From Opitutaceae bacterium (GTDB taxonomy: Bacteria; Verrucomicrobiota; Verrucomicrobiia; Opitutales; Opitutaceae): a stretch of DNA of 64,000 bases. Shown here piece by piece: positions 1 to 64,000 of the stretch (position 1 is the first letter of the stretch; each line of letters begins with the position of its first letter). The notes under the pieces are model-generated. The model saw only the letters and a list, made by a program, of their open reading frames with translations. It had not been told where the DNA came from and made no database searches. A program made the position numbers and the translations under genes. The stretch spans positions 1-64,000 of the forward strand of contig JAEUGY010000047.1 of the NCBI GenBank assembly GCA_016794625.1, given 5' to 3'.

Positions 1-7
1 TTTCGAT

Positions 8-81
8 TGCGGATTGGTGTAACAGCAACGCGGCCGGCTCTGACCCGGCAGTCCCAGGAGCGTCACCTAGATCCGCAGCCA
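8..81 (+). tRNA. tRNA-Gln(CTG), non-canonical elbow
   Basis: Folded by eye. Acceptor TGCGGAT pairs with ATCCGCA, D stem GTGT with ACGC, and anticodon stem GCCGG with CCGGC around loop CTCTGAC (anticodon CTG). CCA is encoded. The D loop AACAGCA has A18-G19, and the T loop AGCGTCA has G55-C56 instead of T55-C56. The T stem has one mismatch. This is the first visible member of the array, which probably continues to the left. Confidence 0.8.
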
Positions 82-87
82 CTTTTT

Positions 88-164
88 CGTCGCGTAGCTC
101 AGTCAGACAGAGCGCCTGCCCGACATGCAGGAGGTCTCCGGTGCAATCCCGGACGCGACGACCA
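88..164 (+). tRNA. tRNA-Val(GAC), non-canonical elbow
   Basis: Acceptor CGTCGCG pairs with CGCGACG, followed by discriminator A and encoded CCA. D stem GCTC/GAGC encloses loop AGTCAGACA, where the usual GG is replaced by AG. Anticodon stem CCTGC/GCAGG holds loop CCGACAT (anticodon GAC), with C instead of the near-universal T33. T stem TCCGG/CCGGA holds loop TGCAATC, so position 55 is G. Confidence 0.8.
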
Positions 165-166
165 AG

Positions 167-255
167 GGAGAACAAACCGTTCGAGGAACGGGACCGGCTT
201 GAATCCGGATCGGCGGGCCCGTCCCGCTGGGGAGCGTGACCTCTGTTCTCCGCCA
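167..255 (+). tRNA. tRNA-Ser(TGA), class II, non-canonical elbow
   Basis: Class II tRNA starting two bases after the previous CCA. Acceptor GGAGAAC pairs with GTTCTCC, then G73 and encoded CCA. The anticodon loop CTTGAAT gives TGA, and a GC-rich long variable arm is present. The D arm folds as CCGTT/AACGG around a tiny loop CGAGG. T loop AGCGTGA has G55-C56. It is identical to the T loop of the last Ser gene in the array. Confidence 0.8.
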
Positions 256-261
256 TTTTTT

Positions 262-336
262 GCCGCCGAAGCGTAGTCAGCGACGCATCCCGTTGGTATC
301 GGGAAGAGGAGGGTGCATCTCCCTCCGGTGGCTCCA
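262..336 (+). tRNA. tRNA-Thr(GGT), non-canonical elbow
   Basis: Acceptor GCCGCCG pairs with CGGTGGC (one G-T), discriminator T, CCA encoded. D stem GCGT/ACGC holds loop AGTCAGCG. Anticodon stem TCCCG/CGGGA holds loop TTGGTAT, anticodon GGT. T stem GAGGG/CCCTC holds loop TGCATCT, with G55. Two other Thr genes of the array share the GCGT/ACGY D arm, which suggests duplication. Confidence 0.85.
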
Positions 337-345
337 CTGCTTCAC

Positions 346-421
346 TGGCCTGTAGCTTAGCGTGCAGAGCACCGGACTCATAATCCGAGAGGCGTCGGCG
401 CAAATCCGACCGGGCCAACCA
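346..421 (+). tRNA. tRNA-Met(CAT), non-canonical elbow
   Basis: Acceptor TGGCCTG pairs with CGGGCCA, discriminator A, CCA encoded. The anticodon loop CTCATAA gives CAT. This could be elongator Met or, if the C were lysidinylated, Ile2. The sequence alone does not decide. D stem GCTT/GAGC holds loop AGCGTGCA, which has T-G rather than A-G at the elbow. T stem GTCGG/CCGAC holds loop CGCAAAT with G55. Confidence 0.8.
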
Positions 422-429
422 AACGTTAT

Positions 430-515
430 GCGGATGTGGCGAAACAGGAGACGCAGCAGGGCGAGAACCTGCCGGTGGCAACATCATGGAGGTGCAAATC
501 CTCTCATCCGCACCA
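430..515 (+). tRNA. tRNA-Leu(GAG), class II, non-canonical elbow
   Basis: Acceptor GCGGATG pairs with CATCCGC, discriminator A, CCA encoded. Anticodon stem GCAGG/CCTGC holds loop GCGAGAA (anticodon GAG), with C at position 33. A variable arm of Leu type follows. The D loop includes AAACAGGAG, so GG becomes AG. The T loop is TGCAAAT with G55. Confidence 0.8.
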
Positions 516-527
516 CTTCTTCCTTAC

Positions 528-613
528 GCCAGCGTGGCTCACTGGGAATCTAGCAATCTGGCTCCACTTAAAATGGATGAACCTTAGGGAGTGCAAGTCT
601 CCCCGCCGGCACC
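528..613 (+). tRNA. tRNA-Leu(TAA)-like, extended D arm
   Basis: Acceptor GCCAGCG pairs with CGCCGGC (one A.C mismatch). Anticodon loop CTTAAAA gives TAA. T stem GGGAG/CTCCC holds loop TGCAAGT. Seven rather than two bases separate the acceptor from the D stem CTGG/CTGG, and the D loop has TAG at the elbow. The 3' end reads ACCC, so no exact CCA is encoded. It shares this architecture with the genes at 711 and 804. Confidence 0.65.
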
Positions 614-622
614 CACACCTTT

Positions 623-697
623 GCTCCGTAAGCGTAGACAGCGACGTTCCCCCCTTGTAAGGCGGAGAGCCCGGCGCACATCCGGGACGGAGCTCCA
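623..697 (+). tRNA. tRNA-Thr(TGT), non-canonical elbow
   Basis: Perfect acceptor GCTCCGT/ACGGAGC, discriminator T, CCA encoded. D stem GCGT/ACGT holds loop AGACAGCG. Anticodon loop CTTGTAA gives TGT, on a stem with one C.C mismatch. T stem CCCGG/CCGGG holds loop CGCACAT with G55 and an unusual C at position 58. Confidence 0.8.
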
Positions 698-710
698 TTT
701 GCAGTGTAGT

Positions 711-793
711 GGCCGCGCGGTTCACCCGGAATAGCAGACGGGGTCTACTTAAACCGGAACAGCCTTGGGAGTGCGATTCTCCCCGCGGTCACC
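711..793 (+). tRNA. tRNA-Leu-like, anticodon probably TAA
   Basis: Acceptor GGCCGCG pairs with CGCGGTC (one G-T). D stem CCCG/CGGG holds loop GAATAGCAGA. T stem GGGAG/CTCCC holds loop TGCGATT with G55. The anticodon stem is poor: it has mismatches around loop CTTAAAC, which reads as TAA if folded like its relatives. The 3' end is ACCC without an exact CCA. It may be decaying, or its anticodon may be misassigned. Confidence 0.55.
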
Positions 794-803
794 CATCAAT
801 TTT

Positions 804-888
804 GCCGACGTGGTTTACTGGGAATTTAGGAGACTGGCTCCGCTCAGAACGGATGAGCCTTGGGGGTGCAAGTCCCCCCGTCGGCACC
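804..888 (+). tRNA. tRNA-Leu(CAG)-like, extended D arm
   Basis: Perfect acceptor GCCGACG/CGTCGGC. Anticodon loop CTCAGAA gives CAG. T stem GGGGG/CCCCC holds loop TGCAAGT with G55. As in the gene at 528, seven bases precede the D stem CTGG/CTGG. The D loop GAATTTAGGAGA contains the A-G elbow pair. The transcript would end ACCCC, so CCA would have to be added or trimmed to. Confidence 0.7.
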
Positions 889-895
889 CCTTCAT

Positions 896-969
896 CTTCT
901 CATCGTCCAACAGCAGGACGCGAGCGTGCGAAGCTCGAAATCCAGGTGCGAGTCCTGGTGAGAAGACCA
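896..969 (+). tRNA. tRNA-Arg(GCG), non-canonical elbow
   Basis: Perfect acceptor CTTCTCA/TGAGAAG, discriminator A, CCA encoded. D stem GTCC/GGAC holds loop AACAGCA. Anticodon stem CGAGC/GCTCG holds loop GTGCGAA, anticodon GCG. T stem CCAGG/CCTGG holds loop TGCGAGT. Bacteria normally read CGY codons with an ACG anticodon edited to inosine, so a GCG reader is unusual. Confidence 0.85.
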
Positions 970-977
970 CTTTCCCT

Positions 978-1052
978 GCTCCCGAAGCGTAGACAGCGAC
1001 GCATCGCACTCGTAATGCGAGGAGTCCGGCGCACATCCGGATGGGAGCTCCA
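978..1052 (+). tRNA. tRNA-Thr(CGT), non-canonical elbow
   Basis: Acceptor GCTCCCG pairs with TGGGAGC, discriminator T, CCA encoded. D stem GCGT/ACGC holds loop AGACAGCG. Anticodon stem TCGCA/TGCGA holds loop CTCGTAA, anticodon CGT. T stem TCCGG/CCGGA holds loop CGCACAT. This is the same T loop as Thr(TGT) at 623, consistent with a shared origin. Confidence 0.85.
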
Positions 1053-1058
1053 TTTTTT

Positions 1059-1131
1059 CCCCGCGTGGCTCGAACAGATAGGCGATCGCCTTCTAAGCGG
1101 TTCCATGAAGGTGCAAGTCCTTCCGCGGGGA
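1059..1131 (+). tRNA. tRNA-Arg(TCT), non-canonical elbow, no CCA
   Basis: Perfect acceptor CCCCGCG/CGCGGGG, discriminator A, followed by CGA instead of CCA. Anticodon stem ATCGC/GCGGT holds loop CTTCTAA, anticodon TCT. The D loop reads GAACAGATA, which matches the usual AGTTGGATA type with AG in place of GG. T stem GAAGG/CCTTC holds loop TGCAAGT with G55. The D stem has only about three pairs. Confidence 0.75.
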
Positions 1132-1135
1132 CGAT

Positions 1136-1212
1136 GCGCCCGTCGGCAAACAGAAGTCATCCTCGGTCCTAACGAGGCAAGAGTCCCGGTGCAAATCCGG
1201 GCGGGCGCACCA
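1136..1212 (+). tRNA. tRNA-Arg(CCT), non-canonical elbow
   Basis: Perfect acceptor GCGCCCG/CGGGCGC, discriminator A, CCA encoded. Anticodon stem CCTCG/CGAGG holds loop GTCCTAA, anticodon CCT. The D loop AAACAGAA has A18-G19. T stem CCCGG/CCGGG holds loop TGCAAAT with G55-C56. Confidence 0.85.
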
Positions 1213-1219
1213 ACGTCTT

Positions 1220-1294
1220 CTCCGCGTGGTGGAATTTATACCATACGAGGCTTCGAACCTCGGGGTCCGGGCGAGAATCCCGGCGCGGGGTCCA
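1220..1294 (+). tRNA. tRNA-Arg(TCG), divergent elbow
   Basis: Acceptor CTCCGCG pairs with CGCGGGG (one T-G), discriminator T, CCA encoded. D stem TGGT/ACCA holds loop GGAATTTAT, which lacks the A-G seen in other members. Anticodon stem CGAGG/CCTCG holds loop CTTCGAA, anticodon TCG. T stem CCGGG/CCCGG holds loop CGAGAAT, with G55 but A56 instead of C56. Its elbow is the most divergent in the array. Confidence 0.75.
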
Positions 1295-1303
1295 CTTTCT
1301 TTT

Positions 1304-1393
1304 GGAAGGCAAAGCCGCCGAGGTGCGGTGCCCGGTTGGAAACCGGCGCGAGCGCGTTCCGCGCTTCCGGGGCAGGACCGGCGCCTTCCGCCA
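1304..1393 (+). tRNA. tRNA-Ser(GGA), class II, non-canonical elbow
   Basis: Perfect acceptor GGAAGGC/GCCTTCC, G73, CCA encoded. Anticodon loop TTGGAAA gives GGA. There is a long GC-rich variable arm. The D arm folds as CCGC/GCGG around CGAGGT, a compact loop shared in style with the other two Ser genes. T loop GGCAGGA has G55-C56. Confidence 0.8.
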
Positions 1394-1403
1394 GTTTCAG
1401 TTT

Positions 1404-1493
1404 GGAGGATGAATCGACCGAGCGGTCGACCTCGCTTCGAAAGCGAAGGGGCGGCTCCGCACCGCTGGGGAGCGTGACCTCCGTCCTCCGCCA
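1404..1493 (+). tRNA. tRNA-Ser(CGA), class II, non-canonical elbow
   Basis: Acceptor GGAGGAT pairs with GTCCTCC, G73, CCA encoded. Anticodon loop TTCGAAA gives CGA on stem TCGC/GCGA. D stem TCGA/TCGA holds loop CCGAGCGG. T loop AGCGTGA has G55-C56. It is the last gene of the visible array and lies 38 bp before the HNH start codon. Confidence 0.8.
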
Positions 1494-1531
1494 ATTGATA
1501 CCACGAAGACGAGCACACCGAACCTTTCAAC

Positions 1532-2167
1532 ATGTCCAACGTTCTCGACAAACCCATCGTCCTCCTTCTCAACCGCGCCTGGCAGCCCATCGGCCACCGC
1601 ACGGTCAAGCAGGCGCTCGTCGCCATGTGCGGCGGGTCCGATGGCATTGCTCCAGCCGTCGCCCTCGACATCAGCTACGGCACGCTCCCTGACGGCACCT
1701 GGGACTTCACGCAGCCCCAATACCTCAACCCGGTGAAGTGGGATCAGTGGCTGCAACTGCCGATCCGTGATTTCGATCACGTCATCTCGTCGACGAACCG
1801 CCGCGTGCGGGTTCCGACCGTTCTGGTCGCCACGAACTACTCGAGCATGCCGGTTATGCGTCCCTCGCTGTCGAGGGAGACCATCCTCCAGCGCGATGGC
1901 GGAGTCTGTCAGTACACCGGAGAGTTCGTCGGTCGTGAAGGCGGCAACCTCGACCACGTCATCCCACGCTCTCGCGGCGGCAAGGACTCGTTCGACAATC
2001 TCGTCTGGGCGAAGAAGTCGGTCAACTTCGCCAAGTCGGATCGACTGCCACACGAAGCCGGTCTGCGCCTGCACCGCGTGCCGAAGTCTCCTCCCGCGGT
2101 ACCCATGTCTCTGGCTATCCGCGAAGCAAAGCACCGCGACTGGACTCACTTCCTGCACGCCCGATAG
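1532..2167 (+). CDS. HNH endonuclease-like protein beside tRNA array
   Basis: A 211-residue protein with an N-terminal LLLNRAWQPIG segment (residues 11-21), as in phage and bacterial HNH nucleases of this type. The C-terminal core has R121-D122, D141-H142 and N156 in DNLVWA, with N165 and K168 in NFAK. The core matches HNH folds. However, the usual structural zinc cysteines are mostly gone: CxxC is CQYT at 126-129, and the later C-N-x-x-K is V-N-F-A-K. It might be a nuclease stabilised differently, or a degenerate or regulatory relative. It starts 38 bp after the last tRNA on the same strand and may be co-transcribed with the array. A role in mobility or processing of the array is inference only. 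Confidence 0.85.
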   Translation: MSNVLDKPIVLLLNRAWQPIGHRTVKQALVAMCGGSDGIAPAVALDISYGTLPDGTWDFTQPQYLNPVKWDQWLQLPIRDFDHVISSTNRRVRVPTVLVATNYSSMPVMRPSLSRETILQRDGGVCQYTGEFVGREGGNLDHVIPRSRGGKDSFDNLVWAKKSVNFAKSDRLPHEAGLRLHRVPKSPPAVPMSLAIREAKHRDWTHFLHAR

Positions 2168-2185
2168 GCGACCCCTCGAAGGTGC

Positions 2186-2256
2186 GCGGGCGGATCGCAG
2201 AGTGGCTGGTTTCACTGGCGGGAATCACCCGGGAGATCGAACCCTTCCTCCCCGCA
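2186..2256 (+). other. possible decayed tRNA-like sequence
   Basis: Ends GCGGGCG and TCCCCGC can pair with one mismatch, and a T-arm-like stretch GAGATCGAACCC lies where expected. The anticodon and D arms do not fold convincingly and no CCA follows. Unlike the array members, its T-loop-like part is close to the ordinary TCGAA type. It could be a relic or an integration-site remnant, or chance. Confidence 0.25.
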
Positions 2257-2435
2257 ACGTCGAAAGCCGTGCGCGCGTGCCTCACGCGCATCCAATCCGA
2301 CCCGTGGCTCCCCTATTTCCGCGAATTGTCCTCCCGTTGTCCTCGCACTCACTCTCTGGGATGAATGAGCCCCTCATGACGCACCTAAAATCTGGCTAGC
2401 GTCCCAGGAGGTTGATGCAGGTTATCTTGGCTGGC

Positions 2436-2452
2436 CTGCTGCCAGCAGGTCC
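2436..2452. repeat. inverted repeat near end of LLM gene
   Basis: CCTGCTG and CAGCAGG form a short hairpin just past the stop of the minus-strand oxidoreductase gene. There is no clear T tract on the minus strand, so terminator activity is uncertain. Confidence 0.35.
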
Positions 2453-2457
2453 TGGGT

Positions 2458-3447
2458 TTAGCATCCATGGGAGATTCCCGCGGCGATTTCGAAGGATCGT
2501 TTCCGGGCTCCTTGATCATAGATGGCAGAGGTGAGCATCAATTCGTCCACCCCGGTGCGCTCCAGGAATTCTTCAACGCCCTTTTGAGCGGTTGCCGGAG
2601 ACCCGACAATGGCTTCACGGAAGGCGGCGGTGATTCCGGCCAATTCAACCGGCGAAGCCAGTGCAGTCATGTCATCGACCGGTGGGGCGAGCAAACCCGG
2701 TTCACCCCGGCGCAAATTCAGGAAGCTCTGCTGCCACGACGAAAAAAGCCGCTGCGCCTCGCGGTCGGTCTCAGCGGCAAAGAAGCCAATCGCGGCCATG
2801 GCATACGGCTTCGGCAGGTTCTCCGACGGCTGAAACTCCCGTCGGTAGATCGCCAAAGCCTCCTCCAGATGATCCGGAGCAAAATGGGACGCAAAGGCGT
2901 ACGGCAACCCCAGCGCGGCGGCCAACTGCGCCCCAAACAGACTCGATCCCAGTATCCATAGCGGCACTCGTGCTCCCGCTCCCGGCACCGCCACGACCGA
3001 CTGCCCCGGACTGGACGCCTGAAAATACGCCTGCAACTCCAGAACGTCCTGGGGAAAGGTATTCACCGCGTCCTTCCGCCCCTGTCGCAGCGCCCGCGCC
3101 GTATTTTGGTCGGTCCCCGGCGCACGTCCGATTCCAAGATCGATTCGCCCGGGAAACAGCGCCTCCAACGTGCCAAATTGCTCTGCGATCACCAGCGGCG
3201 CGTGATTCGGCAGCATGATCCCGCCCGATCCCACCCTGATTTTCGACGTTCCGGCCGCCACGTGCGCGATGACCACCGCGGTCGCCGCGCTCGCGATTCC
3301 CGGCATGTTGTGGTGCTCCGCCAACCAGAAACGCCGAAAGCCCAGGTTTTCCACATGCCGCGCCAACGCCAGCGTCGCGCGCAAGGCATCAGACACCGTT
3401 CCGCCGTGCAGAACGGGACAAAGATCGAGAACCGAAAACGGAACCAT
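2458..3447 (-). CDS. LLM-class flavin-dependent oxidoreductase
   Basis: A 329-residue luciferase-like monooxygenase relative of the YhbW/MsnO8 type, predicted to be a cytosolic FMN-dependent TIM barrel. The start begins with the family's usual strand ([11 protein letters not shown]). Next come the AEHHNMPG segment (about residues 44-51) and the [13 protein letters not shown] segment (about 73-85), both hallmark elements near the flavin site. Length is normal for the family. The substrate cannot be told. It stands alone on the minus strand, with a 6-bp inverted repeat about 70 bp upstream of the start. Confidence 0.85.
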
Positions 3448-3873
3448 GACGCAGTAAGTTCACTTTCCCAGAAAATGCGACCGACGCACGTGCAACGCCC
3501 CCTCCGAGCCTGCATTTCAGATCCGAATGATCTGGTCACCTTCATTCTTACCAAAAACCGCATCTGAACTCCCGCGCGGGCATAGGAAGGGGTGTTGGGT
3601 TCCGTCGGCTCCACGCTTGGCCTTGTGATTCTTCCCAGGGAGGATTTGGCCGTGATGCTCACCCGCGACTCGGTCTGCCTCAGTTTAACCTGCTATATCC
3701 GATTCGCTGTCCAGCGTATGGCGTCAATCACAGATCGCAGCAGTCCCACGTGTTCGGAGCGTCGCGGAGAGCGATACCCACTGCGGCCCGGTACCTCAAT
3801 CACCTGACCGTAGAGAAGCGGGGCCGACTCCGCGGATCGTGTCCCGCTGCGGGGGAAGAAGGCAGCCTGGACG
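3448..3873. other. intergenic region without a convincing gene
   Basis: About 426 bp between vapC and the LLM oxidoreductase. Short open frames here have no recognisable content. An inverted repeat CAGATC-cgaat-GATCTG lies at 3518-3534 and could be an operator for the oxidoreductase gene. Confidence 0.5.
3518..3534. promoter_or_regulatory. inverted repeat upstream of LLM oxidoreductase
   Basis: Perfect 6-bp arms CAGATC and GATCTG separated by 5 bp, about 70 bp upstream of the minus-strand start at 3447. Its position suits a regulator site. No regulator is identified. Confidence 0.3.
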
Positions 3874-4263
3874 CTACTCCCAAGCGAGGCACTTAAGGCC
3901 TGGCACCCGTTGGAACTCCTTCACATTGGCGGTGAGCAGGGTGGCGCCCACGCTTCTGGCCTGCGCGGCAATCAACTGATCCAGCGGGCCGATGGGTGTT
4001 CCTGCCCGCTCCAGATGGGCCCGAATCTCCCCATAGTGCCGAGCCGCCTCCGCGTCGAAGGCCACCTGCTCAAAGAGTCCTAAAAAGGTCACCAGACTCG
4101 CGCGTTGAGCGCCCGGGTCCGCCGCCTTGTTCACCCCGGTCCACAACTCCGCGACCACCACGGAGGGCAACTGGCATTGATCAAACGCTGGAAGTCTCCG
4201 TCCGCGGGTCTTGCCCCGCAGGAGGTCGATGCACACGTTTGTATCGAGCAGGGTGAGGGCCAT
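3874..4263 (-). CDS. vapC: VapC-type PIN-domain toxin
   Basis: A 129-residue PIN-domain ribonuclease, the toxin of a type II system. VapC toxins cleave specific RNAs, often tRNAs, in the cytosol. Acidic residues are at the expected places: D8 in LLDTN, E40 in VAELWTG and D97 in GPLDQLIAAQA. The last motif is LLTANVKEF, with N where some PIN proteins have D, as is common in this VapC subgroup. It begins 3 bp after the vapB stop. The antitoxin-first order and shared operon are typical. It may be intact and functional. The target RNA is unknown, though a tRNA array lies 2.4 kb away. Confidence 0.9.
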   Translation of the reverse strand: MALTLLDTNVCIDLLRGKTRGRRLPAFDQCQLPSVVVAELWTGVNKAADPGAQRASLVTFLGLFEQVAFDAEAARHYGEIRAHLERAGTPIGPLDQLIAAQARSVGATLLTANVKEFQRVPGLKCLAWE

Positions 4264-4266
4264 GGC

Positions 4267-4518
4267 TTACCAGGTAAGGTCGCGCTTCTGGTTATCCGCC
4301 GGCTGTTCGCGTCCGGGGAAATCCACGCCCCGCGGATGCAGTTTCGCCATGTAGCGCGCCACCTCGCCCAAACTCTTGAGCGCCGGCCGGAGCTTGGGGC
4401 GCAGGACCACCGCATCACCCATCTTTTCGATCAAAATCTCCGTGCCGGGAAATCGAAACGCCTTGGGCAGCCGCACCGCCTGGCTGCCCCCGTGTTTGAA
4501 GAGTTTGGCCGTTGTCAT
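4267..4518 (-). CDS. vapB: VapB-type AbrB/SpoVT antitoxin
   Basis: An 83-residue antitoxin with an N-terminal swapped-hairpin DNA-binding domain. MTTAKLFKHGGSQAVRLPKA is the typical start of this family, followed by I-x-I-E-K-x-G-D-A-V-V-L-R-P. The C-terminal part (about 50-83) should bind and neutralise VapC. A perfect palindrome spans the start codon, fitting autoregulation by the VapBC complex. It is the first gene of the vapBC operon. Confidence 0.9.
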   Translation of the reverse strand: MTTAKLFKHGGSQAVRLPKAFRFPGTEILIEKMGDAVVLRPKLRPALKSLGEVARYMAKLHPRGVDFPGREQPADNQKRDLTW

Positions 4519-4537
4519 AGCTACAGAAAGTAGCTAT
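4517..4537. promoter_or_regulatory. candidate VapB operator palindrome
   Basis: Perfect 8-bp inverted repeat ATAGCTAC-agaaa-GTAGCTAT overlapping the first bases of vapB. AbrB-type antitoxins commonly bind such palindromes to repress their own operon. Function here is inferred from position and symmetry. Confidence 0.6.
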
Positions 4538-4994
4538 TTCCCAATTCCGTCAAGGCAGGCGGCGCCGAGCGAACGGAACGGCCCCGGATCGGCCTCAGGA
4601 AAATTCTCAGGCCGGAGGGTGCACTCTCTGGACTGTCACCGAGGTGGCCTTGAAGCCGGTGGAACCGGGTAACTCGCTTCGCTTTTCCAGGGGTCACCTC
4701 CCAAGTGTCGGTGGCTTAGGATAACATAAATAATTGATTTAAAGCGACTCATGTTAGATTCCGGGGAGTGGGATCGTTCGTTGCGAGGCGGCGGGGGCGG
4801 TGCTCTCCTGGCGCGGGGTCAACCGCAGGTTCGCTCGGTCGTCGGCTTGGGAAGGCAGCTGGCCGGTGGGCGTGGCTTCATCGCGGGGCAAGAACTGCGG
4901 AGCCAAAGTGTCCTGCTTTTGGTACACTCCTGGTCCTGTCACCCCAGCGGCCGGAGGAACTCCGGTCGCCTCTTCCTCCGCCCGGTTCACCCCC
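4538..4994. other. intergenic region, mostly featureless
   Basis: About 457 bp between vapB and the small gene at 4995. It holds an AT-rich patch near 4722-4745 that could contain a promoter for the downstream small gene. Open frames here on both strands look like chance. Confidence 0.4.
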
Positions 4995-5246
4995 ATGAGC
5001 AACTTATCTTCCTCCGCGTCCCGCTCTTTGCGTCGCTCCCGGTTGCAGTCGCTGGCCTTCGACTTGACGAAGCGTTGTCCGGCGTTGGGCGGAAACCCAG
5101 GGGACTGTCCCTTGTTCGGCGTGCGCCAGCTGACGCCGGCGCGGCGTCGCCGGTGGTTGGAGGGGCTGACGGACGAGGATCTTCGCTACCTGTCGTTGTA
5201 TCACCAGCTCTGTTACCAAGAGCTGGGTGCGGGTCGGGCGGGGTGA
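4995..5246 (+). CDS. small hypothetical protein
   Basis: 83 residues if started at the ATG at 4995. The N-terminal third is Ser/Arg-rich. The rest has a compact pattern: CPLFGVRQLTP, then RRRWLEGLTDEDLRYLSLYH and a final Cys. That acidic/aromatic helical C-terminus looks like a real small soluble protein rather than random GC-rich frame. An upstream in-frame ATG at 4800 would add a low-complexity extension and is less likely. No function is recognised. Confidence 0.5.
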   Translation: MSNLSSSASRSLRRSRLQSLAFDLTKRCPALGGNPGDCPLFGVRQLTPARRRRWLEGLTDEDLRYLSLYHQLCYQELGAGRAG

Positions 5247-5264
5247 GTGCGCGGGTGGGCGTGT

Positions 5265-6644
5265 CTACGGGTTGACCAACACGGTCGCGGTGACATCGAC
5301 GTCGGCGCGTTCGATCCGGCCCTTGGCCACCTGGGCCGGCACGAGCAGTCCGGCTGAATTGGTCCCGGGCTTCATGAGCAGGCGGGTCAGGCCGTCGACC
5401 GCCACGCCACGGTTGCTGGGCTGCCAGAGGTCGCCGCCGGTGATCCACACGTCCGCAACGGAGCGGCACCAGAGCATGGGCCGGGCAAAGGAGAAGGCGT
5501 TGAGGTCGTGGAGATAACAGGGGCCTTCGATCGCGAGGTCGGGAGCGTAGAGGCCGGTGATGCCCACGAGCCCGGACGCGGCGGCGTTGCCGAAGCGCAC
5601 GCCGGCAAACCGGCCGCTGGCGGACTGGAGGGCGAGCACGGCGAAGTCGGCGGTGTTGTCGTAGGTTTCACCGGTCTTGAAGAGCGCGGAGGCCTGGGCG
5701 CGGCTGACAAAGGTCTCCGTACCATTGCCACCGAGGGCGGCCGGGACTTTGTCGAGGGGCATCACGCCCACTGCGATGCCGGCGGCGTCGAGCTGGGCCT
5801 GGCTGTAGCCCAGCTGGAGCAGGCGGCCGGCGGGGATGACGGCGTTGCCCTGGCCGACGGAGAACGCCGAGACATTGGTCGTGGAGTCGGCTCCGACCAG
5901 ATAGAACGACGCGTGGCCTTTCATGTAGGTGACGGCCTGGTTGTACTTGAGCGGAACCGCGGGTCCGGAGGCCTGGCTGAGCCGGACGGTGAGTGAACCG
6001 GGACCGGAAAACTCGATCTGCACAATGTCGTCACTCAGGTCGATGAACGAAACCCGGGTCACCTGGCCGGCGTCGGCGGTCACTGTGCAGGCCGGCCCCG
6101 TCATCAGCACCTGGTCATAGGTATTGCCGTTCGGGTGACGGATGTTCTGCCACTCGGGCAGGGATTCGGCCGCTCCGCGCACCTTGGTGGTGATGGTGGG
6201 CGCGACGATCACTGGAGAGGTCTCGAGGGAGGTGCTATCCGACGCCAGCACCGCGCTGTAGAGACCGGCGTCGGCCGCCTCCAGCGCCGCGAACGAGAGC
6301 GACGCGGCGGTCGCCCCGGTGACCGCGCTGCCTTCACGCATCCATTGAATGGAGACGGGCGCAGCCCCGGTCGCGGCGACACTCAACGAGGTGGCGCTGC
6401 CGGCCGCGACCACGCGGGCGGTGGGGGCGGAGGACACCGTCACCGCCGCGGTCACGGCGGTCCGTGTCCGGTTGCCGGCGGCGTCGTAGGTGTAGGTGAT
6501 GACCCGGCCGCCGGGCAGGGCGGCCTTGGTGACGCGCCCGGCGGCATCCCGCGTGAAGACCGCGGCCGCGCCGGAGGCGTCGGAGGAGAAGATGAGGCCA
6601 AGGGCCACCAGGGCGAAGGCCGACCAGACGGTGCGCGTGCTCAT
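5265..6644 (-). CDS. secreted protein with one YD repeat and an Ig-like domain
   Basis: 459 residues with a signal peptide (about 1-26, ending near DASGAAA). A single YD-type repeat follows (VFTRDAAGRV ... YTYDAAGNRTR, about 29-60), then an Ig-like domain (about 70-148, with the DAGLYSAV signature). The remaining 300 residues are of unknown fold. The gene starts 11 bp after the stop of the large RHS gene, so the two form an operon. The lone YD repeat suggests that it was derived from, or attaches to, the RHS neighbour. No toxin, immunity or enzyme motif is seen. An extracellular or cell-surface location is likely. Confidence 0.75.
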   Translation of the reverse strand: MSTRTVWSAFALVALGLIFSSDASGAAAVFTRDAAGRVTKAALPGGRVITYTYDAAGNRTRTAVTAAVTVSSAPTARVVAAGSATSLSVAATGAAPVSIQWMREGSAVTGATAASLSFAALEAADAGLYSAVLASDSTSLETSPVIVAPTITTKVRGAAESLPEWQNIRHPNGNTYDQVLMTGPACTVTADAGQVTRVSFIDLSDDIVQIEFSGPGSLTVRLSQASGPAVPLKYNQAVTYMKGHASFYLVGADSTTNVSAFSVGQGNAVIPAGRLLQLGYSQAQLDAAGIAVGVMPLDKVPAALGGNGTETFVSRAQASALFKTGETYDNTADFAVLALQSASGRFAGVRFGNAAASGLVGITGLYAPDLAIEGPCYLHDLNAFSFARPMLWCRSVADVWITGGDLWQPSNRGVAVDGLTRLLMKPGTNSAGLLVPAQVAKGRIERADVDVTATVLVNP

Positions 6645-6655
6645 GAGGATTCGCG

Positions 6656-9600
6656 TTAGATGGGTTTCTGGGTGCCGCTCGGTTTGCCGGGCGGGGTCAT
6701 GCCAAGTTCCTGCATGACCTGGTTGAGGTTCTTGCCCGTACGGTCGCAGAGGGTTTCCAGCGCCTCGGGATCGCCGTCCTTGGCCCGTTTGCGCACATCG
6801 GCCAGGGAGTCGTCGAGGTTGGGATTGCGGCGCCCTCCCAGCACGATGTCGGTTACATTGCCCGCCGTGCCGGTGAGCCCCGTGGTGATCGTCTGCACGC
6901 CCTCCCCGGTGTTGCCGTTCAACACCTGCACGAGGCCTTTGCCGGTCGAGTAAACCGGGCCGTAGACGGGATGGAAGCCCACCGCCGGACCAAGGACTTC
7001 ATCGGCGGACTTCACGCCCTCGATGAACTTGTCGCGGATCGCCTCGGGCAGACTGCTGACGTCGGAGGATGGCTGGCCGTTCGGGCTGCCCGGGGGCAGG
7101 GAGGTGCCGTCGAGGCTGATGGTGTCGCCGCTGACCCCGGCCAGGCCGCGGGGATCGATCCGGGTGGCGGGATCATTGCCGGCGTAGGCGTAGAGGTTGA
7201 CGCCACCGTGGTGGCCGATCGGATCGCGCTGGAAGAATCGACCGAGCGTGGCGTCGTAGTGGCGGCGCAGCATGAAGAACTGGCCCTGGCCGTCGTCGAT
7301 GACGCCATATTCACCGACGAAGGTGAACGGATTGCGCCAGGTTCCCGTACGCTTGAGCACCTCGCCAAACGGGGTGTAGGCGTACGACGCCACGACGGTG
7401 CCGGCGGCCTGGGTGACCGCGAGCACGGAGCCGAGGTGATCGGCGTGCAGGTATCCGTAGCCGGTCGCCGGTGTGCCGGTGGCGATGACGCGCTGGTTGG
7501 CCCAGATGTGCACGGACATCACCTGGCCCGCGGCGTTGGTTTCATAGAGCAAACGTCCGTCGGTGTCATGGTGCAGCCGTGACGTCGCACTGCCGGCAAC
7601 CACCTTGGTCCGCCAGCCGAGGCCATTGTAGGTAAAGGTGGTGGTGACGCCGCCGCGGACAAGGGAGGTCATGCGATTGCAGGCGTCGTAAGCCGCCGTC
7701 AGGCGCCAGGTGCTCCCCCCGGTGAGATTGCCATCGTCGTCCGAAGTGCAGGCCGTTCCGGAGGTGTCGATGACCTGATTCGTCGCGGCATAGGCGGCGA
7801 TGGTATTGGACAACGCCGGGACGGCCTCCAGGGGCCAGAGCCCGTCGACCCGCTGGACCCGGCCGAGGGCATCGCGCGTGATGACCAGATCCGACAGGGT
7901 CGCCACACCCTGGGCGTGCACGAGTCGCGTGAGGCGGTTTTCGAGGTCGTAGGTCATCTGACTGGTGACGCCGTTGGCTCGCGACAGACCGGTGAGATTG
8001 TCGGAGGCGTCGTACGTGAAATCGACGGTGCCTCCGCTCCAGACGACCCGGGCGAGCAATCCGCGGTCATTGTACGTGTGGACCACGGTCTCTCCGCCGT
8101 ACGCCAGCGTGGCGAGCCGGCCGGACGTGTCGTAGGTGACCTGGGTCTGCTGACCATCGGGATAAGTCAGACGCGTCGGATTCCCCTGATTCCCATACGC
8201 GACGTCCAGGGTTTCCGGGCCGTCCACCACCCGTGTGATCCGTCCGGCCGCGTCATGGGTGAAGTCGGACGTCTGGTTGGGCGCGGCCAGACGGGTGAGT
8301 CGACCCGCGCTGTCCCGCGTCGCGGTCAGCACCTGGTTGCGGGCATTGGTGACCGTGACCGGGCGGCTGAGTTCGTCGTAGGACAGACGGACCTGTTTCC
8401 CTGCGGGATCGGTCACGCGAACCAGTTCACCCCGCACATCATAAGAGAAGGCGGTCCGCCCGGCCGCGGGGTCCTCCATGGCCTCGAGCCGGCCCTGGGT
8501 GTCGCGGACAAACGTGGTGCGCGGCCCGTCGGTCGGACCGATCGTACGCAGCAAGTCCTCATCGTCATAGGTCAGGTCGATTTTGCTGCCGTCCGGGTGC
8601 GTGATGAGGGTGCGATTGCCATTTCCGTCGTAGGCGAAGGTGGTGGTCTGTCCCAGCGCATCCGTCGAGCGGGTGAGAAGACCACGACTGTCGTAGGCGA
8701 AGGTGCGTTTGCCGCCGCCGGGCAGCGTGAGCTCCTGCACCCGGTCATTGGCATCATAGACCAGCGTGGTGGTGCCTCCGGAGCCCGTGCGGATCGACGC
8801 CACGCGTCCAGCGAGGTCGTAGGTGAAGGTCGTAGTGACCCCTCCAGGACGCGTGATCGTGCTGAGCTGGCCCGCCGTGTAGGTGTACGTGGTCGTGCCC
8901 TGTCCCGGCGGGGTGCATGAAGCGAGCTGGCCCTGGCTGTGGTAGGTCGAGGTGGTGACCAGACCGGTGGGGTCTGTCCGCGTCAGGAGACGGTTGGCGG
9001 AGTCATAGGTATAGCGTGTGACCCGTCCGGCGGGGTCGGTCGAGGAGAGCAGGTTGTCGCGGCTGTCATAAGTCATGGTCCAGACCTTGCCGGCGCGATC
9101 AGTCAGCTGGGTCAGGTTGCCGCGGGCATCATAGGTGTGCAGGGTGTTGCGCTCCGTGGGATCGACGATCTTGGTCAGCGCGCCGCCTTCATAAACATAG
9201 TAGGTGGCCTCCTCCACGTTCTGGGCGGCGGGCTGAATGCCGGATTGATCGGCGAGGATACGGCGCAGGCGTTCCCGCGGAGAGATCCCGGACCTGCTGG
9301 CGAGTCCAGGCCCGCCGGCGTCGTCCAGCTCCTGCAACAACTGGGCGGCGGCGGCTTCGTCCACCGAGATGCCGCGAATGATGCCACGCAGCCGGTAGAG
9401 AGCGTCGTGGGCGTACTCGGTGACGGCTCCAGCACGATTGGTGACGCTGGCCACCACCACACCGGCCTGACTGGTTTCGTCGTAGACCAGTTTTACCGGA
9501 TCGTTGTCCGACCGTGCGTCCTGCTGTGAGACCACGCGACCGGAGCTGTCGTAGGTGTTTTCAAAGACGATCCGATTTTCACCATCCACGCACGTCAAGG

Positions 9601-10420
9601 CTCGTCCCGCAGCGTCGTAGGTGAACGTGATGCGATGACCGGCGGCGTCGGTGAACTGGCTTAGATCGCCGCCGGCGGAGTAGGTCAAGGTGCAGCGCCG
9701 GGCGGCCGAGTCGGTCACGGTGCTGATGCGATTGTTGCCGTCGTAGGCGAGATCCAAGGTGCGACCGCTGACCGCCTCGGTGATCCGGGTCACCCGACCC
9801 TGGGCGTTGGTGGCATAGGTCAGTGCCTGACCTTCGGCGTCGCGTTGTTCGAGCAGCGCGCCCGTGCTGGAGAATTTCCATATGACCCGTGATTTCAGCG
9901 ACAGGGAGTAGGTGCCGTCGCCCGCCTTGACTAGCGTGGCGCCGGTCAGGGCGGCGTCGGCGGAGGTGAACGTGGTGCCATTGCCGGTGAAGCCATTGCT
10001 GCGACTGGCGGACCAGACGACCTTGGGTGTGGCCGGAGTGGCGAGGTCGAGTCGAGCTTCATGGTTGTGCTCCCAGCCCCGACCGACCACCCCGGCGACG
10101 GGTTTGAGCGAGTAGTAGCGCAGGGTGAAATCCAGTGAGCGGGCGCCCCGCAGCGTGAGCAGCGTGCGCTGACAGATCTGGGCGCCCGTGGCGAAGTCGA
10201 TCGGATCCGCGCCGGAGCGGCCGACCGAGCCGCTTTCATCATCCGGGTCGGCGGTGGAAACCGTGGTCGACGCGCCCTCGCCACTGATCGGACCGGAGGA
10301 CGTGGGCAGGGGACCGAGCAGAGCCCAGTCCCAGTCGCACTCGGTGGCGAGGAAGAGCGGACTCAGGGCGAGCAGGATGAAAACGCCGTAGCGTGAACCA
10401 ACGCGGCCGGTGGAGCTCAT
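6656..10420 (-). CDS. large RHS/YD-repeat secreted protein
   Basis: About 1254 residues from the ATG at 10420. That start gives a signal sequence (GVFILLALSPLFLATEC) and is preferred over one 63 bp upstream. The region from about 80 to 1080 is dominated by YD repeats of the type YDxxGRVTRxT. They end in a typical RHS core, with YAYTPFGEVLKR, then FxxRDPIGHHGGVNLYAYAG and ATRIDPRGLAG. RHS repeats form a closed shell that can enclose a C-terminal payload. The C-terminal 150 residues after that core contain a Gly-rich stretch and no known toxin motif. No immunity gene is obvious. The next gene also has a YD repeat. Confidence 0.85.
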   Translation of the reverse strand: MSSTGRVGSRYGVFILLALSPLFLATECDWDWALLGPLPTSSGPISGEGASTTVSTADPDDESGSVGRSGADPIDFATGAQICQRTLLTLRGARSLDFTLRYYSLKPVAGVVGRGWEHNHEARLDLATPATPKVVWSASRSNGFTGNGTTFTSADAALTGATLVKAGDGTYSLSLKSRVIWKFSSTGALLEQRDAEGQALTYATNAQGRVTRITEAVSGRTLDLAYDGNNRISTVTDSAARRCTLTYSAGGDLSQFTDAAGHRITFTYDAAGRALTCVDGENRIVFENTYDSSGRVVSQQDARSDNDPVKLVYDETSQAGVVVASVTNRAGAVTEYAHDALYRLRGIIRGISVDEAAAAQLLQELDDAGGPGLASRSGISPRERLRRILADQSGIQPAAQNVEEATYYVYEGGALTKIVDPTERNTLHTYDARGNLTQLTDRAGKVWTMTYDSRDNLLSSTDPAGRVTRYTYDSANRLLTRTDPTGLVTTSTYHSQGQLASCTPPGQGTTTYTYTAGQLSTITRPGGVTTTFTYDLAGRVASIRTGSGGTTTLVYDANDRVQELTLPGGGKRTFAYDSRGLLTRSTDALGQTTTFAYDGNGNRTLITHPDGSKIDLTYDDEDLLRTIGPTDGPRTTFVRDTQGRLEAMEDPAAGRTAFSYDVRGELVRVTDPAGKQVRLSYDELSRPVTVTNARNQVLTATRDSAGRLTRLAAPNQTSDFTHDAAGRITRVVDGPETLDVAYGNQGNPTRLTYPDGQQTQVTYDTSGRLATLAYGGETVVHTYNDRGLLARVVWSGGTVDFTYDASDNLTGLSRANGVTSQMTYDLENRLTRLVHAQGVATLSDLVITRDALGRVQRVDGLWPLEAVPALSNTIAAYAATNQVIDTSGTACTSDDDGNLTGGSTWRLTAAYDACNRMTSLVRGGVTTTFTYNGLGWRTKVVAGSATSRLHHDTDGRLLYETNAAGQVMSVHIWANQRVIATGTPATGYGYLHADHLGSVLAVTQAAGTVVASYAYTPFGEVLKRTGTWRNPFTFVGEYGVIDDGQGQFFMLRRHYDATLGRFFQRDPIGHHGGVNLYAYAGNDPATRIDPRGLAGVSGDTISLDGTSLPPGSPNGQPSSDVSSLPEAIRDKFIEGVKSADEVLGPAVGFHPVYGPVYSTGKGLVQVLNGNTGEGVQTITTGLTGTAGNVTDIVLGGRRNPNLDDSLADVRKRAKDGDPEALETLCDRTGKNLNQVMQELGMTPPGKPSGTQKPI

Positions 10421-10744
10421 GGTGATGCGCGGGAACTGACATGACCACCGGCCCCCGGAGCCGGTGGCGTCGGATCGGCGCAACCCAAGGCACAGGCGGA
10501 AGGCCCCGCCTGCCGGTGGGTCGGCTGGACCGACCCGGGAAGGGTTTTAGTGGCAGAGGTACAATGGCGCGTTGCGGGGGAGCCTGGCAACGACGACGGT
10601 CGGTCGTGGAAGGGTTAGCATCACGCATTCACATGCTCATAAGAGAATTGCTCGAGCGATGTGCGCATCGCCGGCGGCGTCGACTTCAGGCGATGGATTG
10701 AAGGAGAGCCCCCTGCAGCGGCAGAAATCGCGGTTCCGTTTTGG

Positions 10745-10930
10745 TGGAGGGCGCCGCTCCGTCGGCGCCGGTTGCGCATGGCCACCCCTTGCCGGTCCAA
10801 GGTATTCTGAGCATCGAGGACGAACGTTCCTGCGAGGGAACACGGTGCGCGTCCCCCCGGCGTCGACGGAGCGACGCCCTCCAACCGGACCCGATCGTTG
10901 CAAGCGGCCTCGGCGAGGCCGCCTACAACG
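10745..10930 (-). repeat. REPIN-like palindromic element, copy 1
   Basis: Two inverted copies of a roughly 28-bp palindrome (consensus core GGCGYCGCTCCGTCGRCGCC) lie at 10745-10773 and 10853-10883. A third module, GGCCTCGSYGAGGCCGC with TTGTAGGC beside it, is at 10903-10930. The same three modules occur at 49068-49224 in a different order. Each 28-mer can fold into a hairpin. This is typical of REP/REPIN elements mobilised by RAYT transposases, but no transposase is in the window. Confidence 0.7.
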
Positions 10931-10951
10931 TTCGGCGGCGGAAGGGGGCGC

Positions 10952-10984
10952 AAAAAAAGCGGGATGCCGAAGCATCCCGCTTTT
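10952..10984 (-). terminator. rho-independent terminator of TonB receptor gene
   Basis: Perfect 9-bp stem GCGGGATGC/GCATCCCGC with loop CGAA, flanked by seven A on the left and four T on the right. Read on the minus strand it has a long U tract and lies about 50 bp past the receptor stop. It could also work in the plus direction. Confidence 0.85.
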
Positions 10985-11034
10985 GAATACAACCGAATGG
11001 GGTCTTGACCGGCGCTGGGCGCGGTGCGCGACCG

Positions 11035-13308
11035 TTAGAACTTGGTGCTGACGGAGAGCATGAAGTTACGCGGGTCGCCGAAGCCGCCGAAGCTGCCTTC
11101 GCGGTAGTCCTCGTCGAAGACGTTCTTGACGTTGAGCTGGGCGACCATGTCGCGCTCGCCGGCCTTGAAGCGGTACTGCACCAGTGCGTCCACCGTGGTG
11201 TAGGCTTCCATCTTCACGATCAGGTTCTGGTCGGCCACGAACGGCACGGCCGAGCTGTCGCGGATGCCGCCGCCGAAGGACCAGCCCTTGAGGGCGCCTT
11301 CCTGCACGTCGTACTTGGTCCAGAGCTGGAGCACGTCCTTGGGGAACGCGGCCAGCGGCAGGCCCACGCGGGCCGGGACCGTCGAGCGGGTGGTTTCCGC
11401 CTTCGTCGCGTGCGAGTAGGCGATCATGATCTGCCAGTTCTGTTGGGGATTGTAGGACAGATCGAGTTCGACGCCCTGCGACTCTTCCGTGTCGCCGTAG
11501 ATGAACCAAGGCTGGCGGGCCGTCGCGACTTCGCGGGCGCTGTCGCGCGAGGCGATGTTGTCACGCTTGACCCCGTAGAACGAAACCGAACCGGCCAGAC
11601 GGCCGTCGAGCAGCGCGGACTTGAAGCCGATGTCGTAGCCGCTGCCTTCGACCGGATCCAGGCCGCGACCATCCGCATCGGCGCCCAGGGCGGGCTCGAG
11701 GGACTCGGAGTAGGTGGCGAAGCCCGACAGGGTCGGGGTGATCTTGACGAGGAAGCCGTACATCGGCGTGTCGGCCTTGGCCTTCGGGGTGGCGATCTCG
11801 GGATTGGTCACCGCGCGCTCGTAGTAGGACTTGCGCTGATACTCGTTGCGGCGCGTGCCGATGATCGTGCGGAAGCGTCCGTCGAAGAACTCCGACTGCA
11901 GACCGATGTAGTAACCCACCTGCTTCTCCGCGCGGCGGCGGTAGATGTTCCAGGTTTCGGGGCTGGCGGCCCGTTCCTGCGCGGCGTTGCGCAGCGGCTG
12001 CGTGCGGGGGTTCCAGGTGGCGAAGGCGCCGTAGCGTCCGTCTTGGAAGCGGCCCTGCGTGTCAAACCAGCCGGGGGTGTCCTGGTTCACGCGCTGCGAC
12101 TCCTGCCCGCCCGAGAGGGTGTGCTGGGTGTCGCCGAGCTTGAAACGGTAGGTCAGCTTGTTGTCGAAATTGTAGGAATCGCGGTAGTTGGCGAAATTGC
12201 CGAAGCGGAAGCGCACGGTGCCGTCCGCGAAGGGTTCCTGGTCGCCGCCGATCGAGCGCAGAATCTCGAAGTCGTCGATCGCGAAGTTGCCCTGCAGCTG
12301 GTAGACGAGGTTGTCGCCGATCTTCTGGGTGTACTCGAGGTCGACCGTGTAGGATTGATAGAAGGAATAGGTCTCGCGGCCCATGGTGACCTTGGAGCCG
12401 AACGGATCATCGCCGCCGAAGACCGGCGCGAAGATGTCAAAGGTCGGGGCGCTGGCGAAGCCGTTGGCGTTGAGCCAGGCGCGCGGGGCGAGGCCGCTGG
12501 TGATGGCCGCCTGGTTGCCGAGGTAGCGCGAGTTGCTGCGCAGCACGGCGGCGGACTCGCGGTCCTGGTTCACGCGGCGGACGGTCTCGAGGTCCACCGT
12601 CAGCAAACCTTCGGGAAACACCTGCCAGGTCATGGCACCGCCGAGGTAGTGCTCCTTCTTGAAGTCATCGGACCTCCAGCCACCGGAGTCGATGCCACCC
12701 GCGCCGACGCGGAAGGCGAATTTCTCCATGCCGTAGTTATAATTGATCTCGCCCTTCTTGAAGTCCCAGGAACCGAACGTCACGCGGGCGTCGCCGCCCG
12801 TTTCGCCAAACATCGCCTTCTTGGTGATGTAGTTGACCACGCCGCCCGGCCGCACGAGGCCGAAGAAGATGGAGGAGGAGCCCTTGATCACCTCGATGCG
12901 ATCCATGCCCCAGGTCGAGTAAAGCTGCCGGCGGTACTGGCCGTTGCGATACGACTGGAGGCCGGAAAAGCCGCGGATGTTGATGTAGGACTCGTAGTTG
13001 GGGTTGGTGATGACACCCGGAACGTACCGCAGCACCTCGCTCTGCAGGCTTCCGCCCACGTCTTGGACGAACTCCCCGGTGAGCACGTTGATCATCACCG
13101 GCGTGTCGATGATGTTGGAACCGAAGCCGGTCGCCGTGATCGCGCTCTGCGCCCGGTAGCCCGTCGCACGCTCCGACGCCACGGTGAACTCGGACAGCTT
13201 GATCACATCATCCGTTGTGCCCGGTTTGGCCGGCGTCGCGGCCGGCGTCTGCGCCGAAGCCACGGAGGCCGCAAGGGCCGATATTAGAGACAAGTACTTT
13301 AGTTTCAT
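11035..13308 (-). CDS. TonB-dependent receptor (siderophore type)
   Basis: 757 residues from the ATG at 13308, chosen because it gives a clean signal peptide (LKYLSLISALAASVASAQ). An upstream in-frame start would add 66 residues of non-signal sequence. After cleavage comes VIKLSEFTVASERATGYRAQ, the plug-entry motif typical of Opitutaceae receptors. The plug domain (about 60-170) has IRGFSGLQSYRNGQ. The beta barrel ends in STKF with the expected terminal Phe. It should import an iron complex or glycan across the outer membrane. It is divergent from a LacI-type regulator, with a palindrome between them. Confidence 0.9.
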   Translation of the reverse strand: MKLKYLSLISALAASVASAQTPAATPAKPGTTDDVIKLSEFTVASERATGYRAQSAITATGFGSNIIDTPVMINVLTGEFVQDVGGSLQSEVLRYVPGVITNPNYESYINIRGFSGLQSYRNGQYRRQLYSTWGMDRIEVIKGSSSIFFGLVRPGGVVNYITKKAMFGETGGDARVTFGSWDFKKGEINYNYGMEKFAFRVGAGGIDSGGWRSDDFKKEHYLGGAMTWQVFPEGLLTVDLETVRRVNQDRESAAVLRSNSRYLGNQAAITSGLAPRAWLNANGFASAPTFDIFAPVFGGDDPFGSKVTMGRETYSFYQSYTVDLEYTQKIGDNLVYQLQGNFAIDDFEILRSIGGDQEPFADGTVRFRFGNFANYRDSYNFDNKLTYRFKLGDTQHTLSGGQESQRVNQDTPGWFDTQGRFQDGRYGAFATWNPRTQPLRNAAQERAASPETWNIYRRRAEKQVGYYIGLQSEFFDGRFRTIIGTRRNEYQRKSYYERAVTNPEIATPKAKADTPMYGFLVKITPTLSGFATYSESLEPALGADADGRGLDPVEGSGYDIGFKSALLDGRLAGSVSFYGVKRDNIASRDSAREVATARQPWFIYGDTEESQGVELDLSYNPQQNWQIMIAYSHATKAETTRSTVPARVGLPLAAFPKDVLQLWTKYDVQEGALKGWSFGGGIRDSSAVPFVADQNLIVKMEAYTTVDALVQYRFKAGERDMVAQLNVKNVFDEDYREGSFGGFGDPRNFMLSVSTKF

Positions 13309-13453
13309 GGGGTTGGGTTGGTGGAACCAGAACGAGCCCGACAGCGGCCGACTGCGCGACGACGCCTGCGAGGGAAGAAAAGGGCGCAGGACGAGGGGCA
13401 GCGACAGCCGTCGGGGATGGACCGGGCACAGTGAGGCCCACCCGCGCCGAGAG

Positions 13454-13482
13454 TCTAACGTTCCCCGGGTCGAACCGTTAGA
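13454..13482. promoter_or_regulatory. candidate LacI-type operator between divergent genes
   Basis: Perfect arms TCTAACG and CGTTAGA separated by 15 bp, with further partial symmetry (TTC...GAA) around CCCGGG. It lies 40 bp upstream of the lacI-type start and about 145 bp upstream of the TonB receptor start. This suits control of both by the adjacent regulator. Binding is inferred. Confidence 0.55.
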
Positions 13483-13521
13483 TTGTTGCTTCAGGCCCGG
13501 GAGCACCTCTTGTTGGCTGCG

Positions 13522-14550
13522 ATGACCAAGTTACCCACCTTGAGAACCCTGGCCGCGGAATTGGGGCTGTCGGCGGCGACGGTGTCCGAAGCCTTGCGGG
13601 ACAGTCCCCGCGTGAAGGAGCAGACGCGGATGCGGGTGCACCAGGCCGCCGCCGCGGTGGGCTATCGCCACAACCCATTGGTAGGGAGAGTTATGGCTGA
13701 TCTGAGGCGTGGTCAGTTGCAGGGGTGCCGGGGGGTGATCGGAGCCCTCAACTGTCGCGAACAGGCCAATCCGCTACGCACGCGGTTTCAGGACGCGGTC
13801 TTGCATGGCGCAAACAAACGGGCCGAGGAACTCGGGTTTCGGCTGGAGGTATTCTGGGTAGGAGAAAAGCAGCTGTCGTTTCGAAGGCTCAACATGGTCC
13901 TGCTGACCCGGGGCATCCAAGGGGTGTTCGTCATGCCGTTCGAGGAGCCTCAGGACTGGTCCGAGGTGGACTGGACCGGGTTGTCGGCGGTGCGACTGGA
14001 TTACTCGCTCAGCCGTCCGGGCTTACACACGATTTCGCCCGACCACCATGCGGCCTTGATCCATGCGGTTGAGCGCCTGCGGGAACGGGGCTATCGGCGG
14101 GTCGGGTTGTTTGTGCGCCGGGCGGCAGAGAAGCGCATTCTCTTCAAATGGACCGGCGCGCTCATGAGCTACCACCAAGGGGTGGTGCCCGGGGAACGGA
14201 TTCCACCGCTGATCGTCGAGACCTTGCAGCGCGAGGACTTCCTCGCCTGGTTTGAGGCGTATCGTCCCGATGTCGTCATCGGACACCATCCCATTGTGAT
14301 CGACTGGCTGGCCCAGCGCGGACTGCAGGTGCCGAAGGATGTGGGGTTTTTCAACCTCAACACCACGCAGGAGCCTCATCCTTCGGCCGGACTCGATTTG
14401 CTCCCCCGGCAGCTCGGCGCGGCCGCCGTCGAATCGGTGGTCGCACAGATTCAGCGCAGCGAGCGCGGTCCGCCCCTCCACCCCAAGACCATCTCTATCG
14501 AGGGGGCGTGGGTGGATGGCCCCACCGTGCGACCGGCGGCCTCGGCCTAG
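13522..14550 (+). CDS. LacI-family transcriptional regulator
   Basis: 342 residues from the ATG at 13522. The N-terminal helix-turn-helix is LRTLAAELGLSAATVSEALR (about 6-25) with the conserved TVSEAL. The hinge follows (YRHNPLVGRV). The periplasmic-binding-protein-like effector domain (about 65-340) has the family motif GYRRVGLFV. It is a soluble repressor that probably senses a sugar or derivative handled by the adjacent symporter and enzymes. It is divergent from the TonB receptor and 70 bp upstream of the symporter gene. Confidence 0.9.
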   Translation: MTKLPTLRTLAAELGLSAATVSEALRDSPRVKEQTRMRVHQAAAAVGYRHNPLVGRVMADLRRGQLQGCRGVIGALNCREQANPLRTRFQDAVLHGANKRAEELGFRLEVFWVGEKQLSFRRLNMVLLTRGIQGVFVMPFEEPQDWSEVDWTGLSAVRLDYSLSRPGLHTISPDHHAALIHAVERLRERGYRRVGLFVRRAAEKRILFKWTGALMSYHQGVVPGERIPPLIVETLQREDFLAWFEAYRPDVVIGHHPIVIDWLAQRGLQVPKDVGFFNLNTTQEPHPSAGLDLLPRQLGAAAVESVVAQIQRSERGPPLHPKTISIEGAWVDGPTVRPAASA

Positions 14551-14620
14551 CGGCGATCAAACGGTTCAATTTCACCGGAGTTGCGGCGTCCGGAAGCCGG
14601 ACCCACGTTCCGAAAACCCC

Positions 14621-16591
14621 ATGGCGAGCCGGACCTCCACGCTGATTCTTGCCCTCTGCGCGCTGCTGATCGGGCTCGTTCTATCTTCTGGCTCCCTCCA
14701 GGCGCGTGAATCCCTGGTTCGGCTGCAGTCCACCGAGGCGGACGCTGCACAGTGGGAGGCCGCCTGGGCCTTGACCGGGGGAAAACCGGCGCAGTGGGTG
14801 GCTCCGGACGGCGAGACGGTCAGCCTGGACGCGGAGAACCCGGCTCGCGCTCTGACCTTGCGACGGGCCGGAGCGCCCGACGTGCGCGTGGAGCTGCCCG
14901 AACCGTTGACGGACGCCGTGGTGGGCCGGTCCGGTCCCACGTCGCTGCTGGTGGCAGGGCTGACCGGCACCGGGGCTGAGCGACGGTTGCTGGTGGCGAG
15001 TTATCACCGGTTCACCGAACGGTGGCAGGTGCTGGGTCGGCTCGTGCCGGCGGGAGAGCAGGTGAGGCTGGTCTGTAGCGGAGCGGACATTCTGGAGCGT
15101 GTGGACGCGGGTGGGGTGCGCCGACATCGGATGGAGGTGCCGACGCCGCCGGTGCGGGCGCTCGATGTCACGGTGGTGGTCCTCTACCTCGCGGCCATGC
15201 TCGGCATCGGGCTGTGGTGCGCACGGGGCGGCACCACCTCGACGGCGGATTACTTTCTGGCGGATCGGGAACTCAACTGGTTCGTCGGCGGAGTCACCCT
15301 TTACGCGACGGCCACCAGCGCGATCAGCTTCGTCTCCGTGCCGGCGAAGTCGTTCGCGACGAACTGGCAGTACATGGCCTACAACTACGTCACGTTGGTG
15401 GGAACGACCATCGCGGCCATTGTGCTCATCCCCCGGTTGCGCCGGATGAACCTGGTTTCGGTCTACGAATATCTGGAAACCCGGTTTCATCCCTCGCTGC
15501 GCGCGTTCAGCAGCGGGGTGACCATCCTCTACAATCTGGTGGGCAAACAGGCGGTCGTGATTCTGCTGCCGGCCCTCGTCATGCAGCAGATGCTCGGCCT
15601 GCCTCCGGTGGTGGGGGTGGTGGTCATCGGCGTGCTGACCACGCTCTATACCATGGTGGGCGGTTTTCGGGCGGTGGTCTGGACCGACCTCGCGCAGTGT
15701 TTCATCATGCTGGGCGGCGCCGCGGTCGGAGCCTGGTGGATTTGCCATGCCCTCGGCACGGATCTGCTTGGCATGTTCCGCGAGGCCTCCGCGCTGGGGA
15801 AAACCAAGACCTTCAGCCTCGATTTCAACCTGCTGCAACCGACGCTCTGGGCGTTCCTCTTCTTGGAGATCTTCAATATCCTGACCTGGCCGAAGGACCA
15901 GATGCTCATGCAGCGGGTGTTTGCCACGCGAAACGAGGCCCATGCCCGGGGATCCGTCATCTTCATGGCGGCGCTGGTCATCCCGGGTGCGACCCTCTTC
16001 TTCACCATCGGCTCCGCCCTGTTCCTGTTTTACCGGGCCCACCCGGAGCGGTTTGTGCCGACGCTGCCGAACGATTCCGTCTTTCCGCTCTTTATTGCGT
16101 GGGAAATGCCCTCGGGTCTCTCCGGCCTGCTGATCGCGGCCATCCTGGCCGCCTCCATGTCAACCCTGAGCAGTGGTATCAGCTCGCTTGCGACGCTGGT
16201 GAAGGTGGACTTTTTTGACCGCTTTCCGGTGTTCTCCGGCCTGCGGGACCGCATTTCCAACCGGGCGCTGGTCCTGCTGATCGGAACATTGGCCACGGCC
16301 TCCGGCGCGGCGGTTTCGCTGATCGATGTGGGGTCCCTGCTCGACTTCGGCATGCAGGCTTTCGCCATCTTTGGCGGCGGTTTTGCCGCCGCCTACGGTC
16401 TGGGACTGTTCACCCGGCGGGCGCGCTGGGAAGGAGTGTTGATCGGCACTGCGGTCAGCGCGGTGGCCTCCTTCTTCCTGGTGAAGATGGTCAGCCCGAT
16501 TCTCATGCAGGCCACCACGATCGGCATCAGCCTGGTGGTCGGTTATCTCGCCAGCCTGATCGTGGGTGTCATGCGACCTTCCTCCCGATGA
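14621..16591 (+). CDS. sodium:solute symporter with N-terminal periplasmic domain
   Basis: 656 residues from the ATG at 14621. A signal peptide or first membrane segment (about 8-28) precedes a roughly 150-residue hydrophilic domain. From about 179 a full SSS-family transporter follows, with about 13 hydrophobic segments. Typical stretches include DYFLADRELNWFVGG, TLYTMVGGFRAVVWTD, and AAILAASMSTLSSGISS near the sodium site. SSS members move sugars, sialic acid or organic ions with sodium across the inner membrane. The extra domain is unusual and may bind substrate. It overlaps the next gene by four bases (ATGA), so the two are coupled. Confidence 0.9.
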   Translation: MASRTSTLILALCALLIGLVLSSGSLQARESLVRLQSTEADAAQWEAAWALTGGKPAQWVAPDGETVSLDAENPARALTLRRAGAPDVRVELPEPLTDAVVGRSGPTSLLVAGLTGTGAERRLLVASYHRFTERWQVLGRLVPAGEQVRLVCSGADILERVDAGGVRRHRMEVPTPPVRALDVTVVVLYLAAMLGIGLWCARGGTTSTADYFLADRELNWFVGGVTLYATATSAISFVSVPAKSFATNWQYMAYNYVTLVGTTIAAIVLIPRLRRMNLVSVYEYLETRFHPSLRAFSSGVTILYNLVGKQAVVILLPALVMQQMLGLPPVVGVVVIGVLTTLYTMVGGFRAVVWTDLAQCFIMLGGAAVGAWWICHALGTDLLGMFREASALGKTKTFSLDFNLLQPTLWAFLFLEIFNILTWPKDQMLMQRVFATRNEAHARGSVIFMAALVIPGATLFFTIGSALFLFYRAHPERFVPTLPNDSVFPLFIAWEMPSGLSGLLIAAILAASMSTLSSGISSLATLVKVDFFDRFPVFSGLRDRISNRALVLLIGTLATASGAAVSLIDVGSLLDFGMQAFAIFGGGFAAAYGLGLFTRRARWEGVLIGTAVSAVASFFLVKMVSPILMQATTIGISLVVGYLASLIVGVMRPSSR

Positions 16592-17481
16592 AAAACCACG
16601 CCGGCCCCGTCTTTGATCTGCACCAGCACGTCCTGTGGGGCGGACGCGACATCCGTGGCCTGATCGCCGATCTCGATCAACACGGCATCGCCGAGGCGCT
16701 GCTCATGACCTGGCAGGTGGGTCCGTACGAGCAGCACACGGTCGAGCCCGAGTTCTTCAACAGTGTGCAGGTCCAGCCGGACGGCACCCACAACGGGCTG
16801 CCGCTGGGCGACTTGCTGCGCGCGATCGAGCTGTATCCGAAACGTCTCCACCTGGGCTACTGTCCGCACCCGCTCTGGCCGGGGGCGCCCCAGATGCTGC
16901 GTTCCGCGACGGAAATGTACGGGGTGCGCCTGTGCGGTGAGTGGAAATTCACGCTGCCGCTCGACGACCCGCGCTCACTCGAAGTCTTCAAGATGGCCGG
17001 CGAGTTGGGCCAGGCGGTGCTTCTCCACCTCGACGTCCCTTATCTGGCGGGCAATCCGCGCCTCCAGCGGGTCTGGTTCGGCGGCGACATCGAGGCGCTG
17101 GAGCGCACACTCAAGGCCTGCCCGCGCACTACGTTCATCGGCCATGCGCCGGGCTTCTGGCGGGAGTTCGACGCCGATGCGCCGTCTCGCCCGGAGCAGT
17201 ATCCCGAGGGTCCCATGACCGGGGAAGGCCGGCTGCAGGCGCTGATGCGACGTCATGAACACCTCGTCGCCGACATCTCGGCCAAGTCTGGCTTGATCGC
17301 CCTGACCCGGGACCCGGTTTACACCCGCCGGTTTCTGATCGAGTTTCAGGACCGGGTCGTGTTTGGCCGCGACAAGTACGGCGGGGATCACCAGGCGTTC
17401 CTCGACTCCCTCGATCTGCCCTCCGATGTCCTGGGCAAACTCCTCTGGTCCAACGCCCGCCGGCTCCTGCGCCTCACCTAA
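16588..17481 (+). CDS. amidohydrolase-family TIM-barrel hydrolase
   Basis: 297 residues starting with VFDLHQHVLWGG (H-x-H metal site, about 8-19). HLDVPY (about 146-151) and FIGHAPGFWREFD (about 181-193) carry further metal-ligand histidines. The C-terminal FGRDKYGGD region supplies the usual Asp. This matches COG2159-like metal-dependent hydrolases and decarboxylases. The exact reaction is unknown. It is translationally coupled to the symporter and followed 56 bp later by the aminotransferase, suggesting a shared pathway for the imported compound. Confidence 0.85.
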   Translation: MKNHAGPVFDLHQHVLWGGRDIRGLIADLDQHGIAEALLMTWQVGPYEQHTVEPEFFNSVQVQPDGTHNGLPLGDLLRAIELYPKRLHLGYCPHPLWPGAPQMLRSATEMYGVRLCGEWKFTLPLDDPRSLEVFKMAGELGQAVLLHLDVPYLAGNPRLQRVWFGGDIEALERTLKACPRTTFIGHAPGFWREFDADAPSRPEQYPEGPMTGEGRLQALMRRHEHLVADISAKSGLIALTRDPVYTRRFLIEFQDRVVFGRDKYGGDHQAFLDSLDLPSDVLGKLLWSNARRLLRLT

Positions 17482-17537
17482 ACTTCCTCCTTTCCGGCAC
17501 CGCCGGCTCCGTGGCTCCACCCTTTTCTTCTCCTCCC

Positions 17538-18794
17538 ATGGCTAAATCCTCTCGTTCCTCCCGCGTCCGTCCCCTGCCTCCGATGGGTCTGGGTGAGTGC
17601 CTGATTGGCGCCGCCGAGCTGCGCAACGTCACCCAGGTCGTGCGCAATCAAACGCTCTTCCGCTACTATGGTGTGGGCAACGCCCCTTATCCCAACAGCT
17701 TCGCCTCGCGCGTGGAGCGCGCCGGCGAGGCGATGCACGGAGTGCGGTACGCGCTCGGCGTGAGCAGCGGTACGGGCGCCCTCGAGGTGGCCCTCGGTGC
17801 GCTCGGGGTCGGGCCCGGCGATGAAGTCATCATCCCGGTCTGGAGTTGGGTCTCCTGTTTTTCCGCCGTGGTGCGGGTCGGCGGACAGCCGGTCTTGGCG
17901 GAGGTTGACGAGACGCTGAACCTCGATCCCAACGAGATTGCGCGCCTGACCACTCCGCGCACGCGCGGGGTGCTGGTCGTCCACTATCAGGGCGTGCCGG
18001 CTGACCTCGCTCCGATCCTGAAGCTCGCCAAGGAACGCGGCCTTTGGGTGCTCGAGGACAACGCGGAAAGCCTGGGCTCGACCTACCGGGGCAAACCGGC
18101 GGGCTCGTACGGGGACATGGCGATCTGCAGTTTTCAACAGCGCAAGGTCGTGACCACAGGCGAAGGCGGCATGGTGCTGACGCAGTCCGCCGCGCTGTAT
18201 GAACGCGCCGTGCGCATGAGCGATCTCGGCCTTTACCGGACAGAGCACCAGGAACGTGCCCCGCGCAAGGAACCCATGTTCCCCGGGAGCAATTTCCGCA
18301 TGGGGGAAATGGCGGCGGCGGTCGCCCTTGCCCAGCTGGCCCGGGTCGGACCGATGGTGGCCAAGGTGCGCGGTCTGCGGGACGTCCTGCGGGCGGAGAT
18401 CGGAGAGATTCCGGGTGTCACCTGGCGCCGTATTCCCGACTCGAAGGGTGACATCGGATTCGAGTCCTACCTGTTCATGCCCACCGCGCAGCAGGCGCAG
18501 GCCGTGCGAACGCGGGCGACCGAGCGAGGCGTGACGCTTACCCCCCATACCGGCACGTACGCTCAGACCGCGCGCGAATACGTAAAGAACCGCTCGACCC
18601 ACGCCGGTGCGCGGGGACCGTTCCAGCATTTTGAGGCCTGGCCGGCTCCGGGTTATCGCCCGGAGGATTTCCCGCGGACCCACGATCTGGCGGAGCGCTT
18701 GATCGCCATCCCCATCGGGGTGCTCTTCCGCAAAACCGAGGCGGCCTGGATCGGCCGCGTGCTGCGCGAGGAGATCCGTCGCGAGCTCGGCTGA
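17538..18794 (+). CDS. DegT/DnrJ/EryC1-family aminotransferase
   Basis: 418 residues from the ATG at 17538 (another ATG lies 27 bp upstream). It is a PLP-dependent sugar aminotransferase-like protein. SSGTGALEVALGALGVGPGDEVI (about 76-98) contacts the cofactor phosphate. WVLEDNAESLGSTYRG holds the Asp that meets the PLP ring, and FQQRKVVTTGEGG has the Schiff-base Lys. All key residues seem present. Family members transfer an amino group to or from keto sugars. Here it probably belongs to the LacI-regulated catabolic or modification set. A hairpin follows the stop. Confidence 0.9.
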   Translation: MAKSSRSSRVRPLPPMGLGECLIGAAELRNVTQVVRNQTLFRYYGVGNAPYPNSFASRVERAGEAMHGVRYALGVSSGTGALEVALGALGVGPGDEVIIPVWSWVSCFSAVVRVGGQPVLAEVDETLNLDPNEIARLTTPRTRGVLVVHYQGVPADLAPILKLAKERGLWVLEDNAESLGSTYRGKPAGSYGDMAICSFQQRKVVTTGEGGMVLTQSAALYERAVRMSDLGLYRTEHQERAPRKEPMFPGSNFRMGEMAAAVALAQLARVGPMVAKVRGLRDVLRAEIGEIPGVTWRRIPDSKGDIGFESYLFMPTAQQAQAVRTRATERGVTLTPHTGTYAQTAREYVKNRSTHAGARGPFQHFEAWPAPGYRPEDFPRTHDLAERLIAIPIGVLFRKTEAAWIGRVLREEIRRELG

Positions 18795-18798
18795 AGAT

Positions 18799-18818
18799 TA
18801 CCCCCGGATGGGGGGGTA
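18799..18818 (+). terminator. possible terminator after aminotransferase
   Basis: TACCCCC and GGGGGTA form a 7-bp stem right after the stop codon, followed by AGATTT. The T tract is short, so efficiency is uncertain. Confidence 0.4.
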
Positions 18819-18963
18819 GATTTGGGCCGCGAAGCGGGGTAGTCTTCACCGACTCGTTCGGAATACAACCCCCTTGCCCCACCTTGTTCGTTTGCCGTGC
18901 GCGCGTGACCCTTGGTGGGTTGGCGTGGCGGTGGCGCTGCGGTCGGGCCCAGACCCTGGCACC

Positions 18964-21900
18964 ATGATCCCGCACCTCCCCTCCGCCTCCGCCTTTTTCG
19001 CTGCCCGCGCCCCCGCCTTCGCGCAACCGCCGGATGTGAAAGTCCGCCGCGGCCTGGCCCTTGCCACAGGGTTCCTGCTGGCGTCGGTGGCTCTTGCCCA
19101 GACGGTGGCGCCGCCGGCCCGCCCACTGGACGCCGGGAGCGAAAAGTCCGAGTCGGTGGTGGAGCTGAGTCCGTTCCTCGTAAACTCCTCGCAGGACTTG
19201 GGTTACCGGGCGACGAGTACGCTCGCAGGCACGCGCCTGAACACGGATATCAAGGACATCGGAGCCGCGGTGTCGGTTTACACCCAGGAATTCCTCGACG
19301 ACATCGCGGTGACCAAACTGGAGGACATCCTCACCTACACCGCCTCCACCGAGGGTGGTGGTCAGAATGGCAACTACTCCGGGGTGGTCGGTGAAAACTC
19401 CGCTGAAGTGCGCGACGACCCGTCGTCGGTCAACCGCGTGCGTGCGCTCGCGCAGGCGACGCGGACCCGCGATTTCTTCGCCTCCGACATCCCGACCGAC
19501 ACCTATAATTTCGACTCCTTCACCGTGAGCCGCGGCCCGAATGCCATCCTCGCGGGAGTCGGCAACGCGGGCGGCATCATGGATGCCGCGCTCCGCAAGG
19601 CCACGTTCAAGGACAACTACCGCGTCGTCTCCCGCTTCAGCTCCTATGGCTCCCACCGCGAGGAGCTCCACTTCAACCAAGTCATCGTGCCCAAGCGCCT
19701 GGCTGTCCGGCTCGACCTGCTCAACGACAAGACGTTCTTCCGGCAGGATCCCGCCTTCGCCAAGGACCAGCGGCTCTATGCCGCCGTCAACTATCGCGTG
19801 CACGAACCCGATCGCGGCTCCTTCCTCGGGCGGGGCACCTTCCGCGCCAATTTCGAAACGGGTCGGATTGAGGGCGTGCCGCCCGATCCGATCACGCCGA
19901 CCTTCACGGTGGGCAACTGGTTCAACGCCATCAATCCCAAGTGGCGCTACGACGGCGCTCGTCAGCTCGTGCAGAACTCTGCCGGCGCCACGGTCACCGG
20001 GGCCGCGAATGTCACGGGGATCATCCAGGGCTTCCCGCTCTACAATCAATGGACGCTGGTCTATGCGAACCCGAGCTCCGGAACCGCGGGCGTGGGCATT
20101 CCCACCGCCACCCTCGCCAACGTGCAGGGATTTCAAGGTTCCATCCCCGCGACTCTGGCCGGCAGCCCGGGTGGAGCCCTGCGCTCGACCGGCGACGCCA
20201 ACCGCCTCCGTGCGGGTTACGTGCGCACGCACTTGAGCGATCCGCAGATCTTCAACTTTTACGACAACCTGCTGACGGGTGCGCTCGACTACCGCGATCA
20301 GCGCTTCAACGCCGCCGACTTCCGCTACGAGCAGCTCTTCCTCCAGGGCAAGGCCGGCCTGGAGCTGGCCTACAATGACCAGACCTTCACGCGGCGGCGG
20401 GACTTTCCGATTCCTGGCTCCGGCAACGACGAAGGCATCCTGATCGACGTCAACGCCGTCCTCAGCGTGCGGTCCGCTGAGCACCCGCTGGGCATTCCCA
20501 ATCCCAATTTCGGCCGGCCCTTCATCAGCACCACGGACGTCTTCCGCGATCAGATGAACCGGACCAAGCGCGAGTCGCAGCAGCTCACCGCCTTCTTCAA
20601 ACACGACTTCTCCCGCAGCGATTCGAAGCTGCTGCGGCATTTCGGCCGGCACACGGTTTCGGCCTTGCTGTTCAATACGAAGATCGAGCGCTTCAACCGC
20701 ACCTATGCCAGTACGTGGGATCCAGCCGGTCAGCTCAAACCGCAATCCAGCCTCGCCGGAGCTTTGCCGGGCACGTTCGGCACGCAGGTCAATGGTTGGT
20801 TCTACATCGGCCCGTCCCTGGTCAACACGGCCAGCCTTCAGGACGTCCGCCTCGAACCGATCTCGAGCGCCCGGCCGCAGTACGGTCAGACGTACACGCT
20901 GCGCGTCTACGACCCGGCGACCCGGTCCTTTGTGTCCGGCACCTCCACGCCGCTGCGCATCCTCAATCGTGCGATCGACCAGCGGGAGGACCTGCGCTCC
21001 ACGGCCTTCGCTCTCCAGAGTCACTGGCTGAAGGATCACGTCATCACCGTCGTGGGCTGGCGCGAGGACATCGACGAGGCATTCACCTCCCTCACGCCGC
21101 CCCGTCTGGCGGACGGCAACCTGGATGCCTCCCAGATCGTCTTCCAGCCGGCCGTCGCGCAGGGCAAACGCAGCTGGACCAAGAGTGTGGTGGGCCGGCT
21201 GCCCTTCAAGCTGCCCGGGGACACGGAGGCGCGGGCGTTCTGGAACGAGTCGGGCAACTTCAACCCCGTCGGACAGCGGCGGAACATCTGGAACGAGGAG
21301 CTCGGTTCGCCCACGGCCAACACCGAGGAGTACGGCATCTCGTTCAGCGCTTTCCGGGGACGGCTTGATCTGCGTATCAACCGATTCAACACGAGCATTC
21401 AGGACGACTCCATCGCCGGCGTGGGCAATCCCTATTCCTACATCAGCGCCATGATCGGACGCATGCTGGCCGCCCGCGACGCCGGCCTCAATCCGGTCAA
21501 CGGCAACTACATTCACCCGAGTTTCCAGACCTACAGCGACGTGGCGCTCGCCTTTTACGAGACGATCCCGGCGCGCCTCAAGGCCAACATCGGTCCCGGC
21601 CAGAACTTCAACCCGCGCTTCACCGGCAGCGGCGCCACGCTGCAGTGGGTGCCGGAGACGATCATCAACCTCGCCTCGACGAGCGACACCGAGTCGATCG
21701 GCACGGAATTCGAGGCGATCATCAATCCCACGAAGAACTGGCGCATTTCACTCAGCGTGGCGAAAAACGAGGCGGTCAAGGCCAACGTGGCCGTCGAGGA
21801 ACTGGCCTTCGCCGAGGCGTGGAAGCGCAACCTCGACACGATGTACAACGGCGCCCTGCTGCCCGGCTCGCGCAATCCCGCTTCGAACGAGAACCTGACG

Positions 21901-22365
21901 TTCTATTCCCAATACGTGAGCGAGACGCTGCCGTCGATCCGCACGGCCGCGGCCTTGTCGGGTGTCGCCTCCCCGGAAATCCGCAAGTGGCGCGCCAACC
22001 TCGTGACCCGCTACAGCTTCACCCAGGGTTTCCTCCGCGGCGTGAACGTGGGCGGCGCGGTGCGCTGGCAGGATCAGATCGGCATCGGCTATCCATTCGT
22101 CACGAACGCCACTGGGCAGGCCGTCGCTGACATCACTCGTCCGTACTGGGGCCCGGCCAACACGGCGATCGATGTGAGCGCGGGCTACACGCGGAAGGTC
22201 CGTGTGTTCGGCCGGGCGGTGACGTGGAATCTGGGCATCAATGTCCGCAATCTGAACGCCAAGGATGAGCTGGTGCCGATCGCGGCCAACGCCGATGGCT
22301 CGTGGGGCACGTTCCGCATCCCGCCCGAGCGCACGTGGAGCGTCTCGAACGCCTTTGCCTTCTGA
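18964..22365 (+). CDS. large TonB-dependent receptor
   Basis: 1133 residues from the ATG at 18964. A GTG at 19036 would give a tidier signal peptide (KVRRGLALATGFLLASVALAQ) and may be the true start. After the signal comes VVELSPFLVNSSQDLGYRA, the Opitutaceae plug-entry motif. The plug (about 75-250) contains FTVSRGPNAILAG and IMDAALRKA. A very large barrel ends in SNAFAF with terminal Phe. It is an outer-membrane importer, probably for a glycan or its fragments. It follows the symporter, amidohydrolase and aminotransferase genes on the same strand and may belong to the same regulon. Confidence 0.9.
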   Translation: MIPHLPSASAFFAARAPAFAQPPDVKVRRGLALATGFLLASVALAQTVAPPARPLDAGSEKSESVVELSPFLVNSSQDLGYRATSTLAGTRLNTDIKDIGAAVSVYTQEFLDDIAVTKLEDILTYTASTEGGGQNGNYSGVVGENSAEVRDDPSSVNRVRALAQATRTRDFFASDIPTDTYNFDSFTVSRGPNAILAGVGNAGGIMDAALRKATFKDNYRVVSRFSSYGSHREELHFNQVIVPKRLAVRLDLLNDKTFFRQDPAFAKDQRLYAAVNYRVHEPDRGSFLGRGTFRANFETGRIEGVPPDPITPTFTVGNWFNAINPKWRYDGARQLVQNSAGATVTGAANVTGIIQGFPLYNQWTLVYANPSSGTAGVGIPTATLANVQGFQGSIPATLAGSPGGALRSTGDANRLRAGYVRTHLSDPQIFNFYDNLLTGALDYRDQRFNAADFRYEQLFLQGKAGLELAYNDQTFTRRRDFPIPGSGNDEGILIDVNAVLSVRSAEHPLGIPNPNFGRPFISTTDVFRDQMNRTKRESQQLTAFFKHDFSRSDSKLLRHFGRHTVSALLFNTKIERFNRTYASTWDPAGQLKPQSSLAGALPGTFGTQVNGWFYIGPSLVNTASLQDVRLEPISSARPQYGQTYTLRVYDPATRSFVSGTSTPLRILNRAIDQREDLRSTAFALQSHWLKDHVITVVGWREDIDEAFTSLTPPRLADGNLDASQIVFQPAVAQGKRSWTKSVVGRLPFKLPGDTEARAFWNESGNFNPVGQRRNIWNEELGSPTANTEEYGISFSAFRGRLDLRINRFNTSIQDDSIAGVGNPYSYISAMIGRMLAARDAGLNPVNGNYIHPSFQTYSDVALAFYETIPARLKANIGPGQNFNPRFTGSGATLQWVPETIINLASTSDTESIGTEFEAIINPTKNWRISLSVAKNEAVKANVAVEELAFAEAWKRNLDTMYNGALLPGSRNPASNENLTFYSQYVSETLPSIRTAAALSGVASPEIRKWRANLVTRYSFTQGFLRGVNVGGAVRWQDQIGIGYPFVTNATGQAVADITRPYWGPANTAIDVSAGYTRKVRVFGRAVTWNLGINVRNLNAKDELVPIAANADGSWGTFRIPPERTWSVSNAFAF

Positions 22366-22494
22366 GCTGGACGGATCGCGGCCCGACCCCGCCGGAGGGT
22401 GGGAGGGCCGCTTGCCGATTCGAGCCCGGCCGCCGGAGCCGTCCCTCGTCGGGAGGCGCCTGCACCCGACGGCAGACGACGCTTGGACCCCGGT

Positions 22495-23562
22495 TTAGCG
22501 ACGCACGAGCCGGCGCGCGGAGGCCTGGGTGCGCAGGCAGAGTTCGGCCGCCTTGAAGGCATGGGCCTGGGTCATCGCCGTCTCGGTCCGGTGCAGGCAG
22601 TCGCGGACGAACTGCCCGTAGAACGGCAGTCCCACCCGGCCCGCGCAGGGGATGCGATGTTCTCCCTCGTGGTCGACCAGGAAGAGCAGCTCGCCCTGCG
22701 GAGACTGGGCGACGTCGCAGAAGCTGCGAAGTTCAATCGTGGCGCGGGTGCCGAGGACAAAGGTGCGGCCGTCGCCCCAGGAGCTCTGCCCGGCCGGGGT
22801 GAACCAGTCGACCCGGTGGTGGCCGGTCACGCCGCTGCTGCCGAGCAGGGTGGCCTCGCCGTAGTCTTCAAGTTCCGGATACTGGGGGTGGTCGAAGTTG
22901 GCCACGGCGGAGCTGAGCACCTCCGCATCGGTCGAGCCGCTGAAATGGAGAAACTTCTCGCACTGGTGGCTGCCGAGGTCGCAGAGGATGCCGCCATAGC
23001 GGGCGCGCTCGAAAAACCAGGCGGGCCGCGTGTGCAGCTTGCTGCGGTGCGGCCCGAGGCCGATCACCTGCAGCACCCGGCCCAGGGCGCCCTGCTCGAT
23101 CAGACGGGTGGCGTGCACCGCGCACTCCACGCCGAGGCGGTCGCCGTAGAAGACCATGTAGCGACGGGAGGTTTCGGCCACGGCCTTCCGGGCTTCGGCC
23201 AGCTGGTCGAGACTCGTGAACGGGGGCTTGTCGGTCAGGTAGTCCTTGCCGGCTCGGAGCACGCGGCAGCCCAGCGGGCCGCGATCGCAGGGCACGGCGG
23301 CGGCGGTGACAAGGGCGATCGCGGGATCGGCGAGCACCTCGTCGAGGCTCCGGGCGACCCGGGCTTGGGGAAACACCTTGAGGAACGCCGCGACGCGCGC
23401 GGGTTCCGGGTCGTAGACCCAAGTCAGGCTCGCGCCAGCGCCGATTAGGCCGCGGCATTGGTCGTAAATGTGCGGGTGGTCCAACTGGACCGCGGCAAAG
23501 GCGAGTTCCCCGGGGGAGAGGGGGGGCAGGGTGAGGATCTGAGGGGTGTAGTCCGGATTCAT
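22495..23562 (-). CDS. Gfo/Idh/MocA-family oxidoreductase
   Basis: 355 residues from the ATG at 23562; a longer in-frame start adds 24 residues. The Rossmann-like start is atypical: instead of GxGxxG it reads AAVQLDHPHIYDQC (about 23-36), as in some subfamily members. The conserved cofactor-proximal TDKPPF (the EKP-like motif) is at about 120. The second domain has FFERARYGGILCDLGSHQCE, with the catalytic-region Asp and His. It is probably an NAD(P)-dependent sugar or inositol dehydrogenase relative. It is convergent with the TonB receptor. Confidence 0.85.
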   Translation of the reverse strand: MNPDYTPQILTLPPLSPGELAFAAVQLDHPHIYDQCRGLIGAGASLTWVYDPEPARVAAFLKVFPQARVARSLDEVLADPAIALVTAAAVPCDRGPLGCRVLRAGKDYLTDKPPFTSLDQLAEARKAVAETSRRYMVFYGDRLGVECAVHATRLIEQGALGRVLQVIGLGPHRSKLHTRPAWFFERARYGGILCDLGSHQCEKFLHFSGSTDAEVLSSAVANFDHPQYPELEDYGEATLLGSSGVTGHHRVDWFTPAGQSSWGDGRTFVLGTRATIELRSFCDVAQSPQGELLFLVDHEGEHRIPCAGRVGLPFYGQFVRDCLHRTETAMTQAHAFKAAELCLRTQASARRLVRR

Positions 23563-23745
23563 GGGGCAAGGGCTGAGCGCAGCCCTGAATGGGAGCATGG
23601 ATGCCTCCGTCGCCCCGAGACAACGCCGCCGCAATCCGGCTTCAAGTGAACCGTTCGATGTCTGCCGACATGCACGCTCCGCGAGTATCGCCTTAGCCCG
23701 GCCGCGAGGTTCTCAGAACCCCCAACCAAGCGCCCGGCGCACGGA

Positions 23746-23774
23746 CAAAGTGTCATCCCGCCGATGACACTTTG
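23746..23774 (-). terminator. inverted repeat, possible terminator
   Basis: Perfect 11-bp arms CAAAGTGTCAT and ATGACACTTTG with a 7-bp loop, about 40 bp past the stop of the NagB-like gene. It also lies 184 bp upstream of the oxidoreductase start. It lacks a true T run, so it may be an operator or an attenuator instead. Confidence 0.45.
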
Positions 23775-23813
23775 CCTGCGGCGGTGCGCGGGGCTTGGAG
23801 CTTGGGGGGGCGG

Positions 23814-24596
23814 TCAGTCGAGCTGGGAGGCCGACGCGTGATCGACGAAGAGCCGGGCGCGGGGGTGGGTGCGCAGGATGGTCGCGGGGCAGGCGGTGGT
23901 GATCGGGTCGCGCATCGTGGCGCGCACCGCCGCGGCCTTGCGCGGCCCGGGCACCACGACACTCAGGGCCAGCGCTCGCCGGAACGTGGGAATCGTAACG
24001 GTCAGGGCGTGCGTGGGCACCGCGCTGAGCGTGGGAAAACAACCGTCGTTGACCTGTTGCTGCCGGCAGGCGAGGTCGAGCTCCACGACTTTTACTCCGT
24101 GCGAATCATCGAAGTCGGCGACCGGAGGATCGTTGAACGCAATGTGGCCGTTTTCACCAATGCCGAGGCAAATCAGGTCCATCGGTGCCGCTGCGAGCAA
24201 CGTTCCATAGCGCTCGCACTCGGCCGCCGGATCCGGGGCGTCGCCGCGCAACCACGCAACGTCTTGCAGTCCGGGCAGGCGGTCCACCACGTGGGTGCGC
24301 AGGTAGCTCCGAAAGGAGGCGGGGTGGGTTGCCGCGACACCCACGTATTCGTCCATGTGAAAGGCGGACACCCGCGACCAATCGATCACCCCGCGAGAAG
24401 CCGCAGCGAGCTGCTCCAGAAATTCATCCTGGGACGGCGCGCAGGCGAACATGACCCGGGCGCGGGGCTGTCGTTTCAGCACGGAGGCAATGACCTCGGT
24501 CACGTAGGCGGCCGCGCGCAAGCCCATCTCAGCCCGCGTGGGAGAGCGGTCGACCATAGGTGCGGAAGGCAAAGGAATGAGGGCGGAGGTGGACAT
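23814..24596 (-). CDS. glucosamine-6-phosphate deaminase-like protein
   Basis: 260 residues from the ATG at 24596; the frame stays open further upstream but that part looks non-coding. This is a NagB/6-phosphogluconolactonase fold. SAFHMDEYVGV (about 76-86) holds the catalytic Asp, and LGIGENGHIAFNDPP (about 148-162) is the active-site loop. Compared with classical NagB (GNDGHIAFNEP) the second Asp is Asn and the Glu is Asp, as in a divergent subfamily. It probably acts on a phosphorylated amino sugar in the cytosol, linking it to the neighbouring sugar genes. Confidence 0.85.
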   Translation of the reverse strand: MSTSALIPLPSAPMVDRSPTRAEMGLRAAAYVTEVIASVLKRQPRARVMFACAPSQDEFLEQLAAASRGVIDWSRVSAFHMDEYVGVAATHPASFRSYLRTHVVDRLPGLQDVAWLRGDAPDPAAECERYGTLLAAAPMDLICLGIGENGHIAFNDPPVADFDDSHGVKVVELDLACRQQQVNDGCFPTLSAVPTHALTVTIPTFRRALALSVVVPGPRKAAAVRATMRDPITTACPATILRTHPRARLFVDHASASQLD

Positions 24597-24981
24597 CGGT
24601 AGGATAGGCAATCGTGACTGGCTTGGGCCCGGACCTTGGAGTCGGGGCTGGGCGGGCAGCATTGGAACGAGTGGAGGATGAATTTCGCAAGCCGCGTCCT
24701 TGCGGGCGACAGCGAACGGGCGGGTCGCGCAAAGCCTTTCCGGGGTGAAGCGGGTCGGTTGCCTGCGTCCAGGCTCCATCATGTAATGCAGGTATCTGGT
24801 ATTTAGTGGTTTAACCATGCCTTGGGTTGTTCTGTCCTGCCTTGGGCGGCCAAACGATACGACGGAGAGGCAGGGTAGGTTACGCCCGCGGCGAAAATAC
24901 AGACCGCAAAATTGTGCGGGCTGGTGTTACCGGCACCCGGGTCGGGGACGTCTCCCGTTGTATCAACCAAATCCATCCCTC
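24597..24981. other. intergenic region without a clear gene
   Basis: About 385 bp upstream of the NagB-like gene and ahead of a tiny possible gene. It has an AT-richer patch near 24785-24815, suitable for a promoter. Nothing else is recognised. Confidence 0.4.
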
Positions 24982-25125
24982 ATGAATCACTCGCTCTTCC
25001 AAAAGCTGATCTTTGTCACCCTCTTCGCCGGCGTCGTCGTGGCCCTCACGGGCAACAGTCCGTCCCGCGAAACATCGGCCGAACCGTCATCCCAGACCCA
25101 CTACAGCGCAGATTTTGTCCGCTGA
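24982..25125 (+). CDS. possible small membrane peptide
   Basis: A 47-residue frame from the ATG at 24982 with one hydrophobic segment (LIFVTLFAGVVVALTG, about 9-24) and a hydrophilic tail. No good ribosome binding site is seen. It could be a real single-span or secreted peptide, or chance. Confidence 0.35.
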   Translation: MNHSLFQKLIFVTLFAGVVVALTGNSPSRETSAEPSSQTHYSADFVR

Positions 25126-25192
25126 GGACCGCCTCCCTGCGCGGCGCCTGGCTTCCGTCTCCATGAGCCTCCCTCCCGAGCCCTGCCCCCCG

Positions 25193-25978
25193 TCACGGTG
25201 TAATGGATGCAGCGGATGCCGTGGCCGGCATGGAAAGGAAGGCGCGGGCATAGCGGCGGCCAAACTCGCGCAGCGAGGGGCTGTCGAAGTGGGTGCCGTC
25301 CCCTTTGTCGGTCAGGCCGTCGGACGCGACGCAGGTGCACCGGGCCACCGAGTTGGGCAGGTTGCGCAGCACGGGATTGAGCACGCCTGAGGTGCTTCGG
25401 GCGTGCGATAACTCACCCACGATCACGGGCGCTGCCGGGCACCCCAGGTCGGTCCGCAGCCGGCTGATCAGCCGATTGAAACGTGCTGCGTAGGTGGCGG
25501 CCTTGTCCGGCTGGCTGTCCGACTCGCCTTGGTGCCAGAGGATCGCGCGCAGGCGTCCGCCCTGGCTGAGCGCGGCCTTTGCGCGTTCGACGGCTTGCGT
25601 GTAGAGTTCGCCGTCGGGGACCCATTGATCCAGAGAGGTTCCGCCCACGGCGGCGGGAATCAAACCGATGATTGCGGTGGGCTCCGCGGCGGCCACGGTG
25701 CGGGCGAAGGAGGAGCCCAGTCCGACACCGGCCATCTTCGGCTTGTCGAAGTGCAGAGGATCCACCGCCGGCACCCAGGCCTTGGACGCGTTCAACATGA
25801 AGATACGTGGATGAGGCACCTTGTCTTGATCCTCCACCACACCCCGGCCTGCCATGTTGGATTGGCCGATGAGCAGGAAGAGCTCGCGGGGCGACTCGGT
25901 CGGGGCGCTTGTCAGTCTCGAAAACGCAGTGAAACACCAGGCGAGAACCAGGACGAGGCAACGAAGACGGAGGTGCAT
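25193..25978 (-). CDS. SASA-domain carbohydrate acetylesterase
   Basis: 261 residues from the ATG at 25978, with a signal peptide (LRLRCLVLVLAWCFTAFS). The esterase domain has LFLLIGQSNMAGRG (catalytic Ser, about 33-46), a GGTSLDQW block (about 118-125) and ILWHQGESD (about 148-156). GTHFDSPS (about 232-239) carries the catalytic Asp and His. This is the sialate O-acetylesterase/acetyl xylan esterase (DUF303) family, SGNH-like. It likely removes acetyl groups from polysaccharides in the periplasm or outside. It starts 7 bp after the FG-GAP gene, as the last gene of a three-gene operon. Confidence 0.85.
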   Translation of the reverse strand: MHLRLRCLVLVLAWCFTAFSRLTSAPTESPRELFLLIGQSNMAGRGVVEDQDKVPHPRIFMLNASKAWVPAVDPLHFDKPKMAGVGLGSSFARTVAAAEPTAIIGLIPAAVGGTSLDQWVPDGELYTQAVERAKAALSQGGRLRAILWHQGESDSQPDKAATYAARFNRLISRLRTDLGCPAAPVIVGELSHARSTSGVLNPVLRNLPNSVARCTCVASDGLTDKGDGTHFDSPSLREFGRRYARAFLSMPATASAASITP

Positions 25979-25985
25979 GGCGGGT

Positions 25986-27203
25986 TCAGCGAGCGGCGGC
26001 TTTGAATGCGGACGGGATGCGCTCGTTCCAGTAAATGATGACATTGTGGGTGGCGCGACCGCATGCGATGAGGTCGAGGTCGCCGTCGCGATCCAGGTCG
26101 GCCAGCTTCAGGTCTTCGCAGGCCATGACGTGATCGTCGATCACGGCCCGCAGCGCCCAGGTGGTCGCTCCGGCGTCGCCCGCCGCGTAGAGCCGGATGC
26201 CATAGGAACTGCCGGGTCCGGCCCCGCGCCAGCCGGCCACGACTTGATCCTGGCCGAGGCCGAGCAGATCGCCCGTGGCGAGGCCGTGGCCCTGGATCAG
26301 GTTCTCATCGAGACTGATCCTCGCACCCGCACCCTCGCGGGGATAGACCGCCACCTGGTGACCGTGCATGGGTTCGATCGTGACCAGGTAGGTTGATCCG
26401 TCGGCCGCCCGGCCCGAGCGCACCTCACCGGCCGGCAGCGTGGTCAGGCGGTGGCGGCTCCAGCCGGACTCACCGCGGACGAGGCGGTGCACGCCTTCCT
26501 TGGCCGCGACCAGCAGGGAGTTGCCGGACGCATCGGGATCAAAGTTGTGGGCCAGGTGGAGCGTGGCATCCAGCTCCACCACCGGCCACGGAGCATCGAC
26601 GCGGGCGGGCCGTTGGTATGCTAAAAATCGGATACCGGCGCCGGCTCCGTTTTGATTGCCGCGTCCATGCAGGGGAAGCACCGCAAGCAGGGCCTCGCCG
26701 CCGGGCGGGATCACCCAGTGCATGCGGTGCGTGGTGGGCTCGTAGGGGAGCGGTACCGGGCGCCAGAGCTGGGTGGGATCGGCGGGGCGTTCGAGGTAGA
26801 ACAGGGCGCCGCTGCCGGTGGTGTCGCCGGGGTTCCACCCGGCGCCGACCGCGACCTCGGCCCGGCCATCTCCGTCGAGATCGCGCGCTGCGAGGCAGAC
26901 GTGATCCTTGGGCGTGAGCTGGCGGGCCATGACCGACTTCGTCCACGATGGATTCCGGTACCAGACGATTTCCCGTGCATCGGCCAGCAGGAGGTCGTCG
27001 CGTCCGTCGCCGTCGACATCGGCGACGGCGAGGCCGTAACCGATCTGGATGGCGGCATCGATCACCTGCGCGCGCAGCAGGGGCGTCGGGAGTGACGCCG
27101 GGACGGGTGTCCCTTCTGCCGCACCCGCCGCCCCAGGCAGGAGAAGGGCGAGGGCGAGGACGGCTCGGTGGAGGCGGGGCGACGGGTGGAGCAACGACAA
27201 CAT
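25986..27203 (-). CDS. secreted FG-GAP/VCBS repeat protein
   Basis: 405 residues with a signal peptide (about 12-28, ending AAGAAEG). Calcium-binding FG-GAP repeats include VADVDGDGRDDLLLAD (about 61-76), ARDLDGDGRAEVAVG (about 105-119) and LADLDRDGDLDLIACG (about 374-389). This predicts a beta-propeller. Such proteins are common near PVC cytochromes and glycan esterases in Planctomycetes and Verrucomicrobia, with unknown partners. It lies 9 bp after the cytochrome gene and 7 bp before the esterase gene. Confidence 0.85.
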   Translation of the reverse strand: MLSLLHPSPRLHRAVLALALLLPGAAGAAEGTPVPASLPTPLLRAQVIDAAIQIGYGLAVADVDGDGRDDLLLADAREIVWYRNPSWTKSVMARQLTPKDHVCLAARDLDGDGRAEVAVGAGWNPGDTTGSGALFYLERPADPTQLWRPVPLPYEPTTHRMHWVIPPGGEALLAVLPLHGRGNQNGAGAGIRFLAYQRPARVDAPWPVVELDATLHLAHNFDPDASGNSLLVAAKEGVHRLVRGESGWSRHRLTTLPAGEVRSGRAADGSTYLVTIEPMHGHQVAVYPREGAGARISLDENLIQGHGLATGDLLGLGQDQVVAGWRGAGPGSSYGIRLYAAGDAGATTWALRAVIDDHVMACEDLKLADLDRDGDLDLIACGRATHNVIIYWNERIPSAFKAAAR

Positions 27204-27212
27204 CGTGGAGGA

Positions 27213-29942
27213 TCAGCGCTCGATGTCAGACTGCAGGTAGGCGGTGATGTCCGCGACCATTTGCGGGGTCAGCCCCAGGAGTTCAGGGGAGAACATAAGC
27301 GAGGTCTCGAGCGGGGTGATCGACTTGATGCGGCGCTTCCAGACCTGCTGGGTGGTGCCGCCCATGGAGCGGATGGTGACGGGATTGCGCGACGACAGAA
27401 CGATGCCATCAATGATCGTCCCGTCGACGGTCTCAATCCGGCTGCCCTGGTAGCCGAAGGCGATGTCGGCCGACGGTTCGAGGATGCCGCGCAGGATGAC
27501 TTCGCGCGGCTGCTGTTTGCCGAACGTCGTGAGGTTCGGACCGAAGTCGTTGCCGTTGCGACCGATCTTGTGACACAGGTAACAGGAGGTGATCGCCACC
27601 TTGCCGCGTTCGACATCGCCGGTGAGCGCCAGGATCGAGGCGACCGGACCCAGAGGCTTGGCGCCGGCAGGTGCGGTGGGCATGGTGATGGCCGTGAGCG
27701 GCCGTTTTTCCGGATTCTCCAGGCCGCGGGATTCCATGAGTTCGCCGACCTGGAAGGGTTCCCACGTATTGCCCATGCGGTTACTCAGCCACCATTTCGC
27801 CTCCTCGACGGAAGGAAAGGAGGCATCGGTGGCCAGATCGACCACCGCGGTGGCCGCGGCGAGCGAGGGCATGAAGGCGAGGGCGGTGAGCGCGCGTTTG
27901 CGTTCCGTCGCCGGGAGCGCGGCGGACCGGGCGCGTGTCTTGAAGTCGCCGGCCGCGTCGACCACGTGCAGGCGCCAGGCCAGGTCGGCAAAGGCCGGAG
28001 TCCACTGCACCGGATCCTGCGGCTGTTCGCGGCGCAGGGCGGCGTAGATCTCGGCCTCCTTGCCCTCGCAGCCAGTGCCGAAGGCCTCGAGGTAGGACCG
28101 GTCGCGGCCGTCGTACTGGCGCGCAATCTGGATCAGCAGGTCGCGGCTGCGGGCGGACGGTACGTCGCGCAGCATCAGCGCCGCGTCGCGTCGGATCGCG
28201 GGCGAGCGGTCGACCGCGGCCTGAGCGGCGAGGGCGACGACATCGTGTCCGGCCCGACGCAGGGCGCGGTAGGCGACCAGACGTTGGTCGTCCGTACCGG
28301 AGACGAGCATGGGCTTGACCAGCGCGACCCCCGAAGGCCCGAGCTGGGCCAGCAGCCAGACCGCACGGGCCGCGAGGTAGGGGTTCTCATCCTTCAACAG
28401 CGCGGCCACGGCCGGGACCGCCCGCTCGCCCTGGGCCTTCAGCCGGGTGAAACCGCTGTTGCGCACATTGACCGCCGGACTCCGCAGCGCCTCGATCTGG
28501 CCGGCCGTCGTGGTGAGGTCGATCTTCGGTATCCTGGGTTTGAAGCCCTTCGGGGCGATGCGATAGATCGTGCCGCTGGTGGAGTCATCGAGATCCGCGT
28601 GCCCGCCCACCCGTGGGTCGAACCAGTCGGCCACGTAGATTGCACCGTCCGGCCCCACGGTCACATCGGCCGGACGGAACCAGGTGCGGATTTCACGGTT
28701 CACCTTGCCCTGGACGAAGTCCGAACCGGCGAACTGCCGGGCGGGGTTGGACGTGATGAAGTCGAAGCGCTCAAGCTTGAATCCGGCGCCGTCGGGTTTG
28801 GGGAAATAGCCGAAGATGACATTGCGACCGGCCTCGCAGGCGAGCAACAGGCCGTTCCACTTCTCACCGAGGGCGCCGTTTTCGTACATTGTGACGCCGG
28901 TGGGAGAACCGCCCCCATAGATGTCGCCGGCCGGCATGGACCCCGGGTCCTCCTGGCGCCACTCCGCCACCTCGGTATCCTGCCCGGGCCTACGGTCCGC
29001 CTGCCAGGAGCGCTGGCCGTCGAGCGAGGCGAACCCCGCGTTGCCGTACTCGAGCACATGGGAGACGCGGCAGGCGGGCGGGTCGTCGTTGTCGCTTTGA
29101 AACAGGTCGCCGAACGAGGTGACGATTTGTTCGTAGCTGTTGCGGTAGTTGTGGCCGACGATCACCACTTGGGTGCCGTCAGGATTCATCCGGGCGGTGA
29201 AGCCGCCGATCCAGACGCGGCCGTCGTCGCTCCGCTGCCCGGCGATCTCGGTTGGGTTGAAGAGTTTGGGCAGTTTCGGGTTCTGCGGGGGATTGGGGTT
29301 GTAGGGACTGCCAATGCGGAACGTCTGGCCCGAGCGGTCGGTGAACACCGCACCGGTGTTGCCCATGTTCCAGTACCAGAGTCCATCGGGGCCGGCGGTG
29401 ACGGAGTGGAGGCTGTGGTCGTGATTTTTGCCGTGAAATCCGGTCAGGAGCACCTCGCGGCGGTCTTTGGCCGGGTCGTAGCGCCGGTCGCCATCCACAT
29501 CGGTATAAACAAGCAGGTCAGGAGGTTGGGAGACGACGATTTTGTCGCCGAGCACCGCCAACCCGAGCGGAGCGATGAAGCCGGGCTCCTGGACAAAGGT
29601 GCTGGAGGTGTCCGCCCGCCCGTCGCCGTCCTTGTCTTCGAGAATCACCACCCTGTCCCCGGCGGGCTGACGGGTTTGGTGGCGCCGGTAGTTGATGCCC
29701 TCGGTGACCCACAGCCGACCCTCCTGGTCGAAATCCATGTTGGTTGGATTGTGCAGCAATGGCGTATGGGCCCAGACCGTGACTTCGAGGCCCTCGGGCA
29801 CATTGAACAACGTGGAGGGCACGATTGTCGGATCGGGCTCTTTGGGTTGAGTTTGGGCGGAGGCGGGAACGAGCGGAAGGCTCGCGCCCAACCCGAACAA
29901 ACCGGCACGCAGGTACGCAGAGAAGCGGGGCAGTGGGGGCAT
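27213..29942 (-). CDS. PVC-type heme-binding CxxCH dehydrogenase-like protein
   Basis: 909 residues from the ATG at 29942, with a signal peptide ending near PASAQ. The N-terminal half is the beta-propeller of the putative membrane-bound dehydrogenase type (GRLWVTEGINYRRHQ, FHGKNHDHSLHS). HEAT-like alpha repeats follow (about 480-700). The C-terminal heme domain has CYLCH (about 787) and GPNLTTFG. The combination is characteristic of Planctomycetes and Verrucomicrobia and is thought to oxidise extracytoplasmic sugars, with unknown substrate. It is the first gene of the operon with the FG-GAP and esterase genes and is divergent from the sulfatase. Confidence 0.9.
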   Translation of the reverse strand: MPPLPRFSAYLRAGLFGLGASLPLVPASAQTQPKEPDPTIVPSTLFNVPEGLEVTVWAHTPLLHNPTNMDFDQEGRLWVTEGINYRRHQTRQPAGDRVVILEDKDGDGRADTSSTFVQEPGFIAPLGLAVLGDKIVVSQPPDLLVYTDVDGDRRYDPAKDRREVLLTGFHGKNHDHSLHSVTAGPDGLWYWNMGNTGAVFTDRSGQTFRIGSPYNPNPPQNPKLPKLFNPTEIAGQRSDDGRVWIGGFTARMNPDGTQVVIVGHNYRNSYEQIVTSFGDLFQSDNDDPPACRVSHVLEYGNAGFASLDGQRSWQADRRPGQDTEVAEWRQEDPGSMPAGDIYGGGSPTGVTMYENGALGEKWNGLLLACEAGRNVIFGYFPKPDGAGFKLERFDFITSNPARQFAGSDFVQGKVNREIRTWFRPADVTVGPDGAIYVADWFDPRVGGHADLDDSTSGTIYRIAPKGFKPRIPKIDLTTTAGQIEALRSPAVNVRNSGFTRLKAQGERAVPAVAALLKDENPYLAARAVWLLAQLGPSGVALVKPMLVSGTDDQRLVAYRALRRAGHDVVALAAQAAVDRSPAIRRDAALMLRDVPSARSRDLLIQIARQYDGRDRSYLEAFGTGCEGKEAEIYAALRREQPQDPVQWTPAFADLAWRLHVVDAAGDFKTRARSAALPATERKRALTALAFMPSLAAATAVVDLATDASFPSVEEAKWWLSNRMGNTWEPFQVGELMESRGLENPEKRPLTAITMPTAPAGAKPLGPVASILALTGDVERGKVAITSCYLCHKIGRNGNDFGPNLTTFGKQQPREVILRGILEPSADIAFGYQGSRIETVDGTIIDGIVLSSRNPVTIRSMGGTTQQVWKRRIKSITPLETSLMFSPELLGLTPQMVADITAYLQSDIER

Positions 29943-30184
29943 AAGGGTCCAAACAGAGAGGACGCGCTCCAAGAAAGACCCCTGTCCCGCGGTGGCGAGC
30001 CGGGAATGAGCCGCGACGACGATACGGTCGACAAAAGTCAGAATCCAAGCGACAGGAGCGTCGCGGGTTCAGACTACTCCTGGATGGCGACCTCGTGGGT
30101 GGAGAGAATCCGATCCGGTGCTTGCTCCGGATTGACGACGGGGACTTTCGCCACCCTCCTGATTCTACCCCACGCCGCCAACTC

Positions 30185-31564
30185 ATGAAACGATTGTTCC
30201 TCCACGGCCTACTCTTCGTTTGGATCTTCGGCGTTTGCACCCACGGGGTGGCGCGTCCGCCCAATTTCGTGGTGATTTTCACCGACGATCTCGGTTACGG
30301 CGATTTGGGGGTTCAAGGGCATCCCAGCTTGCGCACGCCGAACCTGGATCGCATGGCGGCCGAGGGAGCCCGCTTCACGGACTTTTATTCCGCGGCGCCG
30401 GTGTGCACCCCCAGCCGGGCCGCGCTGCTGACGGGACGGTACCCGTTGCGCAGCGGCATGTGTCAGATGGGCTCGTCGCGTTCGGTGCTCTTTCCGAACT
30501 CACCGGGCGGTCTGCCGCCAGGTGAAGTGACCGTCGCGGAACTGTTGCGCGAGGCTGGCTACGCCACGGCCCACGTCGGAAAGTGGCATCTGGGCATCCA
30601 TCCGGGTTCGCGTCCGCAGGATCAGGGATTCGACCAGACCTTTGGCCTTCCGTATTCAAACGATATGGACGCCGTTCCCGGCCTGACCAAGGGGGCGGCG
30701 ATGTCGCCCCAGCCGCCCGCGGACGGCTGGAATGTCCCGCTCTTGCGCAATGGCACCGTGGTGGAGCAGCCTGCCGATCAAACCCTGTTGACGCGCCGCT
30801 ACACGGACGAGTCGCTGGCTTTCATCCGCGCCCACAAAGAGCGCCCGTTTTTTCTCTACCTCGCCCACTCCATGCCCCACGTGCCACTCTTCGCGTCGCC
30901 GAGATTCAAGGGCCGCAGCGCGCGTGGGCTCTACGGCGATACGGTTGAGGAGATCGATGCCAGCACGGGTGAAATCCTGGCGGCGCTCCGGGCGGAAGGC
31001 CTGGCGGAGAACACCTTGGTGATTTTCACGAGTGACAACGGTCCCTGGCTGACCCAGGGCTCTCAGGGTGGCAGTGCGGGACTCCTGCGGGAGGGCAAGG
31101 GCAGCACCTGGGAAGGCGGGATGCGGGTGCCGTGCATCGCCTGGATGCCGGGAACCCTCCAGCCCTCGGTCATTTCCGAACCGGTCAGCGCGCTCGATAT
31201 CTTTCCAACCCTGGCGGCGATCGCGGAAATTGCGCTGCCCAAGGGCGTCGAGCTCGATGGCCGCAACGTGGCCCCGGTCGTGCTGGAAGGTGCCTCGATG
31301 CCGGATCGGCCGTTCTTCTACTATCGCGGCGACGAGATCTACGCCTGCCGGGTGGGGCCTTGGAAGCTCCACGTGCGTACGAGGGATGGATATGGTGGAT
31401 CCGCCGCAGAGGTGCATAACCCCGGTCTCCTCTACCATCTGCCCAACGATCCCTCCGAGCGGCACGATCGGGCTGCGAACCACCCGGAGGTGGTCGCACG
31501 TCTGCGGGGGCTGATCGCCGCCCAGCAGGCGTCCGTCCGTCCGGGTCCGCCCCAACTGCAATGA
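30185..31564 (+). CDS. arylsulfatase-family sulfatase
   Basis: 459 residues from the ATG at 30185, with a signal peptide (LFLHGLLFVWIFGVCTHG). VIFTDDLGYGDLG supplies metal-ligand Asp residues (about 34-46). APVCTPSRAALLTGRYP (about 74-90) is the sulfatase signature whose Cys must be converted to formylglycine by an FGE. VGKWHLG and FFLYLAHSMPHVPL are also typical. It desulfates a glycan or sulfate ester in the periplasm. Its stop overlaps the GH28 start by four bases, so the two are translated together and probably act on one sulfated polysaccharide. Confidence 0.9.
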   Translation: MKRLFLHGLLFVWIFGVCTHGVARPPNFVVIFTDDLGYGDLGVQGHPSLRTPNLDRMAAEGARFTDFYSAAPVCTPSRAALLTGRYPLRSGMCQMGSSRSVLFPNSPGGLPPGEVTVAELLREAGYATAHVGKWHLGIHPGSRPQDQGFDQTFGLPYSNDMDAVPGLTKGAAMSPQPPADGWNVPLLRNGTVVEQPADQTLLTRRYTDESLAFIRAHKERPFFLYLAHSMPHVPLFASPRFKGRSARGLYGDTVEEIDASTGEILAALRAEGLAENTLVIFTSDNGPWLTQGSQGGSAGLLREGKGSTWEGGMRVPCIAWMPGTLQPSVISEPVSALDIFPTLAAIAEIALPKGVELDGRNVAPVVLEGASMPDRPFFYYRGDEIYACRVGPWKLHVRTRDGYGGSAAEVHNPGLLYHLPNDPSERHDRAANHPEVVARLRGLIAAQQASVRPGPPQLQ

Positions 31565-32964
31565 GAATCGAACTCAGGACCCGAACCGACCAGTCTGGAC
31601 CGGTTCTCGGGTGGGCGGGCCTGATATTCCTCCTCCTCGTGCTCGGAGGCGGATCCGTTTTTGGCGCCATGACACATCCTCTGAATTGCGGGGCGAAACT
31701 CGACGGTGTCACCAACGACCAACCCGCCTTGCAGGCAGCCATCGATGCTGCGCACGCGGCCGGCGGGGGTACGGTGGTGGTGCCCGCGGGCCGGACCTTG
31801 GTGAGTGGATCGATCCAGTTGAAGTCGCGTGTGACCCTGCACCTCGAGCCCGGATCCCGGCTGGTCGCGAGTACGGAGCGCGCCGACTATCGGGACCGGG
31901 CCTTGATTCAGGCGGTGGACGCCGAGGAGATCGCGATCACCGGCTCCGGCACGATCGACGGCCGGGGTGTGGCCTTCATGCGGGAGGAACTGCCGCATAT
32001 CTTTCGGCCGGCCGCCTGGCGGCCCCGGCTCATCATCCTGGAGGGATGCCGGCGGGTGCAGGTGCGCGACATCACCCTGCGCGACTCGCCGTCCTGGACG
32101 CTGCATCTCGCGGGATGCGAGGATGTGACGATCCATGCCATCAGCATCTATAACAACCTGAAGATTCCAAACTGCGACGGCATCAATCCGGACCATTCGC
32201 GGAATGTGCGCATCAGCGACTGTCACATCGAGGCGGGGGACGACTGCATCGTGCTGAAAAGCACCCGTGCCTATGAAAAGTACGGACCGTGCGAGTCGAT
32301 TGTTGTGACCGACTGCACGCTCGTCTCCAGTTCGGCGGCGTTGAAGATCGGCACGGAGACCGTCGGGGTGATCCGCGATGTGGTTTTTTCCAATTGTGTC
32401 ATCCGCAACAGCCACCGCGGAGTGGCGATCGTGTTGCGCGACGAGGGCTCGATCGAAAATGTTCTGGTGGAGAATCTCGTGATCGAGACCCGTCTCCTGC
32501 ACCGGGATTGGTGGGGCGCGGCCGAACCGATCTATGTCAGCGCCCGGCCGCGGACTGCGGGCGGGCGGCTGGGCACGGTGCGCGGTCTGCGGTTCCGGCA
32601 AATCCTGGCTCGAGGAGAGGGCGGCGTGTGGGTTGAGGGATCGCCCGGGCGTCCCATCGAGGACCTGCGGATTGAGGACGTATCGGTCGACTGGAGTCGC
32701 GCGGGTGGGCGACTCGAGGGTCGGGTCGATGTGCGGCCACCGGAGTCGCTCGGCACCACCACGGAGCCCGTGGCGGCCTTTCGGCTCCGCGGAGTGAACG
32801 ACGCTCGCCTGCGGGATATTCGCGTGCGCTGGCCCGCGGCGCGTCCCGAGGGAGCGATGGCAGTTGAGGCCCAGGGTGACGGGGTGGTGGTGGAGGGGTT
32901 GCGGGAGTCGACCGCGGAGGGAAGGCCGGAAGCAGAGCGGACCGGGGGTGCCCCGGCACGGTGA
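31561..32964 (+). CDS. GH28-family glycoside hydrolase
   Basis: 467 residues with a signal peptide or anchor (WAGLIFLLLVLGGGSVFG, about 18-35). The right-handed parallel beta-helix enzyme begins at HPLNCGAKLDG. The GH28 active site shows as NCDGINPD (about 202-209) and EAGDDCIVLKS (about 224-234), which hold the catalytic Asp residues. The usual later G-H-G motif is replaced by SSSAALKIGTET, so activity may differ from classic polygalacturonase. It overlaps the sulfatase gene by ATGA. Together they suggest processing of a sulfated uronic-acid-containing polysaccharide. Confidence 0.85.
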   Translation: MRIELRTRTDQSGPVLGWAGLIFLLLVLGGGSVFGAMTHPLNCGAKLDGVTNDQPALQAAIDAAHAAGGGTVVVPAGRTLVSGSIQLKSRVTLHLEPGSRLVASTERADYRDRALIQAVDAEEIAITGSGTIDGRGVAFMREELPHIFRPAAWRPRLIILEGCRRVQVRDITLRDSPSWTLHLAGCEDVTIHAISIYNNLKIPNCDGINPDHSRNVRISDCHIEAGDDCIVLKSTRAYEKYGPCESIVVTDCTLVSSSAALKIGTETVGVIRDVVFSNCVIRNSHRGVAIVLRDEGSIENVLVENLVIETRLLHRDWWGAAEPIYVSARPRTAGGRLGTVRGLRFRQILARGEGGVWVEGSPGRPIEDLRIEDVSVDWSRAGGRLEGRVDVRPPESLGTTTEPVAAFRLRGVNDARLRDIRVRWPAARPEGAMAVEAQGDGVVVEGLRESTAEGRPEAERTGGAPAR

Positions 32965-33023
32965 CCCCGCGGCCCGCTTCCCCGAGCGAATTTTGCAATT
33001 TTTTGCAGGAAAACGGATTCCCC

Positions 33024-33031
33024 AAAGGAGG
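33024..33031 (+). promoter_or_regulatory. strong Shine-Dalgarno sequence
   Basis: AAAGGAGG lies 6 bp before a GTG at 33038. It is unusually strong compared with other genes in the window, most of which lack a clear SD, so it supports the short frame downstream. Confidence 0.6.
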
Positions 33032-33037
33032 TTCCCC

Positions 33038-33112
33038 GTGTTGAGTGAGGAGAACGGGAGTGGGAACTCCCCGCAGCCTCCCAACGATCATCTCCATGCG
33101 GCGCTGGCATGA
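33038..33112 (+). CDS. possible small leader peptide
   Basis: A 24-codon frame starting at GTG behind a near-perfect AAAGGAGG. The product is a hydrophilic peptide (LSEENGSGNSPQPPNDHL). It ends inside the first codons of the membrane protein starting at 33096, so ribosomes could couple the two. It could be a leader or regulatory peptide. Alternatively the SD may serve another start. Confidence 0.4.
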   Translation: MLSEENGSGNSPQPPNDHLHAALA

Positions 33113-33434
33113 ATTCTTCTTTAACCTTCTGGTCCGCCCGGGTGTGGATCGGACGCTGATGGTGGCCTGCGGGGTGGCGGCGGCGTATCGGTTTTTTCGT
33201 CGCTTCCAACCCGGGCATCCGACCGGTGATGGATACGGGATCAAGCTCATGGCCGTCGGGTTCGCGGCCTGGGTCGTGGGCATGATCGTGTCGGCGGTCG
33301 TCAAGCGCTGGCTGGGAATCGACGAGTATTCTCCCGGCGGCGGCCCGGTGCGACGAGTTCTCCTGGCGGTGGCGGTGCTGATCACGCTCTTCGGATTGCC
33401 CTCCCTTCCCTTTGTTCAGGTGCAGGAGGGGTGA
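33096..33434 (+). CDS. small hypothetical membrane protein
   Basis: 112 residues from the ATG at 33096. Three hydrophobic segments are visible: about 15-28 (TLMVACGVAAAYRF), 43-63 (IKLMAVGFAAWVVGMIVSAV) and 85-103 (VLLAVAVLITLFGLPSLPF). No family is recognised. Its start codon sits inside the upstream 24-codon frame, which suggests translational coupling. It is convergent with the HtrA-like gene. Confidence 0.65.
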   Translation: MRRWHEFFFNLLVRPGVDRTLMVACGVAAAYRFFRRFQPGHPTGDGYGIKLMAVGFAAWVVGMIVSAVVKRWLGIDEYSPGGGPVRRVLLAVAVLITLFGLPSLPFVQVQEG

Positions 33435-33466
33435 GACGATCAGGGGACCCACCGCTTCGCCTGCGG

Positions 33467-34468
33467 CTAGGCGGCCGGCTGCATTTCTCTGGGGATGATC
33501 GGGATGCGCAGCCGTTCGACTCCACGCAGCACGGTGACCATCGCGGTTTCGCCGATGCGGTCGCCGGTGAGGACCTTGTGCAGGTGTTCGACCCGGGGAG
33601 TCGCCGTCTGGTCGAGAGCGATGAGAATGTCCCCTTCCCGCAGTCCGGCGCGGGTGGCCGGACTGTGGGCATCGAGTCCGATGATGAGCACACCCGTGTC
33701 CTGGTGAAGCCGGTACGCGTGGACCAGCTTGCGCAGCAGCGGCACCGTCTGTCCGGCCACGCCGATGAAGCTGCGGCGGATCCGGCCATCCTTGATCAAC
33801 CAGCCGGCGACCCAGCGTGCGATGTTGCTGGCGATCGCGAAGCAGATGCCTTGGGCGGGACGGATGATGGCGGTGTTGACGCCGATGACGGCACCGTGGG
33901 CGTCGAGCAGCGGCCCCCCGGAGTTGCCTGGGTTGAGCGAGGCGTCGGTCTGGATGATGTCATCAATCAGACGTCCCGAACCCGCGCGGAGAGATCGGCC
34001 CAGGCCACTGACGATACCGGCGGTGGCGGTTTGCTGGAAACCCATCGGGCTGCCGATGGCGATGGCGATCTGGCCGGGACGAACCCGCCGGCTGTCGGCG
34101 AGCGACAAGTGGCTGATGTCGTTGGCCTGAGCGCGAAGCACGGCGAGATCCGTGTGGGGATCGTCGCCGATGAGATCGGCGGAAAGGCGCCGGCCGTCCG
34201 CGAGTGCGACGGACAGGCTGCGGGCGCCGTGTACCACATGGCTGTTGGTCAGGAGGTAGCCATCCGGGGAGATGAAGAACCCCGAGCCGCTGCCGCCTTG
34301 GGACTCCGCGCGGGCCTCGATGTGGACCACGGCCTCGCGAGCCCGGTCGATGGCGGAGCTGACAGCCCGCGAGTAGCTGTCAAGTAGGGCACCGTCCCCA
34401 TCCGGCAAAGGTTCGCCCGTGGAAGCCTCGGCCGGTGCGGACAGGTCGTTGAGAAACTGAAGCGTCAT
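33467..34468 (-). CDS. HtrA/DegP-like serine protease with PDZ domain
   Basis: 333 residues from the ATG at 34468. It is a trypsin-like protease with the triad His in LLTNSHVVHG (about 73-82), Asp in HTDLAVLRA (about 104-112) and Ser in NPGNSGGPLLDA (about 179-190). One C-terminal PDZ domain follows (about 235-325, with SPATRAGLREGDILIAL). No signal peptide is visible, so it may be cytosolic or use an unrecognised export signal, unlike classic DegP. It degrades or processes misfolded or regulatory proteins. Confidence 0.9.
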   Translation of the reverse strand: MTLQFLNDLSAPAEASTGEPLPDGDGALLDSYSRAVSSAIDRAREAVVHIEARAESQGGSGSGFFISPDGYLLTNSHVVHGARSLSVALADGRRLSADLIGDDPHTDLAVLRAQANDISHLSLADSRRVRPGQIAIAIGSPMGFQQTATAGIVSGLGRSLRAGSGRLIDDIIQTDASLNPGNSGGPLLDAHGAVIGVNTAIIRPAQGICFAIASNIARWVAGWLIKDGRIRRSFIGVAGQTVPLLRKLVHAYRLHQDTGVLIIGLDAHSPATRAGLREGDILIALDQTATPRVEHLHKVLTGDRIGETAMVTVLRGVERLRIPIIPREMQPAA

Positions 34469-34545
34469 GATACCCGGCAAGGAATGCCAAACCGAATTTC
34501 CCGCAACCGCACCGCAGGGCAAACGACGAACCGGTGAAAAGCATG

Positions 34546-34857
34546 CTAGGACACTGCAAGATCAGCGTACTCAGGGTGACGGCTGATGAAGACGGCGACG
34601 TAGGAACATTGGGGGATCACCCGCCAGCCTCGGCGCCGGGCCTCGTCCAAGGCGGCCCGAACCAAGATCGCCGCGATTCCCCGGCCTCGCCAGGCGTCGG
34701 GCACAAAGGTGTGAGTAAAGGCGACGCGTCCGTCGACCGGTGCGTAGTCCATCACTGCCACGAGGTCTCCTTCGCGCACTTCGAACCGTTGTTCCGCTTC
34801 GTTGTGAACAGGAACGGGCGCAGGCGCGGGAGCAGGGGATGGCGTGGGCGTCTTCAT
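34546..34857 (-). CDS. small GNAT-family N-acetyltransferase
   Basis: 103 residues from the ATG at 34857. After a Pro/Ala-rich N-terminus it has the compact YjdJ-type acetyltransferase core. The acetyl-CoA loop is WRGRGIAAILVRAALDEAR (about 56-74), followed by PQCSYVAVFISRHPEY (about 80-95). This is the short form of the fold (PF14542-like). The substrate is unknown. It is near the HtrA-like gene on the same strand but 77 bp upstream of its start. Confidence 0.85.
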   Translation of the reverse strand: MKTPTPSPAPAPAPVPVHNEAEQRFEVREGDLVAVMDYAPVDGRVAFTHTFVPDAWRGRGIAAILVRAALDEARRRGWRVIPQCSYVAVFISRHPEYADLAVS

Positions 34858-35306
34858 GGCGTTCAACGCAGCGAACCCTTTTGGAAAGGCAAGGCGAGGC
34901 TTGTTCTCAGTGTCGGACCTCACACCGTATTAGGATCGCTTACGTTTGAGGATTAACGAGATGCCAACCTTTTCGGCGATCCCGCATGTGTGACGGACAA
35001 TTCCAGGTTACCTCCGTTCGTTTTTTCCGAAGGGGTGTGCGGATATGACGATTAGCCAAGCAGCGAGGGAAGCGCTAAACTGGGACATGAAGACTGACCG
35101 ATCTCTGATGAATCCTGCGACGTTGCCGATGCTGGACGTGCAACGACACTGGCTACGCATTCCGCGGATCCGGCTCTTTCAAGCTGGAGTGCATCCGTCG
35201 AAGGCGTCGCCGTTTACCTCTCCCGTCCAAACCCCGGCGGAAGTGACCGTGTTTCTGAATGGAAAAATCGTGCGCGTTCCTTCGAAGTAATCGGCGTTCG
35301 TTCATC
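34858..35306. other. intergenic region with a doubtful short frame
   Basis: About 449 bp. A short plus-strand frame (35087-35290, beginning MKTDRSLMNPATLPMLDV) ends just before the LysR gene and could encode a 67-residue protein. There is no recognised domain or ribosome site. Otherwise nothing is seen. Confidence 0.35.
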
Positions 35307-36188
35307 ATGGAACTGTATCAACTGCGTACCTTCGTGGCAGTGGCGGAAGAGGGGATCCTCTCCCGGGCGGCGGAGCGTCTCTTCACCAGCCAGTCTGCCG
35401 TCAGCGCGCAGATCAAGGCGCTGGAGGAGGAGTTTGGGTTGAAGTTGTTCGAGCGGACGCCGGCGGGCATGGTGCTGACGGCGGCGGGGGAGGCCCTCTC
35501 GGATCAGGCGGAACGCCTGCTCGCGGCGTCACGGGATCTGTCCCTCCAGGCGGCGGCCCTCAAGGGAACCGTGTCGGGCAATTTGCGGCTCGGGCTGAAT
35601 AATCCGGCGCGGCTATTGCGTAGCCATGAGATTGTGACAAAGCTGGCGAAATCACATCCGGAGTTGCGCTTTGAACTTTCCTACGGCAGCAGCGGTGCGG
35701 TCCTGCAAGGGCTGGCGAACCGGGATCTGGATGCGGCCTTCTTCGAGGGCACCTGTGAAAATCCCGAAATCGGGGCGGTTGCGCTGACGCACTTCGACAT
35801 TGTGGTGGTCATCCCCAAGGCCTGGGCTTCAGAACTTGCCCGGCCTGACTGGTCACTCCTTCAGGGCAGGCCGTGGGTGTTTGTCTCGCCACTGTGTTCC
35901 TACTACCGGCTGCTGGATCAGCTTTGCCGGCGGGAAGGGCTGGCGTTACAGGCCCGGTTCCAGGTCGAGGAGGACCAGGCGGCCATCGAATTTGTAGCGG
36001 CGGAAATGGCTATCGGAGTCATGTCGCTGGTGCAGCTGGCCATTGCGCCGCAGCGCGACCGTGTCGCCATCTGGCCCCACTTCCGGCACCAGATGCCGCT
36101 GTCGCTCGGTTACTTGCGGGCGCGAGCCGATGAACCGATGGTGCGTGCCTTGCGCGAGGCGGCGAGTGCCGTCTGGGCCGGCGAGTAA
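35307..36188 (+). CDS. LysR-family transcriptional regulator
   Basis: 293 residues from the ATG at 35307. The N-terminal winged HTH is typical: MELYQLRTFVAVAEEGILSR, then AAERLFTSQSAVSAQIKALE and LFERTPAGMVLTAAGE. The C-terminal substrate-binding domain covers about 90-290. It lies 41 bp before the end of moaE, convergent with the molybdenum cofactor cluster. A control link to that cluster is possible but unproven. Classic ModE is not of this family. Confidence 0.9.
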   Translation: MELYQLRTFVAVAEEGILSRAAERLFTSQSAVSAQIKALEEEFGLKLFERTPAGMVLTAAGEALSDQAERLLAASRDLSLQAAALKGTVSGNLRLGLNNPARLLRSHEIVTKLAKSHPELRFELSYGSSGAVLQGLANRDLDAAFFEGTCENPEIGAVALTHFDIVVVIPKAWASELARPDWSLLQGRPWVFVSPLCSYYRLLDQLCRREGLALQARFQVEEDQAAIEFVAAEMAIGVMSLVQLAIAPQRDRVAIWPHFRHQMPLSLGYLRARADEPMVRALREAASAVWAGE

Positions 36189-36228
36189 GCGTCCGGTAAA
36201 GCAGGCACGGCCACACAAGCCGGCGCTG

Positions 36229-36714
36229 CTACCGCGAGGAGCCGCTCGGATCCGGGTGCGATGGAACGCGCGCGGCCGCGGGTTCGGCGAAATCGCCGCG
36301 GGTGGCGCAATTGATCCAGCCGGTCGCGCCGCTGGTGTAGTGTTCCTTCTTCCAGATGGGGACGCGGGCCTTGGTTTCGTCGATGATGGCGCGGCAGGCG
36401 TCAAAGGCGTCGCCGCGGTGCGCCGCCGTCACGCCGACCCAGACCGCGAGTTCGCCGAGCTGGAGAAGTCCGGTGCGGTGCACGCAGGCGGCGCCGAGGA
36501 TCGTGGTGCGCGCCGCGACTTCGGCGAGGATGCGGGCGCCTTCCTTTTCTGCGAGGGCGACGTAGGACTCATACTCCAGGGCCTCGACCGGCTGGCCCTC
36601 GTTGTGATTCCGCACCCAGCCCTGGAACTCGACATAGGCGCCGGCGCGCAGGTCCAGCAACTCACGCGCCAGTGCTGGCGGATCGAGCGGGGCGGTGGAG
36701 ATGCGAAACGTCAT
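36229..36714 (-). CDS. moaE: molybdopterin synthase large subunit MoaE
   Basis: 161 residues from the ATG at 36714. It converts cyclic pyranopterin monophosphate to molybdopterin together with thiocarboxylated MoaD. Family landmarks are AGAYVEFQGWVRNHNEG (about 25-41), LEYESYVALAEKEG, HRTGLLQLGELAVWVGV, and the catalytic VPIWKKEHY (about 120-128) with both Lys. It is the last gene of the moaC-moaD-moaE group, 31 bp after moaD. The C-terminus carries an extra Pro/Ser/Arg tail. Confidence 0.95.
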   Translation of the reverse strand: MTFRISTAPLDPPALARELLDLRAGAYVEFQGWVRNHNEGQPVEALEYESYVALAEKEGARILAEVAARTTILGAACVHRTGLLQLGELAVWVGVTAAHRGDAFDACRAIIDETKARVPIWKKEHYTSGATGWINCATRGDFAEPAAARVPSHPDPSGSSR

Positions 36715-36745
36715 GCGGGGAAAGGTCTGATCGGGAGGATGCGGC

Positions 36746-36988
36746 TCAGCCTCCGGCCACCGGCGGGATGAAGACAAGTTCAGCCCCTTCGCGCAGCGGT
36801 GTGTTCCACGATGCGAACTCCCCGTCAATGGCCACCCGGACGCGATCGACCGGCAGGGTGAAGCCGTGGCGCGCACTCAACTCAGCATAGAGCGCGGCCG
36901 CATCGACGGCCGGGGTGGACAACACTTCGCTGGCGAGACCACGCTGCTCCCGCAACACGGCAAAATAGTGGAGTTGTACCGAGGTCAT
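36746..36988 (-). CDS. moaD: molybdopterin synthase small subunit MoaD
   Basis: 80 residues with the ubiquitin-like fold and the essential C-terminal Gly-Gly (FIPPVAGG). That terminus is adenylated and thiocarboxylated to donate sulfur to MoaE. The start VQLHYFAVLREQRG is typical. Its start codon overlaps the moaC stop by four bases, so the genes are coupled. Confidence 0.95.
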   Translation of the reverse strand: MTSVQLHYFAVLREQRGLASEVLSTPAVDAAALYAELSARHGFTLPVDRVRVAIDGEFASWNTPLREGAELVFIPPVAGG

Positions 36989-37482
36989 GAGGTGGCGGCG
37001 GATGCGAGGAAGTGACTCTTGCCACCGGTTTTTTCAAGCAGGCGGATGGAACCGACCACAATCTCGTGGGAAATGCCCTTGCCCATGTCGTAGAGCGTGA
37101 GCGCGGCGATGCTGGCTCCGGTCAGCGCCTCCATCTCCACTCCGGTCTGACCGTAGGTCTCGGCCCGGCAGGTGATGACCACCTCCATCGATCCGTCTGC
37201 GGCCGCCGGGCGGCTCTCAATCGTCACCTTGCAATCGGTCAGTGGCAGCGGATGGCAGAGCGGGATGAGATCGCTGGTGCGTTTCGCGCCCATGATGCCG
37301 GCGAGGATGGCCGTCTGGAAAATCGGGCCCTTGCGCGTCGCGATGTCACCGTCGCGCAGGAGTCCTGCGAGGACGGACGGCAGCTTCACCACCGCCTCCG
37401 CTCGGGCGGTGCGGTGCGTGACGGGTTTGCCGCCGACATTGACCATGGCGGGCTGACCTTGGGCATCGAGGTGGGTGAACAT
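36985..37482 (-). CDS. moaC: cyclic pyranopterin monophosphate synthase MoaC
   Basis: 165 residues. It completes cyclic pyranopterin monophosphate formation from the MoaA product, in the cytosol. Landmarks are FTHLDAQGQPAMVNVGGKPV at the start, KGPIFQTAILAGIMGAKRT (about 51-69), LIPLCHPLPLTDCKV (about 72-86) and GVEMEALTGASIAALTLYDM (about 114-133). Key Lys and His residues are present. A heptamer microsatellite lies about 75 bp upstream of the start. Confidence 0.95.
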   Translation of the reverse strand: MFTHLDAQGQPAMVNVGGKPVTHRTARAEAVVKLPSVLAGLLRDGDIATRKGPIFQTAILAGIMGAKRTSDLIPLCHPLPLTDCKVTIESRPAAADGSMEVVITCRAETYGQTGVEMEALTGASIAALTLYDMGKGISHEIVVGSIRLLEKTGGKSHFLASAATS

Positions 37483-37556
37483 GGAGGGCGCCAGCCCCGG
37501 TGGGGCTGGAAGTGCGAAGTGCGAAGAGTGAAGAGTGAACCAGAACCGGAGGGCTG

Positions 37557-37618
37557 GAATGACGAATGACGAATGACGAATGACGAATGACGAATGACGA
37601 ATGACGAATGACGAATGA
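37557..37618. repeat. GAATGAC heptamer microsatellite
   Basis: Eight perfect tandem copies of GAATGAC followed by a ninth partial copy. The tract lies between moeA and moaC, about 75 bp upstream of the moaC start. Just beside it is GTGCGAAGTGCGAAGAGTGA, also repetitive. Copy number probably varies by slippage and could alter spacing of a moaC promoter. Confidence 0.95.
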
Positions 37619-37681
37619 GGCCCGCGTGGTGCTAGTGGAACGGGGGTGGAAAGGCGAGGGTTTGGGGGTTCGGTTGGAGGT

Positions 37682-37698
37682 GGCCTCGCTGAGGCCGC
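37682..37698. repeat. partial REPIN-associated module
   Basis: GGCCTCGCTGAGGCCGC at this position matches the third module of the elements at 10.9 kb and 49.2 kb. The other two modules are absent. Confidence 0.4.
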
Positions 37699-37738
37699 GG
37701 GATGGAGGGTCGTTGGCCGTGCAGGAACGATTCCTCAC

Positions 37739-38962
37739 TCAGCTCCAGGCCGTGAAGGGCACGCTGTGGCGGGCGGGAAAGGCCGTTTGCGGAGGGAGCT
37801 CGACGAAGCCGTCGGTACCGATCAAGCCGGCGAAATCACCGGAGGTATTGATCGGGTCAGGGGTGGCCTGCAAAACCCCATCGGGCTGGGAATGGACCTG
37901 GACGGGCAGGAAGCGGGTGAGAAACGGATGCGCATCCACCCCCTCGGCCAGCTGGACCCAGCGTGGCGCGATGGCCGGGCCGCCGCTGGCGCGAAGGAGG
38001 GCGGGCAGGACGTAGCGATGCAGGCAGACGAAACACGACACGGGGTTGCCGGGCAGGGCAAAGACGGGCGTGTGACGACGACTGAGACCGAACCACATCG
38101 GTTTGCCCGGTCGCTGGGCCACGCCGTGGAAGATCTTCTTCACGCCCAGATGGCTCAGGGTCGAAGGCAGGTGATCATGCCGGCCTTTGGATACGCCCCC
38201 GGTGGCGATGACGACGTCGCACTCCGCCAGCACCCGCTGCAGACCCGCTTCGATTTCGGCGGGCACGTCGCGCAGATGCAGCAGCTGCACCAGCGGAAAG
38301 CCGGCCTGGACGAGCACGGCGCGCAGGGCGAGGTCGTTGCTTCGCCGTATCTGGTGTGGTAGTACGGAGGAGGTCACTTCGACGAGTTCGTCACCCGTGG
38401 AAACAACGGCAATCCGCGGCAGTGCGGCGACCGCCACACTGCCCGCGCCGCAAGCGGCGGCGACGGCGATCTCGCGGCCCGACAGGCGGGTGCCGGCCCG
38501 CACCACGATGTCGCCCTGCCGGTGGTCACTGCCTTGGTGGTGCACGGCCGCACCGGGTTGCAGGCGGGTGGCGACTTCGGCGGGCAACGTGACCCTCGAT
38601 CCTTCGCGTTCCGTATCTTCGAACGGAACCACGCAATCGGCGCCCTTGGGCAGCACGGCCCCCGTCATGACCTCGATGCAAGCCTCGGGGTGTTCCGACA
38701 AGGTGCGGGCCATCATGCCGGCCGCCTGAGGGGTGCCCTCGACCTGCAACACGCGGGGGCCGGAGGCGGACCGGGGGTCTCGGGCGGCGCGCAGGGCGAA
38801 ACCGTCCATCGTCACCCGGTCAAATGGTGGCATCGCCCGGTCGGCCAGCACGTTGCATCGCAAATGACGTCCCGCGGCGGAAACCAGGGGACAATCTTCG
38901 GTGGGAAAGGCGGTGATGGCGCCAAAGACCAGCTGGGCGGCCTCGGGAGGGGAGAGTGGCAT
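37739..38962 (-). CDS. moeA: molybdopterin molybdenumtransferase MoeA
   Basis: 407 residues from the ATG at 38962. It inserts molybdate into adenylated molybdopterin. Landmarks are MPPFDRVTMDGFALR (about 44-58), MTGAVLPKGADCVVPFED, RIAVVSTGDELVE, ATGGVSKGRHDHL (about 251-263) and the C-terminal VFALPGNPVSCFVC. All match the family, and length is normal. It is divergent from moaA, and upstream of the moaC-D-E group on the same strand after a 256-bp gap containing a microsatellite. Confidence 0.95.
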   Translation of the reverse strand: MPLSPPEAAQLVFGAITAFPTEDCPLVSAAGRHLRCNVLADRAMPPFDRVTMDGFALRAARDPRSASGPRVLQVEGTPQAAGMMARTLSEHPEACIEVMTGAVLPKGADCVVPFEDTEREGSRVTLPAEVATRLQPGAAVHHQGSDHRQGDIVVRAGTRLSGREIAVAAACGAGSVAVAALPRIAVVSTGDELVEVTSSVLPHQIRRSNDLALRAVLVQAGFPLVQLLHLRDVPAEIEAGLQRVLAECDVVIATGGVSKGRHDHLPSTLSHLGVKKIFHGVAQRPGKPMWFGLSRRHTPVFALPGNPVSCFVCLHRYVLPALLRASGGPAIAPRWVQLAEGVDAHPFLTRFLPVQVHSQPDGVLQATPDPINTSGDFAGLIGTDGFVELPPQTAFPARHSVPFTAWS

Positions 38963-39123
38963 GACAATAACAGGCGAGAGAACCCCCAGCGTGAGGCGCG
39001 GTCCGGGCCGATGCAATCCGGGGCTGACACGGGGGTGAGCCAGCGCGGATGCGAGAGAACATGGGAGTGGAGTTGCGTGCGGGCGTGGTTCCCGTGCATG
39101 GTGTCCGACCTTTCGTCTCTGGC

Positions 39124-40143
39124 ATGCCCACCGGCCCACATGACCGTTACCAACGACCGCTGCGCGACCTGCGCATTTCGGTGACGGATCGTTGCAATTT
39201 CCGGTGTCCCTACTGCATGCCCCGGGAGGTGTTTGGGCTCAATTACCCCTTTCTCAAGGACCCGCAGCTCATGTCGTTGGACGAGATCACGCAGATTGCG
39301 GCCGCATTTGTGGCCTTGGGCGTGGAGAAGATCCGCCTGACCGGAGGGGAACCCCTCTTGCGGACCGATCTGCCGGATCTGGTGCGTGCGCTGAAGCAGG
39401 AGTTGAAGGTGAAGGAAGTCGCGTTGACCACGAACGGATGGTTGTTGGAGAAGCGGGCCGAAGCGCTGCGGGCGGCCGGACTGGATCGCGTCAACGTGTC
39501 CGTGGATTCGCTCGATCCCGACACGGCCGGGCGCATGAACGGCCTCGGTTTTTCGGTCGAGCGTGTGCTCAAGGGCATCGCGGCGGCCGCGGCGGCGGGG
39601 CTTTCGGTCAAAATCAACTGCGTCGTGCAACGGGGGGTCAACGACGGTCAGCTCCTGGACCTGGCCCAGTACTTTCGCGAGCGCAGGCATCCGCTGCGCT
39701 TCATCGAGTTCATGGATGTGGGCAATACCAACCACTGGCAGCGCGACCAGGTCGTGCCGGCGAAGGAGATTGTCGAACGACTGCACGCGCGCTGGCCCTT
39801 GGAGCCGATCGGTCCGGCCTACCGCGGCGAGGTGGCGGCGCGCTATCGGTACGTGGATGGAGGCGGTGAGATCGGACTCATCTCGTCGGTCACCGAGCCC
39901 TTTTGCCGGGATTGTCACCGCGCCCGCCTTTCCGCCGATGGCCGTTTTTTCACCTGCCTGTTTGCCGCGCTCGGCTGGGACGTGCTCGGCGCCCTGCGCG
40001 CCGGGGCCCGGGGGCGGGAGCTGGAGCATTTTCTTGCGCGTATCTGGACCGGACGACTCGATCGCTACAGCGATGAACGCGCCGACCTGCTGGCCCATGG
40101 GGAAATCCGCCCGAAGGCGGAAATGAGCTACCTTGGCGGGTGA
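39124..40143 (+). CDS. moaA: GTP 3',8-cyclase MoaA
   Basis: 339 residues from the ATG at 39124; in-frame ATGs at 39049 and 39061 would add up to 25 unconserved residues. It is a radical SAM enzyme that starts molybdenum cofactor synthesis from GTP. The SAM cluster motif is CNFRCPYC (about 24-31), followed by KIRLTGGEPLLR. The second cluster is CRDCHRARLSADGRFFTC, C-x2-C-x13-C near residue 265. The C-terminus ends SYLGG with the required Gly-Gly. It is divergent from moeA. Confidence 0.95.
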   Translation: MPTGPHDRYQRPLRDLRISVTDRCNFRCPYCMPREVFGLNYPFLKDPQLMSLDEITQIAAAFVALGVEKIRLTGGEPLLRTDLPDLVRALKQELKVKEVALTTNGWLLEKRAEALRAAGLDRVNVSVDSLDPDTAGRMNGLGFSVERVLKGIAAAAAAGLSVKINCVVQRGVNDGQLLDLAQYFRERRHPLRFIEFMDVGNTNHWQRDQVVPAKEIVERLHARWPLEPIGPAYRGEVAARYRYVDGGGEIGLISSVTEPFCRDCHRARLSADGRFFTCLFAALGWDVLGALRAGARGRELEHFLARIWTGRLDRYSDERADLLAHGEIRPKAEMSYLGG

Positions 40144-40249
40144 GAGAGACGGAACAGCCATCGCGCGTGTCGATGGGGGGCATTGAAATTATCGATTCAC
40201 GCCCGCGTCGGAAATCGGTTATTCTGAGAGGCGTAGCATCTACCTCATC

Positions 40250-40816
40250 ATGAAATCTCTCTCTCTTTGGTTCAATGCAGTCGGGCTGGCGGTTGTGCTG
40301 TCGGCTCCGTCCCGCGCCGCGGAACCGGCCCCGGCCTCCGCCGCCTCGTCCCGCGTTGGTGTGTACGATTCGCGTGCCGTGGCCTATGCGCACTTCTGGA
40401 GCGCGGACGAGCAACGCAGCCGCAATGCTGTCATCGCCGAAGGTCGGGCGGCAAAGGCGGCCGGCCAGACTGCGGTCTTCGAGGAAAAGAGTCGCCTCAT
40501 GACGGACTACCAGAAGCGCATGCACGAAGAGGTGTTCAGCGACGCCCCCGCCGTAGAGGCGATGGCGGCGCTCGCGGGGAGAATGCCCGCGCTTCTCGGG
40601 GCGCTGGGCGTCGACCGCCTGGTGTCGAAGTGGGATGAAAAGGCGTTGCAGTCCGTGCCCGAGAAGAGCCGCGTCGATGTCACCGAAAAGCTCGTACGCG
40701 AGTTCATCACCCCGGACGAGAAGCAGCGCAAGGTGCTCGACGCCATGAAGACGACCAAGCCCGTGCCGCGCGGGAAGCTCAACCACGCGAACCTGCACTC
40801 CGCTCCCGTGGCCTAG
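40250..40816 (+). CDS. hypothetical secreted protein
   Basis: 188 residues with a signal peptide (LSLWFNAVGLAVVLSAPSRA). The mature part begins SRVGVYDSRAVAYAHFWS, resembling the start of OmpH/Skp-like chaperone domains. It is helical and Ala/Glu/Lys-rich through about 160. No family is firmly recognised. It stands alone between moaA and the sialidase-esterase gene. Confidence 0.75.
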   Translation: MKSLSLWFNAVGLAVVLSAPSRAAEPAPASAASSRVGVYDSRAVAYAHFWSADEQRSRNAVIAEGRAAKAAGQTAVFEEKSRLMTDYQKRMHEEVFSDAPAVEAMAALAGRMPALLGALGVDRLVSKWDEKALQSVPEKSRVDVTEKLVREFITPDEKQRKVLDAMKTTKPVPRGKLNHANLHSAPVA

Positions 40817-40867
40817 GCCGCGGCGCGGAAGGGTCCCCGGTGCGATCGATCCGCCCCGATCCGGGCC

Positions 40868-42868
40868 TTACGGCGCGACCGGGGCGGGGCGGAGCGCGGC
40901 CGTGATGGCCTCAAACCAGGCTTGCGCGATTTTCTCCAGGCCGGCCTGGGTCGGATGCACCCCATCGGGCAGGAGATCGCCCGGGGAGAGGACGGCGTGG
41001 AGGTCAACCCACGCGATCCGCTGCCCGGCGGCGCGGCGGGCGGCGACCGTGGCGGGGAGCGATTGGTTGTAGGACGTCACCTGTTCCCAGCCAACGCGGG
41101 GCGCCGCCTGAGGGGTGGTGGTGGCGACGAGGAGCAGGGCCGGGCTGTGTTCGCCAATGGTGCGGATCAAGGTATCGCGCGCCTCGGCGTCGAAGCCGTT
41201 CGCGCCCGACATCAGGAGGATCAGGTCGGGCCGGTGGCGGGCCAGGACCTCCCGGATTCCCGGGACGGAAACGGACGGTTGATTCAAGGCCGCGAGCACA
41301 TCCTTTGGCGTCGGCACGACGCCGCCCTCGAGGATCTTCCGGTTGCTGAAACCGGCGAGGCCCTGATGATCCGGGTCGAAGGCGGGATCGGGCCCGGTGC
41401 TGGTGCCGTAGGCGTAGTAGGACAGGTCGCCCACGAAGTCGAAGGCGATCCCGGCCTGGCGGAGCCTGTCCTGCAGCGGCTTCCGGTAGCCCCCGGCGTT
41501 CGGCGACGACAGCCCGATCGCCTGACCCGCGTAGGGACCCGACTCATACCGATCGAGGTAGGTGCCACGGGTGATGCTGTCGCCCAGCGGCAGGATCCGA
41601 AGTGCGGCGCCGGAAGCCGGTGCCAGGAACGGCGGTGGAGGGGTGGAGGGTTCGGGGTAGGCGAGGATCGCGCGTTTGCCGCCGCCGATCTTGGGATTGT
41701 ACTGGCCGGCAAAACTTCCGCGGGGATCCGCCTGGTGCGAGGACCAGACCAGCACCATGCCTTCGCGCGTGAAGGCGGCAGAGGGGTAGATGTTCTGGCG
41801 GTCCCGGGCCGCGACTCCGTCATCGTCGATGATGACCGGAGGACCCCAGGTTTGTCCTTGGTCTGAGGATACGGCGTAACAGAGCGGCGTGCGGGGGAAG
41901 AAGGCGCCGCGGGCCAGCGGTTCCACGTGATTGTAGAAGACGATCAGGCGACCGTCGGGCAGCGTCTTCAGGGTGAGGGACGAGCAGGCGGAGACCAGCG
42001 TCGTGGGTAGCGGTGTCGACCACGTTTCGCCCCCGTCGGCCGAGCGTGAGGCATACAGAAAGCCACTGCCCGTGCGGGCCAGCATCAGGAGCCCTCCGCC
42101 TGCGACTTCCGCCACGGCGGGTTCGGCCATGCCTCGTTTGTCCTCGAGAGTGGCGGGTTGGCGGGAGCGTCTCCAGGAGTGCCCGCCATCGTCGCTGAAG
42201 AAACAGAGACTGAGGGTACGGTCGCCCTCGATGTAGCCGCCGGCGCGTTCCGCCACGTGGGCCACCGGAACCAGCAAGCGACCGCTGCGTAATTGGATCA
42301 GCCGGTCATTCATGACGTACCACACCCCCTCCGGTTCGCCGACGATCCGGGCGGGCGTCCAGGTTTCGCCCTGGTCGTGGGAAAAGGCGATGGCGGGCAG
42401 TCCACCCCCGTGCAGGCCAGCGACATGGCGGTGAGTGAGCAGGGCGAGCCGACCATCCTGCAGCCGCAGAAAGCTGATGCCGCCGTCGCTGATCATGCCG
42501 GGGAGCGTCCAGTCCAGGCGGAGGCGTCCCTCCTTCTGCCAGGTGCGGCCTCCGTCTCGACTCCGGTAAAGCGGAGGCACGGGGTGGGTGGCTGCCAGCT
42601 GCTCGAAATTCGTCGGCGGCCGACCCCAGGGGGCCGCCATCAGCAGTTCGCCGTTTTCCAGGGCGAACGTACCCGGTCCGATGAAGGACCGGTCCGCGGA
42701 GTGCGGCAGGAAGACCGCCGGCTCGACGACAAAGTGGGCGCGGCGGAAGGGTTCCGCGGGCTTCGCATCGGTCGGGGTTGGCTGCGCGCGGACTGAGCCG
42801 AGCTCCGGCAGGCCCAGAACGAACAGGACAACGAGGCCGATGGACGGGAAACGTGACAGCAGGGGCAT
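40868..42868 (-). CDS. sialidase-like and SGNH hydrolase fusion protein
   Basis: 666 residues from the ATG at 42868, with a signal peptide (SRFPSIGLVVLFVLGLPELG). The N-terminal six-bladed propeller has five Asp-box motifs: SRDGGRTW, SHDQGETW, SDDGGHSW, SADGGETW and SSDQGQTW. From about 435 an SGNH/GDSL hydrolase follows: LPLGDSITRG (catalytic Ser), LMSGANGFD and LLPDGVHPTQAG (Asp-x-x-His). The fusion suggests glycan de-acetylation coupled to removal of a sialic acid or other sugar. Sialidase specificity is inferred from the Asp boxes only. Confidence 0.85.
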   Translation of the reverse strand: MPLLSRFPSIGLVVLFVLGLPELGSVRAQPTPTDAKPAEPFRRAHFVVEPAVFLPHSADRSFIGPGTFALENGELLMAAPWGRPPTNFEQLAATHPVPPLYRSRDGGRTWQKEGRLRLDWTLPGMISDGGISFLRLQDGRLALLTHRHVAGLHGGGLPAIAFSHDQGETWTPARIVGEPEGVWYVMNDRLIQLRSGRLLVPVAHVAERAGGYIEGDRTLSLCFFSDDGGHSWRRSRQPATLEDKRGMAEPAVAEVAGGGLLMLARTGSGFLYASRSADGGETWSTPLPTTLVSACSSLTLKTLPDGRLIVFYNHVEPLARGAFFPRTPLCYAVSSDQGQTWGPPVIIDDDGVAARDRQNIYPSAAFTREGMVLVWSSHQADPRGSFAGQYNPKIGGGKRAILAYPEPSTPPPPFLAPASGAALRILPLGDSITRGTYLDRYESGPYAGQAIGLSSPNAGGYRKPLQDRLRQAGIAFDFVGDLSYYAYGTSTGPDPAFDPDHQGLAGFSNRKILEGGVVPTPKDVLAALNQPSVSVPGIREVLARHRPDLILLMSGANGFDAEARDTLIRTIGEHSPALLLVATTTPQAAPRVGWEQVTSYNQSLPATVAARRAAGQRIAWVDLHAVLSPGDLLPDGVHPTQAGLEKIAQAWFEAITAALRPAPVAP

Positions 42869-43096
42869 GGGGTCGAGGAAGAACGGGGTGGCGTGCGGCA
42901 GACCGACGGGGGGAGTTGCCTGGTCAAGAGCGTGTTGGCGACCGGTGGAGTTGGCGAGGACCGCCACCCGGTGCCTCCGTGGTACCAGCGTCGGGCGGGT
43001 GGACGACGGCCCGTCTTTGCCCCGTAATTCTACGCAGGAATCTGAGCCCGAATTGACTGGCGACCAAAACGCGGGGGCTGTTTTCTCGTATCATCC

Positions 43097-44761
43097 GTGA
43101 AAGTCCGCGCTCTACCCTTGGTGTGCCTGCTGCTCGCCTTTTGGCCGTCGTCCCTGACGGCCTTGGTGTTGCCGGAACTCCATTTCTATACGTGGGATAG
43201 CGGAGACAACTCCTCCCTGTGGGAGCGCCCGGCCAATTGGGTGGGTGATGTGACGCCGCCGAGCAGTCCGAACACGGGCGTCGCCTTCGGCACCGGGGCG
43301 CAAACCTTGGTCAATGTGGTGGAGACCCGAGTGCTTTCGCAAATGCGCTTTGATGCTAACGCTCAAAGCTTTACACTCAAGTCGGGCACCTTGGCGTTTG
43401 TTTCCCCGGGCGGGGGCGATTTCCCTCTCCTGCAGCAACTTTCGAGCAATGGGCAGTGGATCCAGTCCGAAGTGTCGCTGAAGACGGGGCTGATCGTCAT
43501 CACGCCCGGTGCGGGTGCACTCCAGATTTCCGGCAACCTCCAAGGCTCTGGGCCCTTGGTCAAGGAAGGGAGCGGCGGGGATCTGGTCCTGGCCGGCAAT
43601 AATTTTACTTTCAACGGCAACATCGAGGTCAACACGGGCACCCTCCGCGCGGCGAGTTCGTCCGCACTGGGTGACGCGACGGGAAGAACCCGGGTTGCCC
43701 CGGGTGCCACCCTCTCGGTGGGGTCGCAGACCCCGGGAGCCAACCTCCTCATCAACGAACCCATTTCCGTGGCCGGCAATGGTGTGGGCGGAAATGGAGC
43801 CATTAACAACCTGCACCTCTCCAACACGTTGAGTGGCCGTTTGACCCTCGAAGACAATGCTCGGGTGCAGTCGTCCTCCGGGGTGCTGACACTTGCGGGC
43901 GGTGTTTCGGGCGACGGTAAAACGCTGACGGTGGGGGGGGCGGGCAATGTGGTGATCAACAGCGCGATCGCGACGGGTTCGGGCGGCCTCGTCAAAGACG
44001 GCAAAGGCACCCTGACCTTGGGTGCTCCCAATAGTTTCCAGGGACCGACCACCCTCTTGGAAGGAACGATTTTGCTCCAGGCCATGCAGGTGTTCAGCGA
44101 CACCAGCGGCATCACGGTGAGCCAGTCTTCGATCCTCGACCTCAATGGTTTCAACGAAACCGTGGGCAGTCTTTTCGGAACCGGGACCGTTGATTTTGAC
44201 GGTGCCGTGCTGACGCTCGCCAGCGGGGCGAGCTCCTTTGGCGGTCAATTCACCGGAGCAGGCACGCTCTTGATCAAGGAAGGCGCCTCCCTCTCCCTCG
44301 ATGCGGCCTTCAATGCGCCCAATCTGAACATCATCCTCGACGGTGGCACCCTCCTGCTGGGCAGCGGACAGCAGCACCAGTTCGGAAACCTCCTGATCGC
44401 GGGCAATTCGGTGCTCGATTTCGGCAACGCCGGCTCGACCTCGGTGCTGTTTCGCACCGTCGGAGCTGAGGCAGGCAATGTGCTGACTGTGGAAAACTGG
44501 ACCCATGCACTGGACTATTTCTTCGTCCAGAACAACCCCGGGGCCCAAGGGACGGCGCCGACCAATCAGGTGGATTTCACCGGGACGCCGATCGATACGT
44601 GGACGGGTGACGACACCCGGTGGCTGGCCTATGCCAACACCACCTATGGCCAGTTGACCCCTGTGCCGGAGCCTTCGACCTACGGCGCACTCCTCCTCAG
44701 CGCGTGCGCCGGCCTCGTGGTTTATCGCCGGCGCCGCGCCGCGAAGCGTTCCGCCGCTTGA
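43097..44761 (+). CDS. PEP-CTERM protein with autotransporter-type beta-strand repeats
   Basis: 554 residues starting at GTG 43097, with a signal peptide (LPLVCLLLAFWPSSLTA). It contains passenger-type beta-strand repeats (GSGPLVKEGSGGDLVLAGNN, about 156-175, and SGGLVKDGKGTLTLGAPN, about 296-313). It ends with the PEP-CTERM sorting signal VPEPSTYGALLLSACAGLVV plus RRRR. It should be exported and processed by an exosortase, which is not in this window. It is probably a structural surface or extracellular matrix protein. Confidence 0.9.
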   Translation: MKVRALPLVCLLLAFWPSSLTALVLPELHFYTWDSGDNSSLWERPANWVGDVTPPSSPNTGVAFGTGAQTLVNVVETRVLSQMRFDANAQSFTLKSGTLAFVSPGGGDFPLLQQLSSNGQWIQSEVSLKTGLIVITPGAGALQISGNLQGSGPLVKEGSGGDLVLAGNNFTFNGNIEVNTGTLRAASSSALGDATGRTRVAPGATLSVGSQTPGANLLINEPISVAGNGVGGNGAINNLHLSNTLSGRLTLEDNARVQSSSGVLTLAGGVSGDGKTLTVGGAGNVVINSAIATGSGGLVKDGKGTLTLGAPNSFQGPTTLLEGTILLQAMQVFSDTSGITVSQSSILDLNGFNETVGSLFGTGTVDFDGAVLTLASGASSFGGQFTGAGTLLIKEGASLSLDAAFNAPNLNIILDGGTLLLGSGQQHQFGNLLIAGNSVLDFGNAGSTSVLFRTVGAEAGNVLTVENWTHALDYFFVQNNPGAQGTAPTNQVDFTGTPIDTWTGDDTRWLAYANTTYGQLTPVPEPSTYGALLLSACAGLVVYRRRRAAKRSAA

Positions 44762-44800
44762 CGCGTTTGGTAGGGTGACGGACTGTAACGGTCCTTCGCC

Positions 44801-46234
44801 ATGTCCAACGCTCCCGCGCCCATCCCCGTCACCGTTCTCACCGGCTTCCTCGGCGCCGGCAAGACCACCCTGCTCAACCGCATCCTGACGGAGCAGCACG
44901 GCAAAAAGCTGGCTGTGATCGAAAACGAGTACGGCGAGGTGGGGGTGGACAACCAGCTCGTCATCCAGAGCGACGAAGAGATCTTTGAGATGAACAACGG
45001 ATGCATCTGCTGCACCGTTCGAGGAGACCTGATCCGCATCCTTGGCCGCCTGATGAAGCGCAAGGACCGTCTGGACGGCATCCTGATCGAGACCACCGGT
45101 CTCGCCGATCCGGGGCCGGTCGCGCAGACCTTTTTCACCGATGACGAGATGCGCTCCCGGTTCCGGCTCGATGCCATTGTCACGGTCGTCGACGCCAAAC
45201 ACGTCACCCAGCACATCGACACCTCCCCTGAGGTGAAGAAGCAGATCGCGTTCGCCGACGTGCTCATCCTGAACAAGACCGACCTCGTGCCGGCCGATGC
45301 GCTCGACGCCCTGGAAGCGCGTATCCACAAGATGAACGCACCCGCCCGCGTCCTGCGTGCGCAGAACGCCCAGGTGCCGCTCTCCGCCGTGCTCGATGTC
45401 GGCGGCTTCAACCTCTCGCGCGCCACCGAGCTCGACCCCGCCTTCCTTGAACCCGAGTATCCGTTCGAGTGGGCCGGCGTTTACGCGCTGCCGAAGGGAA
45501 CCTGGGAGCTGGCCATCGGCCACTGTGACCACGACCACGATCACGACCATGATCATGAGCACGGACATGGACACGGCGCAGGGGAAGAGGGAAGCCACGA
45601 TCACCATCATCACCACGGCAACGAAAACGAGCTCGACCTCGTTGTGCTGCCGGTGAAGTCGTTCGACGATAAAGATATCGCAGCGGCTCGCGAGGCGGCG
45701 GTAGTGACGTATTCGGACTGGGAAACCAAACTTGCGCCCGGCGAGACGGTGGTTCCCGGCGCCAAACTCTACCGCTTGCAGCTCGAGGATGGCCATGCCC
45801 ACTTCAAGCTCAAGCTCGACGAACCCGGCCTGTATGCGGTGTTCGAACAGCACGGCGGGACGCCGCTGCACATTGCCGTGATGGGGCAGAACGCACGTCC
45901 TGGCTGGCAGCAGGACTACCACGCCCACCACTCGCACGACGACGAAGTCTCGTCCGTGGGCATCAGCCAGTCCGGCGACCTGGACGGCAACCGTCTCAAT
46001 ACCTGGATCAGCGAACTGCTGCGCACCAAGGGCGGAGACATCTACCGCATGAAGGGCGTGCTGAGCGTCAAGGGCACGCCCAAGCGCCTCGTCTTCCAAG
46101 GCGTGCACATGCTGTTCGACGCCAAGTTCGACCGGGAATGGGGTGCCGATCCGCGCACCAACACGCTCGTGTTCATCGGTAAGAATCTCGACCGCACCGC
46201 GCTGACGGAGGCCTTCAAGTCCTGTCTGGTCTGA
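44801..46234 (+). CDS. COG0523 GTPase (CobW/ZNG1-like) with extra domain
   Basis: 477 residues. The G domain has TGFLGAGKTTLL (P loop, about 14-25), ENEYGEVGVDN, the metal motif GCICC (about 68-72), DGILIETTGLADPGP and LNKTDL. A long His-rich run follows (about 244-280). The CobW C-terminal domain (about 395-477) has TWISELLRTKGGDIYRMKG. Between the His run and that domain is a roughly 100-residue insertion with no recognised family. It is probably a zinc metallochaperone or zinc-response GTPase, judging by its neighbours. Confidence 0.9.
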   Translation: MSNAPAPIPVTVLTGFLGAGKTTLLNRILTEQHGKKLAVIENEYGEVGVDNQLVIQSDEEIFEMNNGCICCTVRGDLIRILGRLMKRKDRLDGILIETTGLADPGPVAQTFFTDDEMRSRFRLDAIVTVVDAKHVTQHIDTSPEVKKQIAFADVLILNKTDLVPADALDALEARIHKMNAPARVLRAQNAQVPLSAVLDVGGFNLSRATELDPAFLEPEYPFEWAGVYALPKGTWELAIGHCDHDHDHDHDHEHGHGHGAGEEGSHDHHHHHGNENELDLVVLPVKSFDDKDIAAAREAAVVTYSDWETKLAPGETVVPGAKLYRLQLEDGHAHFKLKLDEPGLYAVFEQHGGTPLHIAVMGQNARPGWQQDYHAHHSHDDEVSSVGISQSGDLDGNRLNTWISELLRTKGGDIYRMKGVLSVKGTPKRLVFQGVHMLFDAKFDREWGADPRTNTLVFIGKNLDRTALTEAFKSCLV

Positions 46235-46254
46235 ACGGGAACCGGACCGACGTC

Positions 46255-46644
46255 ATGACCCGCCTCCGCTCCAAGACCCTGACCGCCTGGCTGCACCGCG
46301 TGATCGCGGGTGCGGGCGCGAGCCTGGTCCTGTTGCTCGGGGTGCTGTCGGTGTGCCCCGAGGCCCACGCCTGGCTGCACGCCCATCCATCGGAGACCGA
46401 AGGTGGGTGTCCCCACGGCCACGCCCACGGGCCGCATCTGCCGCATGCGCCGGACGACGCGTCCGACGAGGGCTGCGTGGTCGAGTTGTTTTCCCAAGGC
46501 GTGGACGTCGCCGGCGCGGCCTGCGCGGTCGTGGTCCACTTCAAGACGGACGATCAGGGTGGCGGCGTCAGTCCGGAGGAACTCCACCTGTCACCGCCGC
46601 GCTACCTGCGGCGGCCCGAGCGCGGGCCCCCGTCGGGCCGCTAA
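46255..46644 (+). CDS. small His/Cys-containing secreted protein
   Basis: 129 residues with a signal peptide (about 10-39, VIAGAGASLVLLLGVLSV ... AHA). Two His clusters follow (WLHAHPSETEGGCPHGHAHG and PHLPHAP). Three Cys lie in the mature region. It starts 20 bp after the GTPase and just before a ZnuD-like receptor, so a periplasmic zinc-handling role is plausible. No family is recognised. Confidence 0.7.
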   Translation: MTRLRSKTLTAWLHRVIAGAGASLVLLLGVLSVCPEAHAWLHAHPSETEGGCPHGHAHGPHLPHAPDDASDEGCVVELFSQGVDVAGAACAVVVHFKTDDQGGGVSPEELHLSPPRYLRRPERGPPSGR

Positions 46645-46719
46645 GCTCCCCCCCGAAATCGTCCTGGCGACCGGACCTTGCTTCCGGCCCCAGCTGTATC
46701 GGTGGAGTCATGACTGGAT

Positions 46720-46745
46720 CGGGTGCGGACCCAGGGTCCGACCCG
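46720..46745. repeat. GC-rich hairpin between small protein and receptor genes
   Basis: CGGGT and CGGACCC pair with GGGTCCG and ACCCG, with one bulged base. It lies 76 bp after the small His-rich gene and 125 bp before the receptor start. There is no T run. It may be an attenuator, an operator or a structural element. Confidence 0.4.
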
Positions 46746-46869
46746 GTCGAGGAGTCACCGTCATTCATTCGCCGGCGCGCCGTGTGGTAGTGCGCCGGCC
46801 GTCCCCAACACCCGATCGGCCGCGCTCCCTGTATCTTGGGCCGGCGATCGCCTGATTCGCCGCTCTTCC

Positions 46870-48963
46870 ATGAATTTTTCACACCTTTCCCTGTCTTTGC
46901 TCGCTCTCTGCGCCACGGTGCCCGTGGTCGCCCAAACCCCGCCCCCGGATCCGACATCCGAGGATCCGGTTCATCTTGAGAATATGGTGGTGACCGCCAC
47001 GCCCTATTCCCGCAACCAGGCGGATCTCACCTCCGCCACGACGGTGCTCACTGGCCGGGCACTGCAAGTCCGGCGCCAGGGCACGCTCGGCGAGACCCTC
47101 GCGGGCGAGGTGGGCATGGCCTCGACCGCATTTGGTCCCGGCGCCGGCCGCCCGATCATCCGCGGTCTGGGGGGAGATCGAATTCGCATTCTGGAGAACG
47201 GAGTCGGCACGCTCGACGCCTCGGTCACCAGTCCGGACCACGCGGTCAGTGTGGAACCGTTCCTCGTTCAGCGCATCGAGGTGGTCCGCGGTCCGGCCTC
47301 CCTGCTTTACGGCAGCGCGGCGGTGGGCGGGGTGGTCAACGTGATCACCCACCGCATCGAGACCGAGCTGCCGGAGGCCGCGGTCTCCGGCCTGGTGGAA
47401 GCCCGGCACCACACGGGGTCGAACGAGACCGGCTACGGTGGGGTGACGGATGTGGCGGTGCATCGCTCCGCCACCAGCGCCCTCGTCGTTCACCTTGACG
47501 GATTTCGCCGCAAGGCGAAGGACCTGGAAATCCCGGGCTTCGCAGAGAGCGCGGCGCTGCGCGCCGAAGAGGCGGCGGAAGCGGCGGCCGCGGGCGAGGC
47601 CGCTCCCGAGGAGACGGCCGGCGTGCTGGCGAACACCGCCGTGGAGTCGGAAGGCGGTGCCGCCGGACTCTCCTGGGTGTCGCGCCGTCTGAACTTCGGT
47701 GTCTCCTACAATGGCTTCAATACGCTCTACGGCATTCCCGGGGGCGCGCATGCGCACGAGCATGAAGGCGAGGAGGGTGCGGAAGAGGAGGAGGCTCCGG
47801 TCCGGATCGACCTGCGTCAGCGTCGCATCGACGCCCAGGGAGAGGCCCGCATCGACGGTGGGTTTGTCCAGACGCTCCGGTTCAAGGCCGGGCGGGCCGA
47901 GTACCGGCATCAGGAGCTGGAAGGCGATGAGATCGGCACGACCTTTCAGAACCGCGGCTATGACGCGCGGTTGGAGCTCCTTCACCAGCCGCTCGGACCC
48001 TTCGAGGGTGCCTGGGGCCTGCAGGGGACGCGCAGCGACTTTACCGCCGTGGGCGAAGAGGCGTTTCTTCCCGCTTCGGTCACGAACGACCGGGCCCTGT
48101 TTGTATTTGAAGAGGCGAAGCAAGGGGCGCTCACCTGGCAGGCCGGTGCGCGGTACGAGGATCAGGAGATCGAGCTCAAGGACGGTTCGGCGCGTCGCCG
48201 TGACCGCTCGATCAGCGCCAGCGCCGGGCTCGTCTGGGCCTGGGCGGAGCCGTACACGCTGGCACTGTCGGTCACCCGGACCGAGCGGGCGCCAAATGCC
48301 CAGGAGCTCTTTGCCGATGGCCCGCACATCGGCACCGGGGCGTTCGAGATCGGAGACGCCACGCTTGGAACGGAGACATCGACCGGGGTGGAACTGGGTG
48401 TGCGACGCCGAAGCGGCGGGGTGACCGGTTCGGCGAGCGTCTATGTGAATTCATTCTCTGGTTACATCTTTGAGCGGCCGTCCGGTGAGGAGGAGGACGG
48501 TCTGCCGGTGTACCGGTATGGGCAGAGCGACGCCGATTTCTGGGGGGCGGAGCTCGAGGCGATTGTCCACCTTCATGAAGGCAGCCAGCACCGACTCGAC
48601 CTGCGGGTGGCGGGCGACTTCACCCGGGCGGAAGAATCCTCGGGGGCGGCGCTGCCGCGAATCCCACCCTTCAAGGGTACGGTCGGTCTGACCTGGTCCG
48701 CCGGCGGGTTTGTCGCCGGGATGGACGTGCAGCGGGTCGCGCGGCAGTCGCGGGTGGCGGCGGAGGAAAGCGCGACGGACGGATATACGCTGATCAATGC
48801 CTACGGGACCTACCGTGTGCTGACCGGAGGGCTGACGTATGACCTCTTCCTGCGCGCCACCAACCTCGGCGATGAGGAAGCGCGGCTGCACACCTCCTTC
48901 CTCAAGGACGTGGCGCCCCTCGGTGGCCGCGCGTTTTCCGCCGGAGTGCAGGTGGCATTCTGA
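46870..48963 (+). CDS. ZnuD-like TonB-dependent receptor
   Basis: 697 residues from the ATG at 46870, with a signal peptide (LSLSLLALCATVPVVAQ). The TonB box region HLENMVVTATPYSRN precedes the plug. The plug has GAGRPIIRGLGGDRIRILENG and ends RIEVVRGPASLLYGSAAVGG. A His/Glu-rich external loop (GAHAHEHEGEEGAEEEE, about 292-308) and an Ala/Glu-rich loop (about 228-255) fit zinc capture, as in ZnuD. The barrel ends in QVAF. With the COG0523 GTPase and the His-rich protein it forms a likely zinc-acquisition module. Confidence 0.85.
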   Translation: MNFSHLSLSLLALCATVPVVAQTPPPDPTSEDPVHLENMVVTATPYSRNQADLTSATTVLTGRALQVRRQGTLGETLAGEVGMASTAFGPGAGRPIIRGLGGDRIRILENGVGTLDASVTSPDHAVSVEPFLVQRIEVVRGPASLLYGSAAVGGVVNVITHRIETELPEAAVSGLVEARHHTGSNETGYGGVTDVAVHRSATSALVVHLDGFRRKAKDLEIPGFAESAALRAEEAAEAAAAGEAAPEETAGVLANTAVESEGGAAGLSWVSRRLNFGVSYNGFNTLYGIPGGAHAHEHEGEEGAEEEEAPVRIDLRQRRIDAQGEARIDGGFVQTLRFKAGRAEYRHQELEGDEIGTTFQNRGYDARLELLHQPLGPFEGAWGLQGTRSDFTAVGEEAFLPASVTNDRALFVFEEAKQGALTWQAGARYEDQEIELKDGSARRRDRSISASAGLVWAWAEPYTLALSVTRTERAPNAQELFADGPHIGTGAFEIGDATLGTETSTGVELGVRRRSGGVTGSASVYVNSFSGYIFERPSGEEEDGLPVYRYGQSDADFWGAELEAIVHLHEGSQHRLDLRVAGDFTRAEESSGAALPRIPPFKGTVGLTWSAGGFVAGMDVQRVARQSRVAAEESATDGYTLINAYGTYRVLTGGLTYDLFLRATNLGDEEARLHTSFLKDVAPLGGRAFSAGVQVAF

Positions 48964-49267
48964 GCGATAGCGCGCACGTCCCTCCAGTGTAGGCCTGGCC
49001 CTCGCGGCCACGCCTGATCGTCGCTCAAGGGACCGCAGAGGTGCCTTGAGTGACAATTGGGTTTGGGTGGAGGGCGTCGCTCCGTCGACGCCGGGGGTCG
49101 GTCCGCGAGCGGCTGCGTCCGACCTTTGCGGTCTCCGCGACGCGTAACCGGCGCCGACGGAGCGGCGCTCTCCAGGAGAGAACCCTGCGGGTGCCCCCGT
49201 TGTAGGCGGCCTCGCTGAGGCCGCTCGATTTTGAAACCGTGGTCGCCACCCCGGCCGCCGGCTTCGC
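48964..49267. other. intergenic region occupied by repeat element
   Basis: About 304 bp between the ZnuD-like receptor and ftsY. Most of it is the REPIN-like element at 49068-49224. No gene is seen. Confidence 0.6.
49068..49224 (+). repeat. REPIN-like palindromic element, copy 2
   Basis: Contains the same three modules as 10745-10930. One 28-mer is at 49068-49097, its inverted mate at 49146-49174, and the GGCCTCGCTGAGGCCGC module at 49199-49224. Between the two copies one 28-mer matches over about 30 bp. The module order differs, so these are rearranged relatives rather than exact duplicates. Confidence 0.7.
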
Positions 49268-50218
49268 TCAGCTTTTTTTGGCTGCTTCCGGGGTCGCCGG
49301 GGCCTCGATCCCGAAGACGGCGCGCGCGTAGTTCTCGATGTTGAAGGGCTGGAGATCCTCGGCTTGTTCGCCCAAGCCGAGGAAAAAGATCGGAAGCTTC
49401 AGCTCGCGCCAGATGCCGACGATGGCGCCGCCGCGGCTCGTGCCGTCGAGCTTGGTCACGACCAGACCGGTCAGGCCGAAACTCTGGTGAAACACCTTGG
49501 CCTGCTCGATCGAGTTGCTGCCGAGGGAACCGTCGACCACCAGCCAGCGATGCTGCGGTGCGGTGGGGTCGTGTTTCTGCAGCACGCGGCGGATTTTGGC
49601 CAGCTCCTCCATGAGGTTGCTCTTGGTGTGCAGCCGGCCTGCGGTGTCGATGATGAGAAAGTCGCGAGCGCGCGCGCGGGCGGCTTGGAAAGCATCGAAG
49701 GCCACCGCCGCCGCGTCGGCTCCGGTGTGGCTGGCGATCAGCTCCAGGTCGAGCCGCTGCGCCCACGTCTTGAGCTGCTCGACGGCGGCGGCGCGGAAGG
49801 TGTCGCAGGCGGCGACGGTGACCGAGGCGCCGTCTTGTTTCAGCATCCACGCCAGTTTGGCCGAGGTCGTGGTTTTGCCGGAGCCATTGACCCCGATCAT
49901 GACAATCGTGGTCGGGCTGGTGGCGGCGCGGGTCAGCACGCCCTCGCTTCCGGCCAGCACCCGGCGCAGCACGGCGGCGCCGATGGCGGCGGCATCCTGG
50001 CCGCGCAGGTCCTTGTCCTTGCGGGTCGCTTCCTTGATCTCCGCCAAGATCTCCTCGGTCGTGGCCACGCCAAAGTCGGCGGTGTAGAGCGCCTCTTCGA
50101 GCGTCTCGAGGGAGGAGGCGTCGATGGAGCGCCCGGAGAAGAGCCCACGCGTCTTCTCCGCGATGGCGCCGACCGTCTTGGCGAGGCCGTCTTTGAACTT
50201 TTTGAAGAGACCGAACAT
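49268..50218 (-). CDS. ftsY: signal recognition particle receptor FtsY
   Basis: 316 residues from the ATG at 50218. It is the SRP receptor GTPase that docks ribosome-SRP complexes at the inner membrane. It starts MFGLFKKFKDGLAKTVGAI, an amphipathic membrane-binding helix. The N domain is about 20-95. The G domain has GVNGSGKTT (P loop, about 108-116), DTFRAAAVEQLK, IDTAGRLHTKSNLMEEL and VVTKLDGTSRGG. The acidic A domain of enterobacterial FtsY is absent, as in many bacteria. It is the last gene of the ribBA-ribH-nusB-ftsY series, 218 bp after nusB. Confidence 0.95.
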   Translation of the reverse strand: MFGLFKKFKDGLAKTVGAIAEKTRGLFSGRSIDASSLETLEEALYTADFGVATTEEILAEIKEATRKDKDLRGQDAAAIGAAVLRRVLAGSEGVLTRAATSPTTIVMIGVNGSGKTTTSAKLAWMLKQDGASVTVAACDTFRAAAVEQLKTWAQRLDLELIASHTGADAAAVAFDAFQAARARARDFLIIDTAGRLHTKSNLMEELAKIRRVLQKHDPTAPQHRWLVVDGSLGSNSIEQAKVFHQSFGLTGLVVTKLDGTSRGGAIVGIWRELKLPIFFLGLGEQAEDLQPFNIENYARAVFGIEAPATPEAAKKS

Positions 50219-50436
50219 GGAATGGAAGAGGCGGAAAAACGCGGAGTGGCGGAGGCGCGGGGGTTGGGAGGCGCTGAGACGCTGGGGCGCGGAGGACGGA
50301 GAGCGGGTGATGAGACGGGTGCTTGGATCAGGACGATCGGTCGGAGGACAAGAAAATCGCAGAGAACGGGTGAAGCCGTGCGGTGGACCGGATGGCACGC
50401 GGCGTCACCGCGTCTCCGCGTTTTTCCGGGTTTTCC

Positions 50437-50889
50437 TCAGGCCGGTGTCTCGGCCTTGCGGGCGTCGCGGCCGAGCTGGCCCTTCAGGCGGTCGAGGATG
50501 CCGTTGATGAAGCGCTTTGCGTCGTTGTTGGAGAACTGTTTGGAAAGGTCGATGGCCTCGTTGATCGAGACGACCGGCGGGATGTCGTTGCGGTACTTCA
50601 TCTCGAAGATGGCGAGCCGCAGGATGGCGAGGTCGATCTTGGCGATGCGGTCGAACTCCCAGTTGTGGGCCAGGGACCGGATGTGTCCGTCGATCTCGGC
50701 CATGTGCTGGATCGATCCGTGGATCAGCTCCTCGCCGAAGGCGTAGTGCTCACGTGGATTCTCCTGGCTCTCGAAGAAGACACGCAGGTCCTCGGTCAGG
50801 TTCATCGGAGGATTGATGCTCCAGGCAAACAGGTACTGGAGGGCGGCGACGCGGCCGTCGCGGCGCTGGGCGAACTGAGCTTTGCTCAT
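50437..50889 (-). CDS. nusB: transcription antitermination factor NusB
   Basis: 150 residues, all-helical. It binds boxA RNA with NusE (S10) in rRNA antitermination. Landmarks are RRDGRVAALQYLFAW (about 9-23), IAKIDLAILRLAIFEMKYRN (about 82-101), PPVVSINEAIDLSKQFS (about 104-120) and AKRFINGILDRL. It follows ribH by 43 bp, a common gene order. Confidence 0.95.
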   Translation of the reverse strand: MSKAQFAQRRDGRVAALQYLFAWSINPPMNLTEDLRVFFESQENPREHYAFGEELIHGSIQHMAEIDGHIRSLAHNWEFDRIAKIDLAILRLAIFEMKYRNDIPPVVSINEAIDLSKQFSNNDAKRFINGILDRLKGQLGRDARKAETPA

Positions 50890-50932
50890 CGGAGAGAGGA
50901 AGGACGAAAGAACGTTGGGACGAGGAAAAGGA

Positions 50933-51406
50933 TCACCGGCGCAGGCGTCGGTGGAGGGCGGCCATTTCGAGGGCGGCTTCGGCGAACTCCACCCCGCGAT
51001 TGATCCGGCCGATGGTGCGTTCCTCGGCCTGGGCGCGGGTGTTGGCTACGATGACGCCGTTGATCACCGGGGCGCGGCGGGCGAGGGAAATCTGCTGCAG
51101 GGCAAAGGAGACGCTGTTGCCGACCATTTCGTGGTGGTTGGTATCGCCGCCAATCAACACCCCCAGCGCGAGCGCGCAGTCGAAACGTCCGCTGCGCAGC
51201 AGCGCATCGATGCCAAACGGCACCTCATGCGAGCCGGGCACCCGTTCGATCCGGATACGGGCGGGTTTGACGCCGGCGGCGACCAGGGTGGCCTGGGCCC
51301 GGTCGACGAGGGCGTCGACCAGGGCCGGATTGAACCGGGCGGCGACCACGGCGAAGGAGAGACGGGACGCGTCGAGCGGGCGGAGTTTGGGAGCGTCGAG
51401 GCTCAT
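50933..51406 (-). CDS. ribH: 6,7-dimethyl-8-ribityllumazine synthase
   Basis: 157 residues. It condenses the pyrimidinedione with dihydroxybutanone phosphate in the riboflavin pathway and forms icosahedral or pentameric shells. FAVVAARFNPALVDALVD is the substrate-binding start. VPGSHEVPFGIDAL is typical, and LGVLIGGDTNHHEMV carries the catalytic His. The usual Arg in the I-R-G-D-T motif is Gly here, a minor oddity. It is between ribBA and nusB. Confidence 0.9.
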   Translation of the reverse strand: MSLDAPKLRPLDASRLSFAVVAARFNPALVDALVDRAQATLVAAGVKPARIRIERVPGSHEVPFGIDALLRSGRFDCALALGVLIGGDTNHHEMVGNSVSFALQQISLARRAPVINGVIVANTRAQAEERTIGRINRGVEFAEAALEMAALHRRLRR

Positions 51407-51470
51407 GATCGGAAGACGATGAAGGAGGGACGGGCGGACGGACGATCGAGGCAGCCGGAAGGGGCGACGA

Positions 51471-52577
51471 TCAAAGCGGAACCTGCTCGACCAGCTCCAG
51501 GCCGTAGCCGTCGAGCCCGATGACTTTGCGGGGATTGTTGGTCATCAACCGGATCCGGCCGAGACCGAGGGCGGCGAGAATCTGGGCGCCGATGCCATAG
51601 TCGCGGAAGCTCATCGCCGGGGCGCCGTCGCCGGGATGGGATTGAAGGCGTCGCAGCATCAGGTCGCCGGCGTTGGCCGGTTCCATGTAGAGAATGACGC
51701 CACGTCCGGCCTTGGCGACGGCGGCCAGGGCGGTGTGGAGCGATCGATAGCTGTCCATGCCCTTGGCTCGGAAGACATCGCTCAGGAGGTTTTCGCTGTG
51801 GACGCGCACCAGGGTTGGTTCCGGTCCGGGAGAGCCCATGACGAGGGCGAGATGGTGGCGTCCGTCGAGCCGGCTGCGAAACACGTGCAGGGTGAAATCA
51901 CCAAACTCGGTGGCGAACGGCTGGGTGGACACGCACTCAATCAGTTGATCGCGGCGTACCCGGTGTTCGATCAGCTGGGCGATGGAGATCATTTTCAGGC
52001 CGAACCGGTGCTTGAACTCGATCAATTCCGGCAGGCGCTGGACGGTGCCGTCGTCGTTGACCAGTTCGCAGAGCACCCCGCTCGGATGCAGTCCCGCGAG
52101 GATGGCGAGGTCGACGGCGGCTTCCGTGTGGCCGGCGCGCTCCAGCACCCCGCCGGAACGGGCGCGCAAGGGGAACACGTGACCAGGCTGGACGAGTTGT
52201 TCCGGCCGGGACTCGGCTCCGGCGAGGATGCGGATGGTCTGGGTGCGATCGTACGCGCTGATGCCCGTGGAAATGCCTTCGGCGGCGTCCACACTGACCG
52301 TGAAGTCGGTCCGATGGGATTCGCGATTGCGGGCGACCATTGGACCCAGGCCGAGCCGCTTGAGCTGATGTTCCAGCATGGGTACGCACACGATGCCGCT
52401 GCAGTAGCGAATCATCATGTTGATCGTTTGCGGAGTCGCCTTGGCGGCCGCCATGATCAGATCGCCCTCATTTTCACGATCCTCGTCGTCCGTCACGATC
52501 ACCAACTTGCCTTCGTTGATGTCCTGCACGACGGCCTCGACGCTGTCGAACGGGGATGCGGAAAGAACTGAACTCAT
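51471..52577 (-). CDS. ribB: RibBA-like protein with degenerate GTP cyclohydrolase II domain
   Basis: 368 residues from the ATG at 52577. The N-terminal RibB domain (about 10-205) looks complete, with DDEDRENEGDLIMAA and RAGHTEAAVDLAILAGLHPS. It should make dihydroxybutanone phosphate from ribulose 5-phosphate. The C-terminal RibA-like domain keeps VRVHSE, but the three zinc Cys are missing: SENLLSDVF and GMDSY replace the usual C...C-x-C. The GTP-site pattern is also eroded. So GTP cyclohydrolase II activity is unlikely, and another RibA must exist elsewhere. It is the first gene of the rib-nusB-ftsY series. Confidence 0.9.
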   Translation of the reverse strand: MSSVLSASPFDSVEAVVQDINEGKLVIVTDDEDRENEGDLIMAAAKATPQTINMMIRYCSGIVCVPMLEHQLKRLGLGPMVARNRESHRTDFTVSVDAAEGISTGISAYDRTQTIRILAGAESRPEQLVQPGHVFPLRARSGGVLERAGHTEAAVDLAILAGLHPSGVLCELVNDDGTVQRLPELIEFKHRFGLKMISIAQLIEHRVRRDQLIECVSTQPFATEFGDFTLHVFRSRLDGRHHLALVMGSPGPEPTLVRVHSENLLSDVFRAKGMDSYRSLHTALAAVAKAGRGVILYMEPANAGDLMLRRLQSHPGDGAPAMSFRDYGIGAQILAALGLGRIRLMTNNPRKVIGLDGYGLELVEQVPL

Positions 52578-52979
52578 ACCATCACGCTCCCGCAGTTGGG
52601 AAACCGTGTCAACCCGCCGACTTTCACCGCGGCGCCCCCGAACCCGACGATGCGCCCTCCCGCGGTCACGTTCCCCCGATCCCCGCCCCACGGGAGCGGT
52701 GCGAACCCCTGCTTCTCGAATAAGGGACAGGCGGATAGGTCGGCGCCGAACAAGGGACAGGCGGATGCTGGGGGTCCCCGCTGGCAACCGCGATCGATCA
52801 GGGGTGACCCAATAAGGGACAGGCAAAATTAAGCGCCTCGAGTAGAGCTGGTTGCGTTAGAGTCGCCCCCCCGACCGGAAAGACGAAGGCCGCGATGACG
52901 GGCGGCCCTTGGAAATTGTCGGTCCCCCGCCCAACGCCGCAATTGCCACCACGCCGGCCGGGCATCAGATTGACGGTTC
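52578..52979. other. intergenic region with AAGGGACAGGC repeats
   Basis: About 402 bp between divergent ribBA and the transglutaminase-like gene. It holds three copies of the AAGGGACAGGC motif. No FMN riboswitch was found on either strand and no gene is seen. Confidence 0.55.
52720..52824 (+). repeat. three AAYAAGGGACAGGC direct repeats
   Basis: Copies begin at 52720, 52749 and 52811. The first two continue with GGAT and the third with AAAA. The same core occurs twice near 58980-59036. The motif resembles the CCTGTCCCTT-type REP sequences associated with RAYT transposases in many genomes. Confidence 0.75.
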
Positions 52980-53855
52980 ATGCGTTTCCGAATCAACCAC
53001 CGCACGCACTACCGCTATGCCGGCACGGCGTCGGAGTCGTTCATGGAAGCGCGCCTCACCCCGAGTGATGACGAGAACCAGAAACGCCTCAGTCGGCGTC
53101 TCACCACGGTACCGGGCTGTAACATCCACACCTACGCCGACTACTTCGGCAACATCGTGGAGACCTTCTCGATCGTGCAACGACACGAAGACTTGTTGCT
53201 CGAAAGCGTGAGCGAGGTCGAAACGACCCTGCGCGAGCTTCCCCGGGCCGCGTTCGACATCAGCATTTCCGAGGCCCGGCAAATTTTCCGTAGCGAACGG
53301 CTGCGCCTGTTCGAGTTCCTCATGCCGTCGTCGGCCATCTCGCTCTCGGCCGAGGTGAACGCCATCGCCAATCGCTTCTTCAAACCCGGCGCCACCCTCG
53401 GGCCCGCCCTGCTCAGCCTCAACTCCTGGATCAAGCAGACTTTCCGCTATCAACCGGGGGCCACGCGCATCGATACCACCGTGCCCGAGATCTTGAAGCT
53501 ACAAGCGGGTGTTTGTCAGGATTTTGCACAGCTGATGATCGCCGTGCTCCGTTCGGCGGAAATTCCTGCTCGATACGTGACCGGCTACATCGAAACAGAG
53601 ACCCAGCGGCGCGCGTCCGAGGAGCAGAAAGCGCCCCAACTCGTCGGCGCGAGTGAGAGCCACGCCTGGGTCGAGGTCCAGCTGCCGGGTGGGTTTTGGT
53701 GGCCGCTGGATCCGACCAATGACTGCGTGGCCGGCGAGCGCCACGTGAAGGTGGCGATCGGACGCGACTACCGCGACACCTCGCCGACGCGAGGTGTCTT
53801 CAAGGGCACGCACACGCAAAAACTGAGCGTGGCCGTGCTGATGCAACGGATTTGA
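52980..53855 (+). CDS. transglutaminase-like cysteine protease family protein
   Basis: 291 residues. The N-terminal domain (about 1-90) starts MRFRINHRTHYRYAG, as in bacterial transglutaminase-like proteins. The core has the triad Cys in AGVCQDFAQLM (about 178-188), His in SHAWVEV (about 223-229) and Asp in WWPLDPTND (about 238-246). No signal peptide is seen. Related genes often belong to alpha-E/circularly permuted ATP-grasp clusters, but none is here. The substrate is unknown. Confidence 0.85.
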   Translation: MRFRINHRTHYRYAGTASESFMEARLTPSDDENQKRLSRRLTTVPGCNIHTYADYFGNIVETFSIVQRHEDLLLESVSEVETTLRELPRAAFDISISEARQIFRSERLRLFEFLMPSSAISLSAEVNAIANRFFKPGATLGPALLSLNSWIKQTFRYQPGATRIDTTVPEILKLQAGVCQDFAQLMIAVLRSAEIPARYVTGYIETETQRRASEEQKAPQLVGASESHAWVEVQLPGGFWWPLDPTNDCVAGERHVKVAIGRDYRDTSPTRGVFKGTHTQKLSVAVLMQRI

Positions 53856-53876
53856 GGGGGCGCCCCCTCCTGCGCG

Positions 53877-54824
53877 TCAGCGGAGCCGGGCGAAGGTACT
53901 CTGCAGCAACTGGAGATCGCTGGCGCCCTTGGTACGTTCACGCGCCCGGGCGATCAGATCCGCCTCAAGCTGGTTCTTGGTCGGGCGCTTCTTGTCGAGA
54001 AACACACCGAACAGGCCGGGCCAGGGTTCGGAAGCGAGGCGGTAGGCGGCGACTTCATCCGTGGTGTCGTGGCGGGCGGCGTCCTCCGGGGTGCCGTCGT
54101 GTTTCTTCTCCTGAATGAGACCGAAGGTGCCGCCTTTGCGCGGAACGCTGCTGTCAAAGGCCCCGGGATAGAACTCGACGCACTCGGATAGGATTTCGAT
54201 GACCGAGAACCCGTCGTGCTGCGCGGCGCGCATGATCATCTCGGTCATGTGGTTGACCTGCGTGGCGTGGCTGCGCGCGATGAAGGTGGCGCCGCTGTCG
54301 ACCAGCTTGCGCATCGGATTGATCGGCTGGTCAAAGGCGCCGGTCGGGTCGGTCTTGGTCTTGAAGCCGATGGGCGAAGTGGGCGACGTCTGCTTCTTGG
54401 TCAGGCCGTAGACGAAGTTATCCATGATCACGTAGGTGAGCCGTGGATTCTTGCGGGCCACGTGGTCAAGATGGTTGCCCCCGATCGAAAAGCCATCGCC
54501 GTCGCCGCCGAAGACGAAGACGTGCAGATCGTCGCGACCCAGACTGACTCCGGCCGAGAACGGCAGGGAGCGGCCATGGATGTAGTGGCCGCCGTGGGTG
54601 TTGACAAAGTACGGAAAGCGCGAGGAGCAGCCGATGCCCGCCATGGTCACGATTTTCTCGTGCGGGTAATTGAGTTTTTCCAGGGCGCGGTAGTAGCAAT
54701 GCAGGACGGCGAAGTCGCCGCATCCGGGGCACCACGTCGGGTGGTCGGCCGTCAGGGCTTTTTTGGTCAGCGGTGCGCGATCCGTGGCGGGCAGGACGGG
54801 GGGAAGGATTTCGGGAGCGGACAT
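53877..54824 (-). CDS. korB: 2-oxoacid:ferredoxin oxidoreductase beta subunit
   Basis: 315 residues. It is the TPP-binding subunit of a KorAB-type 2-oxoglutarate or 2-oxoacid:ferredoxin oxidoreductase. DHPTWCPGCGDFAVL (about 27-41) holds Cys residues near the iron-sulfur cluster. GIGCSSRFPYF, then GHYIHGRSLP, and the TPP motif GDGDGFSIGGNH (about 106-117) are typical. The gene order alpha/gamma then beta and the 60-bp gap indicate one operon. The likely reaction is oxidative decarboxylation in, or next to, the TCA cycle. Confidence 0.9.
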   Translation of the reverse strand: MSAPEILPPVLPATDRAPLTKKALTADHPTWCPGCGDFAVLHCYYRALEKLNYPHEKIVTMAGIGCSSRFPYFVNTHGGHYIHGRSLPFSAGVSLGRDDLHVFVFGGDGDGFSIGGNHLDHVARKNPRLTYVIMDNFVYGLTKKQTSPTSPIGFKTKTDPTGAFDQPINPMRKLVDSGATFIARSHATQVNHMTEMIMRAAQHDGFSVIEILSECVEFYPGAFDSSVPRKGGTFGLIQEKKHDGTPEDAARHDTTDEVAAYRLASEPWPGLFGVFLDKKRPTKNQLEADLIARARERTKGASDLQLLQSTFARLR

Positions 54825-54884
54825 GGGGTGAAGGGAAAAGAAGGGTTTCGCAGGCGGGGGACGAGGGAGCGGAGCCGGGCGGGA

Positions 54885-56711
54885 TCAGACCGTGGTGGCC
54901 CGGTCCAGGCGTTTGGTGACGCCGGTGACGATTTCGCTGACCTTGAACGTCAGACCGTCGGTCTTCGTCAGGCTGCGGATCGCGGGATTGGCGTAGCGGG
55001 CGCGAAGCAGGGTGGCCAGCTGGCCGTATCCATAAAGCCCTTCATCGTTGATTTCGACGACGATGATGTCGCGGTAGCGTCGGAACAGTTCCTCCAGCCC
55101 CGGGGGCAGCGGATTGAGGTGGCGCAGATGGAGCTGGGCCGCCTTGACGCCGTCCTTGCGCAGCCGTGCGAGGGCCTCGCGGACCGGGCCGTAGGTTGAG
55201 CCCCAGCCGACGAGGAGGACGTCGCCCTCGGTATCGCCGAAGGCCTCCGCGGCCGGCAGCGTGGCGGCGAGGGTCTTGAATTTCTCGCGCCGTTTCGCCG
55301 TCATCTTCGTGTGCAGCTGGGGGCTGCCCGTGGGGTGGCCGAGCTCGTCGTGCTCCAGCCCGGTCACGGTCGGATAGACCCCCGAGCCCACCCGCGATCC
55401 CGGCGGGGCGTGGTGGGTGATGCGGTCCAGTGGATACGGCTTGAAGTCGGCGGGCCGGGCGGAGAGGTCGGGTTTGGGGTCGACCATCAGGGCCGGCAGG
55501 TCGGGTTCGTCGAACGCCTCGATGCGGGAGGACAGCGCCTGGTCGGTGAGGATGATGACCGGCGTGCTGTAGGCGCGGGCGATGCGGGCGGCTTCGATGG
55601 CGATGTAGAAGCAGTCCTCGACGTCGCGCGGGGCGAGCACCACCCGGGGAGCGTCGCCGTGGCTGCCATACAGGGCCTGCAGCAGATCGCTTTGCTCCAC
55701 ATTTGTCGGCATGCCGGTGCTGGGTCCGCCGCGCTGCACATTGATCACGATCAGGGGCATTTCTGCCATGACGGCCCAGCCCAGGGCTTCCATCTTCAGC
55801 GAAAGACCGGGGCCCGAGCTGCCCGTGATGGCGAGGTGGCCCGAGTAGGAAAAGCCGAGCGCGTAGGAAACCGCACCCAGCTCATCCTCGGCCTGCACGA
55901 AGAGTCCGCCGTACTTGGGGAGTTCGGCGCGCAGCATTTCCATGATGCTGGACCACGGGGTGATGGGGTACCCGGAGCCGTAGCGTACGCCAGCGGCGAT
56001 CAGGCCGTAGGTCATGGCCGAATTGCCATCGAGCGTGACCTGCGGACGGCCGCTGATCCGGGTCGGTGGGTTGAACCGGTAGAAGCAGTCGCGCACGTTG
56101 TCGGCCGGCCAGGCGTAGCCCGCGTCGAAGGCGAGCATGGCGTTGCGGACGATGTCCTCCGTCTTGCCGCCGAAGCGCTCTTTGACAAGGGAGCTGAGTT
56201 TGACGACGTCGAGATTGAAGACCCGGGCGATCAATCCGAGCACGTAGAGGTTCTTGCCCTTGTCCTTGGACGAGCCGCCGACCGCCTCGACCGTGCCGGA
56301 GGTGATCGGGGCGGCGATGGCAGTGAAGCGTTTGTCGTCGGGGTTCGGTTTGACGTGATCCGCATCGTACAGGAGCACGCCGCCCGGCCGCAGCGAGGAA
56401 AGATGGCTCTCGTAGCTGTGCTGGTAAAAGGCGACGAGGAAGTCGGCTTGATCGCCGGAGGAGAGGATGTCACCGGTGCCCATGCGCACCTGGAAGATCG
56501 ACGGACCGCCCGAGATCGTGGACGGAATCGTCATGTACGTCATGACGTCCTGATCGCTGCGACCGGCCAGACGGGCGAGGAAACCGCCGATCGTTTGGAT
56601 GCCGTCTTGCGAGTTTCCGGCGAGCCGGATGACGACGTCGTTGAGAGCGCGGGCTTCAGCGGATGGCAATGCGGAGCCACCGTTGTTTTCAGCGGGATTG
56701 GGGCTAACCAT
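54885..56711 (-). CDS. korA: 2-oxoacid:ferredoxin oxidoreductase fused gamma-alpha subunit
   Basis: 608 residues. The gamma domain (about 25-205) has RLAGNSQDGIQTIGGFLA. The alpha pyrimidine-binding domain (about 225-460) has GNSAMTYGLIAAGVRYG, YPITPWSSIMEML and QAEDELGAVSYALGFSYSG, then SSGPGLSLKMEALGWAV. The C-terminal domain has LLVGWGSTYGPVREAL. This fused form is common. With KorB it converts a 2-oxoacid, probably 2-oxoglutarate, to the acyl-CoA while reducing ferredoxin. Confidence 0.9.
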   Translation of the reverse strand: MVSPNPAENNGGSALPSAEARALNDVVIRLAGNSQDGIQTIGGFLARLAGRSDQDVMTYMTIPSTISGGPSIFQVRMGTGDILSSGDQADFLVAFYQHSYESHLSSLRPGGVLLYDADHVKPNPDDKRFTAIAAPITSGTVEAVGGSSKDKGKNLYVLGLIARVFNLDVVKLSSLVKERFGGKTEDIVRNAMLAFDAGYAWPADNVRDCFYRFNPPTRISGRPQVTLDGNSAMTYGLIAAGVRYGSGYPITPWSSIMEMLRAELPKYGGLFVQAEDELGAVSYALGFSYSGHLAITGSSGPGLSLKMEALGWAVMAEMPLIVINVQRGGPSTGMPTNVEQSDLLQALYGSHGDAPRVVLAPRDVEDCFYIAIEAARIARAYSTPVIILTDQALSSRIEAFDEPDLPALMVDPKPDLSARPADFKPYPLDRITHHAPPGSRVGSGVYPTVTGLEHDELGHPTGSPQLHTKMTAKRREKFKTLAATLPAAEAFGDTEGDVLLVGWGSTYGPVREALARLRKDGVKAAQLHLRHLNPLPPGLEELFRRYRDIIVVEINDEGLYGYGQLATLLRARYANPAIRSLTKTDGLTFKVSEIVTGVTKRLDRATTV

Positions 56712-56888
56712 ATTGGGGGAGGTAGAAGGAAGAGACTGAGTTGGTGGGTGACCAAGTCAAAATCAATGAGGGATCCTAATCACACGGAGAAGGATGCGTG
56801 ACCCCGCGCCGGTGCAGCATTAGGCGCCGTACCGATGTCTTCGCGGAGGAAACCAGACCTGCTGACGTGGGAGCCGGGTCGAACAGGC

Positions 56889-57335
56889 TCAGCCCTTGAA
56901 GTCGATCACGTGCGACTCGAGCGTCGCGCCTTCACCGTCGAGCAGGGTGAGGTAAACCTTGAAGACCAAAGGAGGCCGAACCTGTTTGTTGGCCTGAAGG
57001 GTTAGGCCGTCGCCCGTCGGATTCAGCACCGCTCTGACTTCACCGGTTTTGAGGGGCGGATTCCACCGGGCGGTGGCGCGACTGGCGGGGCTGGCGACCG
57101 GTTTCTTGTCCGCGCCGTAGAATCCGAGGCGGAACGTGCCACCGTTCAAGGAAAGGCTCATCCAGCCCTCGCCCCGAGGGACGACCACCCCGGGCAGAGC
57201 GGGTTCGGCCTCGGGCTCTTTACCGGTGGTGACGCGAGCTCGCGCCGGCGGGGTCGGCTGGGCCAGCATGGGAACAACCATGCCCAAGGATGCGGCCATC
57301 AGCAGTGTCTTCAACACGGGGGCGCTGAGCGTCAT
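56889..57335 (-). CDS. hypothetical secreted protein
   Basis: 148 residues with a signal peptide (PVLKTLLMAASLGMVVPMLA). A Pro-rich linker follows, then a beta-rich domain (about 55-148, SLSLNGGTFRLGFYGADKK). No family is recognised. It stands between korA and rarA. Confidence 0.65.
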   Translation of the reverse strand: MTLSAPVLKTLLMAASLGMVVPMLAQPTPPARARVTTGKEPEAEPALPGVVVPRGEGWMSLSLNGGTFRLGFYGADKKPVASPASRATARWNPPLKTGEVRAVLNPTGDGLTLQANKQVRPPLVFKVYLTLLDGEGATLESHVIDFKG

Positions 57336-57453
57336 AGGTGGAATCTATCGACATGGCTCGTCAGCACAAGTGCCCGAGCGTGAAGAACCCGTGAACTTGG
57401 TGACGCACCGGACACCGCTGAACCGGTCTGAAGTGACCGCGAATCCCCGAGGT

Positions 57454-58827
57454 TCAGGCGATCGGATCCGGCCCGGCGCGGAGGCTGGCCTTGAGCGCCC
57501 GCCACCGCGCCAACCGCTCGGCGATTTTCGCCTCCCAGCCGACGTTTTTTGGCGTGTAGAGGGTGAGAGGCTGTTCCAGATAGTCCTGTCCTGAAACGGC
57601 TTCCGGATAATCGTGCGAGTACCGATAGCCTTTGCCGTGGCCGGCTTGCCGGCTGGCCTGACCGCTCTTGTCGCGCAGGGGCAACGGCACGGGTTGCACC
57701 GGCTTTTCCTTCAGCGCCTGATCGGCGGCCGCGAGGCCGAGGGTGGCGCTGTTGCTCTTCGGCGCGCAGGCGATGTAGAGCGTGGCGTGGGCGAGGGTGA
57801 GTTCGGCTTCGGGCAGCCCGATGAAGTCGCAGGCGTGGTGGGCGGCCACGGTCAGGGGCAGGGCTTGGGGGTCGGCCAGACCGACGTCCTCGCTCGCGAG
57901 AATCACCAGGCGACGGGCGATGAAGCGAGGGTCCTCGCCCCCGGCGAGCATCTTGGCGAGCCAATAGAGGGCGGCGTCGGGGTCGCCCCCACGGCAGCTT
58001 TTGATGAAGGCTGAAATGGTGTCGTAATGTTCGTCCTCATTGGCGTCGTAGCGGATGCGCCGTTCCCGGGCGAAGACCTCGATGTCGCCGGCGCCGAGTG
58101 TGGCGTGTTCGGGCAGACCGAGCACGATCACTTCGAGCGCATTGAGTGCGCGCCGCAGATCCCCGTCGCAAAGCACGGCGAGGTCCTGGAGCAACGCATC
58201 GTCCGCCTGGACGGATCTCGTGCCGAGTCCCCGATCCCGGTCGAGCAGGGCGCGACGCAAGACGCCGGCCACGGCGGTGGCCGAGAGCGGTTCCAGCCGG
58301 AAGAGATGACTGCGCGAAAGCAGAGGCGGATTGACGTAGAAGCCCGGGTTGTGGGTGGTGGCCCCGATCAGGCGGACCACACCCTCCTCGACGTCAGGCA
58401 GCAGCAGGTCCTGCTGCGACTTGTTGAACCGGTGCAACTCGTCGATGAACAGCAAGGTGCGCGCTTCCGGACGCCGACGAGCCGCGGCGAGGATCTCGCG
58501 CAGCTCGGCCACGTTGGACATGACGGCATTGACCCGGACAAAGCGACTGCCGGTTTCGCGTGCGATCGCTTCGGCGAAGCTGGTTTTGCCACAGCCCGGC
58601 GGACCGTAGAACAACAGCGAACCAAAGCGATTGGAGGCGACCAATCGCGGCAATAAGGAGCCGGCCTGGGTCAAGTGTTCCTGGCCGACGATTTCCGCCA
58701 GGGAACGCGGTCGCATCCGGGCGGCGAGCGGCTGGTGGGAACCTGCTGCGGCCGGAGGACGGCCCTCCGGAGCGACCGGCGCGGGCTCGTCGGTCCCAAA
58801 CAGATCGGATTGGTCGTGGTCGGACAT
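57454..58827 (-). CDS. rarA: replication-associated recombination protein RarA/MgsA
   Basis: 457 residues, an AAA+ ATPase acting at stalled replication forks. MRPRSLAEIVGQEHLTQAGS (about 38-57), FYGPPGCGKTSFAEAIA (Walker A, about 73-89), TLLFIDELHRFNKSQQD (Walker B) and LIGATTHNPGFYVNPPLLSR are hallmarks. The C-terminal MgsA domain has HYDTISAFIKSCRG and GYRYSHDYPE. The N-terminal 30 residues are acidic and Pro-rich and contain QSDLFG, like a clamp-binding motif. Confidence 0.95.
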   Translation of the reverse strand: MSDHDQSDLFGTDEPAPVAPEGRPPAAAGSHQPLAARMRPRSLAEIVGQEHLTQAGSLLPRLVASNRFGSLLFYGPPGCGKTSFAEAIARETGSRFVRVNAVMSNVAELREILAAARRRPEARTLLFIDELHRFNKSQQDLLLPDVEEGVVRLIGATTHNPGFYVNPPLLSRSHLFRLEPLSATAVAGVLRRALLDRDRGLGTRSVQADDALLQDLAVLCDGDLRRALNALEVIVLGLPEHATLGAGDIEVFARERRIRYDANEDEHYDTISAFIKSCRGGDPDAALYWLAKMLAGGEDPRFIARRLVILASEDVGLADPQALPLTVAAHHACDFIGLPEAELTLAHATLYIACAPKSNSATLGLAAADQALKEKPVQPVPLPLRDKSGQASRQAGHGKGYRYSHDYPEAVSGQDYLEQPLTLYTPKNVGWEAKIAERLARWRALKASLRAGPDPIA

Positions 58828-59191
58828 GGAGGACGCGGCGGGACTTCCAAGGCCGCAAAATCCCCGTCGAGACGCAAAGCCAAAGGGCCTTGTTCCTCAC
58901 GATCGCGGACGGACCGTCGATGACTTAATCACCGCACGCAGCAGGAGACGGCGAAATGCAACCTCCTGCGGTTGCAAGAAAGGGACAGGCTGATTTGTCG
59001 CAATCTTTCTAGGTTGCGCAATAAGGGACAGGCCGATTCTGGCTCGAGGCTCGGATGGGTGAACATCGAAGGCCGAACGTTCCCGTGCGATGAGGTCGCG
59101 GCGAGCGAAGGGGGCGGCCGCCATGAAGATTTATTGCCATATAAATGCATTTAACTTGGCATTTGAGCCACGCTCAGGCTGAACGACGGAC
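58828..59191. other. intergenic region with AAGGGACAGGC repeats
   Basis: About 364 bp between rarA and comEC. It contains two copies of the AAGGGACAGGC motif at about 58980 and 59023. There is an AT-rich stretch at 59130-59160 that may hold the comEC promoter. No gene is seen. Confidence 0.5.
58980..59036 (+). repeat. two AAGGGACAGGC direct repeats
   Basis: AAGGGACAGGC at 58980-58990 (followed by TGAT) and AATAAGGGACAGGC at 59020-59033 (followed by CGAT), 40 bp apart. They match the core of the repeats at 52720-52824. Confidence 0.7.
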
Positions 59192-60844
59192 ATGTTGGAT
59201 CGCACCCTCGGTCAGCGCGCGCCCCTGTTGTGGGTCGTCCTTCCTTGGATCATGGGGTTGGTCCTTGGACGGCTGGTCGTGGCCTCGCCTTCAGGCTGGT
59301 GGGTGGGTGGGTGCGGGGTCATGGCGCTGATGTGCGCGGTGGCGGCGCTGAGATTGAACCCAGGAGGAGTCGGGTGGCTGGGGATGGGGTTCAGCCTGAT
59401 GCTCTCGGCCTTCGTTCTGTACACGGTGACCCGGGCGCGACTGGCCTCGTGGGAAGCGCTTCCGCCGCGGGAAGTTCGCGTGGAGCTAGAGTGGGAACGC
59501 CTGTTTCCGCCGGGCGACGACCCCCGTAAACTCAGTGGCCTGGGCATCGTACGCCGGGCCGCTCCGCCCGTATCGGAATTGGTGGGACAACGCTTTTACG
59601 TCTCGGCCCGACTGGGTCGGCGGGATCACCGGCCGGTGCGTTCGAGTGTGACCGAGGTGGTGGGGCGACTGGAGCGTCTGCCGAAGTCCCCTTCCGTTAC
59701 GACCTTCGATGGTTACCTCGTGGGTGCCGGGATGAACTTCAAGCTCACCCAGGCGCGAGTGCTGCGCGTGACGCGCGAGGCCACCGCTTACCGCCGCTGG
59801 TGCGAACGGATGCAGGAGAAACTCGGCCGCATCCTTGGATTTGGCCTGCAAGCCCATCCGTCGTTGGAAGGGGTGTTCAAGGCCATGGTGCTGGGCCAGC
59901 AGCAGGAGCTGAGCGAGGTCCAGGACACCTGGTTCACCCATACCGGCACCCTGCATCTTTTCTCCATCAGCGGCATGCACATCGGCGTGATCGCGATCGC
60001 CCTCCGCGGACTCCTCGCGGCCTGTCGCCTCCATCGGGGGTGCATCTTTGTGATCCTTGGCACCCTCCTTTGGCTCTACGTCGATATCACCGGCCGGGCG
60101 CCTTCGGCGTTGCGAGCCTTTCTCATGGTCATGGTGATCGAGGTGGCGCTGGTCGGGCGCCTGCCCCGGAGCACCGTGGCCGCCTGGGTGGCGTCGGCCT
60201 GGCTGGTGCTCGTTTTCGATCCGATGCAGCTCTTCAGCGCCAGCTTCCAAATGAGCTATGGGATCGTGGGGGCGCTACTGTTGCTCGGGCTGCCGCTCGG
60301 TGAAACGTGGGGTCAGGCGTGGGCTCCGTTTCGATCTCTGCCTGCGGTTTCGTGGACCGCGTGGCATCGCGCCTTAGCCGGATCGGTCGCGCTTTCCTGC
60401 AACACCCTGGCGCTCGGACTCTCGACCGCATTGGTCAGTGCGCTGACCGGTGTACTGTACTTCGGACTCCTCACCCCCGGAGCCCTTGTGGCCAATCTGG
60501 TGGCGATTCCGTTGGCTTCCCTCGCGATTCTGGCCGGGCTGGCTTCGCTTGTCTCCGGGCTCGCGGGCGGAATCTGGCTCAGCCTCGTCTTCAACCATGG
60601 AGCGGCCCTGGTCCTTTGGATCGTTGAACGCCTGCTGGCGTGGTTCTCCGAATTGCCGGGAGTACATCGAGAGGCCGCGTTTGCCTCTCCCGCGGTGGGC
60701 TTTGCGGCGCTCGCCGGCCTCTTTGCCCTGCTTCTGGGCGGCTTCCACGTCGGATGGTCCCGGCGATACGGAGGATTTTGGCCCCCCTTTGTTTACACCG
60801 CGACGGTGCTGATCGTGCTGGTCTCGTACCCGGAGCTCCCTTGA
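59192..60844 (+). CDS. comEC: ComEC/Rec2-type DNA uptake membrane protein, lacking the beta-lactamase domain
   Basis: 550 residues. The N-terminal part (about 1-175) has three hydrophobic segments and an OB-like region. The Competence domain (about 210-500) has the marker LFSISGMHIGVIAI and SASFQMSYGIVGALLLLG and about eight membrane segments. ComEC forms the inner-membrane channel for single-stranded DNA in natural transformation. The C-terminal metallo-beta-lactamase domain of longer ComEC proteins is missing, as in some phyla. The small coiled-coil gene follows 9 bp later. Confidence 0.9.
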   Translation: MLDRTLGQRAPLLWVVLPWIMGLVLGRLVVASPSGWWVGGCGVMALMCAVAALRLNPGGVGWLGMGFSLMLSAFVLYTVTRARLASWEALPPREVRVELEWERLFPPGDDPRKLSGLGIVRRAAPPVSELVGQRFYVSARLGRRDHRPVRSSVTEVVGRLERLPKSPSVTTFDGYLVGAGMNFKLTQARVLRVTREATAYRRWCERMQEKLGRILGFGLQAHPSLEGVFKAMVLGQQQELSEVQDTWFTHTGTLHLFSISGMHIGVIAIALRGLLAACRLHRGCIFVILGTLLWLYVDITGRAPSALRAFLMVMVIEVALVGRLPRSTVAAWVASAWLVLVFDPMQLFSASFQMSYGIVGALLLLGLPLGETWGQAWAPFRSLPAVSWTAWHRALAGSVALSCNTLALGLSTALVSALTGVLYFGLLTPGALVANLVAIPLASLAILAGLASLVSGLAGGIWLSLVFNHGAALVLWIVERLLAWFSELPGVHREAAFASPAVGFAALAGLFALLLGGFHVGWSRRYGGFWPPFVYTATVLIVLVSYPELP

Positions 60845-60853
60845 GATGATGTC

Positions 60854-61138
60854 ATGAAAAGCTCCTACGAACTCGCCATGGAACGCCTGGCCAAGTCCGA
60901 TCCGTCGTCGGGCCGGACCCTGACTCCGGAGAAGAAAGCCCGCCTGGCGGAAATCGACACCGTCTTTAAGGGCAAAATTGCTGAGCGTGAGATCTTTCTG
61001 AAGAAGCAGCTCGAAGACACCCTGGCGGATGGCAAGTACGAGGAAGCGGAAAAGGTGCGCGCCCAGATCGCCGCGGAACGTGCGCGGCTGGAGGAAGAGC
61101 GCGAAGACGAGAAAGAGCGCGTGCGCCGCGAGAAGTAG
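60854..61138 (+). CDS. small coiled-coil hypothetical protein
   Basis: 94 residues, highly charged. LTPEKKARLAEIDTVFKGKI is followed by a long helix rich in Glu/Lys/Arg (about 40-94, EEAEKVRAQIAAERARLEEE). A coiled coil is likely. It is 9 bp after comEC and 121 bp before glyS. No function is known, but length and composition look genuine. Confidence 0.75.
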   Translation: MKSSYELAMERLAKSDPSSGRTLTPEKKARLAEIDTVFKGKIAEREIFLKKQLEDTLADGKYEEAEKVRAQIAAERARLEEEREDEKERVRREK

Positions 61139-61259
61139 CAGGGGGCCGCGGGCGCGTGGAACGACCCCGCCGGCCCGGGCAATCCCGCAGCGGGGGGAAC
61201 GCGGCCCGCAATCCACACAGTTGACCCGGGTAAGGGGAAACCTTTAGCCTCCCACTCTT

Positions 61260-62786
61260 ATGTCCACGCCGAACGCCACGCCCGACAATCTGATGGAGGC
61301 CATCGTTTCCCTCGCGAAACGTCGCGGCTTCGTTTTTCCGTCGTCCGAAATCTACGGCGGTCTGAACGGGTTCTTTGACTATGGCCCGCTCGGCGTGGAG
61401 TTGAAGAAAAACATCCGCGACGCCTGGTGGCGGGACATGGTGCAACGGCGCGACGACGTGGTCGGCATCGAGACGTCGATCATCATGCACCCCAAGGTCT
61501 GGCAGGCCTCGGGTCACGTCGAAGGGTTCACCGACCCCTTGGTCGACTGCAAAGTCTCCAAGCAGCGTTACCGCGCCGATCAGCTGTTCTTCTCGCCTGT
61601 GATGGTGGATGGCAAGGTGGTGGGCTACGTCTCCGCCTTGGAAAGTGAAAACACCGCCGGCGCGCTCCAGGAGGCGGCCGAATTGTTCAAGCGCAAGAAG
61701 GGCATTCAGGGCCAGCTCGCCCCGGTGCAGCCTCGCGACATGACTGAGGCGCAGCCGGATGAGATCGCCCTGATTCCGTCGCCGGCGACCGGCGAGGCCG
61801 GCAGCCTGACGCCGCCGCGGGCCTTCAATATGATGTTCGAGACCTACGTGGGTGCGTTGCGTGATGCGTCGTCGGTCTCGTACCTCCGTCCGGAGACGGC
61901 GCAGGGCATGTTTGTGGACTTCAAGAACGTGGTCGACACCGGCCGGGTGAAGCTGCCGTTCGGCATTGCGCAGATCGGAAAGTCCTTCCGCAACGAGATC
62001 ACGCCGCGCAACTTCATCTTCCGTTCGCGCGAATTCGAGCAGATGGAGATGGAGTATTTCATCCACGAGGACGCCGACTGGTCCAAGTGCCACCAGGAGT
62101 GGATTGAGTGGTGCCGGCAGTGGCTCATCTCCGTCGGCCTGCCCGAGTCGCACCTGTCGCTCTACGCGCACCCGAAGGAGAAGCTGGCGTTCTACTCCAA
62201 GGGCACGGTCGACATCATGTTCCAGTATCCGTTCGGCGTGCAGGAGCTCTGGGGCATCGCGGCGCGCGGCAACTACGACCTCGGCCAGCATGCGAAGGCG
62301 TCGGGCAAGCCGCAGGAGATCTTCGACGAGGCCTCCAAGAAGAAGTTTGTGCCCCACGTGATCGAGCCGGCGGTCGGCGTCGACCGCATTTTCCTTGCCG
62401 TGCTCTGTTCGGCCTATGCCGAGGAGGAGGTCAAGGACGAGAAAGGCGCGGTCGAGAAACGCACCGTGCTCCGTCTCAGCCCGCGCATCGCCCCGGTCAA
62501 GGTGGCCGTGCTGCCGCTGCTCAAGAACAAGGAGGCGCTGGTCGGCCGCGCCCGCGAGCTCTACAAGAAGCTGCAGCGCCGGTATGCGGCCTTCTACGAC
62601 GACGGTGGCGCCATCGGCCGCCGTTACCGCCGTCAGGACGAGATCGGGACGCCGTGGTGCGTGACCATCGATTTTGACACGGTGGAAAAGGACGGCTCCT
62701 TCACCTTGCGCGAACGCGATTCCATGCAGCAGCGTCGTATCCAGGAGGCTGAACTGTTCGCGCTGCTCGAGGAGCAGGTTTACTGA
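61260..62786 (+). CDS. glyS: glycyl-tRNA synthetase
   Basis: 508 residues, the dimeric class II glycine enzyme (eukaryote and archaeal-like alpha2 form). Motif 1-region [20 protein letters not shown] (about 21-40), [16 protein letters not shown] (about 206-221), motif 2 [20 protein letters not shown] (about 242-261) and motif 3 [16 protein letters not shown] are present. The C-terminal anticodon domain (about 410-508) has [15 protein letters not shown]. It charges tRNA-Gly. No tRNA-Gly is among the visible array genes. Confidence 0.95.
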
Positions 62787-62797
62787 GCTCCCGCAAC

Positions 62798-64000
62798 GTG
62801 GCATCCGCCCGAAGATCGGCCCGGCCCCTGTCCAAGGCGGGCAAGGCGACCGCCTCCCGGTCGAGGGTTCCCGTGCGGAGTTTTCGCGACACCTGGAGCG
62901 AGGAGCTGGCGGGGAAACTTGGGCGTCCGTTGCTCGCGACGGAGCTGCGCGCCCTCGACTCCATCGACCGCCTCTTTGGTGATTTGGTGAAGCGCGGCGG
63001 CTCGCTCCTTATTTCCGACCTGCGGAACCGGGGCTTCGTGCTCCCGAATCACGTGGGCCGTGATCCGGCGGAGGTGGCCTCCGAGGTGTGGTGGTCTCCG
63101 GGCGACGCACCGGTCGATGCCTGGGCGCTGTGGCGATTTGTCGCTTATGAGCAGGAGCGTGCCGGCGTGCCGGTGCCCGAGGCGCTGCGCACCATGGCGG
63201 ACCCGGCGGCCACGGCGGCGGCGGTGAAGCGCCGGTTGGTGCAACGGGAGCTCGATCGTTGGGAGGCGCCGCCGCCTCTGCATCGCGAAGAGCGTCGGCC
63301 GATTGCGGAATGGGGGGCGGTCAAGGATGTGCGCCTGGCCATCGCAGAGGACGGTTCCTTTCACCTGCAGGTCCGCCCCTCGCATGACGCCTTGTGGGAA
63401 CCGGCTCCCATTTCGGTCCTCGTAGCCATCCCTTTCCTTCAACCCAAGGCGGTGCAACACCTCTCGGCACCGGAGGCGGCACTCATGCTGAGCCTCGCGA
63501 CGCAACTCCGGGCGCAGCGTCGGACCGGCACGGGGGTGCTGCATGCACGCCGGGCCGTGCCTGAATGGCTGGTCGCGGGCGTGCTCGCGGTTGAGGCGGC
63601 CCGGGCGGCCGTCGTCCTGCCCGATGGCAAACCGTGGAGAATCGAGTCCGAGCCGCTCGTCTTCGAAGGCATTGCGAATCACGACATCGCCGACCGTCTC
63701 GACCTTCGCCTCGTCGACCCTCAGAGTCGTCCCGCGACCGGCGCGAAGCGGCTGACCAATCCGCCCGAGGTGCTCTATTACTTCGCCGGGGCGATTTACC
63801 GCGGTCCGGGACCTCTGCCGGCGACCCACGTGAGCCGTTCGGCGGCCAGCCACCCGGCGATGCGCGAGCGGCTGGCGCGGCACGGCGTGCGGGTTGACGC
63901 CTCGCACGCGGTGGAGGTTAAGACCGCGCTGTTGCGGCCGGTGCTGCGCGTGTGGACGTCCCCAGCGACCGAGGGGCACGGTATGCCCGCGCTGCTGTTT
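62798..64000 (+). CDS. large protein, 3' end outside the window
   Basis: Open from the GTG at 62798, 11 bp after the glyS stop, to the right edge (401 codons, no stop). A second GTG at 62873 is possible. The N-terminus is Ser/Ala/Arg/Lys-rich, then PVRSFRDTWSEELAGKLG. Later parts have SIDRLFGDLVKRGGSLLISD and NPPEVLYYFAGAIYRGPG, and at the edge LRPVLRVWTSPATEGHGMPA. That last stretch loosely recalls the region before the helicase core in SNF2-type proteins. The family is not certain. An overlapping minus-strand open frame is judged a shadow. Confidence 0.7.
   Translation, partial: MASARRSARPLSKAGKATASRSRVPVRSFRDTWSEELAGKLGRPLLATELRALDSIDRLFGDLVKRGGSLLISDLRNRGFVLPNHVGRDPAEVASEVWWSPGDAPVDAWALWRFVAYEQERAGVPVPEALRTMADPAATAAAVKRRLVQRELDRWEAPPPLHREERRPIAEWGAVKDVRLAIAEDGSFHLQVRPSHDALWEPAPISVLVAIPFLQPKAVQHLSAPEAALMLSLATQLRAQRRTGTGVLHARRAVPEWLVAGVLAVEAARAAVVLPDGKPWRIESEPLVFEGIANHDIADRLDLRLVDPQSRPATGAKRLTNPPEVLYYFAGAIYRGPGPLPATHVSRSAASHPAMRERLARHGVRVDASHAVEVKTALLRPVLRVWTSPATEGHGMPALLF

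Follow-up and report, generated by a model that had tools for sequence, protein, structure and literature searches.

Why would a whole run of tRNA genes lack the G18-Psi55 contact and the T-Psi-C loop, which are textbook near-constants of tRNA? The window that we analyzed is a stretch of 64,000 nucleotides from an Opitutaceae bacterium, and it opens with 17 tRNA genes in 1.5 kb (positions 8-1493, all on the + strand). Using a cloverleaf parser and manual folding, we confirmed the original prediction that 17/17 T loops carry G55 (as AGC, TGC, CGC, GGC, or CGA) and that the D loops of 15/17 have A18-G19. A18-G19 is missing from two genes, Met(CAT) at 346 and Arg(TCG) at 1220.

The array begins with tRNA-Gln(CTG) (8..81; T loop AGCGTCA, D loop AACAGCA), which combines A18-G55 with A54/T58. 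It continues with Val(GAC) (88..164; T loop TGCAATC, D loop AGTCAGACA), Ser(TGA) (167..255; T loop AGCGTGA; folded, with a long variable arm), Thr(GGT) (262..336; T loop TGCATCT, D loop AGTCAGCG), Met(CAT) (346..421; T loop CGCAAAT, D loop AGCGTGCA), which has G55 without A18, and Leu(GAG) (430..515; T loop TGCAAAT, D loop AACAGGAG). Three further Leu genes were read by hand and end in ACCC: a Leu(TAA)-like gene with a weak fold (528..614; T loop TGCAAGT), another Leu(TAA)-like gene (711..794; T loop TGCGATT), and a Leu(CAG)-like gene with a long D loop (804..889; T loop TGCAAGT). The D arms of these three genes are degenerate, so their positions 18 and 19 were assigned by analogy. Thr(TGT) (623..697) and Thr(CGT) (978..1052) share the T loop CGCACAT and the D loop AGACAGCG. 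The Arg genes are Arg(GCG) (896..969; T loop TGCGAGT, D loop AACAGCA), Arg(TCT) (1059..1132; T loop TGCAAGT, D loop GAACAGAT), Arg(CCT) (1136..1212; T loop TGCAAAT, D loop AACAGAA), and Arg(TCG) (1220..1294). Arg(TCG) has G55 and A56 (T loop CGAGAAT), and its D loop (AATTTATA) lacks G19 and contains a T that can pair with A56. The last two genes, both with long variable arms, are Ser(GGA) (1304..1393; T loop GGCAGGA, with G54/G58) and Ser(CGA) (1404..1493; T loop AGCGTGA), which was read by hand.

ARAGORN detects just 7/17 of these tRNAs and Rfam just 5/17, probably because the elbow is non-standard. With strict cuts, our parser found 11 tRNAs in positions 1-1500 of the window and 0 in 60 dinucleotide shuffles; as paired-stem cloverleafs, there were 11 and 33 strict hits and again 0 in shuffles. 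We also rejected the idea that positions 18 and 55 were misplaced, because the 19-56 pairing fixes the alignment and so makes the register secure. Since the first tRNA begins at base 8 of the contig (C49), the array is truncated. It is best explained as the 3' part of an accessory array for a second tRNA set that is close to complete. When we searched its own genome with the G001 array to recover the upstream part, the only result was a short dispersed repeat.

The altered elbow is not a peculiarity of the whole genome. The original prediction was to be given up if the ordinary tRNAs of the same genome also had G55/A18, and it survives because all 38 distinct ordinary tRNAs have T55. G18-G19 is present in 37/38 of them and A18/G55 in 0/38. 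Some anticodons are common to the array and the ordinary set, including CTG, GAC, GGT, CAG, TAA, TCG, and TCT.

Beyond what the original prediction could see, the signature also occurs in other genomes: in Opitutaceae, in Pelagicoccus, and in large viral contigs. The arrays of the relatives have up to ~40 tRNAs, and full arrays cover 20 amino acids; for instance, one array (L067) has about 35-40 tRNAs in 3.6 kb. A D-arm pattern was unspecific across 388 genomes of the phylum, with matches mostly to ordinary tRNAs with AGG or to chance. A T-arm pattern gave mostly chance matches among those listed for viral contigs, yet it led to the loci L220, L244, L247, and L255. Near the match in two records of huge phages (LR745206 and LR756511), no tRNAs could be parsed.

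In a set of ~720 distinct tRNAs from arrays and viruses, changes at positions 18 and 55 go together, as the original prediction had it. Instead of the canonical elbow (G18-G19 with T54-U55-C56), 417 of these tRNAs have A18/G55; another 221 have G18/U55, and mixed types are almost absent (2 with G18/G55, and 14 scored as A18/U55, nearly all of which also contain GG and are ambiguous). Where single genes within these arrays have T55, G18 is restored. Positions 19 and 56 also covary, as do 54 and 58. In tRNAs without C56, the 19-56 pair is kept in 29/30, versus 17.2 expected and a maximum of 25 under random reassignment of D loops. Older structural work reportedly describes suppressor tRNAs, obtained by selection, that have non-standard elbows. 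In the literature that we searched, no whole tRNA set with an A18-G55 elbow came up, and looking for A18 together with G55 yielded one unrelated paper. Hundreds of natural tRNAs with the replacement pair, from almost all isotypes, allow a direct test, by evolution, of which elbow features are required for translation.

The array tRNAs keep the elements that would be needed for charging. G3-U70 is present in 13/13 Ala tRNAs and in no other isotype, U73 in 13/13 Cys tRNAs, and G73 in 16/16 Asn tRNAs. The Leu, Ser, and Tyr tRNAs retain long arms, discriminator bases mostly match those of the host, and CCA is encoded in 434/466. Because these identity elements are kept and CCA is usually encoded, the array tRNAs look, from their sequences, to be charge-competent rather than debris, and we rejected the view that they are pseudogenes. 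One point against a role in translation as a spare set is that 10/11 His tRNAs have A73, which is unusual for charging.

What lies beside these arrays? In the window, an HNH (HNH_4) endonuclease gene follows the array (1532..2167, + strand), as in known tRNA array units. Its protein belongs to a clade that in relatives sits immediately downstream of such arrays, and members of this clade adjoin the arrays in most loci with enough flank. In relatives, the conserved downstream order is HNH, sigma factor, RtcB ligase, slipin, and RlaP. RtcB (PF01139) is found in 22 loci of relatives, and the array-type RtcB is present in 5/6 relatives that carry the array or the HNH protein, versus 2/48 without (p = 4e-5). 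In 15 loci, TROVE (PF05731; Ro60/Rsr) is in or beside the array, together with putative Y-RNA genes. These match YrlA at E = 2e-6, which is below Rfam's gathering score. The tRNA-like part of the Y RNA is canonical at the elbow, with TTC and GG in 9/9 clear modules. In gene content, then, the relatives' locus looks built for surviving tRNA damage. The window lacks TROVE/Rsr and Y RNA, and rtcB is on another contig of this genome, which is a point against a spare set.

Arrays of tRNAs with HNH proteins are already known. The tRNA array units of Mycobacterium, its plasmids, and its phages are similarly dense and redundant, have an HNH gene in or beside them, lie on mobile elements, and have a suggested anti-defence role, according to the available excerpts of PMC5966550 and PMC12803027, in which we found no mention of the T loop or RtcB. 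But in two arrays from Mycobacterium plasmids that we parsed, T55 is present throughout. The Anabaena trn operon and cyanobacterial plasmid arrays offer further parallels: a silent array that is induced by stress, a repressor shared with rtcB, a slipin gene, and HNH genes (PMC10272220). A distantly related HNH protein adjoins the cyanobacterial plasmid arrays. In Anabaena, translation inhibitors induce the array, and survival is improved (PMC10272220). In contrast to the window, the elbow is canonical in 106 parsed tRNAs from 8 related plasmid arrays (the Anabaena array itself is outside this count), and only Ile(GAT) has A18/G55. The Salmonella rsr-yrlBA-rtcBA operon shares RtcB, Rsr, Y RNAs, and a response to cut tRNAs, but the available excerpt of PMC7790460 does not mention a tRNA array, and the regulator it describes is RtcR instead of the sigma-70-type factor of the array locus. 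Streptomyces phage BRock, Arthrobacter phage Atuin, and Tunturiibacter phage Tunturi_5 combine a tRNA array with a Ro60-like protein and/or an RNA ligase (for jumbo phages, see the survey PMC7824862), but their elbows are canonical. Finally, some phages replace cut host tRNAs with altered tRNAs that evade anticodon nucleases (PMC10264068); there, the anticodon loop is changed in some tRNAs, while here the elbow is changed in nearly all.

We propose that the array is a spare translational set for times of tRNA damage, with an elbow altered to escape an attacker or processor of canonical elbows. This is the reading that we favor, although we stop short of calling it probable. The array would be switched on once phage defence, toxins, or competitors have cut the ordinary tRNAs or disabled them in some other way. 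Normal synthetases would charge the array tRNAs and the ribosome would keep working, and enzymes that attack or process tRNAs via the GG/T-Psi-C elbow would fail to recognize them. For this, the elbow would have been rebuilt in nearly every tRNA, with A18-G55 in place of G18-Psi55, leaving 19-56 and 54-58 free to vary if they still match. The Y RNA, which retains the canonical elbow, could act as a decoy. A bolder version is that the whole set dropped G18-Psi55 for A18-G55 so as to be invisible to elbow-reading enzymes, giving bacteria and large viruses translation-wide immunity, along with an RNA-repair kit and a canonical Y-RNA decoy; this is a speculative possibility, and we put less weight on it. 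Most known tRNA-cutting defences target the anticodon loop; against these, a changed elbow would be useful only if binding uses the elbow, and we know of no elbow-reading attacker of tRNAs in these hosts. A toxin that cuts tRNA-Arg within the T loop, at the T-Psi step, has been described (PMC9086364). If resistance is the correct explanation, a class of tRNA attackers that read the elbow would be implied, and the arrays would illustrate the re-keying of an entire tRNA set against them. There are cultured carriers, such as Geminisphaera colitermitum TAV2, which makes the proposal testable.

The strongest competitor, which we nevertheless doubt, also has a spare translational set, but with A18-G55 as a structurally equivalent, neutral trait that became fixed at an early stage of a single array lineage and has persisted through descent and gene conversion, without resistance. 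This would fit the concentration of most A18-G55 cases in one HNH clade. It would also fit the stems, in which array tRNAs resemble one another about as much as they resemble host tRNAs. Furthermore, since the arrays of BRock, Atuin, and Tunturi_5 have canonical elbows and seem to manage without A18-G55, function does not require the change, a point that also counts against the reading that we favor. However, for most of the arrays that we tested, the closest host tRNA is for the same amino acid ~3 to 8 times more often than after label shuffling. Members therefore derive from several isotypes, and the double change must have been made, or copied in, many times. Also, the Y RNAs of the same loci did not drift, and in cyanobacterial arrays A18/G55 is confined to Ile.

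Another explanation, which is unlikely, is that because of the elbow the cell's own tRNA modification or quality control (TruB, TrmA, or the locus's own Rsr/Y-RNA decay machine) passes over the array tRNAs, which would then function without modification or escape when damaged canonical tRNAs are cleared. G55 cannot be converted to pseudouridine, and T54 is lost as well in ~30% of array tRNAs; but T54, the target of TrmA, is kept in ~70%. The 15 loci with Rsr would suit this explanation, as would the report that, in Deinococcus, PNPase is aided by Rsr and Y RNA in degrading structured RNA (as cited in the available excerpt of PMC7790460), but several large arrays (L067, L108, L112, and L137) have no Rsr within the stretch examined.

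The original prediction offered three roles: translating tRNAs whose elbow is altered, which best fit the evidence, and a non-translational set or decoys, which fit it poorly. Staphylococcal cell-wall tRNA-Gly also has an altered T loop. That special tRNA-Gly mainly serves cell wall synthesis, for one amino acid and outside of translation (PMC4810233), whereas full arrays here span 20 amino acids, with synthetase identity elements and CCA retained, so we rejected a cell-wall role of this type. The array tRNAs would also be poor decoys for tRNA-cutting enzymes, because decoys would be expected to have a canonical appearance, and in these loci it is the Y RNA that has one. Overall, it is very improbable that the set serves as decoys or as amino-acid donors outside the ribosome. 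Lastly, although the three window Leu genes fold poorly and lack CCA, a decaying relic, sequencing error, or misfolding artefact is hardly credible and is refuted for the set as a whole: such arrays recur in cultured strains and in dozens of independent assemblies, their stems are intact, and the changes at the elbow are paired.

The array at positions 8-1493 of the window comprises 17 tRNA genes on one strand, spaced by a few bases, and most of them encode CCA. ARAGORN recovered 7 of the 17 and Rfam recovered 5, probably because both models assume a canonical elbow (the contact between the D and T loops, usually G18-Psi55). We read the genes with a parser that does not require the canonical elbow, and four class II genes by hand; the parser found no tRNAs in shuffled sequence. 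This reading bears out the original prediction: position 55 is G in every one of the 17 T loops, and 15 of the 17 D loops have A18-G19. The two exceptions in the D loop are Met(CAT) and Arg(TCG); in the latter, A replaces C56, and a T in the D loop could stand in for G19. Because the window begins at the start of its contig, the array is cut at the 5' side. Three Leu tRNA-like genes (528-614, 711-794, and 804-889) have extra D-arm bases, a weak fold, and a 3' end of ACCC instead of ACCA. They may be degenerate, or they may be processed by another route.

G55 and A18 in the ordinary tRNAs of this genome would count against a specialised array. All 38 distinct ordinary tRNAs have T55, and by the same rule 37 have G18-G19 (the other has G18 with A19-T56). 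The altered elbow is therefore not an organism-wide property.

Related arrays are also present in a genome of the same genus (G001, on two contigs) and in a complete same-family chromosome (G012), where about 35-40 tRNAs in 3.6 kb cover all 20 amino acids. The clade of the HNH protein immediately downstream of the array (1532-2167, + strand) includes 34 loci in genome contigs, nearly all from Opitutaceae and other Verrucomicrobiota, and 19 viral contigs of up to 297 kb. Cultured carriers include Geminisphaera colitermitum TAV2, Ereboglobus sp. PH5-10, Opitutaceae EW11, and Pelagicoccus. Most of the bacterial loci with sufficient flank have A18/G55 arrays, as do the viral contigs L140 (205 kb), L145, L150 (which encodes a T4-like portal protein), L244, and L247 (172 kb). 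Loci L158 and L220 mix the canonical and A18/G55 kinds. In the related viral contigs L144 and L146-L149, the HNH protein is present and no parsable tRNA array was found within the stretch examined. Some genomes have two arrays each: G. colitermitum TAV2 (L112/L136), MAG E14 bin.223 (L117/L119), and G001 (L068/L100). Also, a lone A18/G55 tRNA-Tyr(GTA) has the same sequence in two viral contigs (L208:10232-10313 and L210:6050-6131).

Eight arrays from cyanobacterial plasmids, accompanied by a distantly related HNH protein, have a canonical elbow, except for Ile(GAT) (T loop GGCAGTA, D loop mostly AAAAGTG). Position 55 is canonical in two arrays from mycobacterial plasmids. Similar arrays in the phages BRock, Atuin, Tunturi_5, and S-CBWM1, in part with Ro60-like proteins and RNA ligases, have a canonical elbow as well.

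Across distinct tRNAs from all array and viral loci, with no correction for descent, positions 18 and 55 are A18/G55 in 417, G18/U55 in 221, A18/U55 in 14, and G18/G55 in 2. Of these 14, almost all have GG as well and are readable as G18. Where A18/G55 arrays contain exceptions, both partners switched together, as in Met(CAT) of L068 and in the T55, G18 genes of L122, L132, L145, and L150. A minority of array tRNAs, mainly Leu(CAG), combine G55 with a C or T at position 18. As an independent check of the register, we examined the 19-56 pair: 29 of the 30 tRNAs without C56 have a Watson-Crick partner at 19, versus 17 expected if D loops are dealt at random (maximum 25 in 500 trials). For instance, A18-C19 accompanies TGG and A18-T19 accompanies TGA. 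Positions 54-58 are T-A (328), A-T (51), C-A (35), or G-G (23).

Other features suggest competence for translation. CCA is encoded by 434 of 466 array tRNAs. G3-U70, the alanine identity pair, is confined to Ala, where 13/13 genes have it. Discriminator bases are as expected for Cys (T, 13/13), Asn (G, 16/16), Gln (G, 30/31), Trp (G, 8/8), and Leu (A, 49/49). The one clear departure is His, with A73 instead of the usual C73 in 10/11 (the arrays of L067, L106, and others). Many Met(CAT) genes of L067, L106, and other arrays have C73. By stem sequence, the number of array tRNAs whose nearest host tRNA carries the same amino acid is above the shuffled-label mean in every array tested (8.5 versus 1.9 in G012), so the members do not look copied from one founder. 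For the window array (only 11 genes), L106, and L145, the value lies inside the shuffle range.

In relatives, the gene order is array, HNH, sigma-70-type factor (23 loci), unknown protein (8), RtcB RNA ligase (22), slipin (7), and RlaP (4); a LysR gene lies upstream in 18 loci. In the window genome, we found none of this operon past HNH on the 3' side of the array, and rtcB is on a separate contig. Array-type RtcB is found in 5/6 relatives that carry either the array or its HNH protein, versus 2/48 others (p = 4e-5, uncorrected for kinship). A TROVE/Rsr protein is encoded inside or next to the array in 15 loci, three of them on viral contigs; L140 encodes an RNA ligase protein in addition. L334, a stretch of another genome (G022:C276), encodes TROVE, RtcB, the unknown protein of the operon (226 aa), and LysR, and no array was found in it. 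Close to TROVE genes are putative genes for Y RNAs, which have a tRNA-like part (YrlA matches with E = 2e-6 and 5e-6, under the curated cutoff). All nine clear Y-RNA tRNA-like modules have TTC and GG. Within these loci the contrast is striking: the canonical elbow persists in the tRNA mimic and is lost from the tRNAs.

In the conflicts of bacteria and phages, tRNAs are often cut, and phages bring replacement tRNAs and repair enzymes (PMC7824862; PMC10264068). One known toxin cuts tRNA-Arg within the T loop (PMC9086364). The Anabaena array is silent until induced by translation-targeting antibiotics, aids survival, and shares its repressor with rtcB (PMC10272220). A Salmonella operon connects RtcB, Rsr, and Y RNA with tRNA cleavage; the authors of that study suggest that Y RNA, through its tRNA-like portion, may inhibit the nuclease (PMC7790460). 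Drawing on these papers and on our findings for the locus and its tRNAs, we propose that the array would be a spare tRNA set for periods of tRNA damage, and that the changed elbow may leave its tRNAs unrecognised by something that reads the normal elbow. Anatomical evidence supports the spare set well; the evasion is less certain. Two explanations of the changed elbow are serious rivals to evasion: it could be a neutral founder trait, or it could free the array tRNAs from tRNA processing by the cell itself.

Both tRNA arrays with HNH proteins and the RNA-repair gene set have been described before. We found no report of these combined with a complete A18-G55 tRNA set in the searchable literature, whose coverage is partial, so this absence is weak evidence. 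On the 3' side of the array, the window also encodes RHS-repeat proteins (5265-10483, - strand), with no obvious link to the array.
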